Below the pieces are notes generated by a model that did not search any database, was not told where the DNA came from, and saw nothing but the letters and a program-made list of their open reading frames with translations. The position numbers were made by a program, and so were the translations under genes. A stretch of 58,863 nucleotides of DNA. Source: Marinicella sp. (GTDB lineage: Bacteria; Pseudomonadota; Gammaproteobacteria; Xanthomonadales; Marinicellaceae). This document shows positions 1 to 58,863 of the stretch, one piece after another. Location: the NCBI GenBank assembly GCA_028284365.1, contig JANQRW010000020.1, forward strand, positions 1-58,863, in the 5' to 3' direction. Each line of letters opens with the position of its first letter. Positions within the stretch are counted from its first letter, which is position 1.

Positions 1-105
1 ATATAGGTGTTAGAGTCGAGTCTGGAACAGAGACCGACGCCTATAGGGATATAGGTGTGCAGCGTGAGCTTGGAGCGGAAGCGTAAGACCCAAGAGCATT
101 CCTTA
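1..105 (+). repeat. Dispersed modular repeat, tail of array
   Basis: The window opens inside a 48-bp repeat unit that also occurs in tandem at 34795-34893. The recognisable parts are GAGTCGAGTCTGGAACAGAG, then a hairpin (GCCTATA-GGGA-TATAGGT), then a second module GTGAGCTTGGAGCGGAAGCG and the end motif CCCAAGAGCATTCCTT. The end motif recurs at 33600-33615, and a diverged reverse-strand copy of the second module lies at 17050-17105. No coding function is apparent. Confidence 0.85.
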
Positions 106-317
106 AGTCGGTGATTAAATTCACAAGTAAAATCTATTTAGGACAGGACAAAAAAATAATGATTTATATCAAAGTCAGCTTGTTTATTACATAAAAATGT
201 GCAAATATTGCAACACTAAATATTAATTTATGTACAACATTGATTTGGTTAATCAGCTTGTCCCTCTGAATAGCCTGAGCATCATCTACAAGGGACCCAA
301 AAAGTGGAGAGATAATT

Positions 318-704
318 ATGTCTGATACAGCAAATTTATTTATTGATTGGCAACAACAATGGCATACACCACCGTGGCAAGCTTGTGACCACCTTCCAAT
401 AGTCCCCAGTAAATCCACGGTAAAAGACCTATTAGACGAAGCAAAATCCTGTAATCCTAGCATTACCTATACATCAGTAGGCTCTGGTGACAGCGAATAC
501 TTAACCTCAATTGATGGGGTGGAGAATAATCAAGGAGGAAATGGCTATTATTGGATGTATTTCGTCAACGGACAGATGCCTTCCACAGGCTTCGCTTCCT
601 ATAAGCTGACTTCAGGTGACAGTGTAGCCTGGGATTACAAACATTATAGTTCTGGCCTGCGACAGGTGAACCAACCAGATCATCCTGCAAATAATAAGAA
701 ATAA
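318..704 (+). CDS. DUF4430 domain protein (transcobalamin-C-terminal-like)
   Basis: A 128-residue protein. Residues 74-112 (YYWMYFVNG, then GFASYKLTSGDSVAWDYKHY) match the DUF4430 signature, a small beta domain also found at the C terminus of transcobalamin and on bacterial surface proteins. The GD and W positions of the domain are present. There is no signal peptide or membrane segment, which is unusual because DUF4430 proteins are mostly exported; the protein may be cytoplasmic or may have lost its N terminus. The ATG at 318 follows a good ribosome site (GGAGAG). It stands alone between a repeat and a decayed transposase, so it may be accessory DNA. Ligand and role are unknown. Confidence 0.6.
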   Translation: MSDTANLFIDWQQQWHTPPWQACDHLPIVPSKSTVKDLLDEAKSCNPSITYTSVGSGDSEYLTSIDGVENNQGGNGYYWMYFVNGQMPSTGFASYKLTSGDSVAWDYKHYSSGLRQVNQPDHPANNKK

Positions 705-953
705 ACCAAACAAAAGTTTCTACTCCGGCTGGGCATCTTGAACATGAACAACGATCTGGTATTGATGATTGATGTTATCGAGATGCTCATGGCCGGTAAA
801 GCCGCGCATGTCGATGTTGGTGTCAAGAATTAGTGGGCAGGAGAATTAGCGGGACAGGCACCTTATAGAAATATTCCTACACGTTTATCAGGCATTTACC
901 ATAGATAATTGCTGTCTCAACGGTCAAAATCTCAGTTTTACAAGGAGAAAATC

Positions 954-1922
954 ATGGGGTTAGCAAGGAAATACCCTATTACCATGTAGTGAGCCGATGT
1001 GTCAGAAGAGCATTCTTATGTGGCGAAGATTGTGTCACTGGGTTCAGCTATGAACACCGAAGAAAATGGATTGTGCAAAGGATGAAATATCTATCTAAGC
1101 TTTTTGCTCATGATATCTGTACTTATGCCGTCATGTCGAACCATTTTCATCTTGTACTGAAAGTGAATTCAACCATTGATTGGTCAGAACAAAGGGTGCT
1201 CATAACATGGGCTGGCTTGTTCGATTTACCACTGCTTTGTGAACGCTTTGTACAAGGCGAAAGGTTAAGCAAGCCTGAACTTGATTTTGTCTTTCGACAG
1301 GTCGATGTTTATCGCAAAAGAATGATGTCAATCTCATGGTTTATGAAATGCCTGAATGAGCATATTGCCAAACGTGCCAATATAGAGGACAACTGTACCG
1401 GACACTTCTGGGAATCTCGCTTCAGCATAGTAATAAATGAAGTGCGGTTTTCACGCAGTGAAAGAAGCACTGAAATGATTACGGCTATGCGTGCTTGATG
1501 AAAGGGCTTTATTGACATGCATGGCTTACGTCGGTCTTAACCCGATCAGAGCAGCCATGGCCAAAACACCAGAACAATCCGATTACACTTCAATTCAGGA
1601 AAGAATCAAACACAAAAACTCAAAGCTTCTGCCTTTCGGCAAAGGCAGTGATGATCTACCTTTTTCATTATCAGCATACCTTGATCTGGTGGATTATTCG
1701 AGCCGTGCCATTGTGGCAAACAAAAGGGGATATACCCCTGATCAATTACCACCCATCGTTGAGCGCTTAAACCTCAATCCTGATTCATGGCTTGAGGAGC
1801 TTAACAGTTTCAAATCCATTGGCATATCTGCTGTTGGAACCGTGCAACAAATCAAAGCATTTTCTAAACAAGTAGGCAAGCAATTTGCAAAAGGATTCAA
1901 ACTGATGCCAGCTTTGGAATAG
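954..1922 (+). pseudogene. Y1/RAYT transposase, frameshifted and interrupted
   Basis: The remnant encodes a single-strand DNA transposase of the IS200/Y1-like RAYT family. The pieces read, in order: MGLARK from the ATG at 954 (first frame); YYHVVSRCVRRAFLCGEDCV in a second frame with the HUH motif HFH at 1142-1150 and DNCTGHFWESRF up to 1423; then, in a third frame from about 1494, LDERALLTCMAYVGLNPIRA to the stop at 1922. At least two frame breaks (near 970 and between 1423 and 1494) make it non-functional. The second break coincides with a 66-bp palindromic insertion at 1425-1490. A good ribosome site (AAGGAG) precedes 954, so the ATG at 954 is the likely original start. The RAYT-specific conserved blocks make the identification firm. 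Confidence 0.85.
1425..1490 (+). repeat. 66-bp palindromic insertion inside RAYT gene
   Basis: The outer arms are GCATAG (1425-1430) and CTATGC (1485-1490). Inside them lie AGTGC/GCACT, then a core stem TTTTCAC-GCA-GTGAAAG. The whole folds into one long imperfect hairpin with a GCA loop. It sits where normal RAYT proteins have only a few residues between RF and LDE, so it is an insertion. Its core resembles those at 50011-50035 (inside hisH) and 34588-34612. Confidence 0.75.
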
Positions 1923-2219
1923 TTGTTTAAAACCTACAAAACTCACTCAACAGATTCTGTCTGCAACCGTCCAACTCGATCTAAATCAGCTAAGAGCACC
2001 ACAAATCCACCATCAACAATGATTCAAGCAGCTAATCAATCAGGACACTCAACTTAAGAACCTAAACAGCACCCTAGACCAACGAAATAACTCAAATAAA
2101 CTTCTGCGAAATGTGACTGTCCTTTATATGCTTCATCCACCACCCTTGTAACAGTAACAACGGCCACAAGAGTACTTTTATCAGAATGGGGCTTTCAGTC
2201 AAACCCTTAAACCATCGCA

Positions 2220-2846
2220 TTAAAGGGTGCCGAAAATCTTATCGCCTGCATCACCTAAACCAGGCAAGATATAACCCTGATCATTCAAATGTGTATCAAT
2301 GGCACCCACATAAATGTCCACATCTGGGTGTTTTTGTTCGATTCGAGCAATCCCTTCGGGTGCCGCCACTAAAAATATTCCTTTAATATTGGCACAACCT
2401 GCCTGCTTTAATAAATCCAAAGTCGCATCTAAAGTTCCACCAGTCGCCAGCATCGGATCAATCACAATCACCGTTTTATCTTTAATATCTGCAACCAGTT
2501 TCTCATAGTAACTCTCCGCCTTCAGTGTCTCTTCATTGCGGGCAAAACCCACCACTGAAACGCCAGCACCTGGTAGCATTTGCAACACCCCATCTAACAT
2601 GCCCAAACCAGCACGCAATATGGGCACCACTGAAATGTTTTGATTGCTTATTTTTTGTACTTCAGTTTGTCCCGCCCAAGTGTTAATACAGACATTTCTA
2701 ACACCTAAGTCACGGGTTGCCTCATAAGTCAGTAGCACACCTATTTCAGCCACTATGGCTCTGAAATCCTTGACTAAAATGTCTTTTACGCGCAACAAAC
2801 CAATTTTGTGCTTAACCAAGGGATGGTTGATTTCGTGTACTGTCAT
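2220..2846 (-). CDS. upp: Uracil phosphoribosyltransferase
   Basis: A 208-residue cytoplasmic enzyme of pyrimidine salvage: uracil + PRPP gives UMP + PPi. The length is typical for Upp. The PRPP-binding loop is seen as VIDPMLATGGTLDATL (around residues 127-142), and the uracil-binding C terminus has GDAGDKIFGT. The N-terminal KHKIGLLR also matches the family. It is transcribed alone and divergently from the bioB leader. The ATG at 2846 gives the canonical N terminus (MTVHEINHPLVKHK). Confidence 0.96.
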   Translation of the reverse strand: MTVHEINHPLVKHKIGLLRVKDILVKDFRAIVAEIGVLLTYEATRDLGVRNVCINTWAGQTEVQKISNQNISVVPILRAGLGMLDGVLQMLPGAGVSVVGFARNEETLKAESYYEKLVADIKDKTVIVIDPMLATGGTLDATLDLLKQAGCANIKGIFLVAAPEGIARIEQKHPDVDIYVGAIDTHLNDQGYILPGLGDAGDKIFGTL

Positions 2847-3131
2847 AGCAGATTCATTGAAAGTAAAAAAAACATTTTAACAGATTGGAAAATCATCAGG
2901 AGTTTATAGGTTTGAACAATTTGAAATAAATTTGAATGATATTCATCACCTTTGGCATATTTAAGGCATGCAATTGGACCTTTACAAACCATCTTACTTT
3001 CATTACCTGCACGCACAACGGCACTCAAGACAGGCTTATTTATCTCCGATAAAACAACCCTAAATGCACAACGGGTTTTCTTAATATTTCACCGTTGAGC
3101 CACAAACTTTAACCGTTCAGACATTTGGACA
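2847..3131. other. Intergenic region upp / bioB leader
   Basis: No gene is seen in this stretch. On the minus strand a TAAAAT box about 30 bp upstream of upp could be its -10, but no convincing -35 was found. On the plus strand the bioB leader promoter begins at 3132. Confidence 0.4.
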
Positions 3132-3160
3132 TTTACCAAATAATCAACACTCAATATACT
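3132..3160 (+). promoter_or_regulatory. Candidate promoter of bioB leader
   Basis: TTTACC (3132-3137) and TATACT (3155-3160) are spaced 17 bp apart, as in a sigma-70 promoter. Transcription would begin near 3167 and run through a short ORF and a terminator-like hairpin before bioB. No BirA-type biotin operator was recognised. Confidence 0.5.
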
Positions 3161-3210
3161 TTTACCAAAAAAAGTCCACTGTAAAACAACAGCGAGAAAG
3201 AGGAGAATGA

Positions 3211-3255
3211 ATGTATAAAAACAAATGCACAGTTGGTAGGAGCGCCTTTACCTGA
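3211..3255 (+). CDS. Possible 14-residue leader peptide before bioB
   Basis: The short frame MYKNKCTVGRSAFT is preceded by a purine-rich ribosome site (AAAGAGGAGAATGA). It lies between a good promoter (3132-3160) and a terminator-like hairpin (3304-3346). The ribosome site and position, not the peptide sequence, are the evidence; a competing ATG at 3207 would encode only three residues. It may be an attenuation leader or chance. Confidence 0.3.
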   Translation: MYKNKCTVGRSAFT

Positions 3256-3303
3256 TTTAATTTTTGCTCATGGTTTTGAACCAGAATAACAGCCAGCTTT
3301 GGC

Positions 3304-3346
3304 CACTGGAGGAGCAACCTCGTCAACCCTTGCTCCTCTGGTTTTT
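3304..3346 (+). terminator. Terminator-like hairpin upstream of bioB
   Basis: The stem GAGGAGCAA (3309-3317) pairs perfectly with TTGCTCCTC (3330-3338) around a 12-nt loop. It can be extended by weaker pairs and is followed by five T residues (3342-3346). It lies about 90 bp before the bioB start, in the orientation to stop transcription from the 3132 promoter. It could act as an attenuator or end a small RNA. Confidence 0.6.
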
Positions 3347-3432
3347 CAATTTCATGTCAGTTTACATCGTTCAGGGATTGACTAATGACAGCACTCAAAG
3401 CATACTGCCTACTTTGTTTATTATTTCATGTG

Positions 3433-4398
3433 ATGACCCAATCCACACCAATCAGACACGACTGGACCATTGAAGAAGTAGAGGCTTTATTTGCTAAACC
3501 TTTCAATGATTTATTGTTTCAAGCACAGCAAACACACCGCGAGTTTTTTAATCCCAATCACGTTCAAATCAGTACGCTTTTGAGCATCAAGACCGGCGCC
3601 TGTCCTGAAGATTGTAACTACTGCCCACAGTCAGTGCGTTATGACACAGAAGTAAAGGCCGAACCTTTGATGCCCATTGATGCCGTTCTGGAGCAAGCCA
3701 GCCTGGCCAAGGAGCAGGGAGCCACACGGTTTTGTATGGGCGCAGCTTGGCGCAGTCCCAAAGACCGCGATCTGGACCAAGTCATTGGTATGGTGAAAGG
3801 CGTTAAAGCCCTGGGTATGGAAACCTGTCTGACGTTGGGCATGTTGTCACCCGAACAATCAAAAAAATTATCCGATGCGGGCTTGGATTACTACAACCAC
3901 AACATTGACACCTCAGAGGAATATTACGAAAAAATCATCACCACACGTAAATTTGAAATGCGCATGGACACCCTAAAAAATGTGCAACAATCAGGTATCA
4001 ACGTTTGTTCTGGTGGCATCGTTGGTATGGGTGAATCACAACGTGACCGCGGTGGCATGTTGATGGCGCTGGCTAATTTGGAGCAACATCCAGGCAGTGT
4101 GCCAATCAATGCCCTGGTACAAGTTAAAGGCACGCCACTACACGGCATTGATAAAATTGATGAACTGGACTTTGTCCGCACCATAGCTGTGGCCAGAATC
4201 ATGATGCCCAAATCCATGGTGCGCTTATCAGCTGGTCGCAATGACATGAGTGAAACAATACAAGCCATGTGCTTCTTTGCGGGCGCCAATTCGATTTTTT
4301 ATGGTGAAAAACTGCTCACCACCGACAACCCCAAGGAAAACAAGGATATGGCTTTGTTTAATAAACTGGGAATTGAGCCGATGCCAAAAAACCATTAA
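3433..4398 (+). CDS. bioB: Biotin synthase
   Basis: A 321-residue radical-SAM enzyme that inserts sulfur into dethiobiotin to make biotin. The [4Fe-4S]/SAM motif is visible as [11 protein letters not shown], preceded by [29 protein letters not shown] and LSAGRNDMS, conserved in BioB, follow. The start at 3433 ([12 protein letters not shown]) is chosen because it aligns with other BioB N termini; the upstream ATG at 3385 would add a hydrophobic 16-residue extension not expected for the family. Neither has a strong ribosome site. bioF follows about 160 bp downstream; bioD is 23 kb away. Confidence 0.96.
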
Positions 4399-4483
4399 AG
4401 AGATTACTACAAGGCCACTTCTTTTAAGCTTCACTTAAAAACCATAACCTTTCCGTAGTATTTAACGCAGGTCCACACACCCT

Positions 4484-4513
4484 TTGACTTGATCGCAGCA
4501 ACAGGGTTATAAG
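4484..4513 (+). promoter_or_regulatory. Candidate bioF promoter
   Basis: TTGACT (4484-4489) and TATAAG (4508-4513) are spaced 18 bp apart in the bioB-bioF gap. An alternative -10, TATAAT at 4516-4521, lies slightly further down but fits this -35 less well. Confidence 0.4.
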
Positions 4514-4556
4514 TATATAATGTGTACAGTTGAATTAATTTCATTATCGAACCCTC

Positions 4557-5708
4557 ATGAACCTCGAACAACAACTGGAAAAACTCAAAGCTGAACACTT
4601 GTTTCGGCAGCGCATGACCCGCACCTCAAAAGCGGGACGCTATGTGTCGATTGAGGGTCGGCAGATGTTGAACTTCAACAGCAATGACTACCTTGGTTTA
4701 GCCAACCATGCTGAAGTGTTGGCAGCCGCCAGTGATGCGGCCAGTAAATTCGGTTTCGGTGCCACCGGATCACCTTTGATGTCAGGTTACACCTCAATCC
4801 ATCAAGAACTGGAATATGCCATGGCTGATTTTTTATGCTATCCCAGAGTTGTTTTGTTCTCAGCGGGTTATCTGGCTAACCTGGGTGTGGCTCAAGCCTT
4901 GCTCAAACGCAAAGACTGGTTTATTCAGGACCGTTTAAACCACGCATCCTTGATTGATGCTGCTCAAATCACTGGTGCAGAATTAAAACGCTACCCGCAT
5001 TTAAATAACGACAAAGCAGAAGCACTGTTGCAAGAAAACATCACCAAATTTAAATTATGGGCCACAGAAGGTGTCTTCAGCATGGATGGGGACTCACATG
5101 ATTTATTCAATGCAGCACTCAGTGCACACACTTATAACGCCCTGCTTTGGGTCGATGACTGTCATGGTGTGGGCGTACTGGGTGACAAAGGGCGTGGCGT
5201 GTTGGATACCATGGCCTTGACCGAAACCGAAGTACCCATTCTGTCAGGCACTTTCGGTAAGGCTTTTGGCACCTGTGGTGCTTATGTGGCTGGTTCAGAT
5301 ACCTTGATTGAAACCATCATTCAGAAAGCCAGAACCTACAAATACAACACGGCTTTGCCTGTACCAGTGGCGGCAGCTACACTCAAGTCGCTTGAATTGA
5401 TTCGCAGTGAACCCTGGCGCCGGGAAAAAGTTGCTGACCTGATTTACTATTTTAAGAAACAGTGTCACCAATATGATCTGGCAGAACAAACCAGATTCAC
5501 CGATTCGGCCATTCAGCCCATCATGCTGAAAACCGAAGAAGCAGCACTGGAAAAATCTGCCTACCTCCGAACATGTGGCATCACCACCACTGCCATCCGG
5601 CCTCCTACCGTACCTAAAAACCAATGCCGCCTGCGCATCACACTAAACAGCGCGTTAGAACGGGAGGACATCGACTTATTGATTCAATGTTTGATTGGTA
5701 ATTATTGA
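4557..5708 (+). CDS. bioF: 8-amino-7-oxononanoate synthase
   Basis: A 383-residue PLP enzyme that condenses pimeloyl-ACP (or -CoA) with alanine in biotin synthesis. Family marks are NFNSNDYLGLANH near the N terminus, GFGATGSPLMSGYTSIHQ, the PLP-contacting DDCHGVGVLG and the Schiff-base lysine in SGTFGKAFGT. AIRPPTVPKNQCRLRIT is the usual C-terminal block. The length is normal. The ATG at 4557 has almost no Shine-Dalgarno. It is probably transcribed separately from bioB given the 158-bp gap with its own promoter candidate. Confidence 0.96.
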   Translation: MNLEQQLEKLKAEHLFRQRMTRTSKAGRYVSIEGRQMLNFNSNDYLGLANHAEVLAAASDAASKFGFGATGSPLMSGYTSIHQELEYAMADFLCYPRVVLFSAGYLANLGVAQALLKRKDWFIQDRLNHASLIDAAQITGAELKRYPHLNNDKAEALLQENITKFKLWATEGVFSMDGDSHDLFNAALSAHTYNALLWVDDCHGVGVLGDKGRGVLDTMALTETEVPILSGTFGKAFGTCGAYVAGSDTLIETIIQKARTYKYNTALPVPVAAATLKSLELIRSEPWRREKVADLIYYFKKQCHQYDLAEQTRFTDSAIQPIMLKTEEAALEKSAYLRTCGITTTAIRPPTVPKNQCRLRITLNSALEREDIDLLIQCLIGNY

Positions 5709-5713
5709 CCGCC

Positions 5714-5830
5714 TTATAAACCCGATTCCTTGCGTATTTTCTTGATGTATTTGAAGATCAGCAAAGGCAAGATATAAACGATGGCATAAACAACCAGAAC
5801 TTCAACCAAAATAAAGGGCTTTAAAACCAT
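5714..5830 (-). CDS. Small membrane protein, 38 residues
   Basis: A short frame with one hydrophobic segment (ILVEVLVVYAIVYILPLLIF, residues 7-26) followed by a basic tail (KYIKKIRK), i.e. a single membrane helix with a positive cytoplasmic end. A GGGA ribosome site lies just upstream of the ATG at 5830. It follows the 39-residue ORF at 5847-5966 by 16 bp and could be its broken C-terminal half or an independent small protein. The charge pattern is protein-like; the function is unknown. Confidence 0.45.
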   Translation of the reverse strand: MVLKPFILVEVLVVYAIVYILPLLIFKYIKKIRKESGL

Positions 5831-5846
5831 ATTTCCCTGCTTGGTC

Positions 5847-5966
5847 TCATAAATTGCCAATCAAACCTAAATCTGACGGCATGATACCAGTTGCCCAAAC
5901 CACTGTTGGAAACAAAGCAATTACCATGATTAAGTCTCTTTTAAAAGACTTTGAATTATTTTTCAT
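5847..5966 (-). CDS. Small hydrophobic ORF, 39 residues
   Basis: The ATG at 5966 overlaps the end of the upstream glycosyltransferase gene in another frame, typical of translational coupling. The peptide has a basic N terminus (MKNNSKSFKRDL) and a hydrophobic stretch (IMVIALFPTVVWA) resembling a signal peptide or membrane anchor. It may be the first half of a frameshifted protein continued at 5714-5830. No family is recognised. Confidence 0.4.
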   Translation of the reverse strand: MKNNSKSFKRDLIMVIALFPTVVWATGIMPSDLGLIGNL

Positions 5967-7086
5967 AGGCCTCGACTGTTAATTTTGCACATGCTTGCCA
6001 GGTGTATTTTTGAGCATGCTTAAGTCCGGACTTCGATGTTTTTTGTAACCAGCTTTCATCTGTCAATGCCTGGTGCAACGAAGAATGAATTGATTCTGTA
6101 GATTTGGCTTCGCACAACAGGGCATGACTGCTTGCGACCTCCTGCATGGCAGAATTGGCGCTGGTCAGTACCGGTGTACCCGAAGCCATCGATTCGATGA
6201 TGGGCAAACCAAAACCCTCATAAAGGGAGGGGAATGCAGTTAGTTTGGCTGCCGCATAAAGGTGTTGTAATTCAGTTTGGCTGATGTAACCTGGGCTGAT
6301 GATTTGTCCCTGATTAACCAGCTTGCTGATTTCTTTTTGTAAGTGCTGATCTAGCCAACCTTTGGAGCCCACCAACACCAAAGGATTGGCTTTTCTCAGG
6401 TTTTCTGGCAGGCGGGTATATGCCATGAGTAAACGCTTGAGGTTTTTTCTGGGTTCTGTGGTGGCCACAGACAAAACAAATTGTCCGTATTTAAGTCGGT
6501 ATTTTTCTAAGGTTACTGTGGTTTCTTCCTCGCTGTAGGGCTTGAATCCAGCACCCACACCCAAAGGCGTAACATGGATGTTATCGGCTGAATAACCATA
6601 GTGAGCAATGATTTCCTGTTTAACGTGTTCAGAAGGGACAATCAAGGCACTGGCCTGTGCCAATGTTTTTGGAATTTCACGATCTAAAAACTGCAAACGG
6701 TACTTGGGCTGGGTTTGTCGGTAATGAACGAATGACAAATCATGGAAGGTTGCCACTGATTTGCCTACAAAAGGCATCAAGATAAAATTAGGGCTGTGAA
6801 ACAGGTAATCATCCAACCCTTGGGTATGATGGAAAAATTTATTGGCTCGCCTTTTGGCATAGGTATTCAGTGCCAATGATTTAAATGGTATCCATTGGCG
6901 TAATGTGCTGATCCATTGGTTCTCAGCAGCAGCGCTGGAGACATCATTCACCCAATGGTCGGCTGAGAAAAATTTGATGTCTTTGATTTGTTGCTGTTGT
7001 TGCAGTTGTTGACCCAGCTGCAGGACATATTGGCCTATGCCCGTTATGGGGTAAGTGATGGCATCAACATTTAAAATGACTTTCAA
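5956..7086 (-). CDS. Glycosyltransferase family 4 protein
   Basis: A 376-residue GT-B fold sugar transferase, probably acting at the inner membrane on a surface polysaccharide or glycolipid. The N-terminal acceptor domain has ITGIGQYVLQL. The C-terminal donor-nucleotide domain (from about residue 190) has VATTEPRKNLKRLLMAY, LVGSKGW, ISQTELQHLYAAAKLTAFPS and the EX7E motif in LYEGFGLPIIESMASGTPVL. The donor sugar cannot be told. The gene stands apart from other glycan genes, upstream of two tiny membrane ORFs. Confidence 0.88.
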   Translation of the reverse strand: MKVILNVDAITYPITGIGQYVLQLGQQLQQQQQIKDIKFFSADHWVNDVSSAAAENQWISTLRQWIPFKSLALNTYAKRRANKFFHHTQGLDDYLFHSPNFILMPFVGKSVATFHDLSFVHYRQTQPKYRLQFLDREIPKTLAQASALIVPSEHVKQEIIAHYGYSADNIHVTPLGVGAGFKPYSEEETTVTLEKYRLKYGQFVLSVATTEPRKNLKRLLMAYTRLPENLRKANPLVLVGSKGWLDQHLQKEISKLVNQGQIISPGYISQTELQHLYAAAKLTAFPSLYEGFGLPIIESMASGTPVLTSANSAMQEVASSHALLCEAKSTESIHSSLHQALTDESWLQKTSKSGLKHAQKYTWQACAKLTVEAYEK

Positions 7087-7142
7087 AAAACTAACACCGG
7101 CTGTTAAAATATTTCATGTGCCAATTCTACCAAATTTAAACC

Positions 7143-7574
7143 ATGATCAAGCCCTTTCATTTAGCCATTCCTGTCAGAAACATTGATGAAGCCAAAGCGT
7201 TTTATATCAACATCCTGGGGTGTTCACCCGGTCGCAGTTCATCCAGCTGGGTTGATTTAGACCTGTATGGTCACCAGTTGGTCTGCCACTTGGACGAATC
7301 ATTGGGACCGACGGGTCAAGTTCACCTGATCAACAATGACGTCGATTCACAGGGTGTTCCAATTCCACATTTTGGTGTGGTACTGGCCATGGATGATTGG
7401 CAAAAGCTGGCAGACAAGTTAGTTGCTACTGGCGTTGAATTTATGATCGAACCTTACATCCGATTCAAAGGCCTGGCTGGTGAACAAGCCACTTTGTTTT
7501 TCCTGGATCCCTCTGGCAATGCGCTGGAATTCAAAGCCTTTAAAGATTTAAACCAGCTGTTCGCTACTGACTGA
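7143..7574 (+). CDS. VOC/glyoxalase superfamily protein
   Basis: A 143-residue protein of two beta-alpha-beta-beta-beta modules, as in the vicinal oxygen chelate fold. Visible marks are FHLAIPVRNIDEAKAFYINI (residues 5-24), HQLVCHLD, HFGVVLAMDDW at the start of the second module and FFLDPSGNALEFKAF near the end. Likely metal ligands are H7, H77-region and E130-region residues. Substrate unknown; family members include glyoxalases, dioxygenases and antibiotic-binding proteins. Single gene, divergent from the GT4 gene and convergent with ppx. Confidence 0.85.
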   Translation: MIKPFHLAIPVRNIDEAKAFYINILGCSPGRSSSSWVDLDLYGHQLVCHLDESLGPTGQVHLINNDVDSQGVPIPHFGVVLAMDDWQKLADKLVATGVEFMIEPYIRFKGLAGEQATLFFLDPSGNALEFKAFKDLNQLFATD

Positions 7575-7645
7575 TTCTCGTTAATACCTCATTTTGCAAG
7601 GTCGGTTTTCATCCAGAGGATAAAAGAAAGTAAGCAAAACCCCTT

Positions 7646-9163
7646 TTATTGATTTGCCGCCGTTTTTTGTGCTTGATCAATGGTTAACTCAATACCAATC
7701 GCCCGCCAGCGTTTAACCTCATCTTTTAAATCAGCATTGATTAAGGGGTGATCAACCAACCATTCTGGATTGATGCTCAACTGAATCTGGCTCTTATGCC
7801 AGCGAAAGCGTTCTATTGGCACTGGTTCAAAATGTCGATTACGTGCGAATATCACCGCCAAACGCATCACCACCAGGAGCGACATCACCACTTCGTGCTG
7901 GCGCTCCGTCAGTGTGGCTAAAACCGACTTGCTGATTTTTCTGCGGTGCAATCGAATCAAGGTGGCCATCACCAGTTTTTGTTGGTTAGAAAACCCTGGC
8001 ATGTCAGCATGTTGCACAACATAAGCGCCGATTTTATGGTACTGGCTATGAGCAATCGACAAGCCAATTTCATGTAATTTGATGGCGCTGCTGAGTAAGG
8101 CCAAAATACGTTTTTTTATTTTCAGGTTGTAGTGAGTCAACAAATCTTCACTGTGACGTTGTACGTTTTCAGCCTGAACAGTATCAACCGTGAATTGTTC
8201 GGTCAATTTCCGAATGCTGCGTTTGGTCACTGAAATAGACTTAGGTCCATCCAGCATTTCATATATCAAGCCTTCACGCAAGGCACCTGTTGACACATCC
8301 ATCTGCTCCAATGAAAAAGCCTTCATCAAAGCATATACAATTGATAAGCCGCCGATGAACACTGGACGCCGATCTTCACTCAAACCAGACAGTTCAACCA
8401 AAGCATCAATGTGTCCTAACGCTAAGCATTGATTTTTCAATTGTTCCAAGCCGTCCATGGTGATACCGGAAGGTGACCAACCATTGGCTTCCAGGATTTT
8501 TGCCGTTGCACGCATCGTCCCTGAAGCTCCCACACTGTGTTCCCAACCTTGTTTCTTGAAGGTTTGAATGAATGGATTAAGTTCTTGCAAAGCGTGAATC
8601 AAGGCCCGTTTCCAGTTGGTTTTATTGATTTTGCCATCACTGAAATACTTTTGGGTGTAACTGACACATCCCATGTATAAGCTTTCGCGTTTTTCCGATT
8701 TTACACCTTCTCCAATAATCAACTCGGTACTGCCACCACCAATGTCCATCACCAGCTTTCGCGATGGACTGTCACTGGTCGATTGCGCCACACCAAGGTA
8801 CAACATCCGCGCTTCTTCACGACCAGAAATGATTTCAATTTCATGGCCCAATATGGCCTCAGCCCGCTCCAAAAACCGCTTTGAATTTTTGGCCACACGT
8901 AAGGTGTTGGTACCAACTATACGAACCCGTTCATCCGGTATGTTTTCAATCCGTGCCGACATGGACTGTAATGACTCGTATGCTTTTTTCAGGTATTCAT
9001 CAGAAATTATTTTCTTATCGTCCAAACCAGCAGCCAGGCGTACTGTGTGTTTGACTGAATCAAGGGGGTAAATTTGTCCGGATTTAAAAGTGGCGACCAG
9101 TAAGTGAAATGAGTTTGAACCCAGGTCTATGGCTGCATAACTTTCACGTTTTGAAATTGGCAT
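7646..9163 (-). CDS. ppx: Exopolyphosphatase, Ppx/GppA family
   Basis: A 505-residue phosphatase of the ASKHA fold that removes terminal phosphate from polyphosphate or converts pppGpp to ppGpp. The two nucleotide-binding blocks are YAAIDLGSNSFHLLVA near the N terminus and LVMDIGGGSTELIIGEG at about residue 140. The length, with an HD-like helical C-terminal part, matches gammaproteobacterial Ppx rather than short forms. Ppx and GppA cannot be separated with certainty from sequence alone. It lies next to rho, a common gammaproteobacterial arrangement with trxA. Confidence 0.92.
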   Translation of the reverse strand: MPISKRESYAAIDLGSNSFHLLVATFKSGQIYPLDSVKHTVRLAAGLDDKKIISDEYLKKAYESLQSMSARIENIPDERVRIVGTNTLRVAKNSKRFLERAEAILGHEIEIISGREEARMLYLGVAQSTSDSPSRKLVMDIGGGSTELIIGEGVKSEKRESLYMGCVSYTQKYFSDGKINKTNWKRALIHALQELNPFIQTFKKQGWEHSVGASGTMRATAKILEANGWSPSGITMDGLEQLKNQCLALGHIDALVELSGLSEDRRPVFIGGLSIVYALMKAFSLEQMDVSTGALREGLIYEMLDGPKSISVTKRSIRKLTEQFTVDTVQAENVQRHSEDLLTHYNLKIKKRILALLSSAIKLHEIGLSIAHSQYHKIGAYVVQHADMPGFSNQQKLVMATLIRLHRRKISKSVLATLTERQHEVVMSLLVVMRLAVIFARNRHFEPVPIERFRWHKSQIQLSINPEWLVDHPLINADLKDEVKRWRAIGIELTIDQAQKTAANQ

Positions 9164-9181
9164 GATTTTATTTTAACCAAA

Positions 9182-9247
9182 GCCGGGGGAGATTTGTTCA
9201 GAGTATAGTTTTAAACATCCCCGGCGCTCAGCATGATAACTGAGCGC
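9182..9247 (-). terminator. Double hairpin downstream of rho
   Basis: Two adjacent perfect stems: GCCGGGG (9182-9188) with CCCCGGC (9219-9225), and GCGCTCAG (9224-9231) with CTGAGCGC (9240-9247); the two share 2 bp and could compete. There is no long T run on the rho strand, so it may be an mRNA-stabilising 3' structure and not a strict intrinsic terminator. Confidence 0.5.
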
Positions 9248-9259
9248 AAGGTTAGGTAT

Positions 9260-10516
9260 TTAGCGTTTCATCGAAGTAAAAAATTCTTCGTTGGTTTTGG
9301 TGTCTTTAAGCTTATCCAGCAGGAATTCAATGGCTTGTAAATCATCCATTGGGTTCAAAATCTTTCGCAGAATGTGTGCTTTTTGTAAGAATTCTGGATC
9401 TACAATCAAGTCTTCACGACGGGTACCTGATTTGTTGATGTTCATCGCTGGCCAGATGCGTTTCTCTGCAGCTCTTCGATCCAGATGGACCTCCATATTA
9501 CCTGTGCCTTTAAACTCTTCGAAAATCACTTCGTCCATCTTGGAACCAGTTTCTACCAATCCCGTTGCGATGATGGTCAATGAACCACCTTCTTCAACAT
9601 TTCGCGCCGCGCCAAAGAATTTTTTCGGGCGGTGTAAAGCGTTGGCATCCACACCACCTGTCAGGATTTTGCCTGATGCAGGTGTAACGGTGTTGTAAGC
9701 ACGTGCCAGACGCGTGATTGAATCCAATAAAATAATCACGTCTTGTTTATGCTCAACCAAACGCTTGGCGCGTTCGATCACCATATCTGCCACTTGAACG
9801 TGACGTGTGGCTGGCTCATCAAAGGTTGATGCAATCACTTCGCCTTTGACCGTGCGCTGCATATCGGTCACTTCCTCAGGTCGCTCATCAATCAACAACA
9901 CGAATAACTTTGCCTCAGGATTATTCAAAGCAATTGAGGTTGCGATGTTTTGCAAAATCATGGTTTTACCGGCCTTAGGTGGGGATACGATCAACCCTCG
10001 TTGTCCTTTACCAATCGGCGAAATCAAATCAATAATTCGGGTGGTCAAATCTTCTCTGGAACCGTCACCTCGCTCCATTTTCAGCTGCTCAGTAGCAAAT
10101 AAGGGGGTGAGATTTTCAAAAATAATCTTACCTTTGGTATTTTCAGGCGGCTCATAGTTAATGGTACTGATTTGTAATAAAGCAAAATACCTTTCTGAGT
10201 CTTTTGGCGGTCTGATTTTACCAACAATGGTATCACCTGTTTGTAGGCCAAAACGCCTTATCTGGCTTGGTGAAACGTAAATATCATCCGGTCCGGCCTG
10301 ATATGAACCTTCCGGTGCACGTAAAAACCCAAACCCATCGGGCAACACTTCTAAAACACCATCACCAAAAATATCTTCGCCTTTTTTAGCATGTTTTTTC
10401 AAAATTGAAAAAATCATTTGTTGTTTGTGGACACGAGAGCGTGTTTCTACGCCGGTTTTCTTAGCGATTTCTGTCAACTTTGGTGTTGACATTTGTTTCA
10501 GTTCAGAAAGATTCAT
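9260..10516 (-). CDS. rho: Transcription termination factor Rho
   Basis: A 418-residue hexameric RNA helicase. The N-terminal RNA-binding domain carries DGFGFLRAP (RNP1-like, about residues 61-69). The ATPase core has Walker A ([11 protein letters not shown]), Walker B ([15 protein letters not shown]) and the Q/R-loop region [20 protein letters not shown]. Length and sequence are standard for gammaproteobacteria. It follows trxA in the same direction, with a strong hairpin between them and a roughly 200-bp leader (10517-10718). Rho leaders are often autoregulated; no specific element was identified here. Confidence 0.98.
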
Positions 10517-10714
10517 AAGTATAGTATGTTGGCAGAATGCCTATTAGATGGTTGTTTGTAATTTAAAATTTATTTTATTTGTTTAACCCAAACTGCAAAC
10601 AAAGCTGTTATGAGTTACGTTAAAAATTAAGGATACTTGCTTTCGACAAAAGGCTTGTCGGAATTGATGTTGTATAAACTATCATGTTAATTTGTGGCTG
10701 TCCAGCCTGAATAG

Positions 10715-10752
10715 AAAAAAACGCCTGATAATCATTGATTTCAGGCGTTTTT
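10715..10752 (-). terminator. Intrinsic terminator of trxA
   Basis: A perfect 8-bp stem ACGCCTGA (10721-10728) / TCAGGCGT (10741-10748) flanked by A and T runs on both sides, so it can stop transcription in either direction. It lies directly after trxA and before the rho leader on the minus strand. Confidence 0.88.
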
Positions 10753-10769
10753 GTGCGGTGCAACTGTTT

Positions 10770-11096
10770 TTAGGCAGTGTGCTTGCCCAAGAAGTCCAAT
10801 AATTGGCCTTTTGATACAGCGCCAACATGTTGGTCAATGACTTCACCATTTTTAAACACCATTAAGGTCGGAATGCCCCTTATGGCCATTTTTACGGCAG
10901 TTTCTTTGTTGTCTTCAATGTTCAACTTGGCCACTTTAACTTGCCCTTCTAATTCCCCAGCAACTTCTTCTAAAATCGGGGCAATCATGCGACAAGGTCC
11001 ACACCACTCTGCCCAGTAATCAACAAGTACTGGTACATCAGAATTGGTGATGTCATCGAAAGTGGCGTCAGTGGCCTGAATAATATTTTCGCTCAT
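10770..11096 (-). CDS. trxA: Thioredoxin 1
   Basis: A 108-residue cytoplasmic disulfide reductase. The active site is WCGPC (C32 and C35), the conserved cis-proline is in GIPTLMVF, and the central aspartate and lysine positions of the fold are in VDYWAEW and VAKLNIEDN. Length is typical. The gene is followed by an intrinsic terminator and then rho, the same order as in E. coli and many gammaproteobacteria. Confidence 0.97.
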
Positions 11097-11179
11097 GTAT
11101 GTTCTCCATAAATACCTTTGGTCAAAGGCTGAGTTATTTGTTGTGTGCCGATATGGGGATTAATCTGTTAAATTCAATC

Positions 11180-11902
11180 TCATTCCAACACTTGTAAAAA
11201 TTTTGGCATGTCTATGATGGTTATTTGATGCTCTGCTAGCGATAATATTTCATTTTTTTTCAACTTTTTGAATACGCGACTCAAAGTTTCTTCAGCCAGA
11301 CCCAAATAGTTAGCTAAATCACGTTGTGAAATTTGGAACGGAAACTGCTTTGCTGAAAAGCCGCGTGAAAAGTATAAATCTGATACATCTTTCACAAAAC
11401 TAACTAACTTTTGCTGGGCATTGTATTCACTGTGAATGATTTCAAATTGAATGATTTTTTCACTCATCATCTTCATCACACGGGTTTGAATATCCCGGTG
11501 CTTCATCGACAGTTCTTGTAAAGGGTAAAATGGAATCACACAATAAGAGCCTGAACTGACGGCTTTAACCGTGGTTTTGTATTTACCATCATGGATGCCA
11601 TCAAAACCCATAATCTGTCCAGGAATGAAAACATCTACAATCCGCTCATCACCTTGTTGGGTTAGGTAAACTGATTTGAACATGCCAGAATGAACGGTGA
11701 ACAGGTTTTGAAAAGTAGCACCAGCTTCATAAACAATCTGGTTCTTTTCAATCATGATATGAGAATCAATGATGGATTCAATGGCAGCAATCTCACTCGA
11801 CTGGATTCGTACCCTTCTGTTGTTTACCACATGAGTGCACAACTCACAGTCGCCACAATTAGTGGATCTATTAATGGGCGTATCAATTTTGGTGTCTAGC
11901 AT
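11180..11902 (-). CDS. fnr: FNR-family oxygen-sensing regulator
   Basis: A 240-residue CRP/FNR-type regulator with the FNR iron-sulfur ligands: C16, C19 and C22 in the N terminus (NCGDCELC) and C121 (GSYCVIPF), matching the spacing of E. coli FNR closely. The cyclic-nucleotide-like beta domain follows (residues 30-150). The C-terminal helix-turn-helix reads QRDLANYLGLAEETLSRVFK, with the E-S-R residues that contact TTGAT half sites. It is divergent from ccoN, and the shared intergenic region carries a palindromic FNR box, so it probably activates the oxidase genes at low oxygen and may regulate itself. Confidence 0.94.
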   Translation of the reverse strand: MLDTKIDTPINRSTNCGDCELCTHVVNNRRVRIQSSEIAAIESIIDSHIMIEKNQIVYEAGATFQNLFTVHSGMFKSVYLTQQGDERIVDVFIPGQIMGFDGIHDGKYKTTVKAVSSGSYCVIPFYPLQELSMKHRDIQTRVMKMMSEKIIQFEIIHSEYNAQQKLVSFVKDVSDLYFSRGFSAKQFPFQISQRDLANYLGLAEETLSRVFKKLKKNEILSLAEHQITIIDMPKFLQVLE

Positions 11903-11935
11903 CTGGCCTCAAATCTTGGATCAAATAAGTAAATC

Positions 11936-11978
11936 TTGACATAGGTCAATCATTGTTAACTCATGTTCTCATTATAAT
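11936..11978 (+). promoter_or_regulatory. FNR box and -10 of the ccoNOQP promoter
   Basis: TTGAC-ATAG-GTCAA (11936-11949) is a perfect palindrome of FNR/Anr type. A consensus -10, TATAAT, lies at 11973-11978. With transcription starting about 11984-11985 the box is centred at -41.5 or within a base of it, the exact position for class II FNR activation. No good -35 is present, as expected for an activated promoter. Confidence 0.85.
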
Positions 11979-12017
11979 TCATAGCAATCACTAAATGGGC
12001 AACTAAGCATTGAAAAT

Positions 12018-13436
12018 ATGATTGATTTTAACGATAAGGTAGTCAAGCAATTCACAATTGCGACGATTTTTTGGGGAATAGTTGGCATGTTGGTCGGCGT
12101 TATCATCGCGGTACAACTGGCATGGCCGGCATTCAATTTTGATATTCCGTGGCTGACATACAGTCGCCTGAGGCCATTGCACACCAATGCAGTGATTTTC
12201 GCCTTTGGTGGTAATGCACTGTTAGGTACTTCGATGTATGTCGCTCAGCGAACCTGCCAGGTGAAACTGTTTTCCAACACTTTAGCCAGTGTGGTCTTTT
12301 GGGGTTATCAGTTGGTTATCGTAGGTGCTGCGTTGACGTTGCCATTTGGCTTCACACAAGGCAAAGAGTATGCCGAGTTGATTTGGCCACTGGATGTGTT
12401 GCTGACTGTGGTTTGGGTGTTATATGCCATTGTTTATTTCGGCACCATCGCTACCAGAACCGTTAAACACATTTATGTGGCCAACTGGTTCTATGCAGCC
12501 TTTATCATCACCATCGCAGTGTTACATATTGTTAATAACCTGGCCGTACCAGTGAATTGGCATTTGTCCTATCCAGTGTTCTCTGGGGCTGTTGATGCCT
12601 TAACTCAATGGTGGTACGGGCACAATGCCGTGGGCTTCTTCTTAACCGCAGGCTTTTTGGGGATGATGTATTACTTTGTACCTAAACAAGCAGGACGTCC
12701 GGTGTATTCATACCGTTTATCAATCGTTCATTTTTGGGCACTGGTTTCAACTTACATGTGGGCTGGCCCTCATCACCTACAATACACCTCCCTACCGGAT
12801 TGGGCTCAATCATTAGGTATGGTCTTTTCATTGATCCTGCTGGCGCCTTCTTGGGGCGGCATGATCAACGGCATGATGACTTTGTCTGGTGCTTGGGATA
12901 AATTACGTTCCGATCCTATCATTAAGATGATGATTGTGGCCTTGTCATTCTATGGCATGAGTACTTTTGAAGGGCCAATGATGTCAATCAAAACAGTGAA
13001 CGCCTTATCCCACTACACCGACTGGACCATTGGTCACGTACATTCTGGCGCTTTAGGCTGGGTGGCTTTGATGACCATGGCTTCTATGTATTCGCTGGTG
13101 CCCAGGCTTTGGAGGCGGGACGGCATGTACAGCACCCAATTAATTAATGTGCATTTCTGGATTGCCACTTTAGGTATTGTGTTGTACATCGCTTCTATGT
13201 GGATTGCTGGCGTTATGCAAGGTCTGATGTGGCGTGAGGTAGATGCCAATGGTTCATTGGTCTACAGCCATGTGGAAAGTATTGAAGCCACTTTCCCATA
13301 TTACGTCATTCGGATCATAGGTGGGTTGTTGTTCTTAATTGGCGCCGTGATTCAAGCCTACAACACTTACAAAACCATCAAAGGCGATAAAGCCGAAGTA
13401 GCAGTGAACGCTGAAGCTGCGGGAGCAAACGCATGA
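12018..13436 (+). CDS. ccoN: cbb3-type cytochrome c oxidase subunit I
   Basis: A 472-residue integral membrane catalytic subunit that reduces oxygen to water with haem b and the haem b3-CuB centre. It has about twelve hydrophobic segments. Ligand-bearing blocks are [18 protein letters not shown] (haem b His), [19 protein letters not shown] (CuB His and the cbb3-specific Tyr region), [17 protein letters not shown] (CuB His pair) and [14 protein letters not shown] (haem ligands). Length is normal. It is the first gene of ccoNOQP and overlaps ccoO by 4 bp. Confidence 0.97.
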
Positions 13437-14047
13437 GCAAGCATGAAAAGATAGAAAAAAACATTGGTCTATTGGGCGTATTAGTGGCAATTGTAATCAG
13501 CTTTGCTGGTATTGTCGAAATTGCTCCTCTGATGTCTCAAGCCAGTGTGGTAGAACCAGTTGAAGGGCTGGAACCTCGTAACGCGCTGGAGTTGGCAGGA
13601 CAAAATATATATGTAGCAGAGGGCTGTTACAACTGTCATTCTCAACAGGTCAGACCTTTTGTCGATGAGACCTTGCGCTACGGACATTATTCAGTCGCTG
13701 GTGAATCAGTTTATGACCGTCCTTTCCAATGGGGTTCAAAACGCACGGGCCCAGATTTGGCTCGGGTTGGCGGTCGTTATTCTAATGAATGGCATGAAAT
13801 CCATTTGATTGATCCCAGAGCAGTGGTACCCACATCTAATATGCCTGGTTATCCATGGTTGGCTGAAACTGAAATTGATGTTGAGGAAACTGTGGCAAGT
13901 ATGAAAGTGTTGAAAATGTTGGGACATCCTTATTCCGACGAAGACATTGCCAATGCTGCAGCCAGTATCACTGGCAAGAGCCAGCTGGATGCACTGGTTG
14001 CCTACTTACAAGATTTGGGTACAGCCATCCCTAAGAGTTACCAGTAA
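13433..14047 (+). CDS. ccoO: cbb3 oxidase subunit II (monohaem c)
   Basis: A 204-residue membrane-anchored cytochrome c. One N-terminal helix (about residues 11-32) is followed by a periplasmic domain with a single haem-binding CYNCH (C65, C68, H69) and the conserved SQQVRPF after it. A distal Met ligand is likely in SNMPGYPWL. It passes electrons from CcoP to the CcoN haem. The start overlaps the ccoN stop (ATGA). Confidence 0.97.
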
Positions 14048-14057
14048 GGAGGACATC

Positions 14058-14222
14058 ATGATCAGTGGAATTTATACAGGACTTATGCTGGTGGTGTTTT
14101 TAGGCATCGTGGCATGGGCCTGGAGCAAACAGAATAAAACTAAATTTGAACATTTATCCCAGATGGCTCTGAAAGAAGACGAGCAAATCAAAGCAGAAAC
14201 TGAGGAGAAAAACCATGAGTAA
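14058..14222 (+). CDS. ccoQ: cbb3 oxidase subunit CcoQ
   Basis: A 54-residue single-helix protein (hydrophobic residues 4-21, ending AWAWSK), the small subunit that stabilises the cbb3 complex. The start at 14058 has a near-perfect ribosome site (AAGGAGG); an upstream in-frame start inside ccoO would not. A charged acidic tail follows the helix. It overlaps the next gene by 8 bp. Confidence 0.9.
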   Translation: MISGIYTGLMLVVFLGIVAWAWSKQNKTKFEHLSQMALKEDEQIKAETEEKNHE

Positions 14223-15102
14223 TTTTTGGCACTGGACAGTTATTATCGTAGTGGTGCTCCACTTACTGGCCTATTTGTGGCTGCTGTTTGCAACCTCAAA
14301 AAAGAAAACGGACAAACGTTCAGACAACACAACTGGACATGTCTGGGACGGCGATTTGAAAGAGTGGGACAACCCCATGCCACGTTGGTGGTTGTGGTTG
14401 TTTGTGATCACCATTGTGTTCTCTGTGGCTTATTTGTACCTGTATCCGGGAATGGGTAACTTTAAGGGCAGCAAAGAATGGACCTCTATCAATCGTTTTG
14501 AAACCAACTACGCTGCTGTAACGGATGCCCGTAATAAATCATTTGCTGGGTTTATCAACAAACCAGTCGACGAACTGATCAAAGACGATCAAGCCATGCT
14601 GATTGGTTCTCGCATCTTCGCCAACAACTGTGCCCAGTGCCATGCTTCTGATGCTCAGGGGGCGGTTGGTTTTCCAAACTTAACCGATGATGATTGGAAT
14701 TGGGGCGGTGAGTTCGATGACATTGTCACCACCTTGAACAATGGTCGCATGGGCGTGATGCCAGCTTTTGCCCCAGCTTTGGGTGAAGATGGTACCAAAC
14801 AAGTAGCCGCTTACGTGCGCAGCTTGTCTGGCATTGAGCATGATGCCGCACTGGCAGCAGAAGGCCAAACCAAATTCGGCATGTTCTGTGCTGCTTGTCA
14901 CGGACCAGACGGTAAAGGACAAGACATGTTCGGCGCACCTAACTTAACCGATGACATTTGGCTGCATGGCTCACATGAAATCATTGAAACTGGACTGTAT
15001 GAGGGTTTTAACGGTAACATGCCTGCACAAAAAGACATCCTTGATGAAAATCGCATCAAGTTGGTAGCTGCATATGTGTATTCACTTAGCAATAAGGAAT
15101 AA
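14215..15102 (+). CDS. ccoP: cbb3 oxidase subunit III (dihaem c)
   Basis: A 295-residue electron-input subunit. Two membrane segments (about residues 7-27 and 57-78) flank the conserved WDGDLKEWDNPMPRWW. Two cytochrome c domains follow with CAQCH (C139, C142, H143) and CAACH (C225, C228, H229). Each domain also carries the usual PNLTDD and MPA elements. Last of the structural ccoNOQP genes. Confidence 0.97.
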   Translation: MSNFWHWTVIIVVVLHLLAYLWLLFATSKKKTDKRSDNTTGHVWDGDLKEWDNPMPRWWLWLFVITIVFSVAYLYLYPGMGNFKGSKEWTSINRFETNYAAVTDARNKSFAGFINKPVDELIKDDQAMLIGSRIFANNCAQCHASDAQGAVGFPNLTDDDWNWGGEFDDIVTTLNNGRMGVMPAFAPALGEDGTKQVAAYVRSLSGIEHDAALAAEGQTKFGMFCAACHGPDGKGQDMFGAPNLTDDIWLHGSHEIIETGLYEGFNGNMPAQKDILDENRIKLVAAYVYSLSNKE

Positions 15103-15130
15103 ATAACTCAACAACAAAACACAACAAACC

Positions 15131-15445
15131 ATGACAACTGAACCCATAGTAAAAAACCAAGGCTTCAATAAACGCCAAATCAAAAGAATCTTCTGGCGTC
15201 GCATGGCCATAGTTTTATGGGTTTCATTCTTTACTGCAGCGGTTCAGTCTATGGTGTTTTTTGCCCTGTTTGATCCTGCCTATTTGGGACAACTGTCAAG
15301 TTTTGGCGTTGAAACCTCCCAATGGCAGGGTTACGCTTTAGGTTTTATGTTCTTTTGGGCATTTACTTTCACTGCCGCACTATTCAGTGGTTTGATCCTG
15401 GCTCTGCCAAGAACCAGACTCGCCAAACGCAACCCGAACGCCTGA
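15131..15445 (+). CDS. Conserved-looking membrane protein in cco cluster
   Basis: A 104-residue protein with a basic N terminus (KRQIKRIFWRRM), a helix at about 26-49 and a second at about 67-94 ending in a basic tail, so two membrane passes. It lies 28 bp after ccoP and 8 bp before ccoG and so is surely co-transcribed with the oxidase genes. Family not recognised; a role in oxidase assembly or stability is inferred from position only. Confidence 0.7.
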   Translation: MTTEPIVKNQGFNKRQIKRIFWRRMAIVLWVSFFTAAVQSMVFFALFDPAYLGQLSSFGVETSQWQGYALGFMFFWAFTFTAALFSGLILALPRTRLAKRNPNA

Positions 15446-15453
15446 ATTAAATC

Positions 15454-16845
15454 ATGTCAGTTGAAGATACCAAGCCAGTCGAACTGAGTTTATACAAAGC
15501 TCATGAGAAAATTTACCCAAGAGAAGTCAAGGGCCGTTTTCAACTAAAACGAAAGCTGGCCGTTTGGCTTTTATTGGGTTTGTTTTATGTCTTGCCCTGG
15601 ATTACCTGGGGTGGAGAACAAGCCATCTTGTTCGATCTGCCACAACGTCGTTTTCATATTTTTGGAATTACGCTGTGGCCACAAGATTTCATCTTTTTGG
15701 CTTTGATGCTGATTATTGCCGCGTTTTCACTGTTCTTTTTCACTGCTTTAGCTGGTCGGCTTTGGTGCGGTTATGCCTGTCCACAAACTGTTTGGACTGA
15801 GGTTTTTATTTGGCTAGAACAATGGGCCGAGGGTAATCGCAACAAGCGCATGAAGCTCGACAAAGGCCCTTGGACTCGTGAAAAAATACGGCGCAAATTC
15901 AGCAAACAATTTCTATGGATCACCTTTGCCCTGTGGACCGGTTTCACTTTTGTTGGTTTTTTCACGCCGATCAAAGAGTTGGCCATGGAAATTTGGCAAT
16001 GGACACTGGGTCCCTGGGAAATGTTTTGGTTGTTATTTTACTCTTTTGCTACCTATGGCAATGCCGGTTTCTTACGTGAGCAAGTGTGTTTGTACATGTG
16101 TCCTTATGCCCGCTTCCAAAGCGCCATGTTTGACAAAGAAACGCTGATCATTTCTTATGATGAACAACGGGGTGAACCCAGAATGCGTGGCAAAAAACGC
16201 CGTGAGGTTGAAAACCCGGGTGACTGCATAGATTGCACCATGTGTGTTCAAGTGTGTCCAACCGGGATTGATATACGTGATGGCTTACAATATGAGTGCA
16301 TCGCCTGTGCTGCATGTATTGATGCCTGTGATCAAGTGATGGAAAAAAGTGGAATGCCCAAAGGCCTCATCAAATACACCACTGAGAACGCACTGGTCGG
16401 CAAACCAACCCAAATCTTACGTCCTAGAACCATTATATATTTCATTATTTTGATGACATTAGTGGCTTCATTTGGAGTTGCTTTGGTCAATCGCAGTGCG
16501 ATAGATATGAATGTGATACATGACCGCAACAGCTTTTATCGAATTGTAGATGCCAACACCATTGAAAATGTTTACACCCTGAAAGTCATGAACAAAGGTA
16601 AGGATACCGCCAAATATAAAGTCCACGCCAGTGGTCTGGATGGTTTAGCTGTGGTGCTGGGCTTAAATGAAACAGAAATTGAGGCACAACCCGGACAATT
16701 GGTTACAATACCCATTAAAATTAAGGCTGACAAAAGTATTGCCAACAAAAAAATTCACACCATTGAAGTCACCGTCAATAAAATAAACAGTGAAGACAAT
16801 GATTCTGCTGCTGAGAAAGTTAAGTATTTTGGATATGACAAATGA
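15454..16845 (+). CDS. ccoG: cbb3 oxidase accessory protein CcoG
   Basis: A 463-residue membrane iron-sulfur protein of the FixG/RdxA family, needed for cbb3 maturation and linked in other bacteria to copper(II) reduction. It has an N-terminal hydrophobic half with LWCGYACPQTVWTE, a cysteine-rich VCLYMCPYARFQ, two ferredoxin-type clusters (CIDCTMCVQVCP and CIACAACIDAC), a further membrane helix and a C-terminal Ig-like domain (from about 345). Overlaps the fixH-like gene by 4 bp. Confidence 0.95.
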   Translation: MSVEDTKPVELSLYKAHEKIYPREVKGRFQLKRKLAVWLLLGLFYVLPWITWGGEQAILFDLPQRRFHIFGITLWPQDFIFLALMLIIAAFSLFFFTALAGRLWCGYACPQTVWTEVFIWLEQWAEGNRNKRMKLDKGPWTREKIRRKFSKQFLWITFALWTGFTFVGFFTPIKELAMEIWQWTLGPWEMFWLLFYSFATYGNAGFLREQVCLYMCPYARFQSAMFDKETLIISYDEQRGEPRMRGKKRREVENPGDCIDCTMCVQVCPTGIDIRDGLQYECIACAACIDACDQVMEKSGMPKGLIKYTTENALVGKPTQILRPRTIIYFIILMTLVASFGVALVNRSAIDMNVIHDRNSFYRIVDANTIENVYTLKVMNKGKDTAKYKVHASGLDGLAVVLGLNETEIEAQPGQLVTIPIKIKADKSIANKKIHTIEVTVNKINSEDNDSAAEKVKYFGYDK

Positions 16846-17024
16846 ACACAACCAAACAAAAGAACAATAAAAACCTGCCATGGTACAAATACCCTTGGGT
16901 GTGGTTTATGATTTCATTACCCGCCAGTGCGGTGGTGGCCGGGCTCTACACAGTTTATATAGCACAACAAAATGCACCTCAAGTCATCGCTAAACAAAAC
17001 AAATTTCAGATTGAAAAAGACTGA
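16842..17024 (+). CDS. Short FixH-like protein (CcoH), possibly truncated
   Basis: A 60-residue protein with WYKYPWVWF followed by one helix (about residues 20-42), the N-terminal membrane part seen in FixH/CcoH, which help assemble cbb3 oxidase. Known FixH proteins are usually about 150 residues with a periplasmic domain that is missing here. The stop is only about 20 bp before a repeat array (17046-17270), so truncation by repeat insertion is possible; a naturally short form is the alternative. Start overlaps the ccoG stop. Confidence 0.6.
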   Translation: MNTTKQKNNKNLPWYKYPWVWFMISLPASAVVAGLYTVYIAQQNAPQVIAKQNKFQIEKD

Positions 17025-17045
17025 AAGAGTCTTCTGGGGCACTAA

Positions 17046-17270
17046 ACAAAGAATTAAAAAGCACGCTCTTGAATCTTATGTTTCCGCTCCAAGCTCACAT
17101 AATCTACAGCATTCGCTCATGCTTTCTTATGTTCTAGATAAATCAGCAATTGTTCGTTGCCTGATTTATACATCTGCTGCCCTTGTAGACGTCATTCACT
17201 TTAGTTACAAATAAAAGCGACCACGATGAACAAGCATGGTTTTTAACCTCGGACAAGCTAGGGTATTCAT
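17046..17270 (-). repeat. Modular hairpin repeat array, reverse orientation
   Basis: Read on the minus strand this contains, in order: CATGCTTGTTCATCGTGGTC (compare 33548-33569 and 45944-45965); a hairpin AAATCAG...CTGATTT; a hairpin AGCAT-GAGCGA-ATGCT enclosed by CATAA/TTATG; then GTGAGCTTGGAGCGGAA and TTCAAGAGCGTGC, a diverged form of the module at 57-105. It lies inside the cco operon between the fixH-like gene and ccoI and fills most of the 297-bp gap. Confidence 0.75.
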
Positions 17271-17321
17271 GAAAACCTTCTCATCTTTTGCTTGGTTCAC
17301 AATTTTTGCAGAGGGTTCATC

Positions 17322-19727
17322 ATGACCACCTGCTTTCATTGTGGCGAAACTGTTCCCAAAGGTTGTCAGCTAACCGCCGAAATTGCAGGCCAATCACAAC
17401 CCATGTGCTGTATCGGCTGTCAGGCTGTTGCTCTGTTTCTGGCTGATAATGATCATGAGGTGTTCTATGAATACCGACAGGATCAGAAGCCTGCGGAGCA
17501 AGTCGAAATAAATAACGCCAACTGGCAGCACCTGGACACCAAGGATGTTTTCAATGAAATTACCCAAGCACTGGATAATGACACCCACCAAATCACCATC
17601 AAGGTAGAGGGCATGTATTGTAGTGCCTGCGGTTGGCTGCTTCAAAAAGTGTTGAATAACTTATTGGGTATCTGCGAACTTCGAATCAATACAGTAACCC
17701 AAAATTTGCAAATTGAATTCAATCCTAAAGAAATTAAGCTGAGTGAGATTTTTGCACAAATCCAAATGCTGGGCTACCACCCCATGCAACAAAACAGCAC
17801 CGAAAACCCAGCGGATGATGCCAGAAAGGACCAGTTAAAAAAAATTGCTGTGGCGGGCTTTGGCATGATGTTTATCATGACCTTAGCAGTACCTTTATAT
17901 TCGCCCGATCAGTTCACTGTGGCACCACACATTCAACGCTTTTTTCTGATGATAAGTATGCTGATCGCCACTGCGGTCTATTTTTATTCAGGCATGAGTT
18001 TTGTGAATAATGCCATCCGTGATTTGAGAAACAAACATTTGGGTATGGACGTACCAGTGGCGTTATCAATCTCGCTGGCCTATTTCGTCAGTATTTACCT
18101 CAGTTTTAAACAACAAGGGCATGTTTATTTTGATTCCATGACCATGTTTATTTTCTTCTTATTGCTGGGACGTTATGTGGAATCTCAAGTCAAACATCAA
18201 GGCATGAATGTGCGTGAGTCGTTGTTTGCCTTAATTCCTGTCAGCACCCAAAGGATCATTTCAGATCAGGTTGAAACAGTACCCCTGAACCAAATCAAAA
18301 AAGGTGATCAGCTACTGGTTAAATCAGGTGAAGTGATTCCTTGTGATGGCGTAGTGACCAAGGGACATGGACAGGTCAATGAAGCCATTTTAACCGGTGA
18401 GTCACAACTGCTCAGTAAACACCAAGGTGATCTGGTTTATGCGGGAGCCACACTTGGTAATGGTCAATTAAACATAACCACAACTGCCAATAACCAAGAA
18501 AGTTTCTTGGCTAAACTGGCTGACTTGATGGAACTGGCACAAAGTAAGAAACCAGCCAGCTTGCAACTGGTGGATCAAATTGCAAGCTATTTTGTGGCAG
18601 GGGTTTTGTTATTGGCCTTGGCCACCACTGTTTGGTATGGCTTGAATCAAAATGATGCGTTAATGACAGCCTTGTTGGCGGTGTTGATTGCTACTTGCCC
18701 ATGTGCTTTATCACTGGCAACACCAACAGCCCTGACTGCCTCTGGTGTTCATTTGCTGCGCGAGGGCGTCTTGGTTAACAACACCGATGCCATTACCCGC
18801 CTGGCCAAAACCGAACAATGGTATTTCGACAAAACGGGCACCTTATCTGAAGACAAACTCAGCATACACCAACAGCATAAATTCATAACTATTGATGATA
18901 TTGACCTGGCGCAAATCACCAGCACTCTGCAACAAATCAGTAACCACCCAATTGCATCCGCTTTTCAACACCCGGAAACGTTGAAAGTTGAGGCTGCCGA
19001 AGAAGTGACCGGACGAGGTGTGAGTGGCATCATCAAAACCCAGTATGGAACAAACAAATGGTACATGGGTAGCAGCCAGTGGTTGCGGAGTTTAGCCTTG
19101 GACATACCTGAAACTGATGCGAGTTCTGAGTACACACAGGTTTATCTGGCCACTGCACAACGAGTCATTGCCCTGTTTGAACTACAAGTACCCATTCGCT
19201 CAGGTTCGGTTGAGTTACTGACTTATTTATCACAACAACAAAAACCACAAACCATCCTCAGTGGGGACAACCCATCAACCACAGCAAAATGGGCCGATAA
19301 TTTAGGCATTGAACACCATTATGGTGGCCTTAAAGCAGAGGAAAAAATCAACCACCTGGCCACACAACAACAGCTGGGAAAATCATGTACCATGGTTGGT
19401 GATGGTGTGAATGATGCGCCGGTTTTGTCACAAGCCGATGTATCTATCAGCTTAAAACAAGGTGCACACCTAGCACACTCAGCATCTGACATGATCGTTT
19501 TGGGTAAATCATTAACCCCCATCATCAAAGCCACCGCTGTTTCCACCAAAACCAATGCCATCATCAAACAGAACCTAATCTGGTCATTGGTATATAATCT
19601 CAGTGTGACTCCAGTTGCCATGATGGGCTTATTAGCACCTTGGATGGCTGCCATTGGTATGTCACTGAGTTCACTTATTGTGGTTTTCAATTCACGCCGA
19701 TTATTGAAAGGAGGTTATTCAAGTTAA
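17322..19727 (+). CDS. ccoI: Copper-exporting P1B ATPase for cbb3 assembly
   Basis: An 802-residue heavy-metal P-type ATPase (FixI/CcoI) supplying copper for oxidase maturation. It begins with a zinc-ribbon-like CFHCGE...CCIGCQA and an HMA domain with MYCSACGW. The core has eight hydrophobic segments, the actuator TGES, the metal-site CPC (ATCPCALSLATP), the phosphorylation site DKTGT, the P1B-specific HP (NHPIASA) and GDGVNDAP. The start at 17322 has GAGGG upstream; an in-frame start at 17292 would add ten unusual residues. It is separated from fixH by a repeat array but keeps operon orientation. Confidence 0.95.
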   Translation: MTTCFHCGETVPKGCQLTAEIAGQSQPMCCIGCQAVALFLADNDHEVFYEYRQDQKPAEQVEINNANWQHLDTKDVFNEITQALDNDTHQITIKVEGMYCSACGWLLQKVLNNLLGICELRINTVTQNLQIEFNPKEIKLSEIFAQIQMLGYHPMQQNSTENPADDARKDQLKKIAVAGFGMMFIMTLAVPLYSPDQFTVAPHIQRFFLMISMLIATAVYFYSGMSFVNNAIRDLRNKHLGMDVPVALSISLAYFVSIYLSFKQQGHVYFDSMTMFIFFLLLGRYVESQVKHQGMNVRESLFALIPVSTQRIISDQVETVPLNQIKKGDQLLVKSGEVIPCDGVVTKGHGQVNEAILTGESQLLSKHQGDLVYAGATLGNGQLNITTTANNQESFLAKLADLMELAQSKKPASLQLVDQIASYFVAGVLLLALATTVWYGLNQNDALMTALLAVLIATCPCALSLATPTALTASGVHLLREGVLVNNTDAITRLAKTEQWYFDKTGTLSEDKLSIHQQHKFITIDDIDLAQITSTLQQISNHPIASAFQHPETLKVEAAEEVTGRGVSGIIKTQYGTNKWYMGSSQWLRSLALDIPETDASSEYTQVYLATAQRVIALFELQVPIRSGSVELLTYLSQQQKPQTILSGDNPSTTAKWADNLGIEHHYGGLKAEEKINHLATQQQLGKSCTMVGDGVNDAPVLSQADVSISLKQGAHLAHSASDMIVLGKSLTPIIKATAVSTKTNAIIKQNLIWSLVYNLSVTPVAMMGLLAPWMAAIGMSLSSLIVVFNSRRLLKGGYSS

Positions 19728-19728
19728 C

Positions 19729-19920
19729 ATGAATATGGTGTTTGTTTTGGTTTTACTTAGCCTTCTCTTGGCTGGCTTCGCTGTGTGGTCTCTGATATGG
19801 GCAATCAATAAAAACCAGTTTGATGACTTGGACAGCCCAGCCTATTCCATACTTGATGATGAAAATGAGCCATCGATGCAGCACAAGAAAAAACCGAAAC
19901 CAAACGACACAGAGGACTGA
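19729..19920 (+). CDS. ccoS: cbb3 oxidase maturation protein CcoS
   Basis: A 63-residue protein with one N-terminal helix (residues 3-26) followed by NQFDDLDSPAYSILDDE, the CcoS signature (FDDL...P...L.D). CcoS is needed for cofactor insertion into CcoN in other bacteria. It begins 1 bp after the ccoI stop and abuts the next gene. Confidence 0.93.
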   Translation: MNMVFVLVLLSLLLAGFAVWSLIWAINKNQFDDLDSPAYSILDDENEPSMQHKKKPKPNDTED

Positions 19921-20640
19921 TTGATTTCCTCTGCCATCACACCCTTGCTTATTGGTTTTTTTTCAGGCTTTCACTGTATCGCTATGTGCGGTGGCTTATG
20001 CAGTGTGCTGTGCCATAAACAAAACACCCGCCAAACGCTCATCACAAACTTAGGCCGCGTGAGCACTTATACAATCCTGGGGGTCTTGTTTGCTGGATTG
20101 GTACAAGGTTTCAGTTTACAGTTAGAGTTAGGATTTTGGGGCTTGTTTTTACGTTCTGTGATGGGTGTCATGTTATTGCTCACGGGACTGGTTATTCTGC
20201 TAAAAGGTCGGACCAAATGGCTGGTCATTCAAAAACCACTGCCGTTTTGGCCACAAGTCAGCCAAAAGTTGCAGCGTATTCAGGCATCTCATTCTCTGAT
20301 CGCAGTCTATGGCAAAGGCCTGTTGTGGGGACTCATTCCCTGTGGTCTGCTGTACGGCATGTTAATCATTGCTGCAACCACTGCAGATGTATTGCGCGGC
20401 GCGAGCTTTATGCTGTTCTTTGGTTTGGGTACGGTGTTACCACTTTTGTTTTCTCAGGTTGCCATCAAAAAATTATTGAACAGTAACTACGGAACATTAT
20501 TGCGTTCAGTATCAGGTGTGTTTATCTTTGTTTTAGGCATTTGGATTTTGGCATCCCCATGGTTCGCACATGGCTTAATTCCCGAAGACAATGTATTTTT
20601 TACTGAATTGGCAGCCGTTCTGGCCATGTGTGCACCCTAA
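19921..20640 (+). CDS. SafE/TauE-like membrane protein of cco cluster
   Basis: A 239-residue integral membrane protein of the family annotated as sulfite exporter TauE/SafE or heavy-metal transport (COG2836-like), usually encoded beside ccoS. Typical elements are GFFSGFHCIAMCGGLC near the N terminus and WGLIPCGLLYGMLI in the middle; the cysteines suggest metal handling. About six hydrophobic segments. It starts with TTG immediately after the ccoS stop, with GAGG upstream. The true substrate is not known; copper delivery for the oxidase is an inference from context. Confidence 0.85.
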   Translation: MISSAITPLLIGFFSGFHCIAMCGGLCSVLCHKQNTRQTLITNLGRVSTYTILGVLFAGLVQGFSLQLELGFWGLFLRSVMGVMLLLTGLVILLKGRTKWLVIQKPLPFWPQVSQKLQRIQASHSLIAVYGKGLLWGLIPCGLLYGMLIIAATTADVLRGASFMLFFGLGTVLPLLFSQVAIKKLLNSNYGTLLRSVSGVFIFVLGIWILASPWFAHGLIPEDNVFFTELAAVLAMCAP

Positions 20641-20791
20641 AAAATTTCACACTTCATATACAATTCACGACATAGAATAAATGAACTTTAACCAGTGTTT
20701 AACACTCTATTTACTTTATACTTTTTACACTGTTCAATGGCTTGTATTTTGCAATAAACTTAAACCAACTCTTGAGGGGACTTAAAAAGGG

Positions 20792-21457
20792 ATGTTGGAA
20801 CTGAAACAAATATCAAAAATTTACCAAACACAAGGTGAAACCATCACTGCATTGGATCGGGTTGATTTGAACATTGATGCTGGTGAATTTGTGGCGATTA
20901 TGGGTCGCTCTGGATCTGGCAAATCAACCATGTTGAACATCCTTGGTTGTATGGATAAACCCACATCAGGTCATTATGAACTTGCAGGCCAAGATGTCAG
21001 TTCGTTGGACGATGATGCTTTAAGTCAAATTCGTAATGACCACATCGGCTTTGTGTTCCAGGGCTTTCACTTATTACCTCGGCTCAGTGCGCTTGAGAAT
21101 GTTATGGTGCCTCTGCGCTTTGCTTCCCCTGAAAAACAACAAAAGGGCGAGGAAAGAGCCAAAGGTTTATTAAACCAGGTTGGGTTGGGCGAACGGGTGC
21201 ATCACATGCCCAATGAAATGTCAGGTGGCCAAATCCAACGGGTAGCCATCGCACGTTCATTAATCAACAAGCCAGCTGTGTTATTGGCGGATGAACCCAC
21301 AGGTAATTTAGACAGTGCCATCTCCCAACAAATCATTGACTTATTGTGTTCTCTGAATCAAGCAGGCCAAACCATCGTGATGGTAACTCATGAACCTGAC
21401 ATTGCTGAAAATGCAGGCCGCACCATTCACTTCTTAGACGGAAAGATCATCTCATGA
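20792..21457 (+). CDS. ABC transporter ATPase, MacB/LolD type
   Basis: A 221-residue nucleotide-binding subunit. Walker A is GRSGSGKST, the Q-loop follows (GFVFQGFHLLPRLSALENV), the signature is MSGGQIQRVAIARSL, Walker B is VLLADEPTGNLD and the H-loop His is in VTHEP. These match the MacB/LolD/FtsE group that powers mechanotransmission transporters and not classical importers. It is the first of five tightly overlapping genes. A TATACT box at 20717-20722 upstream could be a -10 but has no clear -35. Confidence 0.93.
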   Translation: MLELKQISKIYQTQGETITALDRVDLNIDAGEFVAIMGRSGSGKSTMLNILGCMDKPTSGHYELAGQDVSSLDDDALSQIRNDHIGFVFQGFHLLPRLSALENVMVPLRFASPEKQQKGEERAKGLLNQVGLGERVHHMPNEMSGGQIQRVAIARSLINKPAVLLADEPTGNLDSAISQQIIDLLCSLNQAGQTIVMVTHEPDIAENAGRTIHFLDGKIIS

Positions 21458-22404
21458 AATCATTTATTACACTCACCTTGTTAACCATCACCGCAATCAG
21501 TTCCGCAGATATGTACACTGGCGTGGTTGAGTCCAGCCAAACTCAAGTAATCAACATGCCACAAGTGCGTGGCTGGCAAGGCAAAATTGCCGAAATGATT
21601 GATGAAGGTACTTATGTCGAAGAAGGCGATTTTCTGGTACGCATAGATGGCAGCGAAGTAGACAGCACCATTGAAAGCAAGGTGGAACAGCTGGATGTGT
21701 TCAAAGCCAGCGCCAAACGCGATATGATTCAGATTGATATTGATTTAAATAATACCAATCTGGCTTTTGAAAAGGCCCAGGTTGATCGTAAAGTAGCCCA
21801 GCTCAAAGCCGATGTACCGGTTAATTTTATTGGCGAACTGGAATACAAGGAGCGACAGCTGGCCCTGAAAAAAGCCATCAAAAACCTCAGTGAAGCAGAG
21901 AATGAACTGAAAGCCATCAAACAAAAGAAAAGAGAGAAACTACTTGAAGTCAAGTTAGGTTTGGAGCAAAAACAGAAAGACCTGGCTTATTGGCAAGGCC
22001 AGTTACAAGCACTGAATATCAAGGCAACCCAATCTGGCTATGTGATTTATGCAGCACACCCATGGACTGGCAGTAAATATCAGGCTGGAGATCAGGCCAA
22101 CAGTGGTATGGAAATCATGAAAGTCTCTAAAAAACAAAACATGAGAGTCAAAGCCTGGGTCAATGCCATTGATATCCCTAAAATCACCGAAGGCAAGGCG
22201 GTAAAAGTTTCATTTGATGCGCTGCCCAATGTCCAAGTGAATGGTGAGATAATCGAAATCTCTTCAGGTGGGCGCGACAAGAAAGACTGGGGAGATGGTT
22301 TGTATTACGAAATTGAGGTCAATCTGAATGGTGCTGATGACATTGAACTATTACCTGGAATGAGTGCGCTGATTAATTTAACCACTGATAGCAGTGAGGT
22401 ATGA
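21454..22404 (+). CDS. Periplasmic adaptor 1 (HlyD family)
   Basis: A 316-residue exported protein with a Sec signal peptide (MKSFITLTLLTITAISSA, cleavage before D). A lipoyl-half (VRGWQGKIAEMIDEGTYVEEGDFL) and second half (KATQSGYVIY) flank a long charged coiled coil (about residues 60-190), followed by beta-barrel segments. This is the arrangement of HlyD/MacA adaptors that bridge an inner-membrane pump to an outer-membrane channel. Overlaps the ATPase gene by 4 bp. Confidence 0.85.
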   Translation: MKSFITLTLLTITAISSADMYTGVVESSQTQVINMPQVRGWQGKIAEMIDEGTYVEEGDFLVRIDGSEVDSTIESKVEQLDVFKASAKRDMIQIDIDLNNTNLAFEKAQVDRKVAQLKADVPVNFIGELEYKERQLALKKAIKNLSEAENELKAIKQKKREKLLEVKLGLEQKQKDLAYWQGQLQALNIKATQSGYVIYAAHPWTGSKYQAGDQANSGMEIMKVSKKQNMRVKAWVNAIDIPKITEGKAVKVSFDALPNVQVNGEIIEISSGGRDKKDWGDGLYYEIEVNLNGADDIELLPGMSALINLTTDSSEV

Positions 22405-22405
22405 G

Positions 22406-23368
22406 ATGAAAACCTTAATGAATACCCTATTACTTGGTTTATTAACCCTTGGCAGTTTTGAAGCGAGCCAAGCAATGGATTTTACCGCTAATGGTGAATT
22501 GAAAGCCCTCGAGACAGATAATTATTCACCACCTAAAATCAGACGAATTTGGCAATACACCATCGCCTTTATGGCTCCGGATGGCAGCCGGGTTAACCCG
22601 GGCCAACCTGTATTGATGTTCAAAACAGACCAACTAAAAGAACGTTTGCTGGATAAACAAGGTGAATTGAACATCAAACAATCTGAACTCAAAAATACCG
22701 AAGTAGGCAAAGTTGAAACCATCCAAAATAAAGACTTGGCAGTCGATGAGAAAAAAATGCTGTTAGACAAAGCCCAACGCAAAGCTGAATTACCTAAAAG
22801 TGTGATTGCTTTGAATGAATATGAAGAGAATCAACTGAAACATGAGTTAGCAAAACTGGAATATCAACACGCCAAAGATGATCGTCGTTTAACCGAAGAC
22901 AAATTAAACACTGAAATAGAAATTCTCAAAGCCAACATTGCTAAATTATCAGCAGAAGTTGAAGAATTAAACAATTCAATTCAACGCATGCGTATCATGT
23001 CAAAACGAAAAGGCATAGTGATGCACCAAACCGATTGGAACAACAACAAGTACGCAGTAGGTGATTCAGTTTGGGGTGGTGCGAGAGTGACAGAAGTGGC
23101 GGATTTAGAACAAATCATTGCGCAATTGGAGATCAAGGAAAATGACATGTCTCGTGTCACCGAAGGGCAACAAGTCAAATTCATACTGGATGCCTATCCC
23201 GATATAGAATTCACTGGCAAGATTGAATCATTGTCAAAAGTTGTCCGCACCAAATCTAAAAACCAGCCATCAAAAATTCTGGATGCAGTGGTAACGATTG
23301 ACGATTTAAATTTGGAGATCATGCGACCAGGCATGAGCATCAAAGCAACCATCTTATCGGACTCGTGA
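22406..23368 (+). CDS. Periplasmic adaptor 2 (HlyD family)
   Basis: A 320-residue second adaptor. The ATG at 22406 is preferred because it gives a proper signal peptide (MKTLMNTLLLGLLTLGSFEA, cleavage around SQA) and has AGTGAGG upstream; a GTG at 22394 would bury it. It has a coiled coil of about residues 75-190 rich in E/K/L, and a lipoyl-like half (MSKRKGIVMHQTDW). It is clearly a different sequence from adaptor 1, not a recent duplicate. The stop overlaps the next start. Confidence 0.83.
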   Translation: MKTLMNTLLLGLLTLGSFEASQAMDFTANGELKALETDNYSPPKIRRIWQYTIAFMAPDGSRVNPGQPVLMFKTDQLKERLLDKQGELNIKQSELKNTEVGKVETIQNKDLAVDEKKMLLDKAQRKAELPKSVIALNEYEENQLKHELAKLEYQHAKDDRRLTEDKLNTEIEILKANIAKLSAEVEELNNSIQRMRIMSKRKGIVMHQTDWNNNKYAVGDSVWGGARVTEVADLEQIIAQLEIKENDMSRVTEGQQVKFILDAYPDIEFTGKIESLSKVVRTKSKNQPSKILDAVVTIDDLNLEIMRPGMSIKATILSDS

Positions 23369-24576
23369 TGCATAAATATATTCTGATGATATCGATCACC
23401 CTGGTTTTAACTGCTTGTGGCAAAGAAGACACCTTTTCCACACCTGTTATTTTAGTGAAAGCTGATCAAGTGGTGATTGAAATACATGCCGAAGGTGAGT
23501 TAGAAGCCGTTAAATCGACACCAATCACCGCTCCAGCAGCATCCCGTCGCCCTCAAACACTGGCTTGGATCAAGCCACAGTTCTCGGAAGTCAAAGAAGG
23601 CGAGGTGGTGGCTCGTTTTGATGGCAGCAATTTTCAATTAGAAGTTGATGAAACCAATTTTGAGATTCAAAAAATAATGTATTCAATGCTGGCCAAAGAC
23701 CGAGAAATTGATAACACCAAATTCAGTTTTGATGCTGAAGCACAGGTGATTGATTATGAATATGACTTAGCCAAACAATTCAATATTGATGACCCTCTGC
23801 TGTACACCAAAATCGAAATGATTGAGGCTGGTGACAATGAAGAATTTCTTAAAGCCAAAGCCCATCATATTGATAAAATTGAAGACAATTTTGAGGAAAA
23901 ATCTGAGTCGGAAAAAGCTGTGCTACAAAGCAACAAACAAAAACAAGTTGCCAAGTTAGAAATGAACAATGCCAGCTTGAGTGCTTTAGAAGTCAGAGCG
24001 CCACATGATGGCTTATTTGTTTTAGAGCCCAGTTGGGATGGCTCTTTACCAGAACCAGGCAAATCCGTATTCCCCGGCGCAAAGTTAGCCAAATTGCCTG
24101 ATTTAAGTGAAATGCAAGCCAAAGTTTTTGTACCAGAAGTTGAGGCCATTGGCATCAAAGAAGGCGTTGCTGTTACGGTTTCTTTACATGCCTTTCCTGA
24201 CAGTTCATTCGAAGGTAAAGTCAGCTCAATCAGCCAGACTGCTCAACCCAAGGAACGTGACAACCCAGTTAAATATTTCACCGTTACTGTGGCACTGGAT
24301 GTCAAAAATAACGAACTGCTAAAACCTGGTCAACGCCTGGATGCCAGCATTCGCGTGATAGAACAAGATCAAGGTCTGGTGGTTCCCATTCAGACTGTAT
24401 TTCGTGAACAAGAAAATACCTGGGTGTTCGTACAAAAAGGCAATGAGTTCAAACAACAACCAATCACAACAGGGTTTTGTAGTTCCAGTTTGTGCACCAT
24501 TGAATCCGGCTTGAATGATGGCGATGTGGTGGCACTCAGCCAACCTGCCGATGCGATTGCAGAGGCTCGCCTGTGA
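23368..24576 (+). CDS. Periplasmic adaptor 3, lipoprotein (HlyD family)
   Basis: A 402-residue third adaptor, with a lipoprotein signal (MHKYILMISITLVLTACGKE, lipidated Cys in LTAC). The lipoyl halves are seen at about residues 55-75 (PQFSEVKEGEVVARFDGS) and at VRAPHDGLFV, and the C-terminal membrane-proximal domain is longer than in adaptors 1 and 2 (VVPIQTVFREQENTWVFVQ). It is closest in layout to classical MacA-type proteins. Start: ATG at 23368, overlapping the preceding TGA by one base. Confidence 0.85.
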   Translation: MHKYILMISITLVLTACGKEDTFSTPVILVKADQVVIEIHAEGELEAVKSTPITAPAASRRPQTLAWIKPQFSEVKEGEVVARFDGSNFQLEVDETNFEIQKIMYSMLAKDREIDNTKFSFDAEAQVIDYEYDLAKQFNIDDPLLYTKIEMIEAGDNEEFLKAKAHHIDKIEDNFEEKSESEKAVLQSNKQKQVAKLEMNNASLSALEVRAPHDGLFVLEPSWDGSLPEPGKSVFPGAKLAKLPDLSEMQAKVFVPEVEAIGIKEGVAVTVSLHAFPDSSFEGKVSSISQTAQPKERDNPVKYFTVTVALDVKNNELLKPGQRLDASIRVIEQDQGLVVPIQTVFREQENTWVFVQKGNEFKQQPITTGFCSSSLCTIESGLNDGDVVALSQPADAIAEARL

Positions 24577-25811
24577 ATACCATAGGAATCAATTTACGTC
24601 ACGCCATATCCGAGATGATGCATCACAAATTGCGTACTTTGTTAACGCTTCTTGGTATGGTTTTTGGTGTTGGTGCAGTGATTGCAATGCTCAGTATTGG
24701 TGAGGGCGCCCAAGCAGAAGCCACGCGTTTAATTGAGAAAATGGGCCTGCGTAATTTAGTCATCGAAGAAAAAACTTTTGATCAAGAAACTTTGAAAGAA
24801 ATCCGTGAAGACACCCTAGGCTTATCAATGAATGATGTACGTGCTTTACAAGACAGCTTACCATTCGTCGAACGAACCTGTGGTGAGAAAACCATCAAAA
24901 CCTGGAGTTTGTTTTCAGTTAATGCCAATTCCGATGCCGCAGTCAAAGCTGTTTCGCCCAGTTGTTTTGGTATGTCCAATTTAGAAGTATCGGAAGGTCG
25001 TTTATTTGCCGAAGATGACAACACAGAATTTGCTCAAGTGGCAGTTATCGGCTCTGAAGCAGCGAATCAGCTATTCCCCGATGGCAGCGCTTTGCGCCAA
25101 CGCATTAAAGTCAATCACTTGTGGGTCGAAGTTGTCGGTATTCTGCGCAAAGATGAACTGTCCAAAGACGAGATCCAAGGCATCAAACTTGGCGCTGAAC
25201 ACAACCAAATTTTTATTCCCGTTCAAACCGCATTCAAACGCCTGAAGCTGGAAATGCTGGAAAGCCAACTGGACACCATCCGAGTTGGGTTGGATGAATC
25301 TATTAAACCACAGATGGCATCAGTAGCAATAGACCGATTGCTGAAGCGACGTCATGGAAATATAGATGACTACCAAATCATTGTGCCGGCATCCCTACTC
25401 AACCAACAAAACCAAACCCAACAAATTTTCACCATCGTGATGTCTAGTATTGCGGGTATTTCTTTGTTAGTTGGTGGTATTGGCATCATGAACATTATGC
25501 TGGCAACGGTACTGGAAAGAACCAAGGAGATTGGGCTTTTGCGAGCCTTAGGTGCCCGTAAAACCGACATTAAAAATCAGTTCCTGATTGAAAGCGCAAC
25601 CATTGCTGCCGTTGGGGCTGCGCTCGGTATTATCATGGGTGTCGTACTGTCATTCTTGATTCAATCACTGGCTAATTGGCCGGTCGCCTGGAGCTTTTTC
25701 TCCATCATCCTGGCCGTTGGTGTCTGTTTGTTAACTGGGATTGTTTTCGGTTATTATCCAGCCAAACAAGCCGCTGAACTCGATCCAATACGAGCTTTAC
25801 AGAAAAACTGA
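24573..25811 (+). CDS. ABC transporter permease, MacB type
   Basis: A 412-residue permease. One N-terminal helix (about residues 20-42, TLLTLLGMVFGVGAVIAMLSIG) is followed by a large periplasmic domain (about 50-275) and three C-terminal helices with the FtsX core (GGIGIMNIMLATVLERTKEIGLLRALGA). This is the MacB topology; the ATPase is encoded separately at 20792. It starts with GTG overlapping the adaptor 3 stop. No TolC-like outer-membrane gene accompanies the operon, so a channel encoded elsewhere would be needed. Cargo unknown (peptide, lipid or drug). Confidence 0.92.
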   Translation: MNTIGINLRHAISEMMHHKLRTLLTLLGMVFGVGAVIAMLSIGEGAQAEATRLIEKMGLRNLVIEEKTFDQETLKEIREDTLGLSMNDVRALQDSLPFVERTCGEKTIKTWSLFSVNANSDAAVKAVSPSCFGMSNLEVSEGRLFAEDDNTEFAQVAVIGSEAANQLFPDGSALRQRIKVNHLWVEVVGILRKDELSKDEIQGIKLGAEHNQIFIPVQTAFKRLKLEMLESQLDTIRVGLDESIKPQMASVAIDRLLKRRHGNIDDYQIIVPASLLNQQNQTQQIFTIVMSSIAGISLLVGGIGIMNIMLATVLERTKEIGLLRALGARKTDIKNQFLIESATIAAVGAALGIIMGVVLSFLIQSLANWPVAWSFFSIILAVGVCLLTGIVFGYYPAKQAAELDPIRALQKN

Positions 25812-26028
25812 TTGAAAATGTGTTTACTGTCCGGTTTTAGTTCGAGCTTATTACTTCAGGTTTTTCTTTCAAATTCAACAGTAACTATCTGGATAAATCA
25901 GTAACTTCTGACTTAGTGGTCAGTTGAATTTCAAGAATTTTAGAGATTATTTTGGTGTCAGAAGAAATGGTATAAATGTTCTTTTCAAAATTTGTGTTTG
26001 CAGCTTCAATCAAACCTTTCTCTGTTGT
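25812..26028. other. AT-rich spacer
   Basis: No gene or clear terminator is seen between the convergent ABC operon and the HEAT-like gene. Base composition becomes more AT-rich toward 26028, matching the foreign-looking pair beyond. Confidence 0.3.
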
Positions 26029-26679
26029 TCATCTTGCCATTTTTTGTTGTTTGAGTTTCTTGATTACTTTCTCTACCCGCTTTCTTTTGGTTTCCTTTGC
26101 AATGTCATCAAGCCTTGAATTCAGTGTCTTTACAAAAAGATCTTTGTTTTTGTCATTGACAATCGGCAATGCTCTTTCGGCATACATTGGAAGCTGGTTT
26201 GTCGGACTTTTTAACAGTTGTTCTATGAATAATGTAAAAGCATTGTTTGAGTATTTTTCAATCGCACACAGCTTGATCAAAATATTTACAGCGTGGTCTT
26301 TGGTAATAACCGAACCTCTGTCTGCTGCTGAAACAATACTTGTCAAAACGGCATGTATTTCTTGTGGTCGTTCGTTGGTAATTGTTGCGAGTGCTGTCAT
26401 TGCTCCCCATTGAAGTCGATTGTTTTTACTGTCCAGTTGTTCTACAAATTCATTGACATAATCTGCAATAAGCTTCGGCTCTTGCTCGCCAATTTCGTAA
26501 AGTACTTTTATGCAGTCATTTTGAATGGCTTTTTTATTGGATAGATTTTCAACCAATTCTTTTACAGCTTTCTTGCTCTTTGAAAGCACAATTTCTTTGG
26601 CAAGTTCCTGATTAGGCACTTCATCTCTTCGGTCAAGCGATGAGGCTAATTTTTCAATGACGCTTATTTTGTTTTCCAT
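26029..26679 (-). CDS. HEAT/ARM-like helical repeat protein
   Basis: A 216-residue, almost wholly helical and strongly charged protein without signal or membrane segments. Repeating helix pairs such as VKELVENLSNKKAIQNDCIK, YVNEFVEQLDSKNNRLQWGA and VLTSIVSAADRGSVITKDHA resemble HEAT/ARM repeats that make protein-binding surfaces. The end is very basic (KRKRVEKVIKKLKQQKMAR). It overlaps the upstream zinc-ribbon gene by 16 bp, so the two form a unit. The style recalls Bacteroidota proteins; transfer is likely but not proven. Function unknown. Confidence 0.65.
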   Translation of the reverse strand: MENKISVIEKLASSLDRRDEVPNQELAKEIVLSKSKKAVKELVENLSNKKAIQNDCIKVLYEIGEQEPKLIADYVNEFVEQLDSKNNRLQWGAMTALATITNERPQEIHAVLTSIVSAADRGSVITKDHAVNILIKLCAIEKYSNNAFTLFIEQLLKSPTNQLPMYAERALPIVNDKNKDLFVKTLNSRLDDIAKETKRKRVEKVIKKLKQQKMAR

Positions 26680-26933
26680 CTTTCAAGATTGGGGATCTTT
26701 TTAGCGAATGAATTTGCAAAAAGAGACATAAAAAATCCCATTTCTTTCATTTTTCCTTTCACAAAATCTTGCATTTGGTTGACCCTCCAGTCGGGATTTT
26801 TGAATTGTCCGTTTTCGTAGCAATGGGCACAATACATTTTACTGATTGTTCCGTCAGAGTTGGTTCCACCACCATTTGGAGATTTTTTAAGAGACATTCC
26901 GCAACTCTGGCAATTTTTAAAAATCTGTTTCAT
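26664..26933 (-). CDS. Zinc-ribbon domain protein
   Basis: An 89-residue protein with two CxxC pairs: CQSCGMSL near the N terminus and MYCAHCYENG after a glycine-rich turn. This is the pattern of the putative zinc ribbon family (PF12674 type), found widely in Bacteroidota and Firmicutes. The second half is helical (VNQMQDFVKGKMKEMGFFMS). It is the first gene of a two-gene cassette with the HEAT-like protein. Function unknown; DNA, RNA or protein binding are all possible. Confidence 0.65.
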   Translation of the reverse strand: MKQIFKNCQSCGMSLKKSPNGGGTNSDGTISKMYCAHCYENGQFKNPDWRVNQMQDFVKGKMKEMGFFMSLFANSFAKKIPNLERWKTK

Positions 26934-27206
26934 TTATTCTGTCTTTCGTCAGTTTTGTTTTTGGTTGCACATAACGATCTCATCTATGTGTGGTCACGGA
27001 TTTTCCACTCGCAGACCTTTCTGTTTTATACAGGCTTTAATTTTATGTTCATAATTTCGTTTTATCAACAATGCCACTGTTACTTAGGAAAGCTGCTCAG
27101 ACAGATCACGTTATCAAGGCAAAGAAGCATTGGAAGAATGCCGTTGACCGTGAATCAAAAGCGAAGAGAACAGATGGTTATTTTTTCTGTTTCTTTTTTA
27201 AGGTGG

Positions 27207-27809
27207 TTAATCGCTTCTATTCACAATGGTTTGAATATTGGTTTCAATATCAGTGAACGACCGATCAATGACATTGGCGATCCAGCCGTGATAAAGATCG
27301 GTATCACGTTTAATTTGGTTAATGGTTAACAGTGAATGATTGATACAACCCAAACCAATTCGAGCCACCATAATGATGGGTAAATTGATGGCTTGAGCCA
27401 AATCCTTAAGCATAAACCTGTCAGATAATGGTACACACCAGCCGCCAACGCCTTCAACCAAAACCCGATCATACTTGTTCTTTAATGCAGCAAACAACGC
27501 TATGCATTCAGTCAGATTAAAAACGCCATCAATATCAGCGATGTGTGGTGATGCCGGAGGCTCAAAGGTGAACGGGTTGATTTCTGTTATGTCCTGACCT
27601 GTAATTTTGGCTAATTCAAGAGCATCCTCACTGATTAATTTGGTATTTTGCCAAATAGCACCAGAAGCAACGGGTTTAAATGCACCAACCTTATAACCTT
27701 GTTGCTGCCAACTTTTGAGAATTTGGCAGGAAAGGTAAGTTTTCCCAGCATCAGTATCAGTAGCTGTGACAAAACAACTGGGCAAGTCAGCGAACTCCTC
27801 TATTAACAT
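27207..27809 (-). CDS. bioD: Dethiobiotin synthetase
   Basis: A 200-residue ATP-dependent carboxylase that closes the ureido ring of biotin: DAPA + CO2 + ATP gives dethiobiotin. The P-loop is TATDTDAGKTYLS; the substrate block is KPVASGA; the acidic Mg/Pi site is in VLVEGVGGWCVPL. The start at 27809 follows the rsmA stop after one base; a longer frame back to 27899 only reads rsmA in another phase. It is the last gene of lptD-surA-pdxA-rsmA-bioD, where E. coli has apaG-apaH. Confidence 0.93.
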   Translation of the reverse strand: MLIEEFADLPSCFVTATDTDAGKTYLSCQILKSWQQQGYKVGAFKPVASGAIWQNTKLISEDALELAKITGQDITEINPFTFEPPASPHIADIDGVFNLTECIALFAALKNKYDRVLVEGVGGWCVPLSDRFMLKDLAQAINLPIIMVARIGLGCINHSLLTINQIKRDTDLYHGWIANVIDRSFTDIETNIQTIVNRSD

Positions 27810-27810
27810 T

Positions 27811-28572
27811 TCATTCCGCGCCAGCCGTCTGCTGCAAGGCCAATTGTTCAAACTGTGCCACAGTGATGGTTTCTGGCCTTTGGCTGGGATCGATACCAAC
27901 TTGCTCTATTTGTTCGACACTGATCATGCCCTTTAAATTATTGCGAATGGTTTTGCGGCGCATGGCAAAAGATTGTTTGACCAAGGCTTCTAATACTTTC
28001 AATGGAACCTCCGTTGGGTTTTCTTTTGTGATCAGCTGAATGATTTGTGAGTCTACTTTGGGACGCGGGTTAAACGCTTCTGGAGGTATGCTCAAATGGC
28101 CAATACATTGAAAACGATGTTGTAGCATCACCGACAAACGCCCAAACAACTTTTCTCCAGGTGCAGCACAAATACGTTGTACCACTTCTTTTTGCAGCAT
28201 AAAAATCATCTGCTCAATTTGTTGTGCCTGATAAAGCATGCTGATCAGCAAAGGCGATGAAATGTTATAGGGTAAATTGCCAACAACTTTAAAAGGCCCT
28301 TGTTCCAATTCGAGTTTCAGCGCATCCAGATGGTGTAACGTCACATTACTTTCTGATGTGAATCGCTCTCTCAAGATAGGAATTAAATCGGTGTCTAATT
28401 CAATCAGTTCTAACGCTGCACCACTTGCCTGCAAATATTGTGTGATGGCTCCATGACCAGGACCAATCTCAATCAACTTATCTGTTGCTTGTGGGTTGAT
28501 GATCTTGACAATATTATGAATCACGCCTTCATCTTGCAGGAAATTCTGTCCCAAAGATTTCTTGGCTTTCAT
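27811..28572 (-). CDS. rsmA: 16S rRNA dimethyladenosine transferase
   Basis: A 253-residue SAM-dependent enzyme (KsgA) that dimethylates two adjacent adenines in helix 45 of 16S rRNA. Marks are KKSLGQNFLQD at the N terminus, the SAM motif IEIGPGHGAITQYL and the catalytic NLPYNISSPLL. The start at 28572 overlaps the pdxA stop (ATGA), and gives the canonical MKAKKSLGQNF. Confidence 0.97.
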   Translation of the reverse strand: MKAKKSLGQNFLQDEGVIHNIVKIINPQATDKLIEIGPGHGAITQYLQASGAALELIELDTDLIPILRERFTSESNVTLHHLDALKLELEQGPFKVVGNLPYNISSPLLISMLYQAQQIEQMIFMLQKEVVQRICAAPGEKLFGRLSVMLQHRFQCIGHLSIPPEAFNPRPKVDSQIIQLITKENPTEVPLKVLEALVKQSFAMRRKTIRNNLKGMISVEQIEQVGIDPSQRPETITVAQFEQLALQQTAGAE

Positions 28573-29486
28573 GATCTTGTCCTGCTGACGCAATCTTTGG
28601 CTAATTGTAAAGCAGCACGCAAACTTCCCGCATCTGCTATACCTTGGCCAGCTATATCCAAAGCAGTACCGTGATCAACACTGGTTCGAATGATGGGTAA
28701 CCCCAAGGTAATGTTCACCGATTCACCAAAACCGGCATATTTTAACGGAGCCAAACCCTGGTCATGATACATGGCCAGTATCGCATCATGGTTTTTGACT
28801 TTATTTGGAGTGAACAAGGTGTCTGCCGGAATGGGACCATGTACATCCAAACCAATTTTTCGAAGGTCATTTAAAGCCGGAATGATGGTATCTAGTTCTT
28901 CCCTGCCTAAGTGCCCATCTTCACCCGCATGCGGGTTTAAACCACAGATTGCGATTTTGGGTTGTTTGATGCCAAACTTTTTTTGCATATCATGACACAA
29001 AATTTGAGTAACGCTCTTTATTTGTTGGTCTGTGACATGTGCTGACACTTCTTTTAATGGCATATGGGTGGTCACCAACGCCACCCGCATCACAGAATTA
29101 AGCAACATCATCACAACTTTTGGGGTATCGGTTAATTCAGCCAAATATTCAGTATGTCCTGAAAAGGGAATACCAGCATCATTAATGATGCCTTTATGAA
29201 TTGGACAAGTCACCATGGCAGCGAATTCGCCATTAACACAACCTAAAGCTGCTGTTTTAATGGTCTCCAAAACATACTTGGCGTTATCAGAATTAAGTGC
29301 ACCAAACTCTGATGGTACCGCCAATGGTACATGTTTAATGCTCAAGTCAACTGCTTGCGGTATATGCTGACGAATTAAGTTCGCATCACCAACCAAAACA
29401 CAATCCTCAAGTTCATTCTTCTCAGCCAACTTGGCCACCAGCTCAACGCCAATGCCCGCCGGTTCGCCCATGGTGATGGCAATCAT
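28569..29486 (-). CDS. pdxA: 4-hydroxythreonine-4-phosphate dehydrogenase
   Basis: A 305-residue metal-dependent dehydrogenase of vitamin B6 biosynthesis. It starts MIAITMGEPAGIG, and the metal-binding histidines lie in SGHTEYLAE, CGLNPHAGEDG and AMYHDQGLAPLKY. It is a little shorter than E. coli PdxA (about 330) but all conserved blocks are present. It sits between surA and rsmA as in many gammaproteobacteria. Confidence 0.95.
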   Translation of the reverse strand: MIAITMGEPAGIGVELVAKLAEKNELEDCVLVGDANLIRQHIPQAVDLSIKHVPLAVPSEFGALNSDNAKYVLETIKTAALGCVNGEFAAMVTCPIHKGIINDAGIPFSGHTEYLAELTDTPKVVMMLLNSVMRVALVTTHMPLKEVSAHVTDQQIKSVTQILCHDMQKKFGIKQPKIAICGLNPHAGEDGHLGREELDTIIPALNDLRKIGLDVHGPIPADTLFTPNKVKNHDAILAMYHDQGLAPLKYAGFGESVNITLGLPIIRTSVDHGTALDIAGQGIADAGSLRAALQLAKDCVSRTRS

Positions 29487-29512
29487 AATGCAGTGTCTCA
29501 GCTACAAATAAT

Positions 29513-30772
29513 CTAAAGACGAATATCCACAAAAGCTTCACCACGAATTTGGCGAATCCAAGCCTCTATTTCTTCTTGAACCTTGCGCTCACGAATGGCT
29601 GTTGTTGCCTGTTCACGCCTGAATTCTTCAGTCACATCAGCTTCTTTTTTACCCAAAAACTTGATGATGTGCCAACCCGCTTCGGTTTGGAACGGTTGTG
29701 ATACTTCATTGACATTCAATTTTTGAATCATATCAGCCATACGAGGTCCAAATTTATTGAGCTCAAACCAACCCATGTCTCCACCTAACGGCGCCGAGCT
29801 GTAATCATCAGAATGCTCTTCAGCCAGTTTTGAAAAGTCTTCACCTGCCATGATTTTTTCATGTAGTCCATTGGCAATATCCATCCCATCTCTGGCTGAA
29901 ACCACTTCATCAGTAGCAATCATGATATGTAAGACATTGTATTGGTCAACCGTTTTGACCGTTTCACTCTTTTTATCTATCAGTTTCAAAATATGAAAAC
30001 CACTGGGTGAACGAATTGGCCTGGTCACTTCACCAGGTGACATCAAGTTGACCTGATCTGCAAATAAAGGGGGTAATTGGTTCAATGGACGCCAGCCTAA
30101 ACGACCACCTTCCAAAGCTTTTTGACCATCTGAAAATTGTGTAGCCAACACCGCAAAGTTTTCTCCTGCTTGAATTTTTTCATACAATTCATTGGCCTGT
30201 TCTTGTGCTTTTTCCGTTGCTGTAGAATCATTTTCATTGTTGGTAGCAATTAAAATGTGCTGAATCTCGACTTCGCCTTGGTCCAATTCATTATCAGCAA
30301 GGAACAAGTCAATTTCATGGTCACTGATCTTAACCGTCGAGTTGGCATAAGCATACCTCACTCGCTCGGCTTGCATGTCACGTTTCATGTCACGACGGAA
30401 ATCAGCAAAGCTGAAACCATCTTGCTCAACTGCTTGTTGCATTTGTGGCAAAGTCAAACCGTTTTGACCGGCAATGTTAGCCAACGCTGCATCGATTTCA
30501 CTGTCTGAAATTCTGATACCTACTTGCTCAGCACGTGCAATTTGGATTTCTTGAATGATTAAGCGCTCTAGCACCTGTGAGTTCAAGATGCCAGTTGGCG
30601 GTACCTGATTACCGCTGGCCTCGATTTGTTTTTTGATTGATTCAGCAGCTCGATCTAACTCTGATCGCATGATGACACCGTCATCAACGACAGCCACAAT
30701 CTCATCGAGCAATTCTTGCGCAGCTGCTGTGAGTGATGAGCATAATAATAAAAATAGTAAGGTGTTTTTCAT
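29513..30772 (-). CDS. surA: Periplasmic chaperone/PPIase SurA
   Basis: A 419-residue exported chaperone for outer-membrane proteins. Signal peptide MKNTLLFLLLCSSLTAAAQ, N-terminal helical chaperone domain (ELLDEIVAVVDDGVIMRSEL), then two parvulin domains (about residues 165-270, beginning VEIQHILIAT, and 275-380, beginning YNVLHIMIAT). It is directly downstream of lptD, one of its main clients, with a 1-bp gap. Confidence 0.96.
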   Translation of the reverse strand: MKNTLLFLLLCSSLTAAAQELLDEIVAVVDDGVIMRSELDRAAESIKKQIEASGNQVPPTGILNSQVLERLIIQEIQIARAEQVGIRISDSEIDAALANIAGQNGLTLPQMQQAVEQDGFSFADFRRDMKRDMQAERVRYAYANSTVKISDHEIDLFLADNELDQGEVEIQHILIATNNENDSTATEKAQEQANELYEKIQAGENFAVLATQFSDGQKALEGGRLGWRPLNQLPPLFADQVNLMSPGEVTRPIRSPSGFHILKLIDKKSETVKTVDQYNVLHIMIATDEVVSARDGMDIANGLHEKIMAGEDFSKLAEEHSDDYSSAPLGGDMGWFELNKFGPRMADMIQKLNVNEVSQPFQTEAGWHIIKFLGKKEADVTEEFRREQATTAIRERKVQEEIEAWIRQIRGEAFVDIRL

Positions 30773-30773
30773 G

Positions 30774-32945
30774 TTAAAAAGCCTCGTTGTATCCTGATAT
30801 GGTTTGTTTTAGTATACGTCTTGGGTTCCTGCCAATTGATCCCAAGCCATTTAATTGTATTTCTGCATATATACCATTGTTCGACTGACCATTCTCATCG
30901 GTCAAATAATGCCTGCCCATTAAACGCAGGGCCCAACAACAGCTCTTTCTTTCATAACCAAAAACTGCCTCGATGGTTTTATCAAATTTGGTGGAATAAT
31001 TCCACCGGGCTATGATGCGGTGTTGGTCTTTAATAGGTATGACAAACGAAGTGTCAAACTGTTCCAACTGATTCCGTCTGAATCGATACGCAAAGTTAAA
31101 TATCTTTTGATCCGGGGTTTTTCTTTGCACCCTAAACATACCCCGTTCAACTTCAGATTCAGCTTGATCATAATGAATACTTAATCCAGCATTCCAGTAT
31201 TTGTTCAAGAAGTGATTGTATTCAACCACTAATGGGGATTTCGTTAAATCTTCTGGTTGATTGTTAATTTGTACACTTTGATCATCAAAATACTTGATTT
31301 GGCCGACTGTTAAGTTCCACATTTCCCTACCGCCAGCACCAAAACTGCGGTGCGTCAATGCTGCCGCAACCTGATTCATGTCTGATTGTCTGTCGGCACC
31401 TGAAAAACGATTGGTTTGAAACAACAAGGATGACCCAAAAGTTAATTCACGTGAGTCAAAAATAGGGATGTTGGTTTGATCCCTATCAGGTGCATAAACA
31501 TAAAACAATCGAGGCTCAATGGTCTTGTATCCACTTAGATTACTTTTTTCAAAAGTCATGCCCATGTCCAATGAAACAATCGGCAAATTACGACTGAGGT
31601 CTTTGCGCGAGTCATCAAATTGATAATAAGTACTGCGGTATTGTAGTTTGGGTTTAATAAACCCCCAGGCATTGGACCATTGTTTCTCTACCCAGGGTGT
31701 GATGTCGCTGCGCCAAGCACCCACAGAATCTTCGCGATAAAAATTAATCAACTCAGTACTGACACCATAGTTCAATTGGCGAAGGTAGTCGTACTTAAAC
31801 CAGTCGTAATTAACCTCTGGTAACGTTTGGTAAGGTTCATCAGCCAGAGAAATATTTTGGCTTAATACCTGATAATCATTGATGCCAGCAAAAAAACGCC
31901 AATTTAAACCATTACCACGCACACTAACAGCGCTCCTGAGATAGGGAGTGGCCGTTAAAAAAGAACTGGAAGCAAAATCTTCATAATACTGTGAATCTGT
32001 CACATGATTCAAATCACCATTGAACGACCAGCCTTGTGCAAACCGGGTTTGGTGCCGATATTCAATCAAACCACGGTCACGATTGCGGCGATCATCATCC
32101 GGCAGATAGGTTCCGGCGAAGGTTCCGCGAGAACGCGCACTCAAGTAACGAAATTCAACACCTAACATCATGCCATGCTGCTGTAAATAACGAGGTGTTA
32201 ATGTGGCATCCATTTGCGGGGCTATATTCCAATAATAAGGCAAGGCCAAATCTAAACCCGTGTTGTCTGAAAAAGACACCTGTGGCATCAACAAACCACT
32301 GCGGCGATCATCGTTCAAAGGTAGTTTTGCCCATGGCAAATAAAAGATAGGGACATCTTTAAAACGCAAAGTTACGTGTTTAAAAGTACCTTCGCCTTCC
32401 TCGTGATCCAACTGAGCTGACTTCGCTAATATTTCCCAGTCTCGTTTTTTTGGCGAGCATGTGGAGAAACTCAGGTTTTCCAGCTTTGAGGAATGTTTTT
32501 GCAAAAACATGGTGCTGGCCTGACCATTCATATCGGAGTCTTGTAGGAAGAAGTCAACCTGCTGTAACTCAGCACTGAGGTCTTCAGAGTAAAATTTGGC
32601 CTGTGCGGCACTGACTCTTTGGGCACCGTTTTGCAACATCACGCCTCCTTCACTATCAAATTCTTGTCTGGCTTGGTGATAATACAGCTTGGGAGTGGTC
32701 ATGCGCAAATCGTCTTGAATGATACAAATGTTACCATCCAACAAAAACTCCCCTGGCGAGATCATGGCGGAACGGTTGGCCAGCAAGCCAATCTTGCCAG
32801 GGGTACTGCTCTGATCAATGCAATGTTGTTGCACCGTATTGATCATCACATCAACCGCTGGACAACTGACTGAATCAGCAACAGCAAAAGAGGGTGTAAA
32901 ATTGATGAACATGCCAAGCAGCACAAGTAGGAGTCGTTGTGTCAA
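30774..32945 (-). CDS. lptD: LPS-assembly protein LptD
   Basis: A 723-residue outer-membrane beta barrel that with LptE inserts LPS into the outer leaflet. A signal peptide (LLLVLLGMFINFTPSFAVA) precedes the OstA/LptA-like jellyroll (about residues 45-200), which carries NLSFSTCSPKKRDW; the barrel then runs from about 210 with many aromatic alternating strands. A conserved C-terminal Cys pair (SCCWALRLMGR) fits the inter-domain disulfides of LptD. Confidence 0.96.
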   Translation of the reverse strand: MTQRLLLVLLGMFINFTPSFAVADSVSCPAVDVMINTVQQHCIDQSSTPGKIGLLANRSAMISPGEFLLDGNICIIQDDLRMTTPKLYYHQARQEFDSEGGVMLQNGAQRVSAAQAKFYSEDLSAELQQVDFFLQDSDMNGQASTMFLQKHSSKLENLSFSTCSPKKRDWEILAKSAQLDHEEGEGTFKHVTLRFKDVPIFYLPWAKLPLNDDRRSGLLMPQVSFSDNTGLDLALPYYWNIAPQMDATLTPRYLQQHGMMLGVEFRYLSARSRGTFAGTYLPDDDRRNRDRGLIEYRHQTRFAQGWSFNGDLNHVTDSQYYEDFASSSFLTATPYLRSAVSVRGNGLNWRFFAGINDYQVLSQNISLADEPYQTLPEVNYDWFKYDYLRQLNYGVSTELINFYREDSVGAWRSDITPWVEKQWSNAWGFIKPKLQYRSTYYQFDDSRKDLSRNLPIVSLDMGMTFEKSNLSGYKTIEPRLFYVYAPDRDQTNIPIFDSRELTFGSSLLFQTNRFSGADRQSDMNQVAAALTHRSFGAGGREMWNLTVGQIKYFDDQSVQINNQPEDLTKSPLVVEYNHFLNKYWNAGLSIHYDQAESEVERGMFRVQRKTPDQKIFNFAYRFRRNQLEQFDTSFVIPIKDQHRIIARWNYSTKFDKTIEAVFGYERKSCCWALRLMGRHYLTDENGQSNNGIYAEIQLNGLGSIGRNPRRILKQTISGYNEAF

Positions 32946-33117
32946 ATTCTTCTCAAGTAAATTGTAAAATTTAGTAATATGTGTTTTACATTCTGAATCG
33001 GCTATTTTAATATGGATAACGGAAAATGTCCTGTTTGGATATTATTATTTGTTATGTGGTCGTTGGGGAGAAAGAACCAACAATTTAATGATCACCTTAA
33101 TTTGAGAGTATAAAGAC

Positions 33118-33450
33118 ATGGCTGGAAAGTTTTGTATTACTAAAGGTAAAGACGATAAAGATTATTTTGTATTGAAAGCAGGTAACGGTGAAGTGATTTT
33201 ACAGTCACAAGGCTACAGTTCCGCTTCGGGTTGTGAGAACGGCATTGAGTCGGTCAAAGCCAACGCTGGTGATGAATCGAAATTTGAGTGTAGAGAAGCC
33301 AAAGATGGCCGCAGTTACTTCGTATTGAAAGCCAACAATGGTCAAGAAATCGGACGTTCTCAAATGTATAAAACTGACAGTGGCTGTAAAAACGGTATGG
33401 CTTCTGTAGCGAAAAATGCATCTGATGCGACTGTTGTTGATGAAAGATAA
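33118..33450 (+). CDS. YegP-like protein (DUF1508 repeat)
   Basis: A 110-residue protein of two tandem DUF1508 units: FCITKGKDDKDYFVLKAGNG and FECREAKDGRSYFVLKANNG, each followed by GxExxxSQxY and SGCxNGIxSVKxNA. This is the UPF0339/YegP family, abundant in many proteobacteria and of unknown biochemical role (stress-associated in some species). A good AT-rich upstream region and GAGAGT ribosome site precede it. A repeat array and then a strong terminator (33629-33661) follow. Confidence 0.92.
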   Translation: MAGKFCITKGKDDKDYFVLKAGNGEVILQSQGYSSASGCENGIESVKANAGDESKFECREAKDGRSYFVLKANNGQEIGRSQMYKTDSGCKNGMASVAKNASDATVVDER

Positions 33451-33461
33451 TTCTTAATTAA

Positions 33462-33615
33462 CAATGGAGAGCCGGTGATCGGCTCGACCGGCGCTCTTGG
33501 TTGGTGAGCGAAGCGAATCAGAAAGAGTAAGCCCGAAATAAAAAGCCATGCTCGCCGTGGTCGCTTTCACATTAGTCGGGAACAAATTTGAATGAAGGCC
33601 CAAGAGCATTCCTTT
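33462..33615 (+). repeat. Modular hairpin repeat (family A)
   Basis: It begins with the hairpin GAGCCG-GTGAT-CGGCTC (33469-33485), then ACCGGCGCTC, TTGGTGAGCGAAGCGAATCA, AAGCCCGA, ATGCTCGCCGTGGTCGCTTT and CAAATTTGAATGA, ending CCCAAGAGCATTCCTTTATT. A second copy is at 45862-45966 and a diverged reverse copy is in 17046-17270. Stem bases differ between copies while pairing is kept. Confidence 0.85.
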
Positions 33616-33628
33616 ATTTTATTTCATT

Positions 33629-33661
33629 AAAGGGCACTTTTCCTATAAAGTGTCCTTTTTT
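33629..33661 (+). terminator. Strong intrinsic terminator
   Basis: AAAGGGCACTTT pairs with AAAGTGTCCTTT (12 bp, one G-T pair) around a 6-nt loop and runs into a T tract. It is placed to end the transcript of the YegP-like gene together with the intervening repeat. Confidence 0.88.
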
Positions 33662-33806
33662 ATTGGGAGTAATGAACCCCAAGGTTTAATCCAAAGGGCT
33701 TTACACTTTTATTAATGCCGTCTTGCAAAGCCTGTTCTTCATCCAACAGCGGCAAAATGGAGAAGCAGAACATTATGTTCGTTCTTTTTTTACACTAAAA
33801 ACAATC

Positions 33807-34553
33807 ATGGCTTGGTACGATGACAATGAAATGTGGGCAGTTTTTTATGACTGTATGTTTGATCAAGACAGTTTTGTTCTTGCCAGCAAGCAGTGCCAAC
33901 AAATTTTAGACTTAGTTGCTCCGTCAGTTCAATCAGTGCTGGACTTGGCCTGTGGCCCTGGACGACACTTACTCGGGTTTGCTCGACTTAATTTGGATGT
34001 CACAGGAGTTGATACAAGTGGCTATTTATTGAATCAAGCAGCTAACCACTTAGAACATGAGCAGTTAGCTGCCAACCTCGTTCACACTGACTTATTAGCT
34101 TATAAGCCTAAACAAAAGTTCGACTTAATCACCAATTTATTCACTTCCTTTGGTTATTATCCAAGCGCCAAAGAAAACCAATTGGTTCTAAACAATGCAT
34201 GTGATTGGCTTAATGTGGGTGGCACTTTGGTTATTGATACTTTTGGCAAGGAACAGGCTGCCCATGTCATTGAACCTGTACATTGCACTGAGTATGAAAA
34301 TGGTGACATCCGTTTTGAGCGTCCACTGTTAACTGATGGCATGAGCGTTTATTCAAATGAATGGATTTTAGTTCGAGGCAATCAAGCGTATCGCTGGGAA
34401 TACGAACATTTTGTCTATTCTGCTAATGAATTAACTGCGATGCTCAAACAGGCTGGATTTGAAAGAATTGAAATTTATGGCTCATTGACCAAAGATGACT
34501 ACGATTTAGAGGCTGAACGATTGGTGGCTGTTGCCACCAAGGAAAGCTGCTGA
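33807..34553 (+). CDS. Class I SAM-dependent methyltransferase
   Basis: A 248-residue enzyme with SAM motif I VLDLACGPGRHLLGFAR, the acidic end of strand 2 in VTGVDTSGYLL, motif II-like FDLITNLFTSFGYY and motif III VGGTLVIDTFGKE. This matches the broad Methyltransf_11/25 group that includes small-molecule methylases. The start at 33807 (MAWYDDNEMW) is favoured because typical members begin with W/Y-rich segments just before the SAM domain; upstream in-frame ATG/TTG codons would add a non-conserved tail. Substrate unknown. A palindrome AAGCTGCT-G-AGCAGCTT overlaps its stop codon. Confidence 0.8.
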   Translation: MAWYDDNEMWAVFYDCMFDQDSFVLASKQCQQILDLVAPSVQSVLDLACGPGRHLLGFARLNLDVTGVDTSGYLLNQAANHLEHEQLAANLVHTDLLAYKPKQKFDLITNLFTSFGYYPSAKENQLVLNNACDWLNVGGTLVIDTFGKEQAAHVIEPVHCTEYENGDIRFERPLLTDGMSVYSNEWILVRGNQAYRWEYEHFVYSANELTAMLKQAGFERIEIYGSLTKDDYDLEAERLVAVATKESC

Positions 34554-34935
34554 GCAGCTTGACCAGCATAAGCAATGAAAGCATGACGGTTTGCCGAAGG
34601 CAAGAAGCCTTGATGTAATGTTCGATAAGCCGTGAGCGATGGCGGTCACTTACGTTCCAAACTCACGCGACAGACCTACATCCATGTAGGCCAATCAGAA
34701 AGTGTAAGAGCAGGTAAAGAAAGTAAGACGGTTTGGCAGTATGCCAAGACGACCCCATGGATGGGGGAGGTAGCCTCGAGTTTGGAACAGAGACCGACAC
34801 CTATAGGGATATAGGTGTTAGAGTCGAGTCTGGAACAGAGACCGACACCTATAGGGATATAGGTGTTAGAGTCGAGTCTGGAACAGAGACCGAAGACCCA
34901 AGGAAATTCCTTATAAAAAGGCTGGAGTAAAACAC
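34538..34935 (+). repeat. Dense array of hairpin modules with 48-bp tandem repeat
   Basis: Successive hairpins read: AAGCTGCT-G-AGCAGCTT at the methyltransferase stop; TTTGCC-GAA-GGCAAG (near 34590); CCTACAT-CC-ATGTAGG (near 34676); TTTGGCA-GTA-TGCCAAG (near 34733); CCCCAT-GG-ATGGGG (near 34752). Then follow TTTGGAACAGAGACCGA and a 48-bp unit with stem CACCTATA-GGGA-TATAGGTG, repeated with starts at 34795 and 34843, and a last partial unit at 34891 that ends in AGACCCAAGGAAATTCCTTA. There are no spacers of CRISPR type. The array fills the 421-bp gap between the methyltransferase and mscS. Parts recur at both ends of the window. Confidence 0.88.
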
Positions 34936-34974
34936 ACCAGCCCTCATGGCTTTTCCGCAATTGGATTGCCCTAA

Positions 34975-35832
34975 TCAGCTCCCACTGACCTGATGCATAT
35001 GAACATCTTGTTGTGGGTATGGGAAACTACAGCCACCCGCCTCAAGATTAACTTTTAACTGCTCCAACAAATCACCATAGACCGTCCAGTAATCATCAGA
35101 ATTACACCAGGGTCGCACAGCAAAATTAATACTGGAGTCGGCCAACTCCAATAACATAATGGTAGGTGCAGGATCTTGTAACACCAAATCATGTGATGTC
35201 ACTGTTGAGTGGATGATGTCTTTGGCTGTTTTAATATCATCGTCGTAACTCACACCTATAACTAAGTCCACTCGTCGAACATCTTGTGAACTGAAATTGG
35301 TGATGATGTCGGAAGTGATTTGTCCATTAGGCACAATCATTTCCTTGTTATCAGGCGTGTTAATGATGGTGCTGAAAATTCTGATTTCCTTGACCTTACC
35401 GGTTTTGCCTGCCACTTCGACCACATCACCCAATTTAAATGGCCGGAATAAAACCAACATCACACCAGAGGCAAAGTTTGACAGTGAATCCTTAAGTGCC
35501 AAACCAATGGCCAATCCAGCAGCACCCATAACCGCAATCAATGAAGTGGTTTGTACACCTAACTGACCCAAGGCCATGATAACAACGGCTGCCAAAATAA
35601 CATAATAAATTAAGTTTTTCAGAAAGTTAACCAGTATCGGATCATTACCTGTTCTGGTTAATGCTTTGGCCACCATATTAGACATCCATTTAGCCACCTT
35701 GCGCCCAATCCAAAAAATCAATAATGCTAAAATCAATGATTTCAGAATCCCAATCAAAGCTTCCGGATTATTGACAAAATCAACCACATAAGTTTTCAGC
35801 TGTTCCACAAAAGACATTTCTTTTTCTTCCAT
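34975..35832 (-). CDS. Small-conductance mechanosensitive channel, MscS family
   Basis: A 285-residue inner-membrane channel that opens under membrane tension to release solutes. Three hydrophobic segments (about residues 22-42, 65-88, 92-125), the last with the glycine/alanine-rich pore helix AAGLAIGLALKDSLSNFASG, are followed by the MscS beta domain (VLFRPFKLGDVVEVAG, VPNGQITSDIITNFS) and an alpha/beta cytoplasmic domain. Size equals E. coli MscS. Confidence 0.93.
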   Translation of the reverse strand: MEEKEMSFVEQLKTYVVDFVNNPEALIGILKSLILALLIFWIGRKVAKWMSNMVAKALTRTGNDPILVNFLKNLIYYVILAAVVIMALGQLGVQTTSLIAVMGAAGLAIGLALKDSLSNFASGVMLVLFRPFKLGDVVEVAGKTGKVKEIRIFSTIINTPDNKEMIVPNGQITSDIITNFSSQDVRRVDLVIGVSYDDDIKTAKDIIHSTVTSHDLVLQDPAPTIMLLELADSSINFAVRPWCNSDDYWTVYGDLLEQLKVNLEAGGCSFPYPQQDVHMHQVSGS

Positions 35833-35934
35833 AATATCCTCTTAATTATTTAAAAGTGGGATTGTAGCAAATCTGGAAAACTGTAGTGTAAACAAAGGTG
35901 ACCTTTCAGTGTTTCAAAGCTCAAAACCTGCTTA

Positions 35935-36570
35935 TCATGTTAAGCCTTTCGATGAATCATCGTGCTGTAAGAACTCAAAAGTCAGTGTCTTGGCCTGTTT
36001 GTTTTTCAACAAGCCTAAATGGTTGCTATGAATCACCTCATGGTAATCAACCCAGTCAGCCTGGGTTTCCTCCACACTGACCGTACCATCGCTTGCTCCC
36101 CGCATCCGGTGTACAACTTGACCCACACCATAAGGCATGTTGCCAGCAATCATTTTACTGGTGCGAAATACTTTCGGATTAACCACACCTTCAACCAAAG
36201 GCTGAGTGGCATGACGCAGCAACAGTTTATGCCAACCTCTTTTTTTCAGTTTTCTGGCCACTTGGGAACCGTTGATTGGCGAACCCAACATCACTAATTT
36301 ACCCACTTTTCTGATGTGTGGCAATGCCCTCATAGCGACAATACCACCCATAGAATGGACCACCAGATGCACTGTTTCTTCTTCACATGAGTTGGTCAAT
36401 GCGACCAGTTGCATCACACTTTTTTCTATGGGTTGTCCAGTGGTTGAATAACCGAAAACATAGACATGGTAACCTTTGAGTTTTAGATACCTTCGATAAA
36501 GAAACCAGGTCCATCGCCACATCCACAAGCCATGAACCAGGATAACAGCTTCTTTCTTCTGCTCACTCAT
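35935..36570 (-). CDS. Alpha/beta hydrolase (lipase/esterase-like)
   Basis: A 211-residue protein with [14 protein letters not shown] (oxyanion block), nucleophile elbow [14 protein letters not shown] (Ser), and a late His in [10 protein letters not shown]; the acid may be in DWVDYHEV. This resembles triacylglycerol-lipase/PGAP1-like serine hydrolases. No signal peptide. The start at 36570 gives [14 protein letters not shown] and overlaps the aspS stop by 8 bp; longer frames read into aspS. Probably co-transcribed with aspS. Substrate unknown. Confidence 0.82.
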
Positions 36571-38347
36571 CTGTTTCAGGCTCGATGACCTGAACATGAA
36601 CCTCAGCCAATTGATCGGCATCAATATTTGATGGCGCACTGGTCAACGGGCACTGGCCAGATGATGTTTTTGGAAATGCGATCACCTCACGAATGGACTC
36701 TTCACCACACATCAGTGCTGCTATGCGGTCCATACCAAAAGCGATGCCGCCATGTGGAGGACAACCATACTGTAAGGCTTCAAGCAAAAAACCAAATTTT
36801 TCAGTCGCTTGTTGTTGACTGATACCTAATAGCTCCAACACTGTTGACTGTATTTGTTGATCATGGATACGGATCGAACCACCACCTAACTCAACACCAT
36901 TAAGCACCATATCATAGCCTTTGGAGAGTGCTTCACCCGGGTTACTTTGGAGTTCTTCAGCCGAACCAGTCGGTGCTGTAAACGGATGGTGCAAAGCATC
37001 CCAGCGGTCTTCATCATCGTTGTATTCAAACATCGGGAAGTCGACCACCCACAATGGTGCCCAGCCTTCTTGAACATGACCGATATCCTGACCCACTTTC
37101 AAACGTAAAGCACCCATAAACTGGCTCACTTCGCTGTATTTACCGGCACCAAAGAACAACAAATCACCATCTTGTGCACCTGTCTCAGACAAGATACCAG
37201 CCAGTGCATCATCGCTGAGAAATTTAACAATGGGTGATTGCAAACCGTCTTTACCAGCAGCTTTGTCATTGACCTTAATCCAAGCCAAGCCACGCGCACC
37301 AAAGCGTCGTGCATAAGGCTCATACTCATCAATTTGTTTGCGGGTAAAATTTGTTCCGCCTTGAGGCACTTTCAATACAGCCACGCGACCATTCGGATCA
37401 TTGGCTGGTGCAGAAAACACTTTAAACTCTGAATCTTTAACTGCATCTGCCACATCAACCAACTCCAAATCAATGCGTAAATCGGGTTTGTCTGAACCAT
37501 AACGACGCATGGCCTCAGCATAAGTCATGCGTGGGAAAGGATTGGTCAGCTCAATATCCATGACTGCTTTGAACGTATCACGAATCAGGTTTTCTGCCAT
37601 GTTCAACACATCTTCCTGTTCAACAAAAGCCATCTCGATATCCAACTGGGTGAATTCAGGCTGGCGATCAGCACGTAAATCTTCATCGCGGAAACAACGG
37701 GCAATTTGATAATACCGATCCATACCTGACATCATCAACAATTGCTTAAATAGCTGTGGTGATTGCGGCATGGCATAAAATTGGCCCTCGTTCATGCGCG
37801 AGGGCACCAAAAAATCACGCGCACCTTCTGGTGTTGCCTTGGTCAAAACAGGTGTTTCAATATCAAGAAAACCTGCCTGGTGTAAATGTTCACGTAAGAC
37901 ATGTGTTAATTTCGAACGCAAGCGCATGTTGTGTTGCATGTTATCGCGGCGTAAGTCTAAATAACGGTACTGCAAACGGATGTTTTCACCTGGGTTTTCA
38001 TCCAACATGAATGGCAAAGCTTTAGAAGGGTTCAATACATGATACTCATCCACCACCACTTCAATTTGTCCAGTGGCCAACTTATCGTTATTTTGTCCTG
38101 CTGGGCGATTTCTTACTGTGCCACTAACTCGCAGACAATACTCATACCGCGCGCCATCAGCAATCTTAAAAGCAGCCTCATTATCAGGCTCAACGACCAC
38201 CTGTACCAACCCTGTGTGGTCACGTAAATCAATAAAAATCACCCCGCCATGATCGCGCCTGTTACCAACCCAACCACAAACTTCTACCTTTTGATCCAGG
38301 TGTTTTTCCGTTACCTGACCACAAAATTCATTCCGCATGACATTCAA
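36563..38347 (-). CDS. aspS: Aspartyl-tRNA synthetase
   Basis: A 594-residue class II tRNA synthetase charging tRNA-Asp. The N-terminal OB fold has [20 protein letters not shown]; class II motif 2 is [23 protein letters not shown] (FRDE); motif 3 is [13 protein letters not shown]; the bacterial GAD insertion lies around residues 285-420. Length is standard. It cannot be decided by eye whether it is discriminating or also charges Asn; no gatCAB genes are in the window. Confidence 0.97.
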
Positions 38348-38550
38348 TCGTTTAAAAAAGCGAGCAATTTTACCTTAACACAACCCAACAAACCATTAAG
38401 AATGCTGCTATTTAGCGGCTAAAAGTGCCCAAAACCAGTATTTAAAAGTGACACACTTCACAAAACCAATCATCTTGGGTTAAGCTGTTATTCAATGGGA
38501 TATCTATATAATTTAAGCTTGAACTAGAAAATCCGGGTTGGGAAAAGATT

Positions 38551-40530
38551 ATGTCAGAAGAAATTAAGAAAAAATTTGGCCACTATGAAGTGGTGTCAGA
38601 GCTCGGTCGCGGCGGTATGGGCGTGGTTTACAAAGCCTGGGAACCTTCTTTAAATCGCCATGTTGCGATCAAAGCCTTGGGCGAACACCTTTTAGGCGAT
38701 GAAGGTTTAATTGAACGGTTCACACGCGAAGCCAAAAGTATGGCAGCCATCAACCACCCGAATGTGATTCAGGTTTATTTCATTGGCATGGAAGAAAAAC
38801 AGCCCTACTTCGCCATGGAATTCATTGAGGGCGTTTCACTGGATGATTTGTTACGTGGTAACCAAGTATTGACCGTTTCACATGCCAAAGAAATATTACG
38901 CCAGGCCTGTGCAGGTTTAGCCATTGCACACGATCGTGATTTGGTTCATCGCGACATCAAGCCCGCTAACCTGATGCTGTGCGATGATGGTACAGTCAAA
39001 GTGGTCGACTTTGGTATTGCCCAAACCCGTGAATACGGCGATAAACTCACCAATACCGGAGAATTTGTTGGTACTCCTGGCTACCTGTCACCAGAAGTTT
39101 GTACAGGAAAAGATGTCGATGCGCGCTCGGACATTTTTGCTTTAGGTATTGTGTTTTATGAAATGTTAGCCGGTAAAGTTCCCTTTGAAAATGACAGCCC
39201 ACTGGGCTTGATGCTCGAAGTGGTTCAAGCCGATATCCCAGACATCCGTGCCATCAATAAAAAGGTTGACAAGAAAACCAGTTACATCTTGCAAAAGATG
39301 ATTGCTAAAAACCCCGAAGAACGTTTTCAATCATGCCAAGAAGTGATCAAACATTTGGGGCCATCATCAATTGAATTAAGTTTGTCTGACATCCAAAAAC
39401 AAGCCATCTCTGTTAAGCCTGAGAAAAAAGCACCTCACATATCACAGCAAGAAACCTTACCCAATGCCAGTACATTTGATACAGTGGTGCCACCAAGCCG
39501 AAAAAAATCCAGTAAGGCTGTATGGGGCGTTCTGGCTTTAGCTGTTGCTGTCGGTTTGGGCGCAGTTGGAATTCACGAAGGGTTCATCCCATCACCATTT
39601 AAAGATAAAGAATACCAGGCCATGACCTTATTGGGCGATGATAAAAACAAGGGCATGGATCTAGGGGATGTGAACTTAAAATCATCAGAGGAGTTGGCTG
39701 TCATCAGTGATGAAATCAATCAGAAAAATGCCACGACTCACAACCCAACTATAACCAGCGACCGTGCACAATTCACCACGGATGACTTAACTAACAAAGC
39801 AGCCTCAGGTGCTGACCCCACGTCCAAAACAGCAGAACTTGCTGACTCAAACAATCAGGCCACAACTGACATGGTGATTGATGTTCCCGTTGAGAAGCAA
39901 ACCACATTACCAACCCCTGATGCAACTCAACAATCAACCATCAATCATGAAAAAATTGATCAGGCCCAAGCAATCATTACTGAAAAAACCATTGCTGCAG
40001 TTGATAATAAAGCCACTGTGACTCCTCAAAATATCGAACAGTATGTTGAAGAAAAAACCAAACCAGTGGTCAGAAAGTCCAAAGTGGTGAAAAAAGACAA
40101 AGGCATTGCAGTGTTGGTTTTTGGTGACCCTGCCGTGGCAAACCCCATTGAAAAAATTCTTGAGTCTGAATTAAAACGTGACAACATCAAAGTTTTGAAT
40201 GAGCAATTTGTGCCAGGATTATCACAAGTGATGGCACAAGGTGTCGATTTAGCAGCCATTAAAAGCAAACTCGATGCCTATGGCGGTGAAGCCATGATCA
40301 TTGCCAATGTCAATTATGTGGGTGAACAAACCCTTGAGTATTACGGCCGCCAATCACAACTGGTTAATGCCCAACTCGACATCGACAGCTATGATTTAGC
40401 CACGGGTGATTCTATTGGTAATGGTTATGGCAGTGAATTAAGCTACACCAGCTTGAATGCCACTGAAACAGCTCAAGATGCAGTGATGACGTTTGTTGAT
40501 CGACTCAAACAAGATCTGAAAAACAAATAA
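38551..40530 (+). CDS. Membrane Ser/Thr protein kinase (Hanks type)
   Basis: A 659-residue kinase. The catalytic domain (residues 11-270) shows the glycine loop LGRGGMGVVYKA, K41 in VAIKAL, HRDIKPANLM, DFG in VVDFGIA and the activation-segment APE equivalent in GTPGYLSPEVC. One membrane helix (about 324-344) leads to a Thr/Asp-rich periplasmic linker (345-515) and a globular C-terminal domain (from 518, GIAVLVFGDPAVANPIEKIL) that looks like a FlgT/LPP20/CsgG-type alpha-beta fold. The layout is PknB-like with the sensor outside the cytoplasm. It stands divergent from aspS. Ligand unknown. Confidence 0.92.
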   Translation: MSEEIKKKFGHYEVVSELGRGGMGVVYKAWEPSLNRHVAIKALGEHLLGDEGLIERFTREAKSMAAINHPNVIQVYFIGMEEKQPYFAMEFIEGVSLDDLLRGNQVLTVSHAKEILRQACAGLAIAHDRDLVHRDIKPANLMLCDDGTVKVVDFGIAQTREYGDKLTNTGEFVGTPGYLSPEVCTGKDVDARSDIFALGIVFYEMLAGKVPFENDSPLGLMLEVVQADIPDIRAINKKVDKKTSYILQKMIAKNPEERFQSCQEVIKHLGPSSIELSLSDIQKQAISVKPEKKAPHISQQETLPNASTFDTVVPPSRKKSSKAVWGVLALAVAVGLGAVGIHEGFIPSPFKDKEYQAMTLLGDDKNKGMDLGDVNLKSSEELAVISDEINQKNATTHNPTITSDRAQFTTDDLTNKAASGADPTSKTAELADSNNQATTDMVIDVPVEKQTTLPTPDATQQSTINHEKIDQAQAIITEKTIAAVDNKATVTPQNIEQYVEEKTKPVVRKSKVVKKDKGIAVLVFGDPAVANPIEKILESELKRDNIKVLNEQFVPGLSQVMAQGVDLAAIKSKLDAYGGEAMIIANVNYVGEQTLEYYGRQSQLVNAQLDIDSYDLATGDSIGNGYGSELSYTSLNATETAQDAVMTFVDRLKQDLKNK

Positions 40531-40549
40531 CAAACCCATAAATAATTAG

Positions 40550-41632
40550 GTGCAAAAACAACAAACCCTGCTGTTATCAGCCTATGATGCCAAATCACAT
40601 CGCTATTGGCATCAACAATTGGTCTCTGGCTTACCCCAGTTTCAGTGGCAGGTGTTGGCATTAAAAGATCGGTATTTTTCCTGGCGCATGGGTGGTAATG
40701 CCATGAGCTTTCAACAACAATTCCACAGCGAACTGAAGGCTCCATACGATGTGGTGCTGGCTACTTCCATGACTGATTTGAGCACTTTACTGGGGCTTTA
40801 CCCACACTTGAGCCAAGCCAAAAAACTGCTTTACTTTCACGAAAACCAATTTGCCTACCCGCTAAATAAACAGCAACAAGGCCTGGCTGAAATCCAACTG
40901 CGCAGCATTTATGCTGCAATGGTCGCTGATGCTTTGATATTCAACTCAAGGTTCAATCGTGATACTTTTTTAAATGGCCTCAAAGCATTCATCAATAAAA
41001 TGCCTGATGGCACACCCAAAGATTTGGCTCTTTTATTCAAAGAAAAATCCAAGTTGTTACCCGTCCCGATTAAAGATGATGTGTTTAGTCAAAACAGAAA
41101 CCCCATCAATAAAGGTCACATCGAAGTGGTATGGAACCACCGCTGGGAACATGACAAAGGACCTGATGTATTACTCGAACTGTTACACTTGTGCCACAAT
41201 CAGCCGAACATTAAATTCCACATACTGGGACAACAGTTCAAACAAATACCACCAGAAATGCAATGCATCATTGATCAACACAAAGACCAGTGCCTCACTG
41301 TAGGGTACATCAAAGAACGATCAGCCTACTTAGAAATTTTACACCAGGCCGATGTCGTCTTATCTACTGCCCATCACGATTTTCAAGGCATTGCCATGCT
41401 GGAGGCTGTTGCTTGTGGTTGTTTGCCAGTTGCGCCCAATCGTTTGGTTTATCCCGAATATTATCCACTTGAAAACTTGTACCCAACTTCAAACACCAAA
41501 CAAGAAGCACGGGCCATACTTAAACTGCTACAAAACCACAAAAATTTAATTAAAGCGGAACTTAATTTAACCTGGCACTGCCTCAAGCCAACATATGAAA
41601 ACGTATTGAGTACACCAGATGTTAAATCATAA
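40550..41632 (+). CDS. DUF3524 glycosyltransferase (queuosine-mannosyltransferase-like)
   Basis: A 360-residue GT4-type enzyme. The N-terminal DUF3524 signature is clear (LLLSAYDAKSHRYWHQQL, LATSMTDLSTLLGLYP, LLYFHENQFAYP), and a Rossmann donor domain follows (VVWNHRWEHDKGPDVLLELL, LSTAHHDFQGIAMLEAVACG with an EX7-type site). The animal homologue GTDC1 mannosylates queuosine in tRNA-Asp. That the bacterial enzyme acts on tRNA is inference. It starts with GTG preceded by TAGG, 19 bp after the kinase gene, and overlaps the VanZ-like gene. Confidence 0.8.
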   Translation: MQKQQTLLLSAYDAKSHRYWHQQLVSGLPQFQWQVLALKDRYFSWRMGGNAMSFQQQFHSELKAPYDVVLATSMTDLSTLLGLYPHLSQAKKLLYFHENQFAYPLNKQQQGLAEIQLRSIYAAMVADALIFNSRFNRDTFLNGLKAFINKMPDGTPKDLALLFKEKSKLLPVPIKDDVFSQNRNPINKGHIEVVWNHRWEHDKGPDVLLELLHLCHNQPNIKFHILGQQFKQIPPEMQCIIDQHKDQCLTVGYIKERSAYLEILHQADVVLSTAHHDFQGIAMLEAVACGCLPVAPNRLVYPEYYPLENLYPTSNTKQEARAILKLLQNHKNLIKAELNLTWHCLKPTYENVLSTPDVKS

Positions 41633-41978
41633 ACAGAAGTGGCTAAGACTGATTGGTTGGCTGATGGTGCTGGCTTTGATTATTTTGTCACTGGTAAAAC
41701 CACCACCAACTAACACCAACATACCCAACAGTGACAAATGGCTGCACCTGATCAGCTACTTTACACTGAGCTATTGGTTTTTCCATACCTATGATAACCA
41801 CAAAACTCCAGTCACCGCAGGTTTTTTGTTTTTGGGTGTCACTCTGGAATGGTTGCAATCACTGACCCCGCACCGCTATTTTGAATGGCTGGACATGTTG
41901 ATGAATGTGGCTGGTGTTTTGCTGGGGTTACTGGTCTTTCAATTGCTCAAGCTCCGCATCAAAGCACTGATTGGCTGA
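41619..41978 (+). CDS. VanZ-like membrane protein
   Basis: A 119-residue membrane protein with four hydrophobic segments and the VanZ-family pattern: NSDKWLHLISYFTLSYWF, GVTLEWLQSLTPHRYFEWLDMLMNVAG. VanZ proteins occur in many bacteria; the namesake gives teicoplanin resistance, but no function is known for this branch. It overlaps the upstream glycosyltransferase by 14 bp. Confidence 0.85.
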   Translation: MLNHKQKWLRLIGWLMVLALIILSLVKPPPTNTNIPNSDKWLHLISYFTLSYWFFHTYDNHKTPVTAGFLFLGVTLEWLQSLTPHRYFEWLDMLMNVAGVLLGLLVFQLLKLRIKALIG

Positions 41979-42033
41979 CCTGACTTGCCTACTTTGTGCT
42001 AACATAATCGACAGCCTATTTTATGAAAGCCAA

Positions 42034-42456
42034 ATGAGTAAAGTAACCCTGCTGAAACCAAGTGGAACTTATGCTGATATACCTTTTTACTCAGGTAAAG
42101 TCTCAGCTGGTTTCCCCGGTGTGGTTGATGAGCATTTGGAAGACTCACTGAGTCTGGATGAATTATTAATCAAAAATCCGGCGAGTACCTTTTTGGCTAA
42201 AGTGGAAGGTGATTCGATGATTGGTGCTGGTATTTTCCAAAATGATGTGTTGGTCATTGACCGTTCAGCAACGGCTGCTGACCGCGACATCGTGGTGGCT
42301 CTTGTTAACAACGAATTCACTGTCAAACGGCTGTGTACCCAAGGTCAGCTACGTCTACAAGCTGAGAACAGTCATTACAGTGACATTCCCATCACCGGTG
42401 AAACCGAACTGGTCATTTGGGGAGTGGTTACAGGCGTAGTCAGGGCACTTAAGTGA
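42034..42456 (+). CDS. umuD: Error-prone polymerase V subunit, S24 peptidase UmuD
   Basis: A 140-residue self-cleaving LexA-like protein. The cleavage site A25-G26 (SAGFPG), catalytic S61 in GDSMIGAG and K98 in FTVKRL match E. coli UmuD positions within one residue. The start at 42034 (MSKVTLLKPSG) is chosen by family length; an upstream start would add 21 residues overlapping vanZ. It overlaps umuC by 4 bp. No consensus LexA operator (CTGT-N8-ACAG) was found just upstream. Confidence 0.93.
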   Translation: MSKVTLLKPSGTYADIPFYSGKVSAGFPGVVDEHLEDSLSLDELLIKNPASTFLAKVEGDSMIGAGIFQNDVLVIDRSATAADRDIVVALVNNEFTVKRLCTQGQLRLQAENSHYSDIPITGETELVIWGVVTGVVRALK

Positions 42457-43709
42457 AGACTTTTGCACTGTGTGACGTGAATGGCTTTTATGTTTCATGT
42501 GAACGCATCTTCAGACCTGAACTAAACAACCAACCTGTCATCGTTCTGAGTAACAATGACGGTTGTGTTATTTCCATCTCCGATGAGGCCAAAAAACTGG
42601 GCATTGATATGGCAGTGCCTTATCATGAGGTCAAACACCTGGTGAATAAACACAACATCATTTGGTTCTCATCCAACTATTGTTTATATGGAGACATTTC
42701 ACAGCGCTTTAATCAGCTGTTAGAACAGCATTGTGATCAGGTGGTGAGTTATTCCGTTGATGAGTCATTTTTGTGTTTTGATGGAAATCAAGAGAACCTG
42801 CGCGATACAGGTTTGAGGATCAAAAACCACATACAAACTTGTTTATCTCTGCCTGTTTGTGTGGGCTTTGGACCAACCAAAACTTTAGCCAAGCTGGCCA
42901 ATCATATTGCTAAAAGAAACAAGCAGGCCAGTGGTGGTGTGGTTGATTTAAGTATTAAAAAAACCCGAGAGTATTGGTTACAACGCACCCCTGTGAATAA
43001 AATTTGGGGCATAGGGCGACAACTGTCAAAAGCACTGATTCACAACAACATCAACACTGCCTGGGATTTGCATGAAGCGAACCATGCTGTTTTGCGGCGC
43101 AAATATTCAGTCAATATGGAACGCATGATCAGGGAGTTACAAGGCATGGCTTGTCTCGAATTTGATCAGGTGCCAAGTGACAAAAAAAGCATCCTTAATT
43201 CTCGCTCATTTGGCCATACCATTACCGAATACCAAGACCTCAAAGAAGCACTTGCTTATCACGTCACTCGCTGCTGTGAGAAGCTGAGAAACCAAAACTC
43301 TTTGGCCAGCGTGATGGGGTTGTTTTTATATGGTAATAAAAAAAACAAAGCTTATTTATACCGACCTTCATTAACCGTGAACCTGAGTGAACCGACTGAT
43401 GATACCGGTATTTTTATTGCAGCCATTGAACAAGGGTTAAAAAGTATATTTCGCGAAAACACCGGTTTTAAAAAAGCGGGCATCATGCTTAATGGACTGG
43501 TATCAAAAAACTGTTACCAACCAGACTTATTCACAACCAAAAAAACACGTCCTGCTTTGATGCAGTGTTTGGATCAGGTTAATCAAAAATACGGTAAGGA
43601 CTGTCTCAAATTTGCCAGTTTGGGTTTTGCAAAAAACTGGGCAATGCGCGCCAATGCGAAATCACCTAACTACACCACGCGCTGGACTGATTTAATCAAA
43701 GTTCGCTAA
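42453..43709 (+). CDS. umuC: DNA polymerase V catalytic subunit
   Basis: A 418-residue Y-family translesion polymerase. Catalytic acidic residues are in FALCDVNGFYVSCERIF and SYSVDESFLCF; helix-hairpin-helix lies around KIWGIGRQLSK; the little-finger region has SRSFGHTIT. The C terminus has the UmuC-specific ASLGFAKNWAMRANAKSP-type block. Length equals E. coli UmuC. Overlaps the umuD stop. Confidence 0.96.
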   Translation: MKTFALCDVNGFYVSCERIFRPELNNQPVIVLSNNDGCVISISDEAKKLGIDMAVPYHEVKHLVNKHNIIWFSSNYCLYGDISQRFNQLLEQHCDQVVSYSVDESFLCFDGNQENLRDTGLRIKNHIQTCLSLPVCVGFGPTKTLAKLANHIAKRNKQASGGVVDLSIKKTREYWLQRTPVNKIWGIGRQLSKALIHNNINTAWDLHEANHAVLRRKYSVNMERMIRELQGMACLEFDQVPSDKKSILNSRSFGHTITEYQDLKEALAYHVTRCCEKLRNQNSLASVMGLFLYGNKKNKAYLYRPSLTVNLSEPTDDTGIFIAAIEQGLKSIFRENTGFKKAGIMLNGLVSKNCYQPDLFTTKKTRPALMQCLDQVNQKYGKDCLKFASLGFAKNWAMRANAKSPNYTTRWTDLIKVR

Positions 43710-43712
43710 AGC

Positions 43713-44495
43713 TCAAAGCTGTATACCGACCCGTTTCAAACCCTCAATAAATGCGCCAGGTCGCCAGTGCATCCAAACACCTTTGGCTTGACCGATGATG
43801 TTGCGCTCAGGGATCAAACCCCAATCCCGACTGTCTGCACTGAAGTCACGGTTATCACCCATACCAAAATAATGCCCTTCAGGCACCACCAAATCATTAT
43901 GTGTATAACTGCGCTTAACCAAGCTGGAATGTAAGATGTGGTGCTCAACATCACCAGTAATGGTGGTTTTTTGATTCAAACCGTTGGGGTTGATGTCATC
44001 GTGAAAACCCAAATAAGGCCCATCAAATGTTTCCACCATCACCTTACCATTAACGAATATTTGTTTGGTACGTTCATCATAACGAATGTGATCACCAGGA
44101 ACACCCACCACGCGCTTGACTACATCAGTGGCCGGATCTTCCACCGATCGAAACACCACCACATCACCACGCTGCGGTGTGCCCGTTGCAATTACTTTAT
44201 TATGCAAAACCGGTAACTTCACACCGTAAGCACTTTTATCAACATAAATAAAATCACCAGTCAGCAATGTCGGCATCATCGAGGACGAGGGAATTCTGAA
44301 AGACTCATAGGCAAAAGAACGGAACGACAAGATGACGAATAACAAAGGAAAAAAACTGCCCACACCAACGATCACCTGTATCTGTTTATTATCGCTGCGG
44401 TGGCGTTTTTTAAACTTGCTCCACAACCAGGCAGTCATCGTCACCACCACACCAATAAATAAAAAAACCTCATAATCCCAATGGAAATCACTCAT
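43713..44495 (-). CDS. lepB: Signal peptidase I
   Basis: A 260-residue inner-membrane protease that removes Sec signal peptides. Two N-terminal hydrophobic segments (residues 9-25 and 40-58) precede the catalytic Ser72 (IPSSSMMPT) and Lys127 (DVVKRVVGVPGDHI); the boxes GDFIYVDKSAYG and GHYFGMGDNRDFSADSRDWG (substrate box E) are intact. Start at 44495 is favoured by a GGAGG ribosome site; the longer frame from 44522 lacks one. It ends 3 bp from the convergent umuC gene. Confidence 0.95.
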   Translation of the reverse strand: MSDFHWDYEVFLFIGVVVTMTAWLWSKFKKRHRSDNKQIQVIVGVGSFFPLLFVILSFRSFAYESFRIPSSSMMPTLLTGDFIYVDKSAYGVKLPVLHNKVIATGTPQRGDVVVFRSVEDPATDVVKRVVGVPGDHIRYDERTKQIFVNGKVMVETFDGPYLGFHDDINPNGLNQKTTITGDVEHHILHSSLVKRSYTHNDLVVPEGHYFGMGDNRDFSADSRDWGLIPERNIIGQAKGVWMHWRPGAFIEGLKRVGIQL

Positions 44496-44524
44496 AGCAC
44501 CACCTCCAAAATGAGCCACCAACT

Positions 44525-45325
44525 CTATTTTTTAGTTGATATATAAGAATTAATATCAACCGATGAGATATTTTCATCGGCTTTTAACAAATCTTTGAGA
44601 ATAGCAGTGTGACCTTGACCAGCAATGGCAAAGACCCGTTTGTTTTTCAAGGCTTGGCGCTGCAGCTTGGCATACATCCTGAAATTTCGATGCCACCAGC
44701 TGGCTGCTGCATCCGCTCCCACAAAATTGTTTTCATCTCCAGCCGCATTGGTCATCAAGTAAAAACCTTTGTTCACTAAATCTGCGTCATCACTGTTGTG
44801 TTGATGCAACAGTTCAGCCAGCGTCATGTTGCTCTGGTCATGGTTGGTACGTTCGGTATGCCACCTGATTTTTTCTTCAACTTGAGCATTTAGTTTTGAG
44901 TCATTTTGCTTGATATAATCAAACAACTCTGAACCCTGCCAGCCAATTTCGCGCTCATCAAATCCATGCACTTCTTTTAAACCCGCCAACTTCGCCACGC
45001 GAAAACCAATTTGATACATCTCATTGACCGGCAGTTCAAAATCACCAGCCAAGTATTGTTGGTATTCTTGATTCATTGTTACGTGATCTTTCGGCTCAAA
45101 CTCCAACATCACAACTTGTGGATCATAAGCGGCTACTCTTTTGCTGAAAGACACCAAGTAAGCTTGGTTTTCTTTAGTGGTCACATCCAGTACATCTGAC
45201 TTGACCACATCCAGCCCTGGGTTATTAAAATGAAAAGTGCCCAACAACATAATCTGGCCAGACTCTTTGGCGTAACTGCCAGCTATGGTAAATACAACCA
45301 ACCACAAGGTAAGAAATTTTTTCAT
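44525..45325 (-). CDS. DUF5694-like exported protein
   Basis: A 266-residue protein with a Sec signal peptide (MKKFLTLWLVVFTIAGSYA) and then IMLLGTFHFNNPGLDVV. VVMLEFEP and FAIAGQGHTAILKDLL suggest the TraB/GumN/DUF5694-like fold, whose conserved acidic and histidine residues hint at metal-dependent hydrolysis. The assignment rests on these motifs. Probable periplasmic location. It lies 29 bp upstream of lepB on the same strand, so co-transcription is possible. Confidence 0.7.
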   Translation of the reverse strand: MKKFLTLWLVVFTIAGSYAKESGQIMLLGTFHFNNPGLDVVKSDVLDVTTKENQAYLVSFSKRVAAYDPQVVMLEFEPKDHVTMNQEYQQYLAGDFELPVNEMYQIGFRVAKLAGLKEVHGFDEREIGWQGSELFDYIKQNDSKLNAQVEEKIRWHTERTNHDQSNMTLAELLHQHNSDDADLVNKGFYLMTNAAGDENNFVGADAAASWWHRNFRMYAKLQRQALKNKRVFAIAGQGHTAILKDLLKADENISSVDINSYISTKK

Positions 45326-45420
45326 GTCTGATAGCTCATTTGAATTATGATTGAAACGACCAAGACCTTGAAATGTTACAGCGGAAAGCTGCTGAGCTGG
45401 TTAGGCCGACCATTCCTTAT

Positions 45421-45855
45421 TTAAAGTCTGATGGCTTTCCAGTAACTTTTTTGCCAATAGTTGTTAGCCAAATTTGAAATGGTAACCCCTTTTGAGGTTG
45501 AGGCGTGGACAAATTGATTGTTCTCAAGATAAATGCCGACATGTTGTAGTTTGCCACGGTTGGCTATTTTAAAAAACACCAAATCACCTGCTTTTAACTC
45601 ATCGCGCTTGACCAGATAGCCTGTTTTAGATTGAGCTGTGGTGGTTCTGGGTAGTTGTTGATCAAATAAGTCTGCATATGTTCTGGCCACAAAACCAGAA
45701 CAATCAATACCACCTTTGTCATACCCGCCAAGCTTATATGGTGTGCCTTGCCACTCCTGATGTTGTGCATAGAGCTGATCCAAAACATTGTTTGAATGGG
45801 GTGGAACACTGTGACCACCACAACCAACCAACATCAGTATAACAATGAATGGCAT
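45421..45855 (-). CDS. NlpC/P60 peptidoglycan hydrolase lipoprotein
   Basis: A 144-residue lipoprotein. The short signal MPFIVILMLVGCGG has a lipidation Cys (C12). The C40 peptidase domain has catalytic C52 (GGIDCSGFV), H105 (QHVGIY) and H117 (FVHAST). Spr/MepS-like enzymes cut D,D- or L,D-peptide crosslinks. The ATG at 45855 is chosen because longer in-frame starts (to 45966) only translate the repeat at 45862-45966 and would bury the signal. The ribosome site AAGG lies at the edge of that repeat. Confidence 0.85.
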   Translation of the reverse strand: MPFIVILMLVGCGGHSVPPHSNNVLDQLYAQHQEWQGTPYKLGGYDKGGIDCSGFVARTYADLFDQQLPRTTTAQSKTGYLVKRDELKAGDLVFFKIANRGKLQHVGIYLENNQFVHASTSKGVTISNLANNYWQKSYWKAIRL

Positions 45856-45861
45856 AACCTT

Positions 45862-45966
45862 GTAAGGCTGGTGATCAGCCTTACCGGCGCTCGCGGTTGG
45901 CGAACGAAGTGAGTCAGATCGAGCAAGCCCGAGGTTGCAAGTCATGCTAGCCGTGGTTGCTTTCAT
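45862..45966 (+). repeat. Modular hairpin repeat (family A)
   Basis: The hairpin GTAAGGCTG-GTGAT-CAGCCTTAC (9-bp stem) is followed by CGGCGCTC, GGTTGGCGAACGAAG, AAGCCCGAGG and CATGCTAGCCGTGGTTGCTT. It matches 33469-33570 module by module, with the stem changed on both sides but the GTGAT loop kept. It covers the promoter-proximal leader of the NlpC/P60 gene and the 3' end of the small ORF upstream. Confidence 0.85.
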
Positions 45967-46153
45967 TTTTGTTCCTTACAAAAAACGGCGACTTGCGGTG
46001 TTGGGTGTGTTGTTCATAAGCATAAACCATGGGTACTGTGATTTCACCTACCTGCATCATTTGAAGTAATTCACTGACACTTCTTTCATGAGCAGGTTTG
46101 CCCTTCGCAACAGTAAAAGACACCAACAACAAAAATAAAAAGGCCCTTTTCAT
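45947..46153 (-). CDS. Small exported protein, C-terminal end in repeat
   Basis: A 68-residue ORF with a convincing signal peptide (MKRAFLFLLLVSFTVAKG) and then HERSVSELLQMMQVGEITVP. Its last codons and stop lie inside the repeat at 45862-45966, suggesting that the original C terminus was replaced when the repeat arrived. The ATG at 46153 is preferred over a TTG further up. Family not recognised. Confidence 0.5.
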   Translation of the reverse strand: MKRAFLFLLLVSFTVAKGKPAHERSVSELLQMMQVGEITVPMVYAYEQHTQHRKSPFFVRNKNESNHG

Positions 46154-46255
46154 ATCACAACTCTCACAATTAACTATCAATGAATATAGCTGTTATTAAT
46201 ACCAAAAGCAAACCGAGCTGACTTTAACAAAGTTAAATTAATTACTTTGAGGGTG

Positions 46256-46284
46256 TTGACAAAAAAATTAAGCTTCATTAACAT
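46256..46284 (+). promoter_or_regulatory. his operon promoter
   Basis: TTGACA (46256-46261, consensus) and TAACAT (46279-46284) with 17-bp spacing. Transcription should start at about 46291, directly before the ATG at 46292 of the leader peptide. Confidence 0.75.
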
Positions 46285-46291
46285 GCGATAC

Positions 46292-46351
46292 ATGAACACA
46301 AGATTTGCACATACCCATCACCATGCGTTAATTTTCAACGGGGTGGTTTAG
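46292..46351 (+). CDS. hisL: Histidine operon leader peptide
   Basis: A 19-residue frame (MNTRFAHTHHHALIFNGVV) with four His codons in five (CAT-ACC-CAT-CAC-CAT at 46310-46324), just before a terminator and hisG. It works like E. coli HisL: ribosome stalling at His codons when His-tRNA is scarce prevents termination. An in-frame ATG at 46283 would give 22 residues but lies inside the predicted -10 box. The first transcribed base is predicted next to the ATG at 46292, so this may be a leaderless mRNA. Confidence 0.85.
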   Translation: MNTRFAHTHHHALIFNGVV

Positions 46352-46410
46352 TGCCAGTTTAAAAAAGAATTCTTTTAAAAAGCCCCGTCATCAAAACGGG
46401 GCTTTTTTTT
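46338..46410 (+). terminator. his attenuator (terminator and antiterminator)
   Basis: Terminator: AGCCCCGT (46381-46388) pairs with ACGGGGCT (46396-46403) and is followed by a T run to 46410. Competing arm: ACGGGG at 46338-46343, at the end of hisL, is complementary to CCCCGT at 46383-46388 and could form an antiterminator when a ribosome stalls on the His codons. A palindrome AAAAGAATTCTTTT lies between. Confidence 0.85.
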
Positions 46411-46452
46411 GGCTGTCTAACAGCCGATAAACTTAAGACTGACGAGAACACA

Positions 46453-47301
46453 ATGAAAATAAAAATGGCCATCCCCAAAGGTAAACTACAAATCGCAATT
46501 GACCAGTTATTGGCTGACATCGGCATCAACGTCATGGGCAGCGATCGCAATTACCGTCCAGGTTGTAACGACGAGCGTTTTGAAATCAAGTTATTGAAAG
46601 GTCAAAACATCCCATCCATGGTTGAATTGGGTCAGCACGACATCGGTTTTGCAGGACTTGACTGGATTGCTGAACAAGGTGCTGATGTAGAAATCATTAA
46701 ACCTTTGGGCTTTAATCCAGTACAAATTGTGGCCTGTATTCCAGAAGACTGGGATTATGAGTCATTGAAACAGCGCAAAATCATTGTGGCCACTGAATAC
46801 ATGAATCTGGCCCAGAAGTTTTTAGACAAAAACGGTTTTGATGCCCAGTTAATTCGTTCATATGGTGCAACCGAAGTGTTTCCACCTGAAGATGCTGATA
46901 TGATCATTGATAATACCAGTACCGGCACCACCATCAAAGCCAATCGCCTGAAAATCTGTGATGTGGTTTATCAAAGCGCCACACAGTTTTTTGCCAACAA
47001 AAAAGCACTACAAGACCCTGAAAAGAAAGCCATCATTGATAACATGTCATTGTTGATCAATGGTGTCATGAATGCACGCCAAAGGGTGCTGTTAGAAATG
47101 AACTGCCACAGTGATAATATTGAAAAAATCGTGTCACTGTTGCCAGCCATGCGCTCACCTACTGTTAGCCAACTGTTCAACTCAGATGCTTATTCAGTGC
47201 GAGCAGCCATCTTGAAAAACTGCACCAAAGACTTGATTCCAAAACTGAAACAAGCCGGTGCCACGGATATTTTGGAACTACCCATTCGCAAGGTGGTATA
47301 A
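46453..47301 (+). CDS. hisG: ATP phosphoribosyltransferase, long form
   Basis: A 282-residue first enzyme of histidine synthesis (ATP + PRPP gives PR-ATP). MKIKMAIPKGKL begins the catalytic domains; the PRPP-binding loop is DMIIDNTSTGTTIKANRL. The C-terminal ACT-like domain (from about 215) identifies the long form, which is feedback-inhibited by histidine and needs no HisZ. First structural gene behind the attenuator. Confidence 0.96.
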   Translation: MKIKMAIPKGKLQIAIDQLLADIGINVMGSDRNYRPGCNDERFEIKLLKGQNIPSMVELGQHDIGFAGLDWIAEQGADVEIIKPLGFNPVQIVACIPEDWDYESLKQRKIIVATEYMNLAQKFLDKNGFDAQLIRSYGATEVFPPEDADMIIDNTSTGTTIKANRLKICDVVYQSATQFFANKKALQDPEKKAIIDNMSLLINGVMNARQRVLLEMNCHSDNIEKIVSLLPAMRSPTVSQLFNSDAYSVRAAILKNCTKDLIPKLKQAGATDILELPIRKVV

Positions 47302-47306
47302 ATCTA

Positions 47307-48959
47307 ATGTCCAGACAAACCCCAAAAAAACCAACATTAAAACTCGATTTTAATGAACGGGCTGATTCACAACCGGCTTGGTTAAAATCTTTCCAGTTGG
47401 ATGTTGATCACTTGTGGCGTTATCCCAATCGCGAACAGCTGGAACAACAAATCGCTTTAGATTTGGAACTGGCTCCTGGCAGCGTTTTTTTGACCAATGG
47501 TGGCGATGAAAGCATCGAACTGTTGTACAAAAACTGTAAGCTTAACAACCAGTCACTACTGGTACCCGAACCCTGTTTCAGTCAATACACCTATAATCAA
47601 ATGGTGTGGCAAAACGACACCACATTTACCCCAGCTAAAGCTGATTTATCGATTGATGTCGATGCACTGAAAGCCGAACTTAAAATGAATCAATGGTTGA
47701 TTTTGACAAGGCCGAATAACCCCACTGGTGAATACCTGGAAACGGAGGTTCTGGTTGATTTGATCCAATCTGCTGCCGCCAAAAATGCCTGGGTGTTTTT
47801 AGACGAAGCCTATGTTGAATTTGCGAATGAAACGGCTCCCATAAATTATGCAGCTTTTGACAATTTAATCACTTTACGAACCTTTTCCAAAGCTTTTGGC
47901 TTGGCTGGTGCCCGCATTGGTTACATTTTTGGTCAACCTGAGTTAGTTGGCCAATGGCGTAAAATTGCCATGCCGTTTAATGTTTCAAGAGCCAATTTAC
48001 AGCTGGCCACAGCAGCATGGTCAGCACGAGAAGAGACCAAAACTTATTGCCAAAACATTGCAACAAATCGCGAAGCAGTCGCATCCTTCCTGCGTGATTG
48101 TGGCTTAAAGCCATACCCCAGCCGAGGCAATTTTCTGTTGTTCGAAACCTCATTGGAACAAAAATCCTTGTTGCATCGAGTGATGGCAAAAAATGGCATC
48201 CAAATCAAAACCGAACTGGGTGGGCTGCCGGCAGCTGTGCGATTAACCATTCCTGAAAACATATCCCGATTTATGGCTGTTTTGAAAACCATTCTACAGC
48301 CTGAATTAATTGCTTTTGATATGGATGGCGTGTTGATTGACACTTCCCAAAGTTATGACCAATGCATCATCGAAAGTGTCAAAACCCTCACCGGAGATTT
48401 GGTCACCACTGAAGATGTCGAAGCAGTTCGTGCTCAAGGTGGTTTTAACAATGACTGGATTTTAACAGCAGAATTAATCAAAAACCAAGGTCATAACATC
48501 CCTTATGAGCAAGTGGTCACTACTTTTCAAACCTTGTACTTGGGCGATGACACCACGCCTGGCTTGGTCAAAAAAGAACGCAACTTACTACAAACACCAC
48601 TGAAAGACCAATTGTTCAATGAAAACAGTCTGATCCAAACCGCTGTGGTCACAGGACGCCCGCGTCAGGAAGCACTTCAAGGAGTGAATCAATTAAACAT
48701 CAAACCTGCGATGACCATCAGTGCTGATGATGTGGCACAACAAAAACCAAGTCCCGAAGGTTTGTTAAAAGTGATACAACAATTGGCCGTTCAAAGGGCA
48801 TGGTTTTGTGGTGATACTGTTGATGACATACAAGCCGGGACTGCTGCCGGTTGCATTTGTATTGGCATTGGCATCACCCCCGCTGCGCGAATAAATTTAT
48901 TAGACGCCGGAGCCGATGTGGTTCTGGAAGACATCAACCAACTGAAGACATTGTTATGA
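47307..48959 (+). CDS. hisC: HisC aminotransferase fused to HAD phosphatase
   Basis: A 550-residue two-domain protein. Residues 1-330 are histidinol-phosphate aminotransferase (TRPNNPTGE, DEAYVEF, PLP lysine K195 in TFSKAFGLAGARIGY). Residues 333-550 are a HAD hydrolase: nucleophile D338 and acid D340 in FDMDGVLID, Thr in VVTGRPR, Lys in QQKPSPEG and CGDTVDDIQAG. The next gene encodes only IGP dehydratase, without the HisB-N phosphatase, so the HAD half is the obvious candidate for histidinol-phosphate phosphatase (inference). It begins 5 bp after hisG and overlaps hisB by 4 bp. Confidence 0.9.
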   Translation: MSRQTPKKPTLKLDFNERADSQPAWLKSFQLDVDHLWRYPNREQLEQQIALDLELAPGSVFLTNGGDESIELLYKNCKLNNQSLLVPEPCFSQYTYNQMVWQNDTTFTPAKADLSIDVDALKAELKMNQWLILTRPNNPTGEYLETEVLVDLIQSAAAKNAWVFLDEAYVEFANETAPINYAAFDNLITLRTFSKAFGLAGARIGYIFGQPELVGQWRKIAMPFNVSRANLQLATAAWSAREETKTYCQNIATNREAVASFLRDCGLKPYPSRGNFLLFETSLEQKSLLHRVMAKNGIQIKTELGGLPAAVRLTIPENISRFMAVLKTILQPELIAFDMDGVLIDTSQSYDQCIIESVKTLTGDLVTTEDVEAVRAQGGFNNDWILTAELIKNQGHNIPYEQVVTTFQTLYLGDDTTPGLVKKERNLLQTPLKDQLFNENSLIQTAVVTGRPRQEALQGVNQLNIKPAMTISADDVAQQKPSPEGLLKVIQQLAVQRAWFCGDTVDDIQAGTAAGCICIGIGITPAARINLLDAGADVVLEDINQLKTLL

Positions 48960-49528
48960 TAGAAGTCAAAAGAGCCACCAAGGAAACACAAATTGAACTC
49001 AGCCTGGACATCAATGGTGATGCCAAGGCCACAAACATCAATACTGGCTTGCCGTTTTTTGATCACATGCTGGATCAATTGGCCGCTCATGCAAGCTGGA
49101 ACTTGCAACTGCAAGTCGAAGCTGACCTTGAGGTCGATGACCACCACGGCATTGAAGATGTGGCGATCTGTTTGGGCGAAGCATTTTATCAGGCTTGGCA
49201 ACAAGCCATGCCGACACAACGCTATGGTCAACGCCTGCTGCCCATGGATGAAGCCTTAACCCTGTGTGCTGTTGATTTATGTGGTCGGCCATATGCAGTC
49301 ATTGATTTGCCTTTCTCGCAGCCTCAACTGGGTGGCATCAACACCGAAATGTGGGAGCACTTTTTCTACACATTCAGCATCAACAGCAAGATTACATTGC
49401 ACCTGAAAAACCAATATTTTCGCAACAACCATCATTTGGTTGAAAGTGCTTTTAAAGCCTTGGCCTATGCCCTCAAAGAAGCCTTAATACCAGTTGTTGG
49501 CGAACGCTCTACCAAAGGTGTGCTGTGA
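48956..49528 (+). CDS. hisB: Imidazoleglycerol-phosphate dehydratase
   Basis: A 190-residue monofunctional IGPD. The manganese-binding histidine motifs are VDDHHGIEDVAI and NNHHLVESAFKA; GLPFFDHMLDQLAAHA is the N-terminal block. The E. coli-type HAD phosphatase domain is absent; compare the HAD domain fused to the preceding HisC. Start ATG at 48956 overlaps the hisC stop; hisH overlaps the end by 4 bp. Confidence 0.95.
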   Translation: MIEVKRATKETQIELSLDINGDAKATNINTGLPFFDHMLDQLAAHASWNLQLQVEADLEVDDHHGIEDVAICLGEAFYQAWQQAMPTQRYGQRLLPMDEALTLCAVDLCGRPYAVIDLPFSQPQLGGINTEMWEHFFYTFSINSKITLHLKNQYFRNNHHLVESAFKALAYALKEALIPVVGERSTKGVL

Positions 49529-50232
49529 ATATTTTGACCCGCAGAACACTGTCGCGAGTGGCCATTATTGACCTTAATTCAGGCAACTTACTCAGCTTAC
49601 AAACCGCCATTGAAGCGGCAGGTTGTGAATTAACGACGGTACAAAAACCCGATCGTAAAATGCTCAATGAATTCGATGTGCTGGTGATGCCTGGACAAGG
49701 CAGGTTCGCTTATGTGATGCAACAAATCAACGATTCAGGCTGGCATGACTTTCTGCTTGAGTGGGTGCGCAACGGTAAACGCCTGGTAGGTATTTGTGTC
49801 GGTATGCAAGTGTTGTTTGAAGGCAGTGATGAAGACCCTGAAGTCGCAGGACTTGGTTTGTTTAAAGGCCGCTGCCACAAGCTGCAACACCCCAAAACAC
49901 CCATGGTTGGTTGGGCCAAGTTGAGTGGGTTGAAACCAAGCATGCTTGCAGTTGGTTCACCAGGTGAATCAGAGCAACATACAAATAAGACTGATACATC
50001 GAGTGAAGCCGGTTTTTTGGCGCAGCCAAAAAGAAGGGAAACGAGATTCGATGCTTACGCCTATTTTGTGAATTCCTATGCCATCACTGAATGTCCCTTT
50101 GTTACCGCCAAAATTAATTATTGCAACAGCTTCTGTGCTGCTGTGCAGCGGGGTAATTTGTATGGTTTTCAATTTCACCCAGAAAAATCAGGCCAATTTG
50201 GCCGGGAGCTGATCAAACATGTATGCCAATGA
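49525..50232 (+). CDS. hisH: Glutaminase subunit of IGP synthase, with insertion
   Basis: A 235-residue class I glutamine amidotransferase passing ammonia to HisF. Catalytic C91 (GICVGMQ), H218 and E220 (FQFHPEKS) are intact, and DLNSGNLLSL gives the N terminus. About 35 residues between MVGWAKLSGLKPS and AYAYFVNSYA (residues 140-175) are absent from typical 200-residue HisH. The extra DNA folds into a repeat-type hairpin (49997-50053), i.e. an in-frame palindrome insertion. GTG start overlapping hisB. Confidence 0.92.
   Translation: MNILTRRTLSRVAIIDLNSGNLLSLQTAIEAAGCELTTVQKPDRKMLNEFDVLVMPGQGRFAYVMQQINDSGWHDFLLEWVRNGKRLVGICVGMQVLFEGSDEDPEVAGLGLFKGRCHKLQHPKTPMVGWAKLSGLKPSMLAVGSPGESEQHTNKTDTSSEAGFLAQPKRRETRFDAYAYFVNSYAITECPFVTAKINYCNSFCAAVQRGNLYGFQFHPEKSGQFGRELIKHVCQ
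49997..50053 (+). repeat. Palindromic insertion inside hisH
   Basis: Outer arms CATCGA (49997-50002) and TCGATG (50048-50053) enclose a perfect core hairpin TTTTTGGC-GCA-GCCAAAAA (50014-50032) followed by GAAGG. The GG-TTTT-stem-GCA-stem-AAA-GAAG layout is the same as in the insertion within the RAYT pseudogene (1425-1490). A further palindrome TTCACC-A-GGTGAA lies upstream at 49956-49968. The reading frame of hisH is kept open through it. Confidence 0.75.
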
Positions 50233-51019
50233 TGAAAGCTCAGGCACAGTTTCTGATTTATGTGCCCGCGTTATTCCATGTCTGGATGTGGCTTATGGTC
50301 GTGTAGTCAAGGGTACCAACTTCAAAGAGTTACTCGACATGGGTAACCCTGTTGAGCTGGCCAAACTGTATGAACAACAAGGTGCCGATGAGTTGGTGTT
50401 TCTTGACATCAAAGCCTCGGTAGATGGTCAGGACTCAGCATTAGAAATGGTGCGCCAAGTGGCTTGTGAGCTCTCCATTCCCTTTGCGGTTGGAGGCGGC
50501 ATCAAAACCTTAGATGATGTACACAAGTTCTTTCATGCTGGCGCAGATAAAGTTACCTTGAACACCATGGCGGTTGAAAAGCCTGCTTTGATCAACGAAA
50601 TATCAACCCAATACGGCTCACAAAGCATCGTGGTGGCAGTGGATGTGAATCATGAAATCGATGGCAACCTGGCTATTTATACCCACGGCGGCTCGAGACG
50701 GGTTGATGTTGATTACCACCAGTGGATAAATGAGGTGGTTGATCGCGGTTGTGGCGAAATATTACTAACTGCCATGCATAAAGACGGCACTGGTAGTGGA
50801 TTTGACACCGATTTACTGGCACAATTCGGCGCTGACTTTCCAGTCCAGGTCATCGCTTCAGGTGGTGCCAAAGGACCATCAGACTTTTTAGATGCCATTC
50901 ACGCCGGCGCTGATGCAGTACTGGCAGCAGGCTTATTCCACCGCAGTGAATACACCGTTGGTGAAATTAAAGAATATTTAATTAATAACAACATTAAGGT
51001 CAGAAAAACCACACCATAA
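50219..51019 (+). CDS. hisF: Imidazoleglycerol-phosphate synthase cyclase subunit
   Basis: A 266-residue TIM barrel that forms IGP and AICAR from PRFAR and HisH-derived ammonia. N-terminal catalytic Asp in RVIPCLDVAYGRVVKGTNF, phosphate site VGGGIKT, second catalytic Asp in LLTAMHKDGTGSG, and IASGGAKGP. A roughly 15-residue N-terminal extension (MYANDESSGTVSDL) precedes the usual start and overlaps hisH by 14 bp. It precedes hisA, the reverse of the usual H-A-F order. Confidence 0.95.
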   Translation: MYANDESSGTVSDLCARVIPCLDVAYGRVVKGTNFKELLDMGNPVELAKLYEQQGADELVFLDIKASVDGQDSALEMVRQVACELSIPFAVGGGIKTLDDVHKFFHAGADKVTLNTMAVEKPALINEISTQYGSQSIVVAVDVNHEIDGNLAIYTHGGSRRVDVDYHQWINEVVDRGCGEILLTAMHKDGTGSGFDTDLLAQFGADFPVQVIASGGAKGPSDFLDAIHAGADAVLAAGLFHRSEYTVGEIKEYLINNNIKVRKTTP

Positions 51020-51049
51020 ATAGAGTGGTTTTAGCTGGTAAGCAGAACA

Positions 51050-51127
51050 AGGCATAAGTGCACCGAGAATGTGCGTGTATAAACTTATACGTGACCATTC
51101 GAGCACATTTATAACACTGTTATGCCT
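51050..51127 (+). repeat. 78-bp palindromic element between hisF and hisA
   Basis: AGGCATAA (51050-51057) and TTATGCCT (51120-51127) form the outer arms; GTGC/GCAC, GAATG/CATTC and GTATAA-AC-TTATAC (51077-51090) form inner arms. The outer GCATAA and inner GTGC/GCAC arms recall the RAYT-internal insertion (GCATAG, GTGC/GCAC). There is no T run. In-frame reading from here upstream of hisA gives an artificial N-terminal extension. Confidence 0.75.
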
Positions 51128-51152
51128 GCCAGATGAAAGCACTGGAGAAAAT

Positions 51153-52388
51153 ATGTTAATACCAAGTATAGACTTAATGGACGGTAAGGCCGTTCAACTA
51201 CAACAAGGTGATAAAAAAATCATTGAGCGTGAAGATGTGTTCGACTTACTGGATGAGTTTACCATGTATGGCGAAGTGGCCATCATTGATTTAGATGCAG
51301 CCATGGGAAAAGGTACAAACCTGGAACTCATTGAACAATTGCTGCGTCGCAGACCGTGTCGCGTTGGTGGTGGTATACGTGATTTAGAAACCGCAAAAAA
51401 CTATTTAGCCGCTGGCGCCACTAAAATCATCTTAGGCACCTCTGCCAGTGAAGAATGGGTTAAAAAACTTCCCAGACAGGCACTGATTTTCGCAATTGAT
51501 GCCAAAGACGACTACTTAACCACACATGGTTGGAAGAAAACTCTGAATGTTAAAGTGTTGAACATCATTACTGATTTGGCCCAAAACTGCGGTGAATTTT
51601 TATACACGCAAGTAAACAAAGAGGGCATGATGCAAGGCATCGATAAAGAACGCATTGCAGCCGTTGTTAAAGCCGCTCCGATTCCAGTCACAGTGGCTGG
51701 TGGTATCACCACCTGTGAAGACTTACAATGGATCAACACCAAAGGTGCCAACTCACAAATCGGCATGGCCATTTATTCAGGTAAAATGTCTTTGACTGAA
51801 GCTTTCATGTCTCTGGTCGATTTTAATAAAATGAGCCTGATTCCGACTGTGGTACAGGATGCCAAAACCCAAAAAGTGCTGATGATGGCATACTCATCCA
51901 ATGCGTCCTTAAAACATGCGCTGGAAAACCGCACTGGAACTTACTTTTCACGTTCACGTAATCAACTGTGGACCAAAGGCGAAACCAGTAACAACACACA
52001 AAAGCTAATTCAGGTTGACGTGGATTGTGATGGTGATACCTTGCTGTTCTTGGTAGAACAAACCAATGATGCTTGTCATTTCGATCGTTATTCCTGCTTT
52101 GCCAGCCAAACCAAGAATTATTCACTGAGTTATTTGGATGAAGTGTTTGAACAACGCATGATCACAACAGAGGGCCAATCCTTTACTCAGAAATTATTTG
52201 CCAGCAGTGAGCTTCAAATTGAAAAATTAAAAGAAGAATGCGATGAACTGATTGAGGCCACCGATCATAACCATGTACGCTGGGAAGCGGCAGACTTGTT
52301 ATTCTTTACCTTGGTCATGGCCAAAGCCAAAGGAGTCAGTATTCATGAAATTGTGAATGATTTGAGGAGCCGCAACAATGAACGATAA
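51153..52388 (+). CDS. hisA: HisA-HisI-HisE trifunctional fusion
   Basis: A 411-residue protein joining three steps. Residues 1-225: ProFAR isomerase HisA (D7 in PSIDLMDGK, VGGGIRDLE, D116 in FAIDAK, VAGGITT). Residues 227-330: PR-AMP cyclohydrolase HisI (LIPTVVQDAKT, FSRSRNQLWTKGETS, metal ligands in DVDCDGDT, CHFDRYSCF). Residues 343-411: PR-ATP pyrophosphohydrolase HisE (EECDELIEATDHNHVRWEAADLLFF). HisIE fusions are common; adding HisA in front is unusual. In the HisA catalytic loop the usual DG reads EG (E157-G158). Start at 51153 with GGAG upstream. Confidence 0.9.
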   Translation: MLIPSIDLMDGKAVQLQQGDKKIIEREDVFDLLDEFTMYGEVAIIDLDAAMGKGTNLELIEQLLRRRPCRVGGGIRDLETAKNYLAAGATKIILGTSASEEWVKKLPRQALIFAIDAKDDYLTTHGWKKTLNVKVLNIITDLAQNCGEFLYTQVNKEGMMQGIDKERIAAVVKAAPIPVTVAGGITTCEDLQWINTKGANSQIGMAIYSGKMSLTEAFMSLVDFNKMSLIPTVVQDAKTQKVLMMAYSSNASLKHALENRTGTYFSRSRNQLWTKGETSNNTQKLIQVDVDCDGDTLLFLVEQTNDACHFDRYSCFASQTKNYSLSYLDEVFEQRMITTEGQSFTQKLFASSELQIEKLKEECDELIEATDHNHVRWEAADLLFFTLVMAKAKGVSIHEIVNDLRSRNNER

Positions 52389-53601
52389 ATTCGAAACTGT
52401 TGAATCGTATGTTCGCCCCAGCTTTAATAACCAAAGCAAAATCGAGGACATCGTAGCCAAGATCTTAGACAAAATCAAAGTTCATGGTGACAGGGCCATA
52501 CAAGCCATCAGTCAAAAAATTGACCAACAAGATGCTGGTTATATTGATCTGAAACCTTTTGACGATTATGAGCTTGAGACAGGACTTAAAGATGCCATCC
52601 AAAGCGCACACATGCGCGTTAAAAAATTCTGCCAATTTCAGATGAAAGCACTGAAGAACGATTCATTCAGTGATGAAATGGGTGATTTTGGATTTTCCTA
52701 CCAGCCCATAGAACGCATTGGTGCTTATATACCGGGCGGCCAGTTTCCACTGATTTCAACCGCGTTAATGACTTTGACCCCTGCCCATGTTGCAGGTTGT
52801 CCACAAAGGGTGGCTTGTTCACCTTCAGATCATCCAGCTTTGTTGGCAGCAGCCAGTTTAGCCGGCGCCACTCAGTTCTTACATTTAGGCGGTGCTCAGG
52901 CCATTGGAGCTTTGTCTTATGGTTTTGCTGAAACCGCACCAGTTAATCTGATCGTCGGGCCTGGAAATGCTTACGTCAGCCAAGCCAAAGCACAGATCCA
53001 GCACCGCACTTTGATCGATACCCTGGCTGGGCCGAGTGAACTGTTGATCTATGCCAACCAAGTGAAACAACCTGAATGGCTGATGTTTGATGCTTTGGCC
53101 CAAGCGGAACATGATGCCAATGCCATCAGCATTGTGGTCAGTGAGTCAAAGGGGCTGTTGTCTGGTTTACAACAGCTGATCGCGGAACACCCAGATGGTC
53201 AAGTTTTGTTGAATAATAACAACATTGTACTGCTCCATGCGGTTGATCAAGGTCAGGCCATTGCATTCATCAATGATTATGCCCCTGAACATTTGATGGT
53301 GTGTGATGAGTCACTGAAAAGCTCTTTGTTTACCAACTATGGCTCGTTGTTTATTGGCGAGAATTCAGCAGTGGCCTTTGGAGATTATTGCGCTGGCCCC
53401 AACCACACCCTCCCTACAGCGGGTGCAGCCAAGTTTTCTGGAGGACTGAGTGTACATCGATTTCTAAAGGTTTTATCAACCCAGAAAATCAACCACACCG
53501 GTCGCGGTGTTTTGGCCAATATTTCTGCAAAACTCGCTGCCGCCGAAGGGTTGACCTACCACCAAAAAAGCGCCGAAATCCGCAAGCAATTGGAAGGGTA
53601 G
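52378..53601 (+). CDS. hisD: Histidinol dehydrogenase
   Basis: A 407-residue zinc enzyme making histidine from histidinol in two oxidations. Visible are GAYIPGG, GPGNAYVSQAKAQ (NAD region), LAGPSELLIYAN, the zinc/catalytic residues in AEHDANA, YAPEHLMV (catalytic E-H) and GPNHTLPTAGAAKFSGGLSV. It is the last gene of the operon, rather than second as in E. coli, and overlaps the HisE stop by 11 bp. No obvious terminator follows. Confidence 0.95.
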   Translation: MNDKFETVESYVRPSFNNQSKIEDIVAKILDKIKVHGDRAIQAISQKIDQQDAGYIDLKPFDDYELETGLKDAIQSAHMRVKKFCQFQMKALKNDSFSDEMGDFGFSYQPIERIGAYIPGGQFPLISTALMTLTPAHVAGCPQRVACSPSDHPALLAAASLAGATQFLHLGGAQAIGALSYGFAETAPVNLIVGPGNAYVSQAKAQIQHRTLIDTLAGPSELLIYANQVKQPEWLMFDALAQAEHDANAISIVVSESKGLLSGLQQLIAEHPDGQVLLNNNNIVLLHAVDQGQAIAFINDYAPEHLMVCDESLKSSLFTNYGSLFIGENSAVAFGDYCAGPNHTLPTAGAAKFSGGLSVHRFLKVLSTQKINHTGRGVLANISAKLAAAEGLTYHQKSAEIRKQLEG

Positions 53602-53858
53602 CGAATTCGGCGCATCGGTTTGATCTTGACTGGTAGAAGACATGATATTAAGAGGAGAGCGTAAAAGGTCACCATATCCTTAAATCAGTCAGGGTCACTT
53701 CTATTAACGCAGCTGTTGAATAAAAGTTACTACAACCTCTGTTTATGTTTTAAAGAAAACGACAAGTCTTTCACTTCAGACAACTCATGTAAGGGTAAGG
53801 AATATAACAAAACTTATGCAAATTGGTTAAAATACCCCTTTTTATCACTGGTTGAAGC
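53602..53858. other. Intergenic region his operon / envelope trio
   Basis: No gene or strong hairpin is seen. TTAAAATACC at about 53828-53837 could include a -10 box for the following glycosyltransferase. Confidence 0.3.
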
Positions 53859-54800
53859 ATGCCATCTATTGACATTATTGTCCCGGTTTTTAATGAACAA
53901 ACAGTGGTCCCACTGTTTCAGGAACGCATCAAAACAGCCATGCAAGACTGTGATGTACAGTGGCGAGTGATTTTCGTGGATGATGGCTCATCTGATGACA
54001 GCTTAAAGGCCATGAAGCGCATTCATGATGAAGACAACAGGTTTGGTTATTTGTCCTTGAGTCGAAACTTTGGCAAGGAATATGCAGTCACAGCTGGGCT
54101 AGATCATACCTCAGCCGATGCAGCGGTGGTGATAGATGTAGATTTGCAAGACCCACCAGAGCTGATTCCAGATATGGTCAAACAGTGGCACGCTGGTTAT
54201 GATGTGGTTTACGCCACACGCAAAGCGCGCCATGGTGAATCTATAGCAAAAAAAGCAACCGCCAGTTTGTTTTATCGCACCATTAACTCGATGAGCAAAA
54301 TAGAAATCCCCAAAGACACTGGTGATTTTCGACTGATGTCAAGACGTGCTTATCAAGCCGTTAATAAACTTCGTGAACGCAACCGATTCATGAAAGGGTT
54401 ATTTGCCTGGGTTGGTTACAAACAGAAGCAAATCTACTTTGAACGCGAGCCTCGTGCTGCCGGTGAAACCAAGTGGAATTACAGTAAACTGTGGCGTTTT
54501 GCCCTCGATGGCATCACTTCTTTTAGTTATTTACCACTGCGCTTTGCGACATGGATCGGTATGTTTGTCGCTATATTTGCTTTTTTTTATGGTGCCACGA
54601 TCATCGCCAGAACCATCATATTTGGTAATGATGTTCCTGGTTACCCGTCCTTGATGGTAGTGATCTTATTTCTGGGTGGCATTCAGTTAACCGCTCTAGG
54701 TATTATCGGCGAATACTTGGGACGTATGTTCAATGAAAGCAAGCAACGACCGTTGTATCTCGTTGATAAATTTCAACCACCTGAAACACACACACAATGA
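53859..54800 (+). CDS. GtrB/DPM-type GT2 glycosyltransferase
   Basis: A 313-residue enzyme that probably loads a sugar onto undecaprenyl phosphate at the inner membrane. The GT2 domain has IDIIVPVFNEQ, VIFVDDGSSDDS, the metal-binding DVDLQDPPE, TGDFRLMSRRA and AGETKWNYSKLW; two C-terminal helices (about 226-252 and 262-288) with LGIIGEYLGRM are the GtrB/ArnC layout. It overlaps the next gene by 4 bp. Sugar donor not deducible. Confidence 0.92.
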   Translation: MPSIDIIVPVFNEQTVVPLFQERIKTAMQDCDVQWRVIFVDDGSSDDSLKAMKRIHDEDNRFGYLSLSRNFGKEYAVTAGLDHTSADAAVVIDVDLQDPPELIPDMVKQWHAGYDVVYATRKARHGESIAKKATASLFYRTINSMSKIEIPKDTGDFRLMSRRAYQAVNKLRERNRFMKGLFAWVGYKQKQIYFEREPRAAGETKWNYSKLWRFALDGITSFSYLPLRFATWIGMFVAIFAFFYGATIIARTIIFGNDVPGYPSLMVVILFLGGIQLTALGIIGEYLGRMFNESKQRPLYLVDKFQPPETHTQ

Positions 54801-56425
54801 CAAAGTTTTTCCTACTAATTGTTTTGCTGTCTCTTTCTGGTTGCAGCGATGAGAACAATCAAGCATTATTCAATAGCAACAAAGACACTTTTATTAAGTC
54901 TGCCCATTACTTTTCCTCAGCTTGGCCAAAAACATTTTGGCAAGAGTTTGAGGAAGACGATGTCGATGCTGAACTTAAACAGATTAAAGCTGATGGGTTC
55001 AACACCATCGTTTTAACTGTTCCGTGGCGCGGTTTTGAGGTTGGGTTCGATAAAAATCAAACTCAGTCAAATGAAAAACTTTATGAGCGGCTGGTTTTTT
55101 TAATCAAATCAATAATTGATAATGATCTACTTTACATCCTGAGGCTTGGTTTTCCACACGATTACACACCAAATACGGGAACTGATGGTATGGAACAATG
55201 TGTCGGTATTTACACTGATCCAAAGGTGCAGAAGCATTGGGCAAACTACTTGAATAAAGTGTTTGAAAAAATAAAACCTTTCCATAAAGCTTCAGCCGGA
55301 ATTATAGTTTCATGGGAAGATTTTTGGTGCCCTCATTTTGTTTTTCCAAATTTATCACCTGAAAAAAGATTAGAGATGGGCCAAAAGATGGGTTATGGCG
55401 AATGGCTCAAGACAAAAGACCATGATATCGTTAAAGTTTTACTGCAATCAAATGACATCAAATTCGACCAAGTTGCTGTTCCAAAGCCGGCAAACCTCTC
55501 ATACGTTTTGTACTTGCAATTTATTGACAAAATGCTTGATGAAAAAGTTTTACAGCCAACACAGTCTACTTTCCCCAATGCTGCTTTAGAAATCAGAGTT
55601 GATAAATTACCAATCAAACAAGGAGAACAATACACATGGATTGGTCATGATTTATATTTACAAGAAAAGAATCATCGCGGCACTTATTGGGCACCTTTTT
55701 GGGGAGCAGAAAATAAAGGCGAATTGCTATCTGCAGAACAAGCTCTTAAGAACTTTAAATACTTTTTAAAAGTGGTCACCGACCAAGGGAAAAACACCAA
55801 CCATGTCATTGAACAGTTCAACTTTTATGACAACACACCCTATTTCCCGAATAATGCCAATATCAAACCTGAAGACATTGGCAACTTTTTGATTCAATCA
55901 GGCCCCATGTTGGCAGAGTATTCCCAAGGCTTTGGTGTATGGACCTACCGTGATTATAAAGACAATGGATTATACAATGCCTCTTTCGAAATGGGGCTAG
56001 ATGGCTGGGACGTGAACGGGAAGGTTAATGTGGTTACAGTTTCTGAGGATCAACAGTTACACATGGAAAAAGGTGCCGAAATCGGGCTGTCTTTATTGGC
56101 AGCGGATAGGTTCATGCTGGCCGGCTCATATCAATCGCTCAATTTGTGTTTAGAATCAAACACTGTTTCAGAATTATTGATACAAATAGATGATACCCTT
56201 TCTCACAACTGGCCCCTGACAGAAGGGGAAAACTGTACCCAAATAACAGCTGAGCCTTTCAAGAAAAATACACCAACATCCATTACAATCACAGCACTTA
56301 AGGCGGCTGAAATTGACGAAATAAACCTAAACGGGTTTACCCAGAAACTTGGGCTTTATGATGCAGATGGAAACCCTGGGCCGAACCTTGAAGCTTACCG
56401 CAAGTTAAACGCAGCTTTTGAATGA
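54797..56425 (+). CDS. Lipoprotein with glycoside-hydrolase-like TIM barrel
   Basis: A 542-residue lipoprotein (MTKFFLLIVLLSLSGC, lipidated C16). The region of residues 35-400 has a barrel-like pattern resembling retaining glycosidases of clan GH-A: FNTIVLTVPWRGFEVGF on strand 2-3, a possible acid/base Glu in IIVSWEDFWCPH and a possible nucleophile Glu in VIEQFNFYDN. A C-terminal beta-sandwich (about 405-520, YNASFEMGLDGWDVNG) resembles a carbohydrate-binding module. No family is recognised with confidence. It is coupled to the GT2 gene, so it may trim or transfer the glycan whose precursor that enzyme makes. Confidence 0.6.
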   Translation: MTKFFLLIVLLSLSGCSDENNQALFNSNKDTFIKSAHYFSSAWPKTFWQEFEEDDVDAELKQIKADGFNTIVLTVPWRGFEVGFDKNQTQSNEKLYERLVFLIKSIIDNDLLYILRLGFPHDYTPNTGTDGMEQCVGIYTDPKVQKHWANYLNKVFEKIKPFHKASAGIIVSWEDFWCPHFVFPNLSPEKRLEMGQKMGYGEWLKTKDHDIVKVLLQSNDIKFDQVAVPKPANLSYVLYLQFIDKMLDEKVLQPTQSTFPNAALEIRVDKLPIKQGEQYTWIGHDLYLQEKNHRGTYWAPFWGAENKGELLSAEQALKNFKYFLKVVTDQGKNTNHVIEQFNFYDNTPYFPNNANIKPEDIGNFLIQSGPMLAEYSQGFGVWTYRDYKDNGLYNASFEMGLDGWDVNGKVNVVTVSEDQQLHMEKGAEIGLSLLAADRFMLAGSYQSLNLCLESNTVSELLIQIDDTLSHNWPLTEGENCTQITAEPFKKNTPTSITITALKAAEIDEINLNGFTQKLGLYDADGNPGPNLEAYRKLNAAFE

Positions 56426-56470
56426 TACTGATGATTAATTTGAGGTGAGCTCTGATACGTTAAATAACTT

Positions 56471-58648
56471 TTAAAAAGCAAAGTAATTAGCTATATCTAC
56501 ACTCATATTGATGAGGTCTTCAGACCATTCTACATAACTCATTTTTCTATCTATCATTTTAAAAAGACCCAGGTAAGATTGTTCAGGATAAGCAAACTTT
56601 TCGCTCCCCAGCAAAGAAAAAACAGTATTCCATTCTGGAAAACTTGCTGTCTCTGTGCCTTTCTCTGTGAATACCACATAAAGCATGTTTTCTTGAGGTT
56701 TTTTAAGCATAAGTCTATCGAAATAATCTATATCCTTTGAGTTGTATTGAAAAGCGTTGTAACCATGAATCCTTCGATTTTCAATATCATAAACAAGTAC
56801 ATATATATGGTTACGATATTTTCTTTCTAGCAAGGTGACAGGGTAACCCTCAGCCATAAAATAAGGCATAACTGATTGTTGGTTGATGACTAAATCCACA
56901 ACTGTATGGTTTTTGATAGCCTTTGTGTTTATTTGAATTTTTTCTAATTGAGTCTTTTCTTTATTTTCATTAAAAGTTGCAGCATAACCCCAGCTCTTTT
57001 GCACCAACCGTTCATTTTCACATGGATCAATGGGTGGTTCTATTTTGTCATTTTCGTTACATCCGTCAGCCATTTTTAAATTTTTGTTAAGCTTATTCTC
57101 ACGTAAGATAAACCTTTCTGGTGATATTTCATCTGGTGACCTACCATTAATAAATGAAGCATTGGTCTCAATACCCATTGATGCCAATAATATTTCAGGA
57201 ATATCATAAAGTGCAAATGGCAGCGACTTATTAAAATCATGACCATTGATCAAAATACCCAACAACTGATTTCTATCGAAACCCTTTCCAAATAAGTTTT
57301 TAATAAGCTCAACCGGGAAAACACCGTGGTCAGAAGTGATTAAAACCGTGGTGTCGTCTAAAACACCTTTTTCGTCAAGCGAATTGATGAATTTCCCCAG
57401 AAGATAGTCGGTACAGTGAATACCTAATATAAACTTATGCGCTTCTGGTACAGCCTTGTAATCGGGGCAAGTTGGGTCTGGATTACCATCTAAGTGGGTT
57501 GACAAAGTCAAAATACTTAAATGAAATGGTTGGTCTTGTTGCATAAGATATTCAACCCGCTCCAATGCAAATTGAAACAAATCACTGTCTTGCAAGCCCC
57601 AGTCATTGGTCTGATAGTTTTTTGGTTTTTGATAGTCAAGCCACCCCCAGACAGGGTTTAAACCTATTGAGTTTAAAATAGCTTCTTTATTCGCAAAACT
57701 TTTTCTTGCCCCACCAACAAACTCTTGGTTATAGTTCAGATGATTCAAAACATGTGGTAAACATATAAGACTCTGATATGGAATATCATTAGAGCTGATG
57801 TTATTTCCTGTCTCTAATTTTGGTATCAATCCACATAAACTAGACAGAATACCTTGGATTGTGAAGTTTGCTGTAGATTGATAATCTTTGAACTGGCCAT
57901 GCTTTTTAATAAGTTGATTAATCTCAGGTGTGAGCTCAGGATACCGTTCACTGTTGTGAAAAACATGACTGAAAGACTCTAAATAAACTATGATCAGGTT
58001 TTTTTTACCCACAGTGAATGATGCTGAAATTTGTTCTTTTTGAATACCTATGGGCCTGATGCCAAAGGCCTCGTAAGGCAAGATTTCTTCCGCACTTTGC
58101 AATTGAGTATATTGTTTTTGCTTGTACTGTTGAAAGTTTGCGATTAAACGACCCATCGAAGACCCATAATGGAAAAAACCAATCACCACAAGTGAAAATA
58201 ACGCGGCTATGTTTTTTCCTTTTGTTGGTTTGATTGTTAAAGTATATTTAAGTAACAGCAAACTAAAGAGGGCTATCAACAAAATCACAGTGACATATTT
58301 AATCGGATAAATTGAGAACCCAACCATGAGCGACTGTGGCTCAAAGTGAAGAAACGTTTGATCTACAAATGCAACACCCGAATATTTATAAATTAAGATT
58401 TCACTGAACGCGGTAAAAATAATAATAAAGAGAGTAAGCCAAAGCAGTATTTTTAACCAGATTGATTTAGACTTTTTTAGTACTCCCAGAGCGTATATAG
58501 CTAACCAAATAAGACCAATATGAAACCATAACACAGACCAAACTGAATAGTTTTGTTCATAGAATTCCTCATTAATGAAATAATTGCTGATTGACATGAG
58601 CACCAAAGTCAAAGCCAACCACAGTGCTGAAGAAAATAAAGTTCTCAT
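56471..58648 (-). CDS. LTA-synthase-like sulfatase/phosphotransferase
   Basis: A 725-residue inner-membrane enzyme. Five N-terminal hydrophobic segments (about residues 1-185) precede an extracytoplasmic alkaline-phosphatase-fold domain with IVYLESFSHVF (metal Glu), a probable catalytic Thr in STANFTIQGILSSLCGL, and VLITSDHGVFPVE (metal Asp-His). This matches LtaS/OpgB/EptA-like enzymes that move phosphoglycerol or phosphoethanolamine to glycans. The start at 58648 has AAAGGAG upstream; a longer frame from 58714 is less likely. It is convergent with the GT2-lipoprotein pair, forming an envelope-modification locus. Confidence 0.88.
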   Translation of the reverse strand: MRTLFSSALWLALTLVLMSISNYFINEEFYEQNYSVWSVLWFHIGLIWLAIYALGVLKKSKSIWLKILLWLTLFIIIFTAFSEILIYKYSGVAFVDQTFLHFEPQSLMVGFSIYPIKYVTVILLIALFSLLLLKYTLTIKPTKGKNIAALFSLVVIGFFHYGSSMGRLIANFQQYKQKQYTQLQSAEEILPYEAFGIRPIGIQKEQISASFTVGKKNLIIVYLESFSHVFHNSERYPELTPEINQLIKKHGQFKDYQSTANFTIQGILSSLCGLIPKLETGNNISSNDIPYQSLICLPHVLNHLNYNQEFVGGARKSFANKEAILNSIGLNPVWGWLDYQKPKNYQTNDWGLQDSDLFQFALERVEYLMQQDQPFHLSILTLSTHLDGNPDPTCPDYKAVPEAHKFILGIHCTDYLLGKFINSLDEKGVLDDTTVLITSDHGVFPVELIKNLFGKGFDRNQLLGILINGHDFNKSLPFALYDIPEILLASMGIETNASFINGRSPDEISPERFILRENKLNKNLKMADGCNENDKIEPPIDPCENERLVQKSWGYAATFNENKEKTQLEKIQINTKAIKNHTVVDLVINQQSVMPYFMAEGYPVTLLERKYRNHIYVLVYDIENRRIHGYNAFQYNSKDIDYFDRLMLKKPQENMLYVVFTEKGTETASFPEWNTVFSLLGSEKFAYPEQSYLGLFKMIDRKMSYVEWSEDLINMSVDIANYFAF

Positions 58649-58767
58649 CACACTCCTTTGTTTCAATTTGGTTAAAATCAGATGATAACACCTTATTATT
58701 TTGCTGTATATCAAAAAGCATTATTACACTTATTTAAAGAAAAATAATCTTGACTGTTTATAAAAAG

Positions 58768-58863
58768 GAATGTCTTTGGATCTTCGGTCTCTGTTCCAAA
58801 CTCGACGCTACCTCCTGCATCCTTGCAGTCGTCATTCAAATTTGCGTTGCACTGAGCTCAGTC
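58768..58863 (-). repeat. Dispersed modular repeat, window end
   Basis: On the minus strand: the perfect palindrome ACTGAGCTCAGT, then CAAATTTGAATGA (also at 33582-33594), the hairpin CTGCA-AGGA-TGCAG, GGAGGTAGCGTCGAGTTTGG, AACAGAGACCGAAGATCC and ACATTCCTTTTTATA. It is the single-unit form of the array at 34767-34918 without the 48-bp tandem units. The window cuts it off. Confidence 0.85.

Follow-up and report, generated by a model that had tools for sequence, protein, structure and literature searches.

What kind of element places a run of different hairpins, joined by recurring linkers, between two genes, and how were its parts brought together? This question was raised by a locus in the window, by which we mean the whole stretch of 58,863 nucleotides analyzed here, which is one complete contig of the 3.11-Mb draft genome of a Marinicella sp. 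(G000, 91 contigs; hereafter the host genome). An earlier note, made from the letters alone, had read the locus as a cassette-style repeat in which hairpins are exchanged between fixed joints. We compared the array with its copies in the same genome, with the corresponding loci of relatives, and with known families of small repeats.

Composition of the array and its copies

Relatives lacking the element, together with alignment to other copies, delimited a composite element GGAA...ATTCCTT of 372 bp on the plus strand (34541-34912). The array placed at 34538-34935 by the earlier note is real, but its true ends are 34541 and 34912, and the rest of that interval runs into a terminator-like inverted repeat (34920-34942) that is part of the flank and lies outside the element. 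From left to right, the plus strand carries a left-end hairpin AGCTGC-TGA-GCAGCT (34545-34559), whose stem varies among the 36 copies compared; a hairpin GGTTTGCCGAAGGCAAGAAGCC (34588-34609); a 48-bp unit of tail family D that lies on the minus strand (34645-34692), with its hairpin GGCCTACATGGATGTAGGTC at 34673-34692; a second GGTTT hairpin GGTTTGGCAGTATGCCAAG (34730-34748, direct repeat D2); a 48-bp unit with tail A and hairpin CGACCCCATGGATGGGGGAG (34750-34797), to which the CCCCATGGATGGGG hairpin belongs; a further tail-A unit with hairpin CACCTATAGGGATATAGGTG (34798-34845); an identical unit head to tail with it (34846-34893); and the right end AGACCCAAGGAAATTCCTT of the base element (34894-34912), defined by alignment of copies. 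The four units matched the covariance model (CM) of the unit at 39.5 bits (E 1.2e-8), 65.4, 73.5 and 73.5 bits, respectively, and the first three of these are self-matches by construction, as those units are themselves rows of the 83-row CM. One unit is thus on the minus strand and three run head to tail at 34750-34893. Together they make up 192 of the 372 bp. The sequence outside them shows only partial alignment to bare copies, so that more must have happened to the array than the addition of units to a base element.

The six or more perfect or near-perfect hairpins claimed for the array were recovered as seven, of six kinds, the two CACCTATAGGGATATAGGTG hairpins being identical. As RNA the array folds at -136 kcal/mol, compared with -104 +/- 4.9 kcal/mol in shuffled sequences (z -6.5, with 0 of 100 shuffles as good). 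The conserved linkers likewise held up: GGAACAGAGACCGA starts at 34784, 34832 and 34880 within the array, and AGACCCAAGGAAATTCCTT follows at 34894-34912. This 14-mer linker occurs exactly 62 times in the host genome, where about 0.02 occurrences would be expected by simple arithmetic, and with up to two mismatches it occurs 56 + 53 times, against 17 + 11 for a reversed control. BLAST of the array against its own genome found at least 55 places, with 40 of 174 candidates scored.

Further copies lie in the same window. A bare base element of 149 bp (33466-33614, plus strand) was identified by copy alignment and contains no unit match. Both window ends fall within repeat copies, as do several other contig ends of this genome. 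The cut copy at the contig start (1-104, plus strand) begins with an incomplete tail-A unit (1-37), continues with a tail-C unit (38-85) and finishes with the right end (86-104). The copy at the other contig end (58765-58863, minus strand) consists of the right end (58765-58783), a tail-A unit (58784-58831) whose hairpin CTGCAAGGATGCAG is of the CTGCA kind, and further element sequence. The same joints with different hairpins, which had been reported for both contig ends, were therefore found at 1-104 and 58765-58831.

In aligned copies the base element is about 149 bp long, starts with GGAG, continues into a left-end hairpin of the form stem-TGA-stem and finishes with AGACCCAAGAGCATTCCTT; the array at 34541-34912 shares both of these ends. 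Across 36 copies, some of them from sister species, 20 sequence forms of the left-end hairpin were counted, with 5 or 6 of its 6 pairs formed, although this pairing is partly by choice because the copies were found by allowing at most one stem mismatch. Uniform copies had been named as evidence against the cassette reading; copies in the host genome are not uniform, while four sampled copies in one sister species (G017) all span the same 258 bp, counted from the left-end stem to the right end. A comparison of the element ends GGAGAGCT and GGAATGCT, made by eye only, gave 6 matching letters out of 8. Two other arrangements were observed among the copies. One locus (L028) carries tandem copies of another repeat unit, about 66 bp long (GCAGGTAATGAAAGATTGGCGGTTTTATCGGAGATAAAGAAGCC...), at 395-721; in other copies, different hairpins were seen by eye between GGTTT and AAGAAGCC. 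At another (L183, 18104-18244) a REP-like stretch ACTTCGACTGAGCTCAGTGCAACGC lies within the loop of a base-element hairpin.

Structure and distribution of the 48-bp unit

The unit opens with a hairpin of 20 nt, closed by an NGGA loop, and its other 28 nt form a tail that may fold into a second hairpin; the tails were grouped into families A to E. We aligned 83 distinct units. The source was 142 sequence stretches (100 distinct), 82 of which were distinct with at least 5 of 8 hairpin pairs; three of these (L129, L133 and L135, of another hairpin kind) were omitted and four units of tails C, D and related were added. Nineteen different five-base inner stem arms were found among the 83 units, and GGA occupies tail columns 35-37 in 82 of them. 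The two-hairpin structure pairs in 88.3% of cells, compared with 27-39% in controls with the partner slid 1-3 columns along, the former value being inflated because rows had been selected for first-hairpin pairing. Double-sided changes were found in 117 cells, against 36 +/- 4 in shuffled alignments (0 of 500 as high) and 4-37 in the slid controls. The covariation check proposed in the earlier note thus gave a strong signal in the first hairpin, which holds 108 of the 117 double-changed cells, and little in the second, which holds 9, so that covariation supports the first hairpin and says little for the second. Columns 2-19 and 3-18 of the first hairpin are unpaired in 31 and 30 of the 83 rows, respectively. 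When four units were folded as DNA, two formed both model hairpins, and the others formed the first only or the first together with a different tail fold.

CM matches to the unit were found in 14 of 18 Marinicella genomes. The host genome holds at least 147 units and each other Marinicella genome 36 or fewer of those found, all of these counts being floors because at most 150 candidates were scored per genome. In a sample of the class, which was searched with stricter filters than the genus and with at most 16 candidates scored, so that the counts are likewise floors, at least 65 of 369 genomes (the host genome included) and 54 of 272 genera had matches. A 22-letter pattern of the tail-A type was found in 11 of 41 relatives, where Marinicella was the only one of 18 genera to carry it. 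A tail pattern also retrieved 40 stretches from a named collection, 31 of which are titled Gammaproteobacteria or a group within it; the others are six from two genomes titled Proteobacteria, one from a tubeworm symbiont and two from other phyla (L100 and L115), which have the tail pattern without a hairpin. Tail conservation in the rows from this collection is partly built in, since they were gathered by tail search. One of the two stretches from other phyla (L100, titled Verrucomicrobia, 6088-6109) has the exact tail and no hairpin, which could reflect chance, transfer or contamination. Carriage on plasmids or phages was considered as well, and a query of one 48-bp unit matched neither collection.

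Units and composite element insert precisely without a fixed target duplication

Comparisons of filled and empty copies showed what is gained at each site. Two base-element copies, one empty (L195) and one filled (L056), are one 48-bp unit apart at GAATGA|AGACCC and also differ by two letters in a nearby loop. In M. litoralis, the REP GTCATCCTGAGCGTAGYCGA|AGGATCTC was found empty in three cases and filled with 48 bp in four (one pattern, eight loci), and within a single M. gelatinilytica locus a repeat occurs once empty and once filled. In at least four genomes outside Marinicella, a unit lies inside the loop of the REP GTCATTCCCGC...GCGGGAATC. Inserts of about 50 bp that resemble another unit family split a CTATA hairpin loop (L019) and the tail loop GTTTGG|AACAG (L015). 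A fixed target duplication was rejected for the unit, as the two sides of its junctions, read as ATGA|...CCGA| and, from an alignment, as AGC|...CGA|, have either two letters in common or none. Among 107 distinct contexts, tandems included, the three letters to the left of the unit are CGA in 29, TGA in 19, AGC in 17 and GTA in 11, with the rest fewer, and the two letters to its right are AG in 42, GA in 26, CG in 21 and GG in 11.

The composite is an insertion too. The methyltransferase upstream of the array has a match in 17 of 18 genomes of the genus, the host genome included. The alignment distance between the methyltransferase and MscS is 428 bp in the host genome. In all 14 loci of relatives where both genes are present it is 42-125 bp, and none of these loci contains a match to the array sequence. 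The array flanks rejoin as ...GCC ACC AAA TAA AAA GGC, which resembles the gene ends of the seven relatives compared. As the species are far apart, the 14 empty sites show absence, and base-by-base comparison applies to the gene end. The insertion point of the composite lies within the last sense codon of the methyltransferase gene, after its second base. The element also provides the stop codon of this gene (34551-34553) and parts the gene from the terminator-like inverted repeat. In one relative (G015), a weak base-element match (69%; L216, 2800-2911) lies in the methyltransferase locus away from the array site.

A fixed target duplication was rejected for the element as well. The mean flanking direct repeat was 1.64, compared with 1.29 +/- 0.27 in shuffled pairs, among 33 copies with enough flank out of 34 picked by eye from 95 rows, most of the others being false pairs. 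One of the 33 copies has a flanking direct repeat of 17 bp and all others have 4 or fewer. The exceptional copy (L149, contig 44 of the host genome, element at about 18550-18685) has the perfect 17-bp repeat AGTTAGACCAACACATC, which a clean insertion leaves unexplained. All these comparisons show that units and composite are precise insertions without a fixed target duplication.

Units were also found within genes. Among the 20 loci taken from the class search, several carry a unit within a long open frame. In miaB of one genome (G279), the unit contributes 16 in-frame codons, and alignment to the solved MiaB 7mjv shows a gap of 15 residues at that place. The gcvT product of another genome (G207), where the unit lies on the other strand, gains about 30 residues relative to the solved aminomethyltransferase 3a8i, which we take to be the E. 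coli structure. A dehydratase-like protein (G158) has 16 extra codons at a spot outside the coverage of the solved relatives found. Open frames of more than 150 codons enclose none of the 23 unit clusters in an 832-kb sample of the host genome. These clusters derive from 40 of 48 CM matches, after omission of the seven with the weakest scores and of one truncated by a contig end, and the gene calls around them are plain open frames. Both orientations occur in 6 of the 23 clusters, and the remainder are single or head to tail. Where both neighbors are visible (n = 15), the flanking frames are co-directional for 10 clusters, convergent for 4 and divergent for 1.

Origin of the mosaic, possible movers and relation to known repeats

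We consider it probable that the array is a non-coding, non-autonomous mobile element of Marinicella, about 149 bp when bare, that has been enlarged by the nested insertion of smaller mobile units. The mobilizing enzyme would act in trans and would recognize a folded strand rather than the stem sequence; we infer such recognition from the covariation, the clean junctions and the loop targets. Tandem 48-bp copies may grow and shrink through insertion at the unit's own CGA end or through slippage. Against this reading, copying of the composite or gene conversion could be the source of the many identical copies. The array appears to be largely selfish DNA, sited between genes where insertion is tolerated. 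As for the mover, a single-strand activity (IS200/IS605-like, peel-and-paste) or a comparable one, lost here or outside the searched families, seems the most plausible candidate, and we put it forward tentatively, as something that may be so rather than something we expect. As no match to Y1_Tnp, RVT_1 or IS110 was found in the host genome and the Y1 loci searched are free of units, the single-strand step is one that we infer. IS110 itself matched in 3 of 10 chosen genomes of the genus at E 0.001, 2 of them over the cut-off.

The units might instead be REP/REPIN elements of the ordinary GTAG type that a RAYT (Y1 transposase) mobilizes, a reading we regard as rather unlikely. Tails of the 83 units start with GTAG in 33, TTAG in 29, CTAG in 8, ATAG in 6 and other letters in 7, opposed unit pairs exist in the six mixed clusters described above, and published REPs also lie within genes and palindromes (passages of PMC3733652). 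Y1_Tnp was commoner in unit-positive genomes of the class sample (59 of 65) than in the others (181 of 304; Fisher 3e-7), and was present in 17 of 20 chosen unit-bearing genomes and in 12 of 18 genomes of the genus. However, neither the host genome, the richest of the genus genomes searched, nor M. litoralis (G013) has a Y1_Tnp match, and 30 chosen Y1 loci (95 kb; 27 from unit-bearing genomes and three from genomes without units, some cut by contig ends) contained no unit match. The excess is also not significant among the 15 genomes with the strongest unit match (12 of 15, p 0.28), and weak model matches may themselves be REPs. The absence of Y1_Tnp from the host genome and the unit-free Y1 loci weaken the case for RAYT as the sole mover.

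A bolder version of the preferred reading, in which nested mobile units enlarge a mobile element, would make the units a new class of mobile DNA of about 48 bp across the Gammaproteobacteria, one of the smallest with clean insertion, moved as a folded single strand by something other than RAYT, reverse transcriptase or IS110, with the nearly constant A-N-GGA loop, carried on a stem free to change, as the recognized feature. We think this unlikely. If it were true, the loop would double as a CsrA/RsmA site in RNA, and every jump would set down another Csr site, genes included.

Arrays might also trade hairpins at the joints, through homologous recombination, gene conversion or template switching and without any transposition of units, and the combinations of hairpins and tails favor such exchange. 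Among 104 unit occurrences of the host genome in distinct contexts, of which a few places in two loci may be double-counted, tail A is joined to five kinds of hairpin (CTATA 23, CTGCA 25, CCCCA 3, CGCCA 2 and CGGCA 1) and stands without a hairpin in 4 places, and three different tails are found after the hairpin CTATA (A 23, C 17 and E 4); identical units also stand in tandem. The exchangeability proposed in the earlier note is therefore partly upheld, with fair independence of hairpins from joints for tail A and CTATA, whereas tails B and D have nearly fixed partners (CGCCA in 9 of 10 and CTACA in 11 of 12, respectively). The idea of a hairpin swapped between fixed joints fared less well, since filled and empty copies, where they can be compared, are set apart by an entire unit of about 48 bp, linker as well as hairpin. 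This 48-bp difference, together with single units in unrelated repeats and genes, where no joint is available for recombination, makes exchange very unlikely as the explanation.

The arrays might also act as RNA, with units serving as CsrA/RsmA sites that titrate CsrA or regulate neighboring genes. RUACARGGAUGU has been given as the SELEX consensus for CsrA/RsmA, and in P. putida Rsm proteins bind a site that includes CATGGATG (both in passages of PMC6849547). An A-N-GGA loop was found in 77 of the 83 units and CANGGANG in 61; the A before N-GGA is kept in 82, while its partner is T in 73, A in 8, G in 1 and C in 1. Most unit loops fit the CsrA/RsmA consensus, and CsrA is encoded in the host genome. 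Against such a role, units beside co-directional genes in the 832-kb sample show no strand bias (10 on the gene strand and 9 on the opposite one), both orientations occur within one array, and one relative (G015, a draft of 460 contigs) has 34 units and no CsrA match. An Rfam search of the window at gathering level gave no match, CsrB/RsmZ included, and a permissive search of 34450-35000 gave three chance-level matches, among them P26 and TCL6_1. We regard a Csr role as a bold idea rather than the main explanation, and its probability as very low, somewhat below that of exchange. CsrA matched in 15 of 18 Marinicella genomes, the exceptions being the drafts G015, G008 and G010, from which the sequence may be missing.

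Spread through RNA and reverse transcription, to which the strong RNA structure and the single 17-bp flanking duplication (L149) might point, is highly improbable, as RVT_1 has no match in the host genome or in 15 of the 17 other genomes of the genus (present in 2 of 18).

We compared the nested element with known systems. Like REP/BIME/REPIN elements of the GTAG superfamily (Di Nocera et al. 2013; passages of PMC3733652), the units are short intergenic palindromes with occasional in-frame gene copies, and part of them have a GTAG-like tag before the second hairpin. They differ from REP/REPIN in that the Marinicella unit is a 48-bp hairpin pair with swapped stems and a near-constant NGGA loop, that the richest genome is without a RAYT match, that no unit lies beside the Y1 genes examined, and that arrays are head to tail as well as opposed. 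CGTC-tagged REPs include Neisseria dRS3 and Rickettsia RPE-4 and RPE-6, and are likewise palindromic and without a known transposase, with dimers reported within longer palindromes (passages of PMC3733652). In contrast to these, the REP GTCATTCCCGC...GCGGGAATC, which we ourselves assign to the CGTC type, is the host, and the unit lies in its loop. Rickettsia palindromic elements (RPE), compared by their description in parts of PMC3733652, belong to another lineage and are also palindromic and in frame within genes. In-frame insertion of the RPE type into conserved genes was found in miaB and gcvT of other genomes, but not in the sample of the host genome. The BOX elements of Streptococcus pneumoniae are modular as well, with a variable number of central modules and repeats nested in repeats (passages of PMC3049150). 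BOX is from another phylum, and the unit also stands alone in genes and in other repeats; the comparison covered the layout. Two further classes were considered: the fixed-size target duplication of a MITE of a DDE-type transposon was not found, and of the features of a CsrB/RsmZ-type sponge RNA, many A-N-GGA hairpins were found but a single transcribed strand and an Rfam match were not. The small dispersed repeats (SDR) of cyanobacteria are very small and seemingly mobile. They are mentioned in part of PMC3116915.

Our literature searches found no paper on intragenic palindromic GGAT repeats of gammaproteobacteria and, among the papers listed, none naming Marinicella, and a search on CsrA with repetitive extragenic palindromic sequences gave, by title, nothing on the topic. 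As far as these searches go, the unit family is undescribed, and it is best filed with the small palindromic mobile repeats (REP, RPE and BOX-like). Nested and in-gene copies have already been published for other repeat families (passages of PMC3733652 and PMC3049150). Within the same reach of searching, what is new lies in the detail, namely the exact 48-bp ends, the near-constant loop on changing stems, the wide spread and the lack of a known mover in the richest host. We know of no settled account of how REP, RPE, SDR or BOX move. In the present family, the exact unit ends, the covariation of the stem and the lack of the usual enzyme in a unit-rich genome make the question of the mover directly testable, and the array shows a route by which complex intergenic mosaics can arise, namely small elements jumping into one another.
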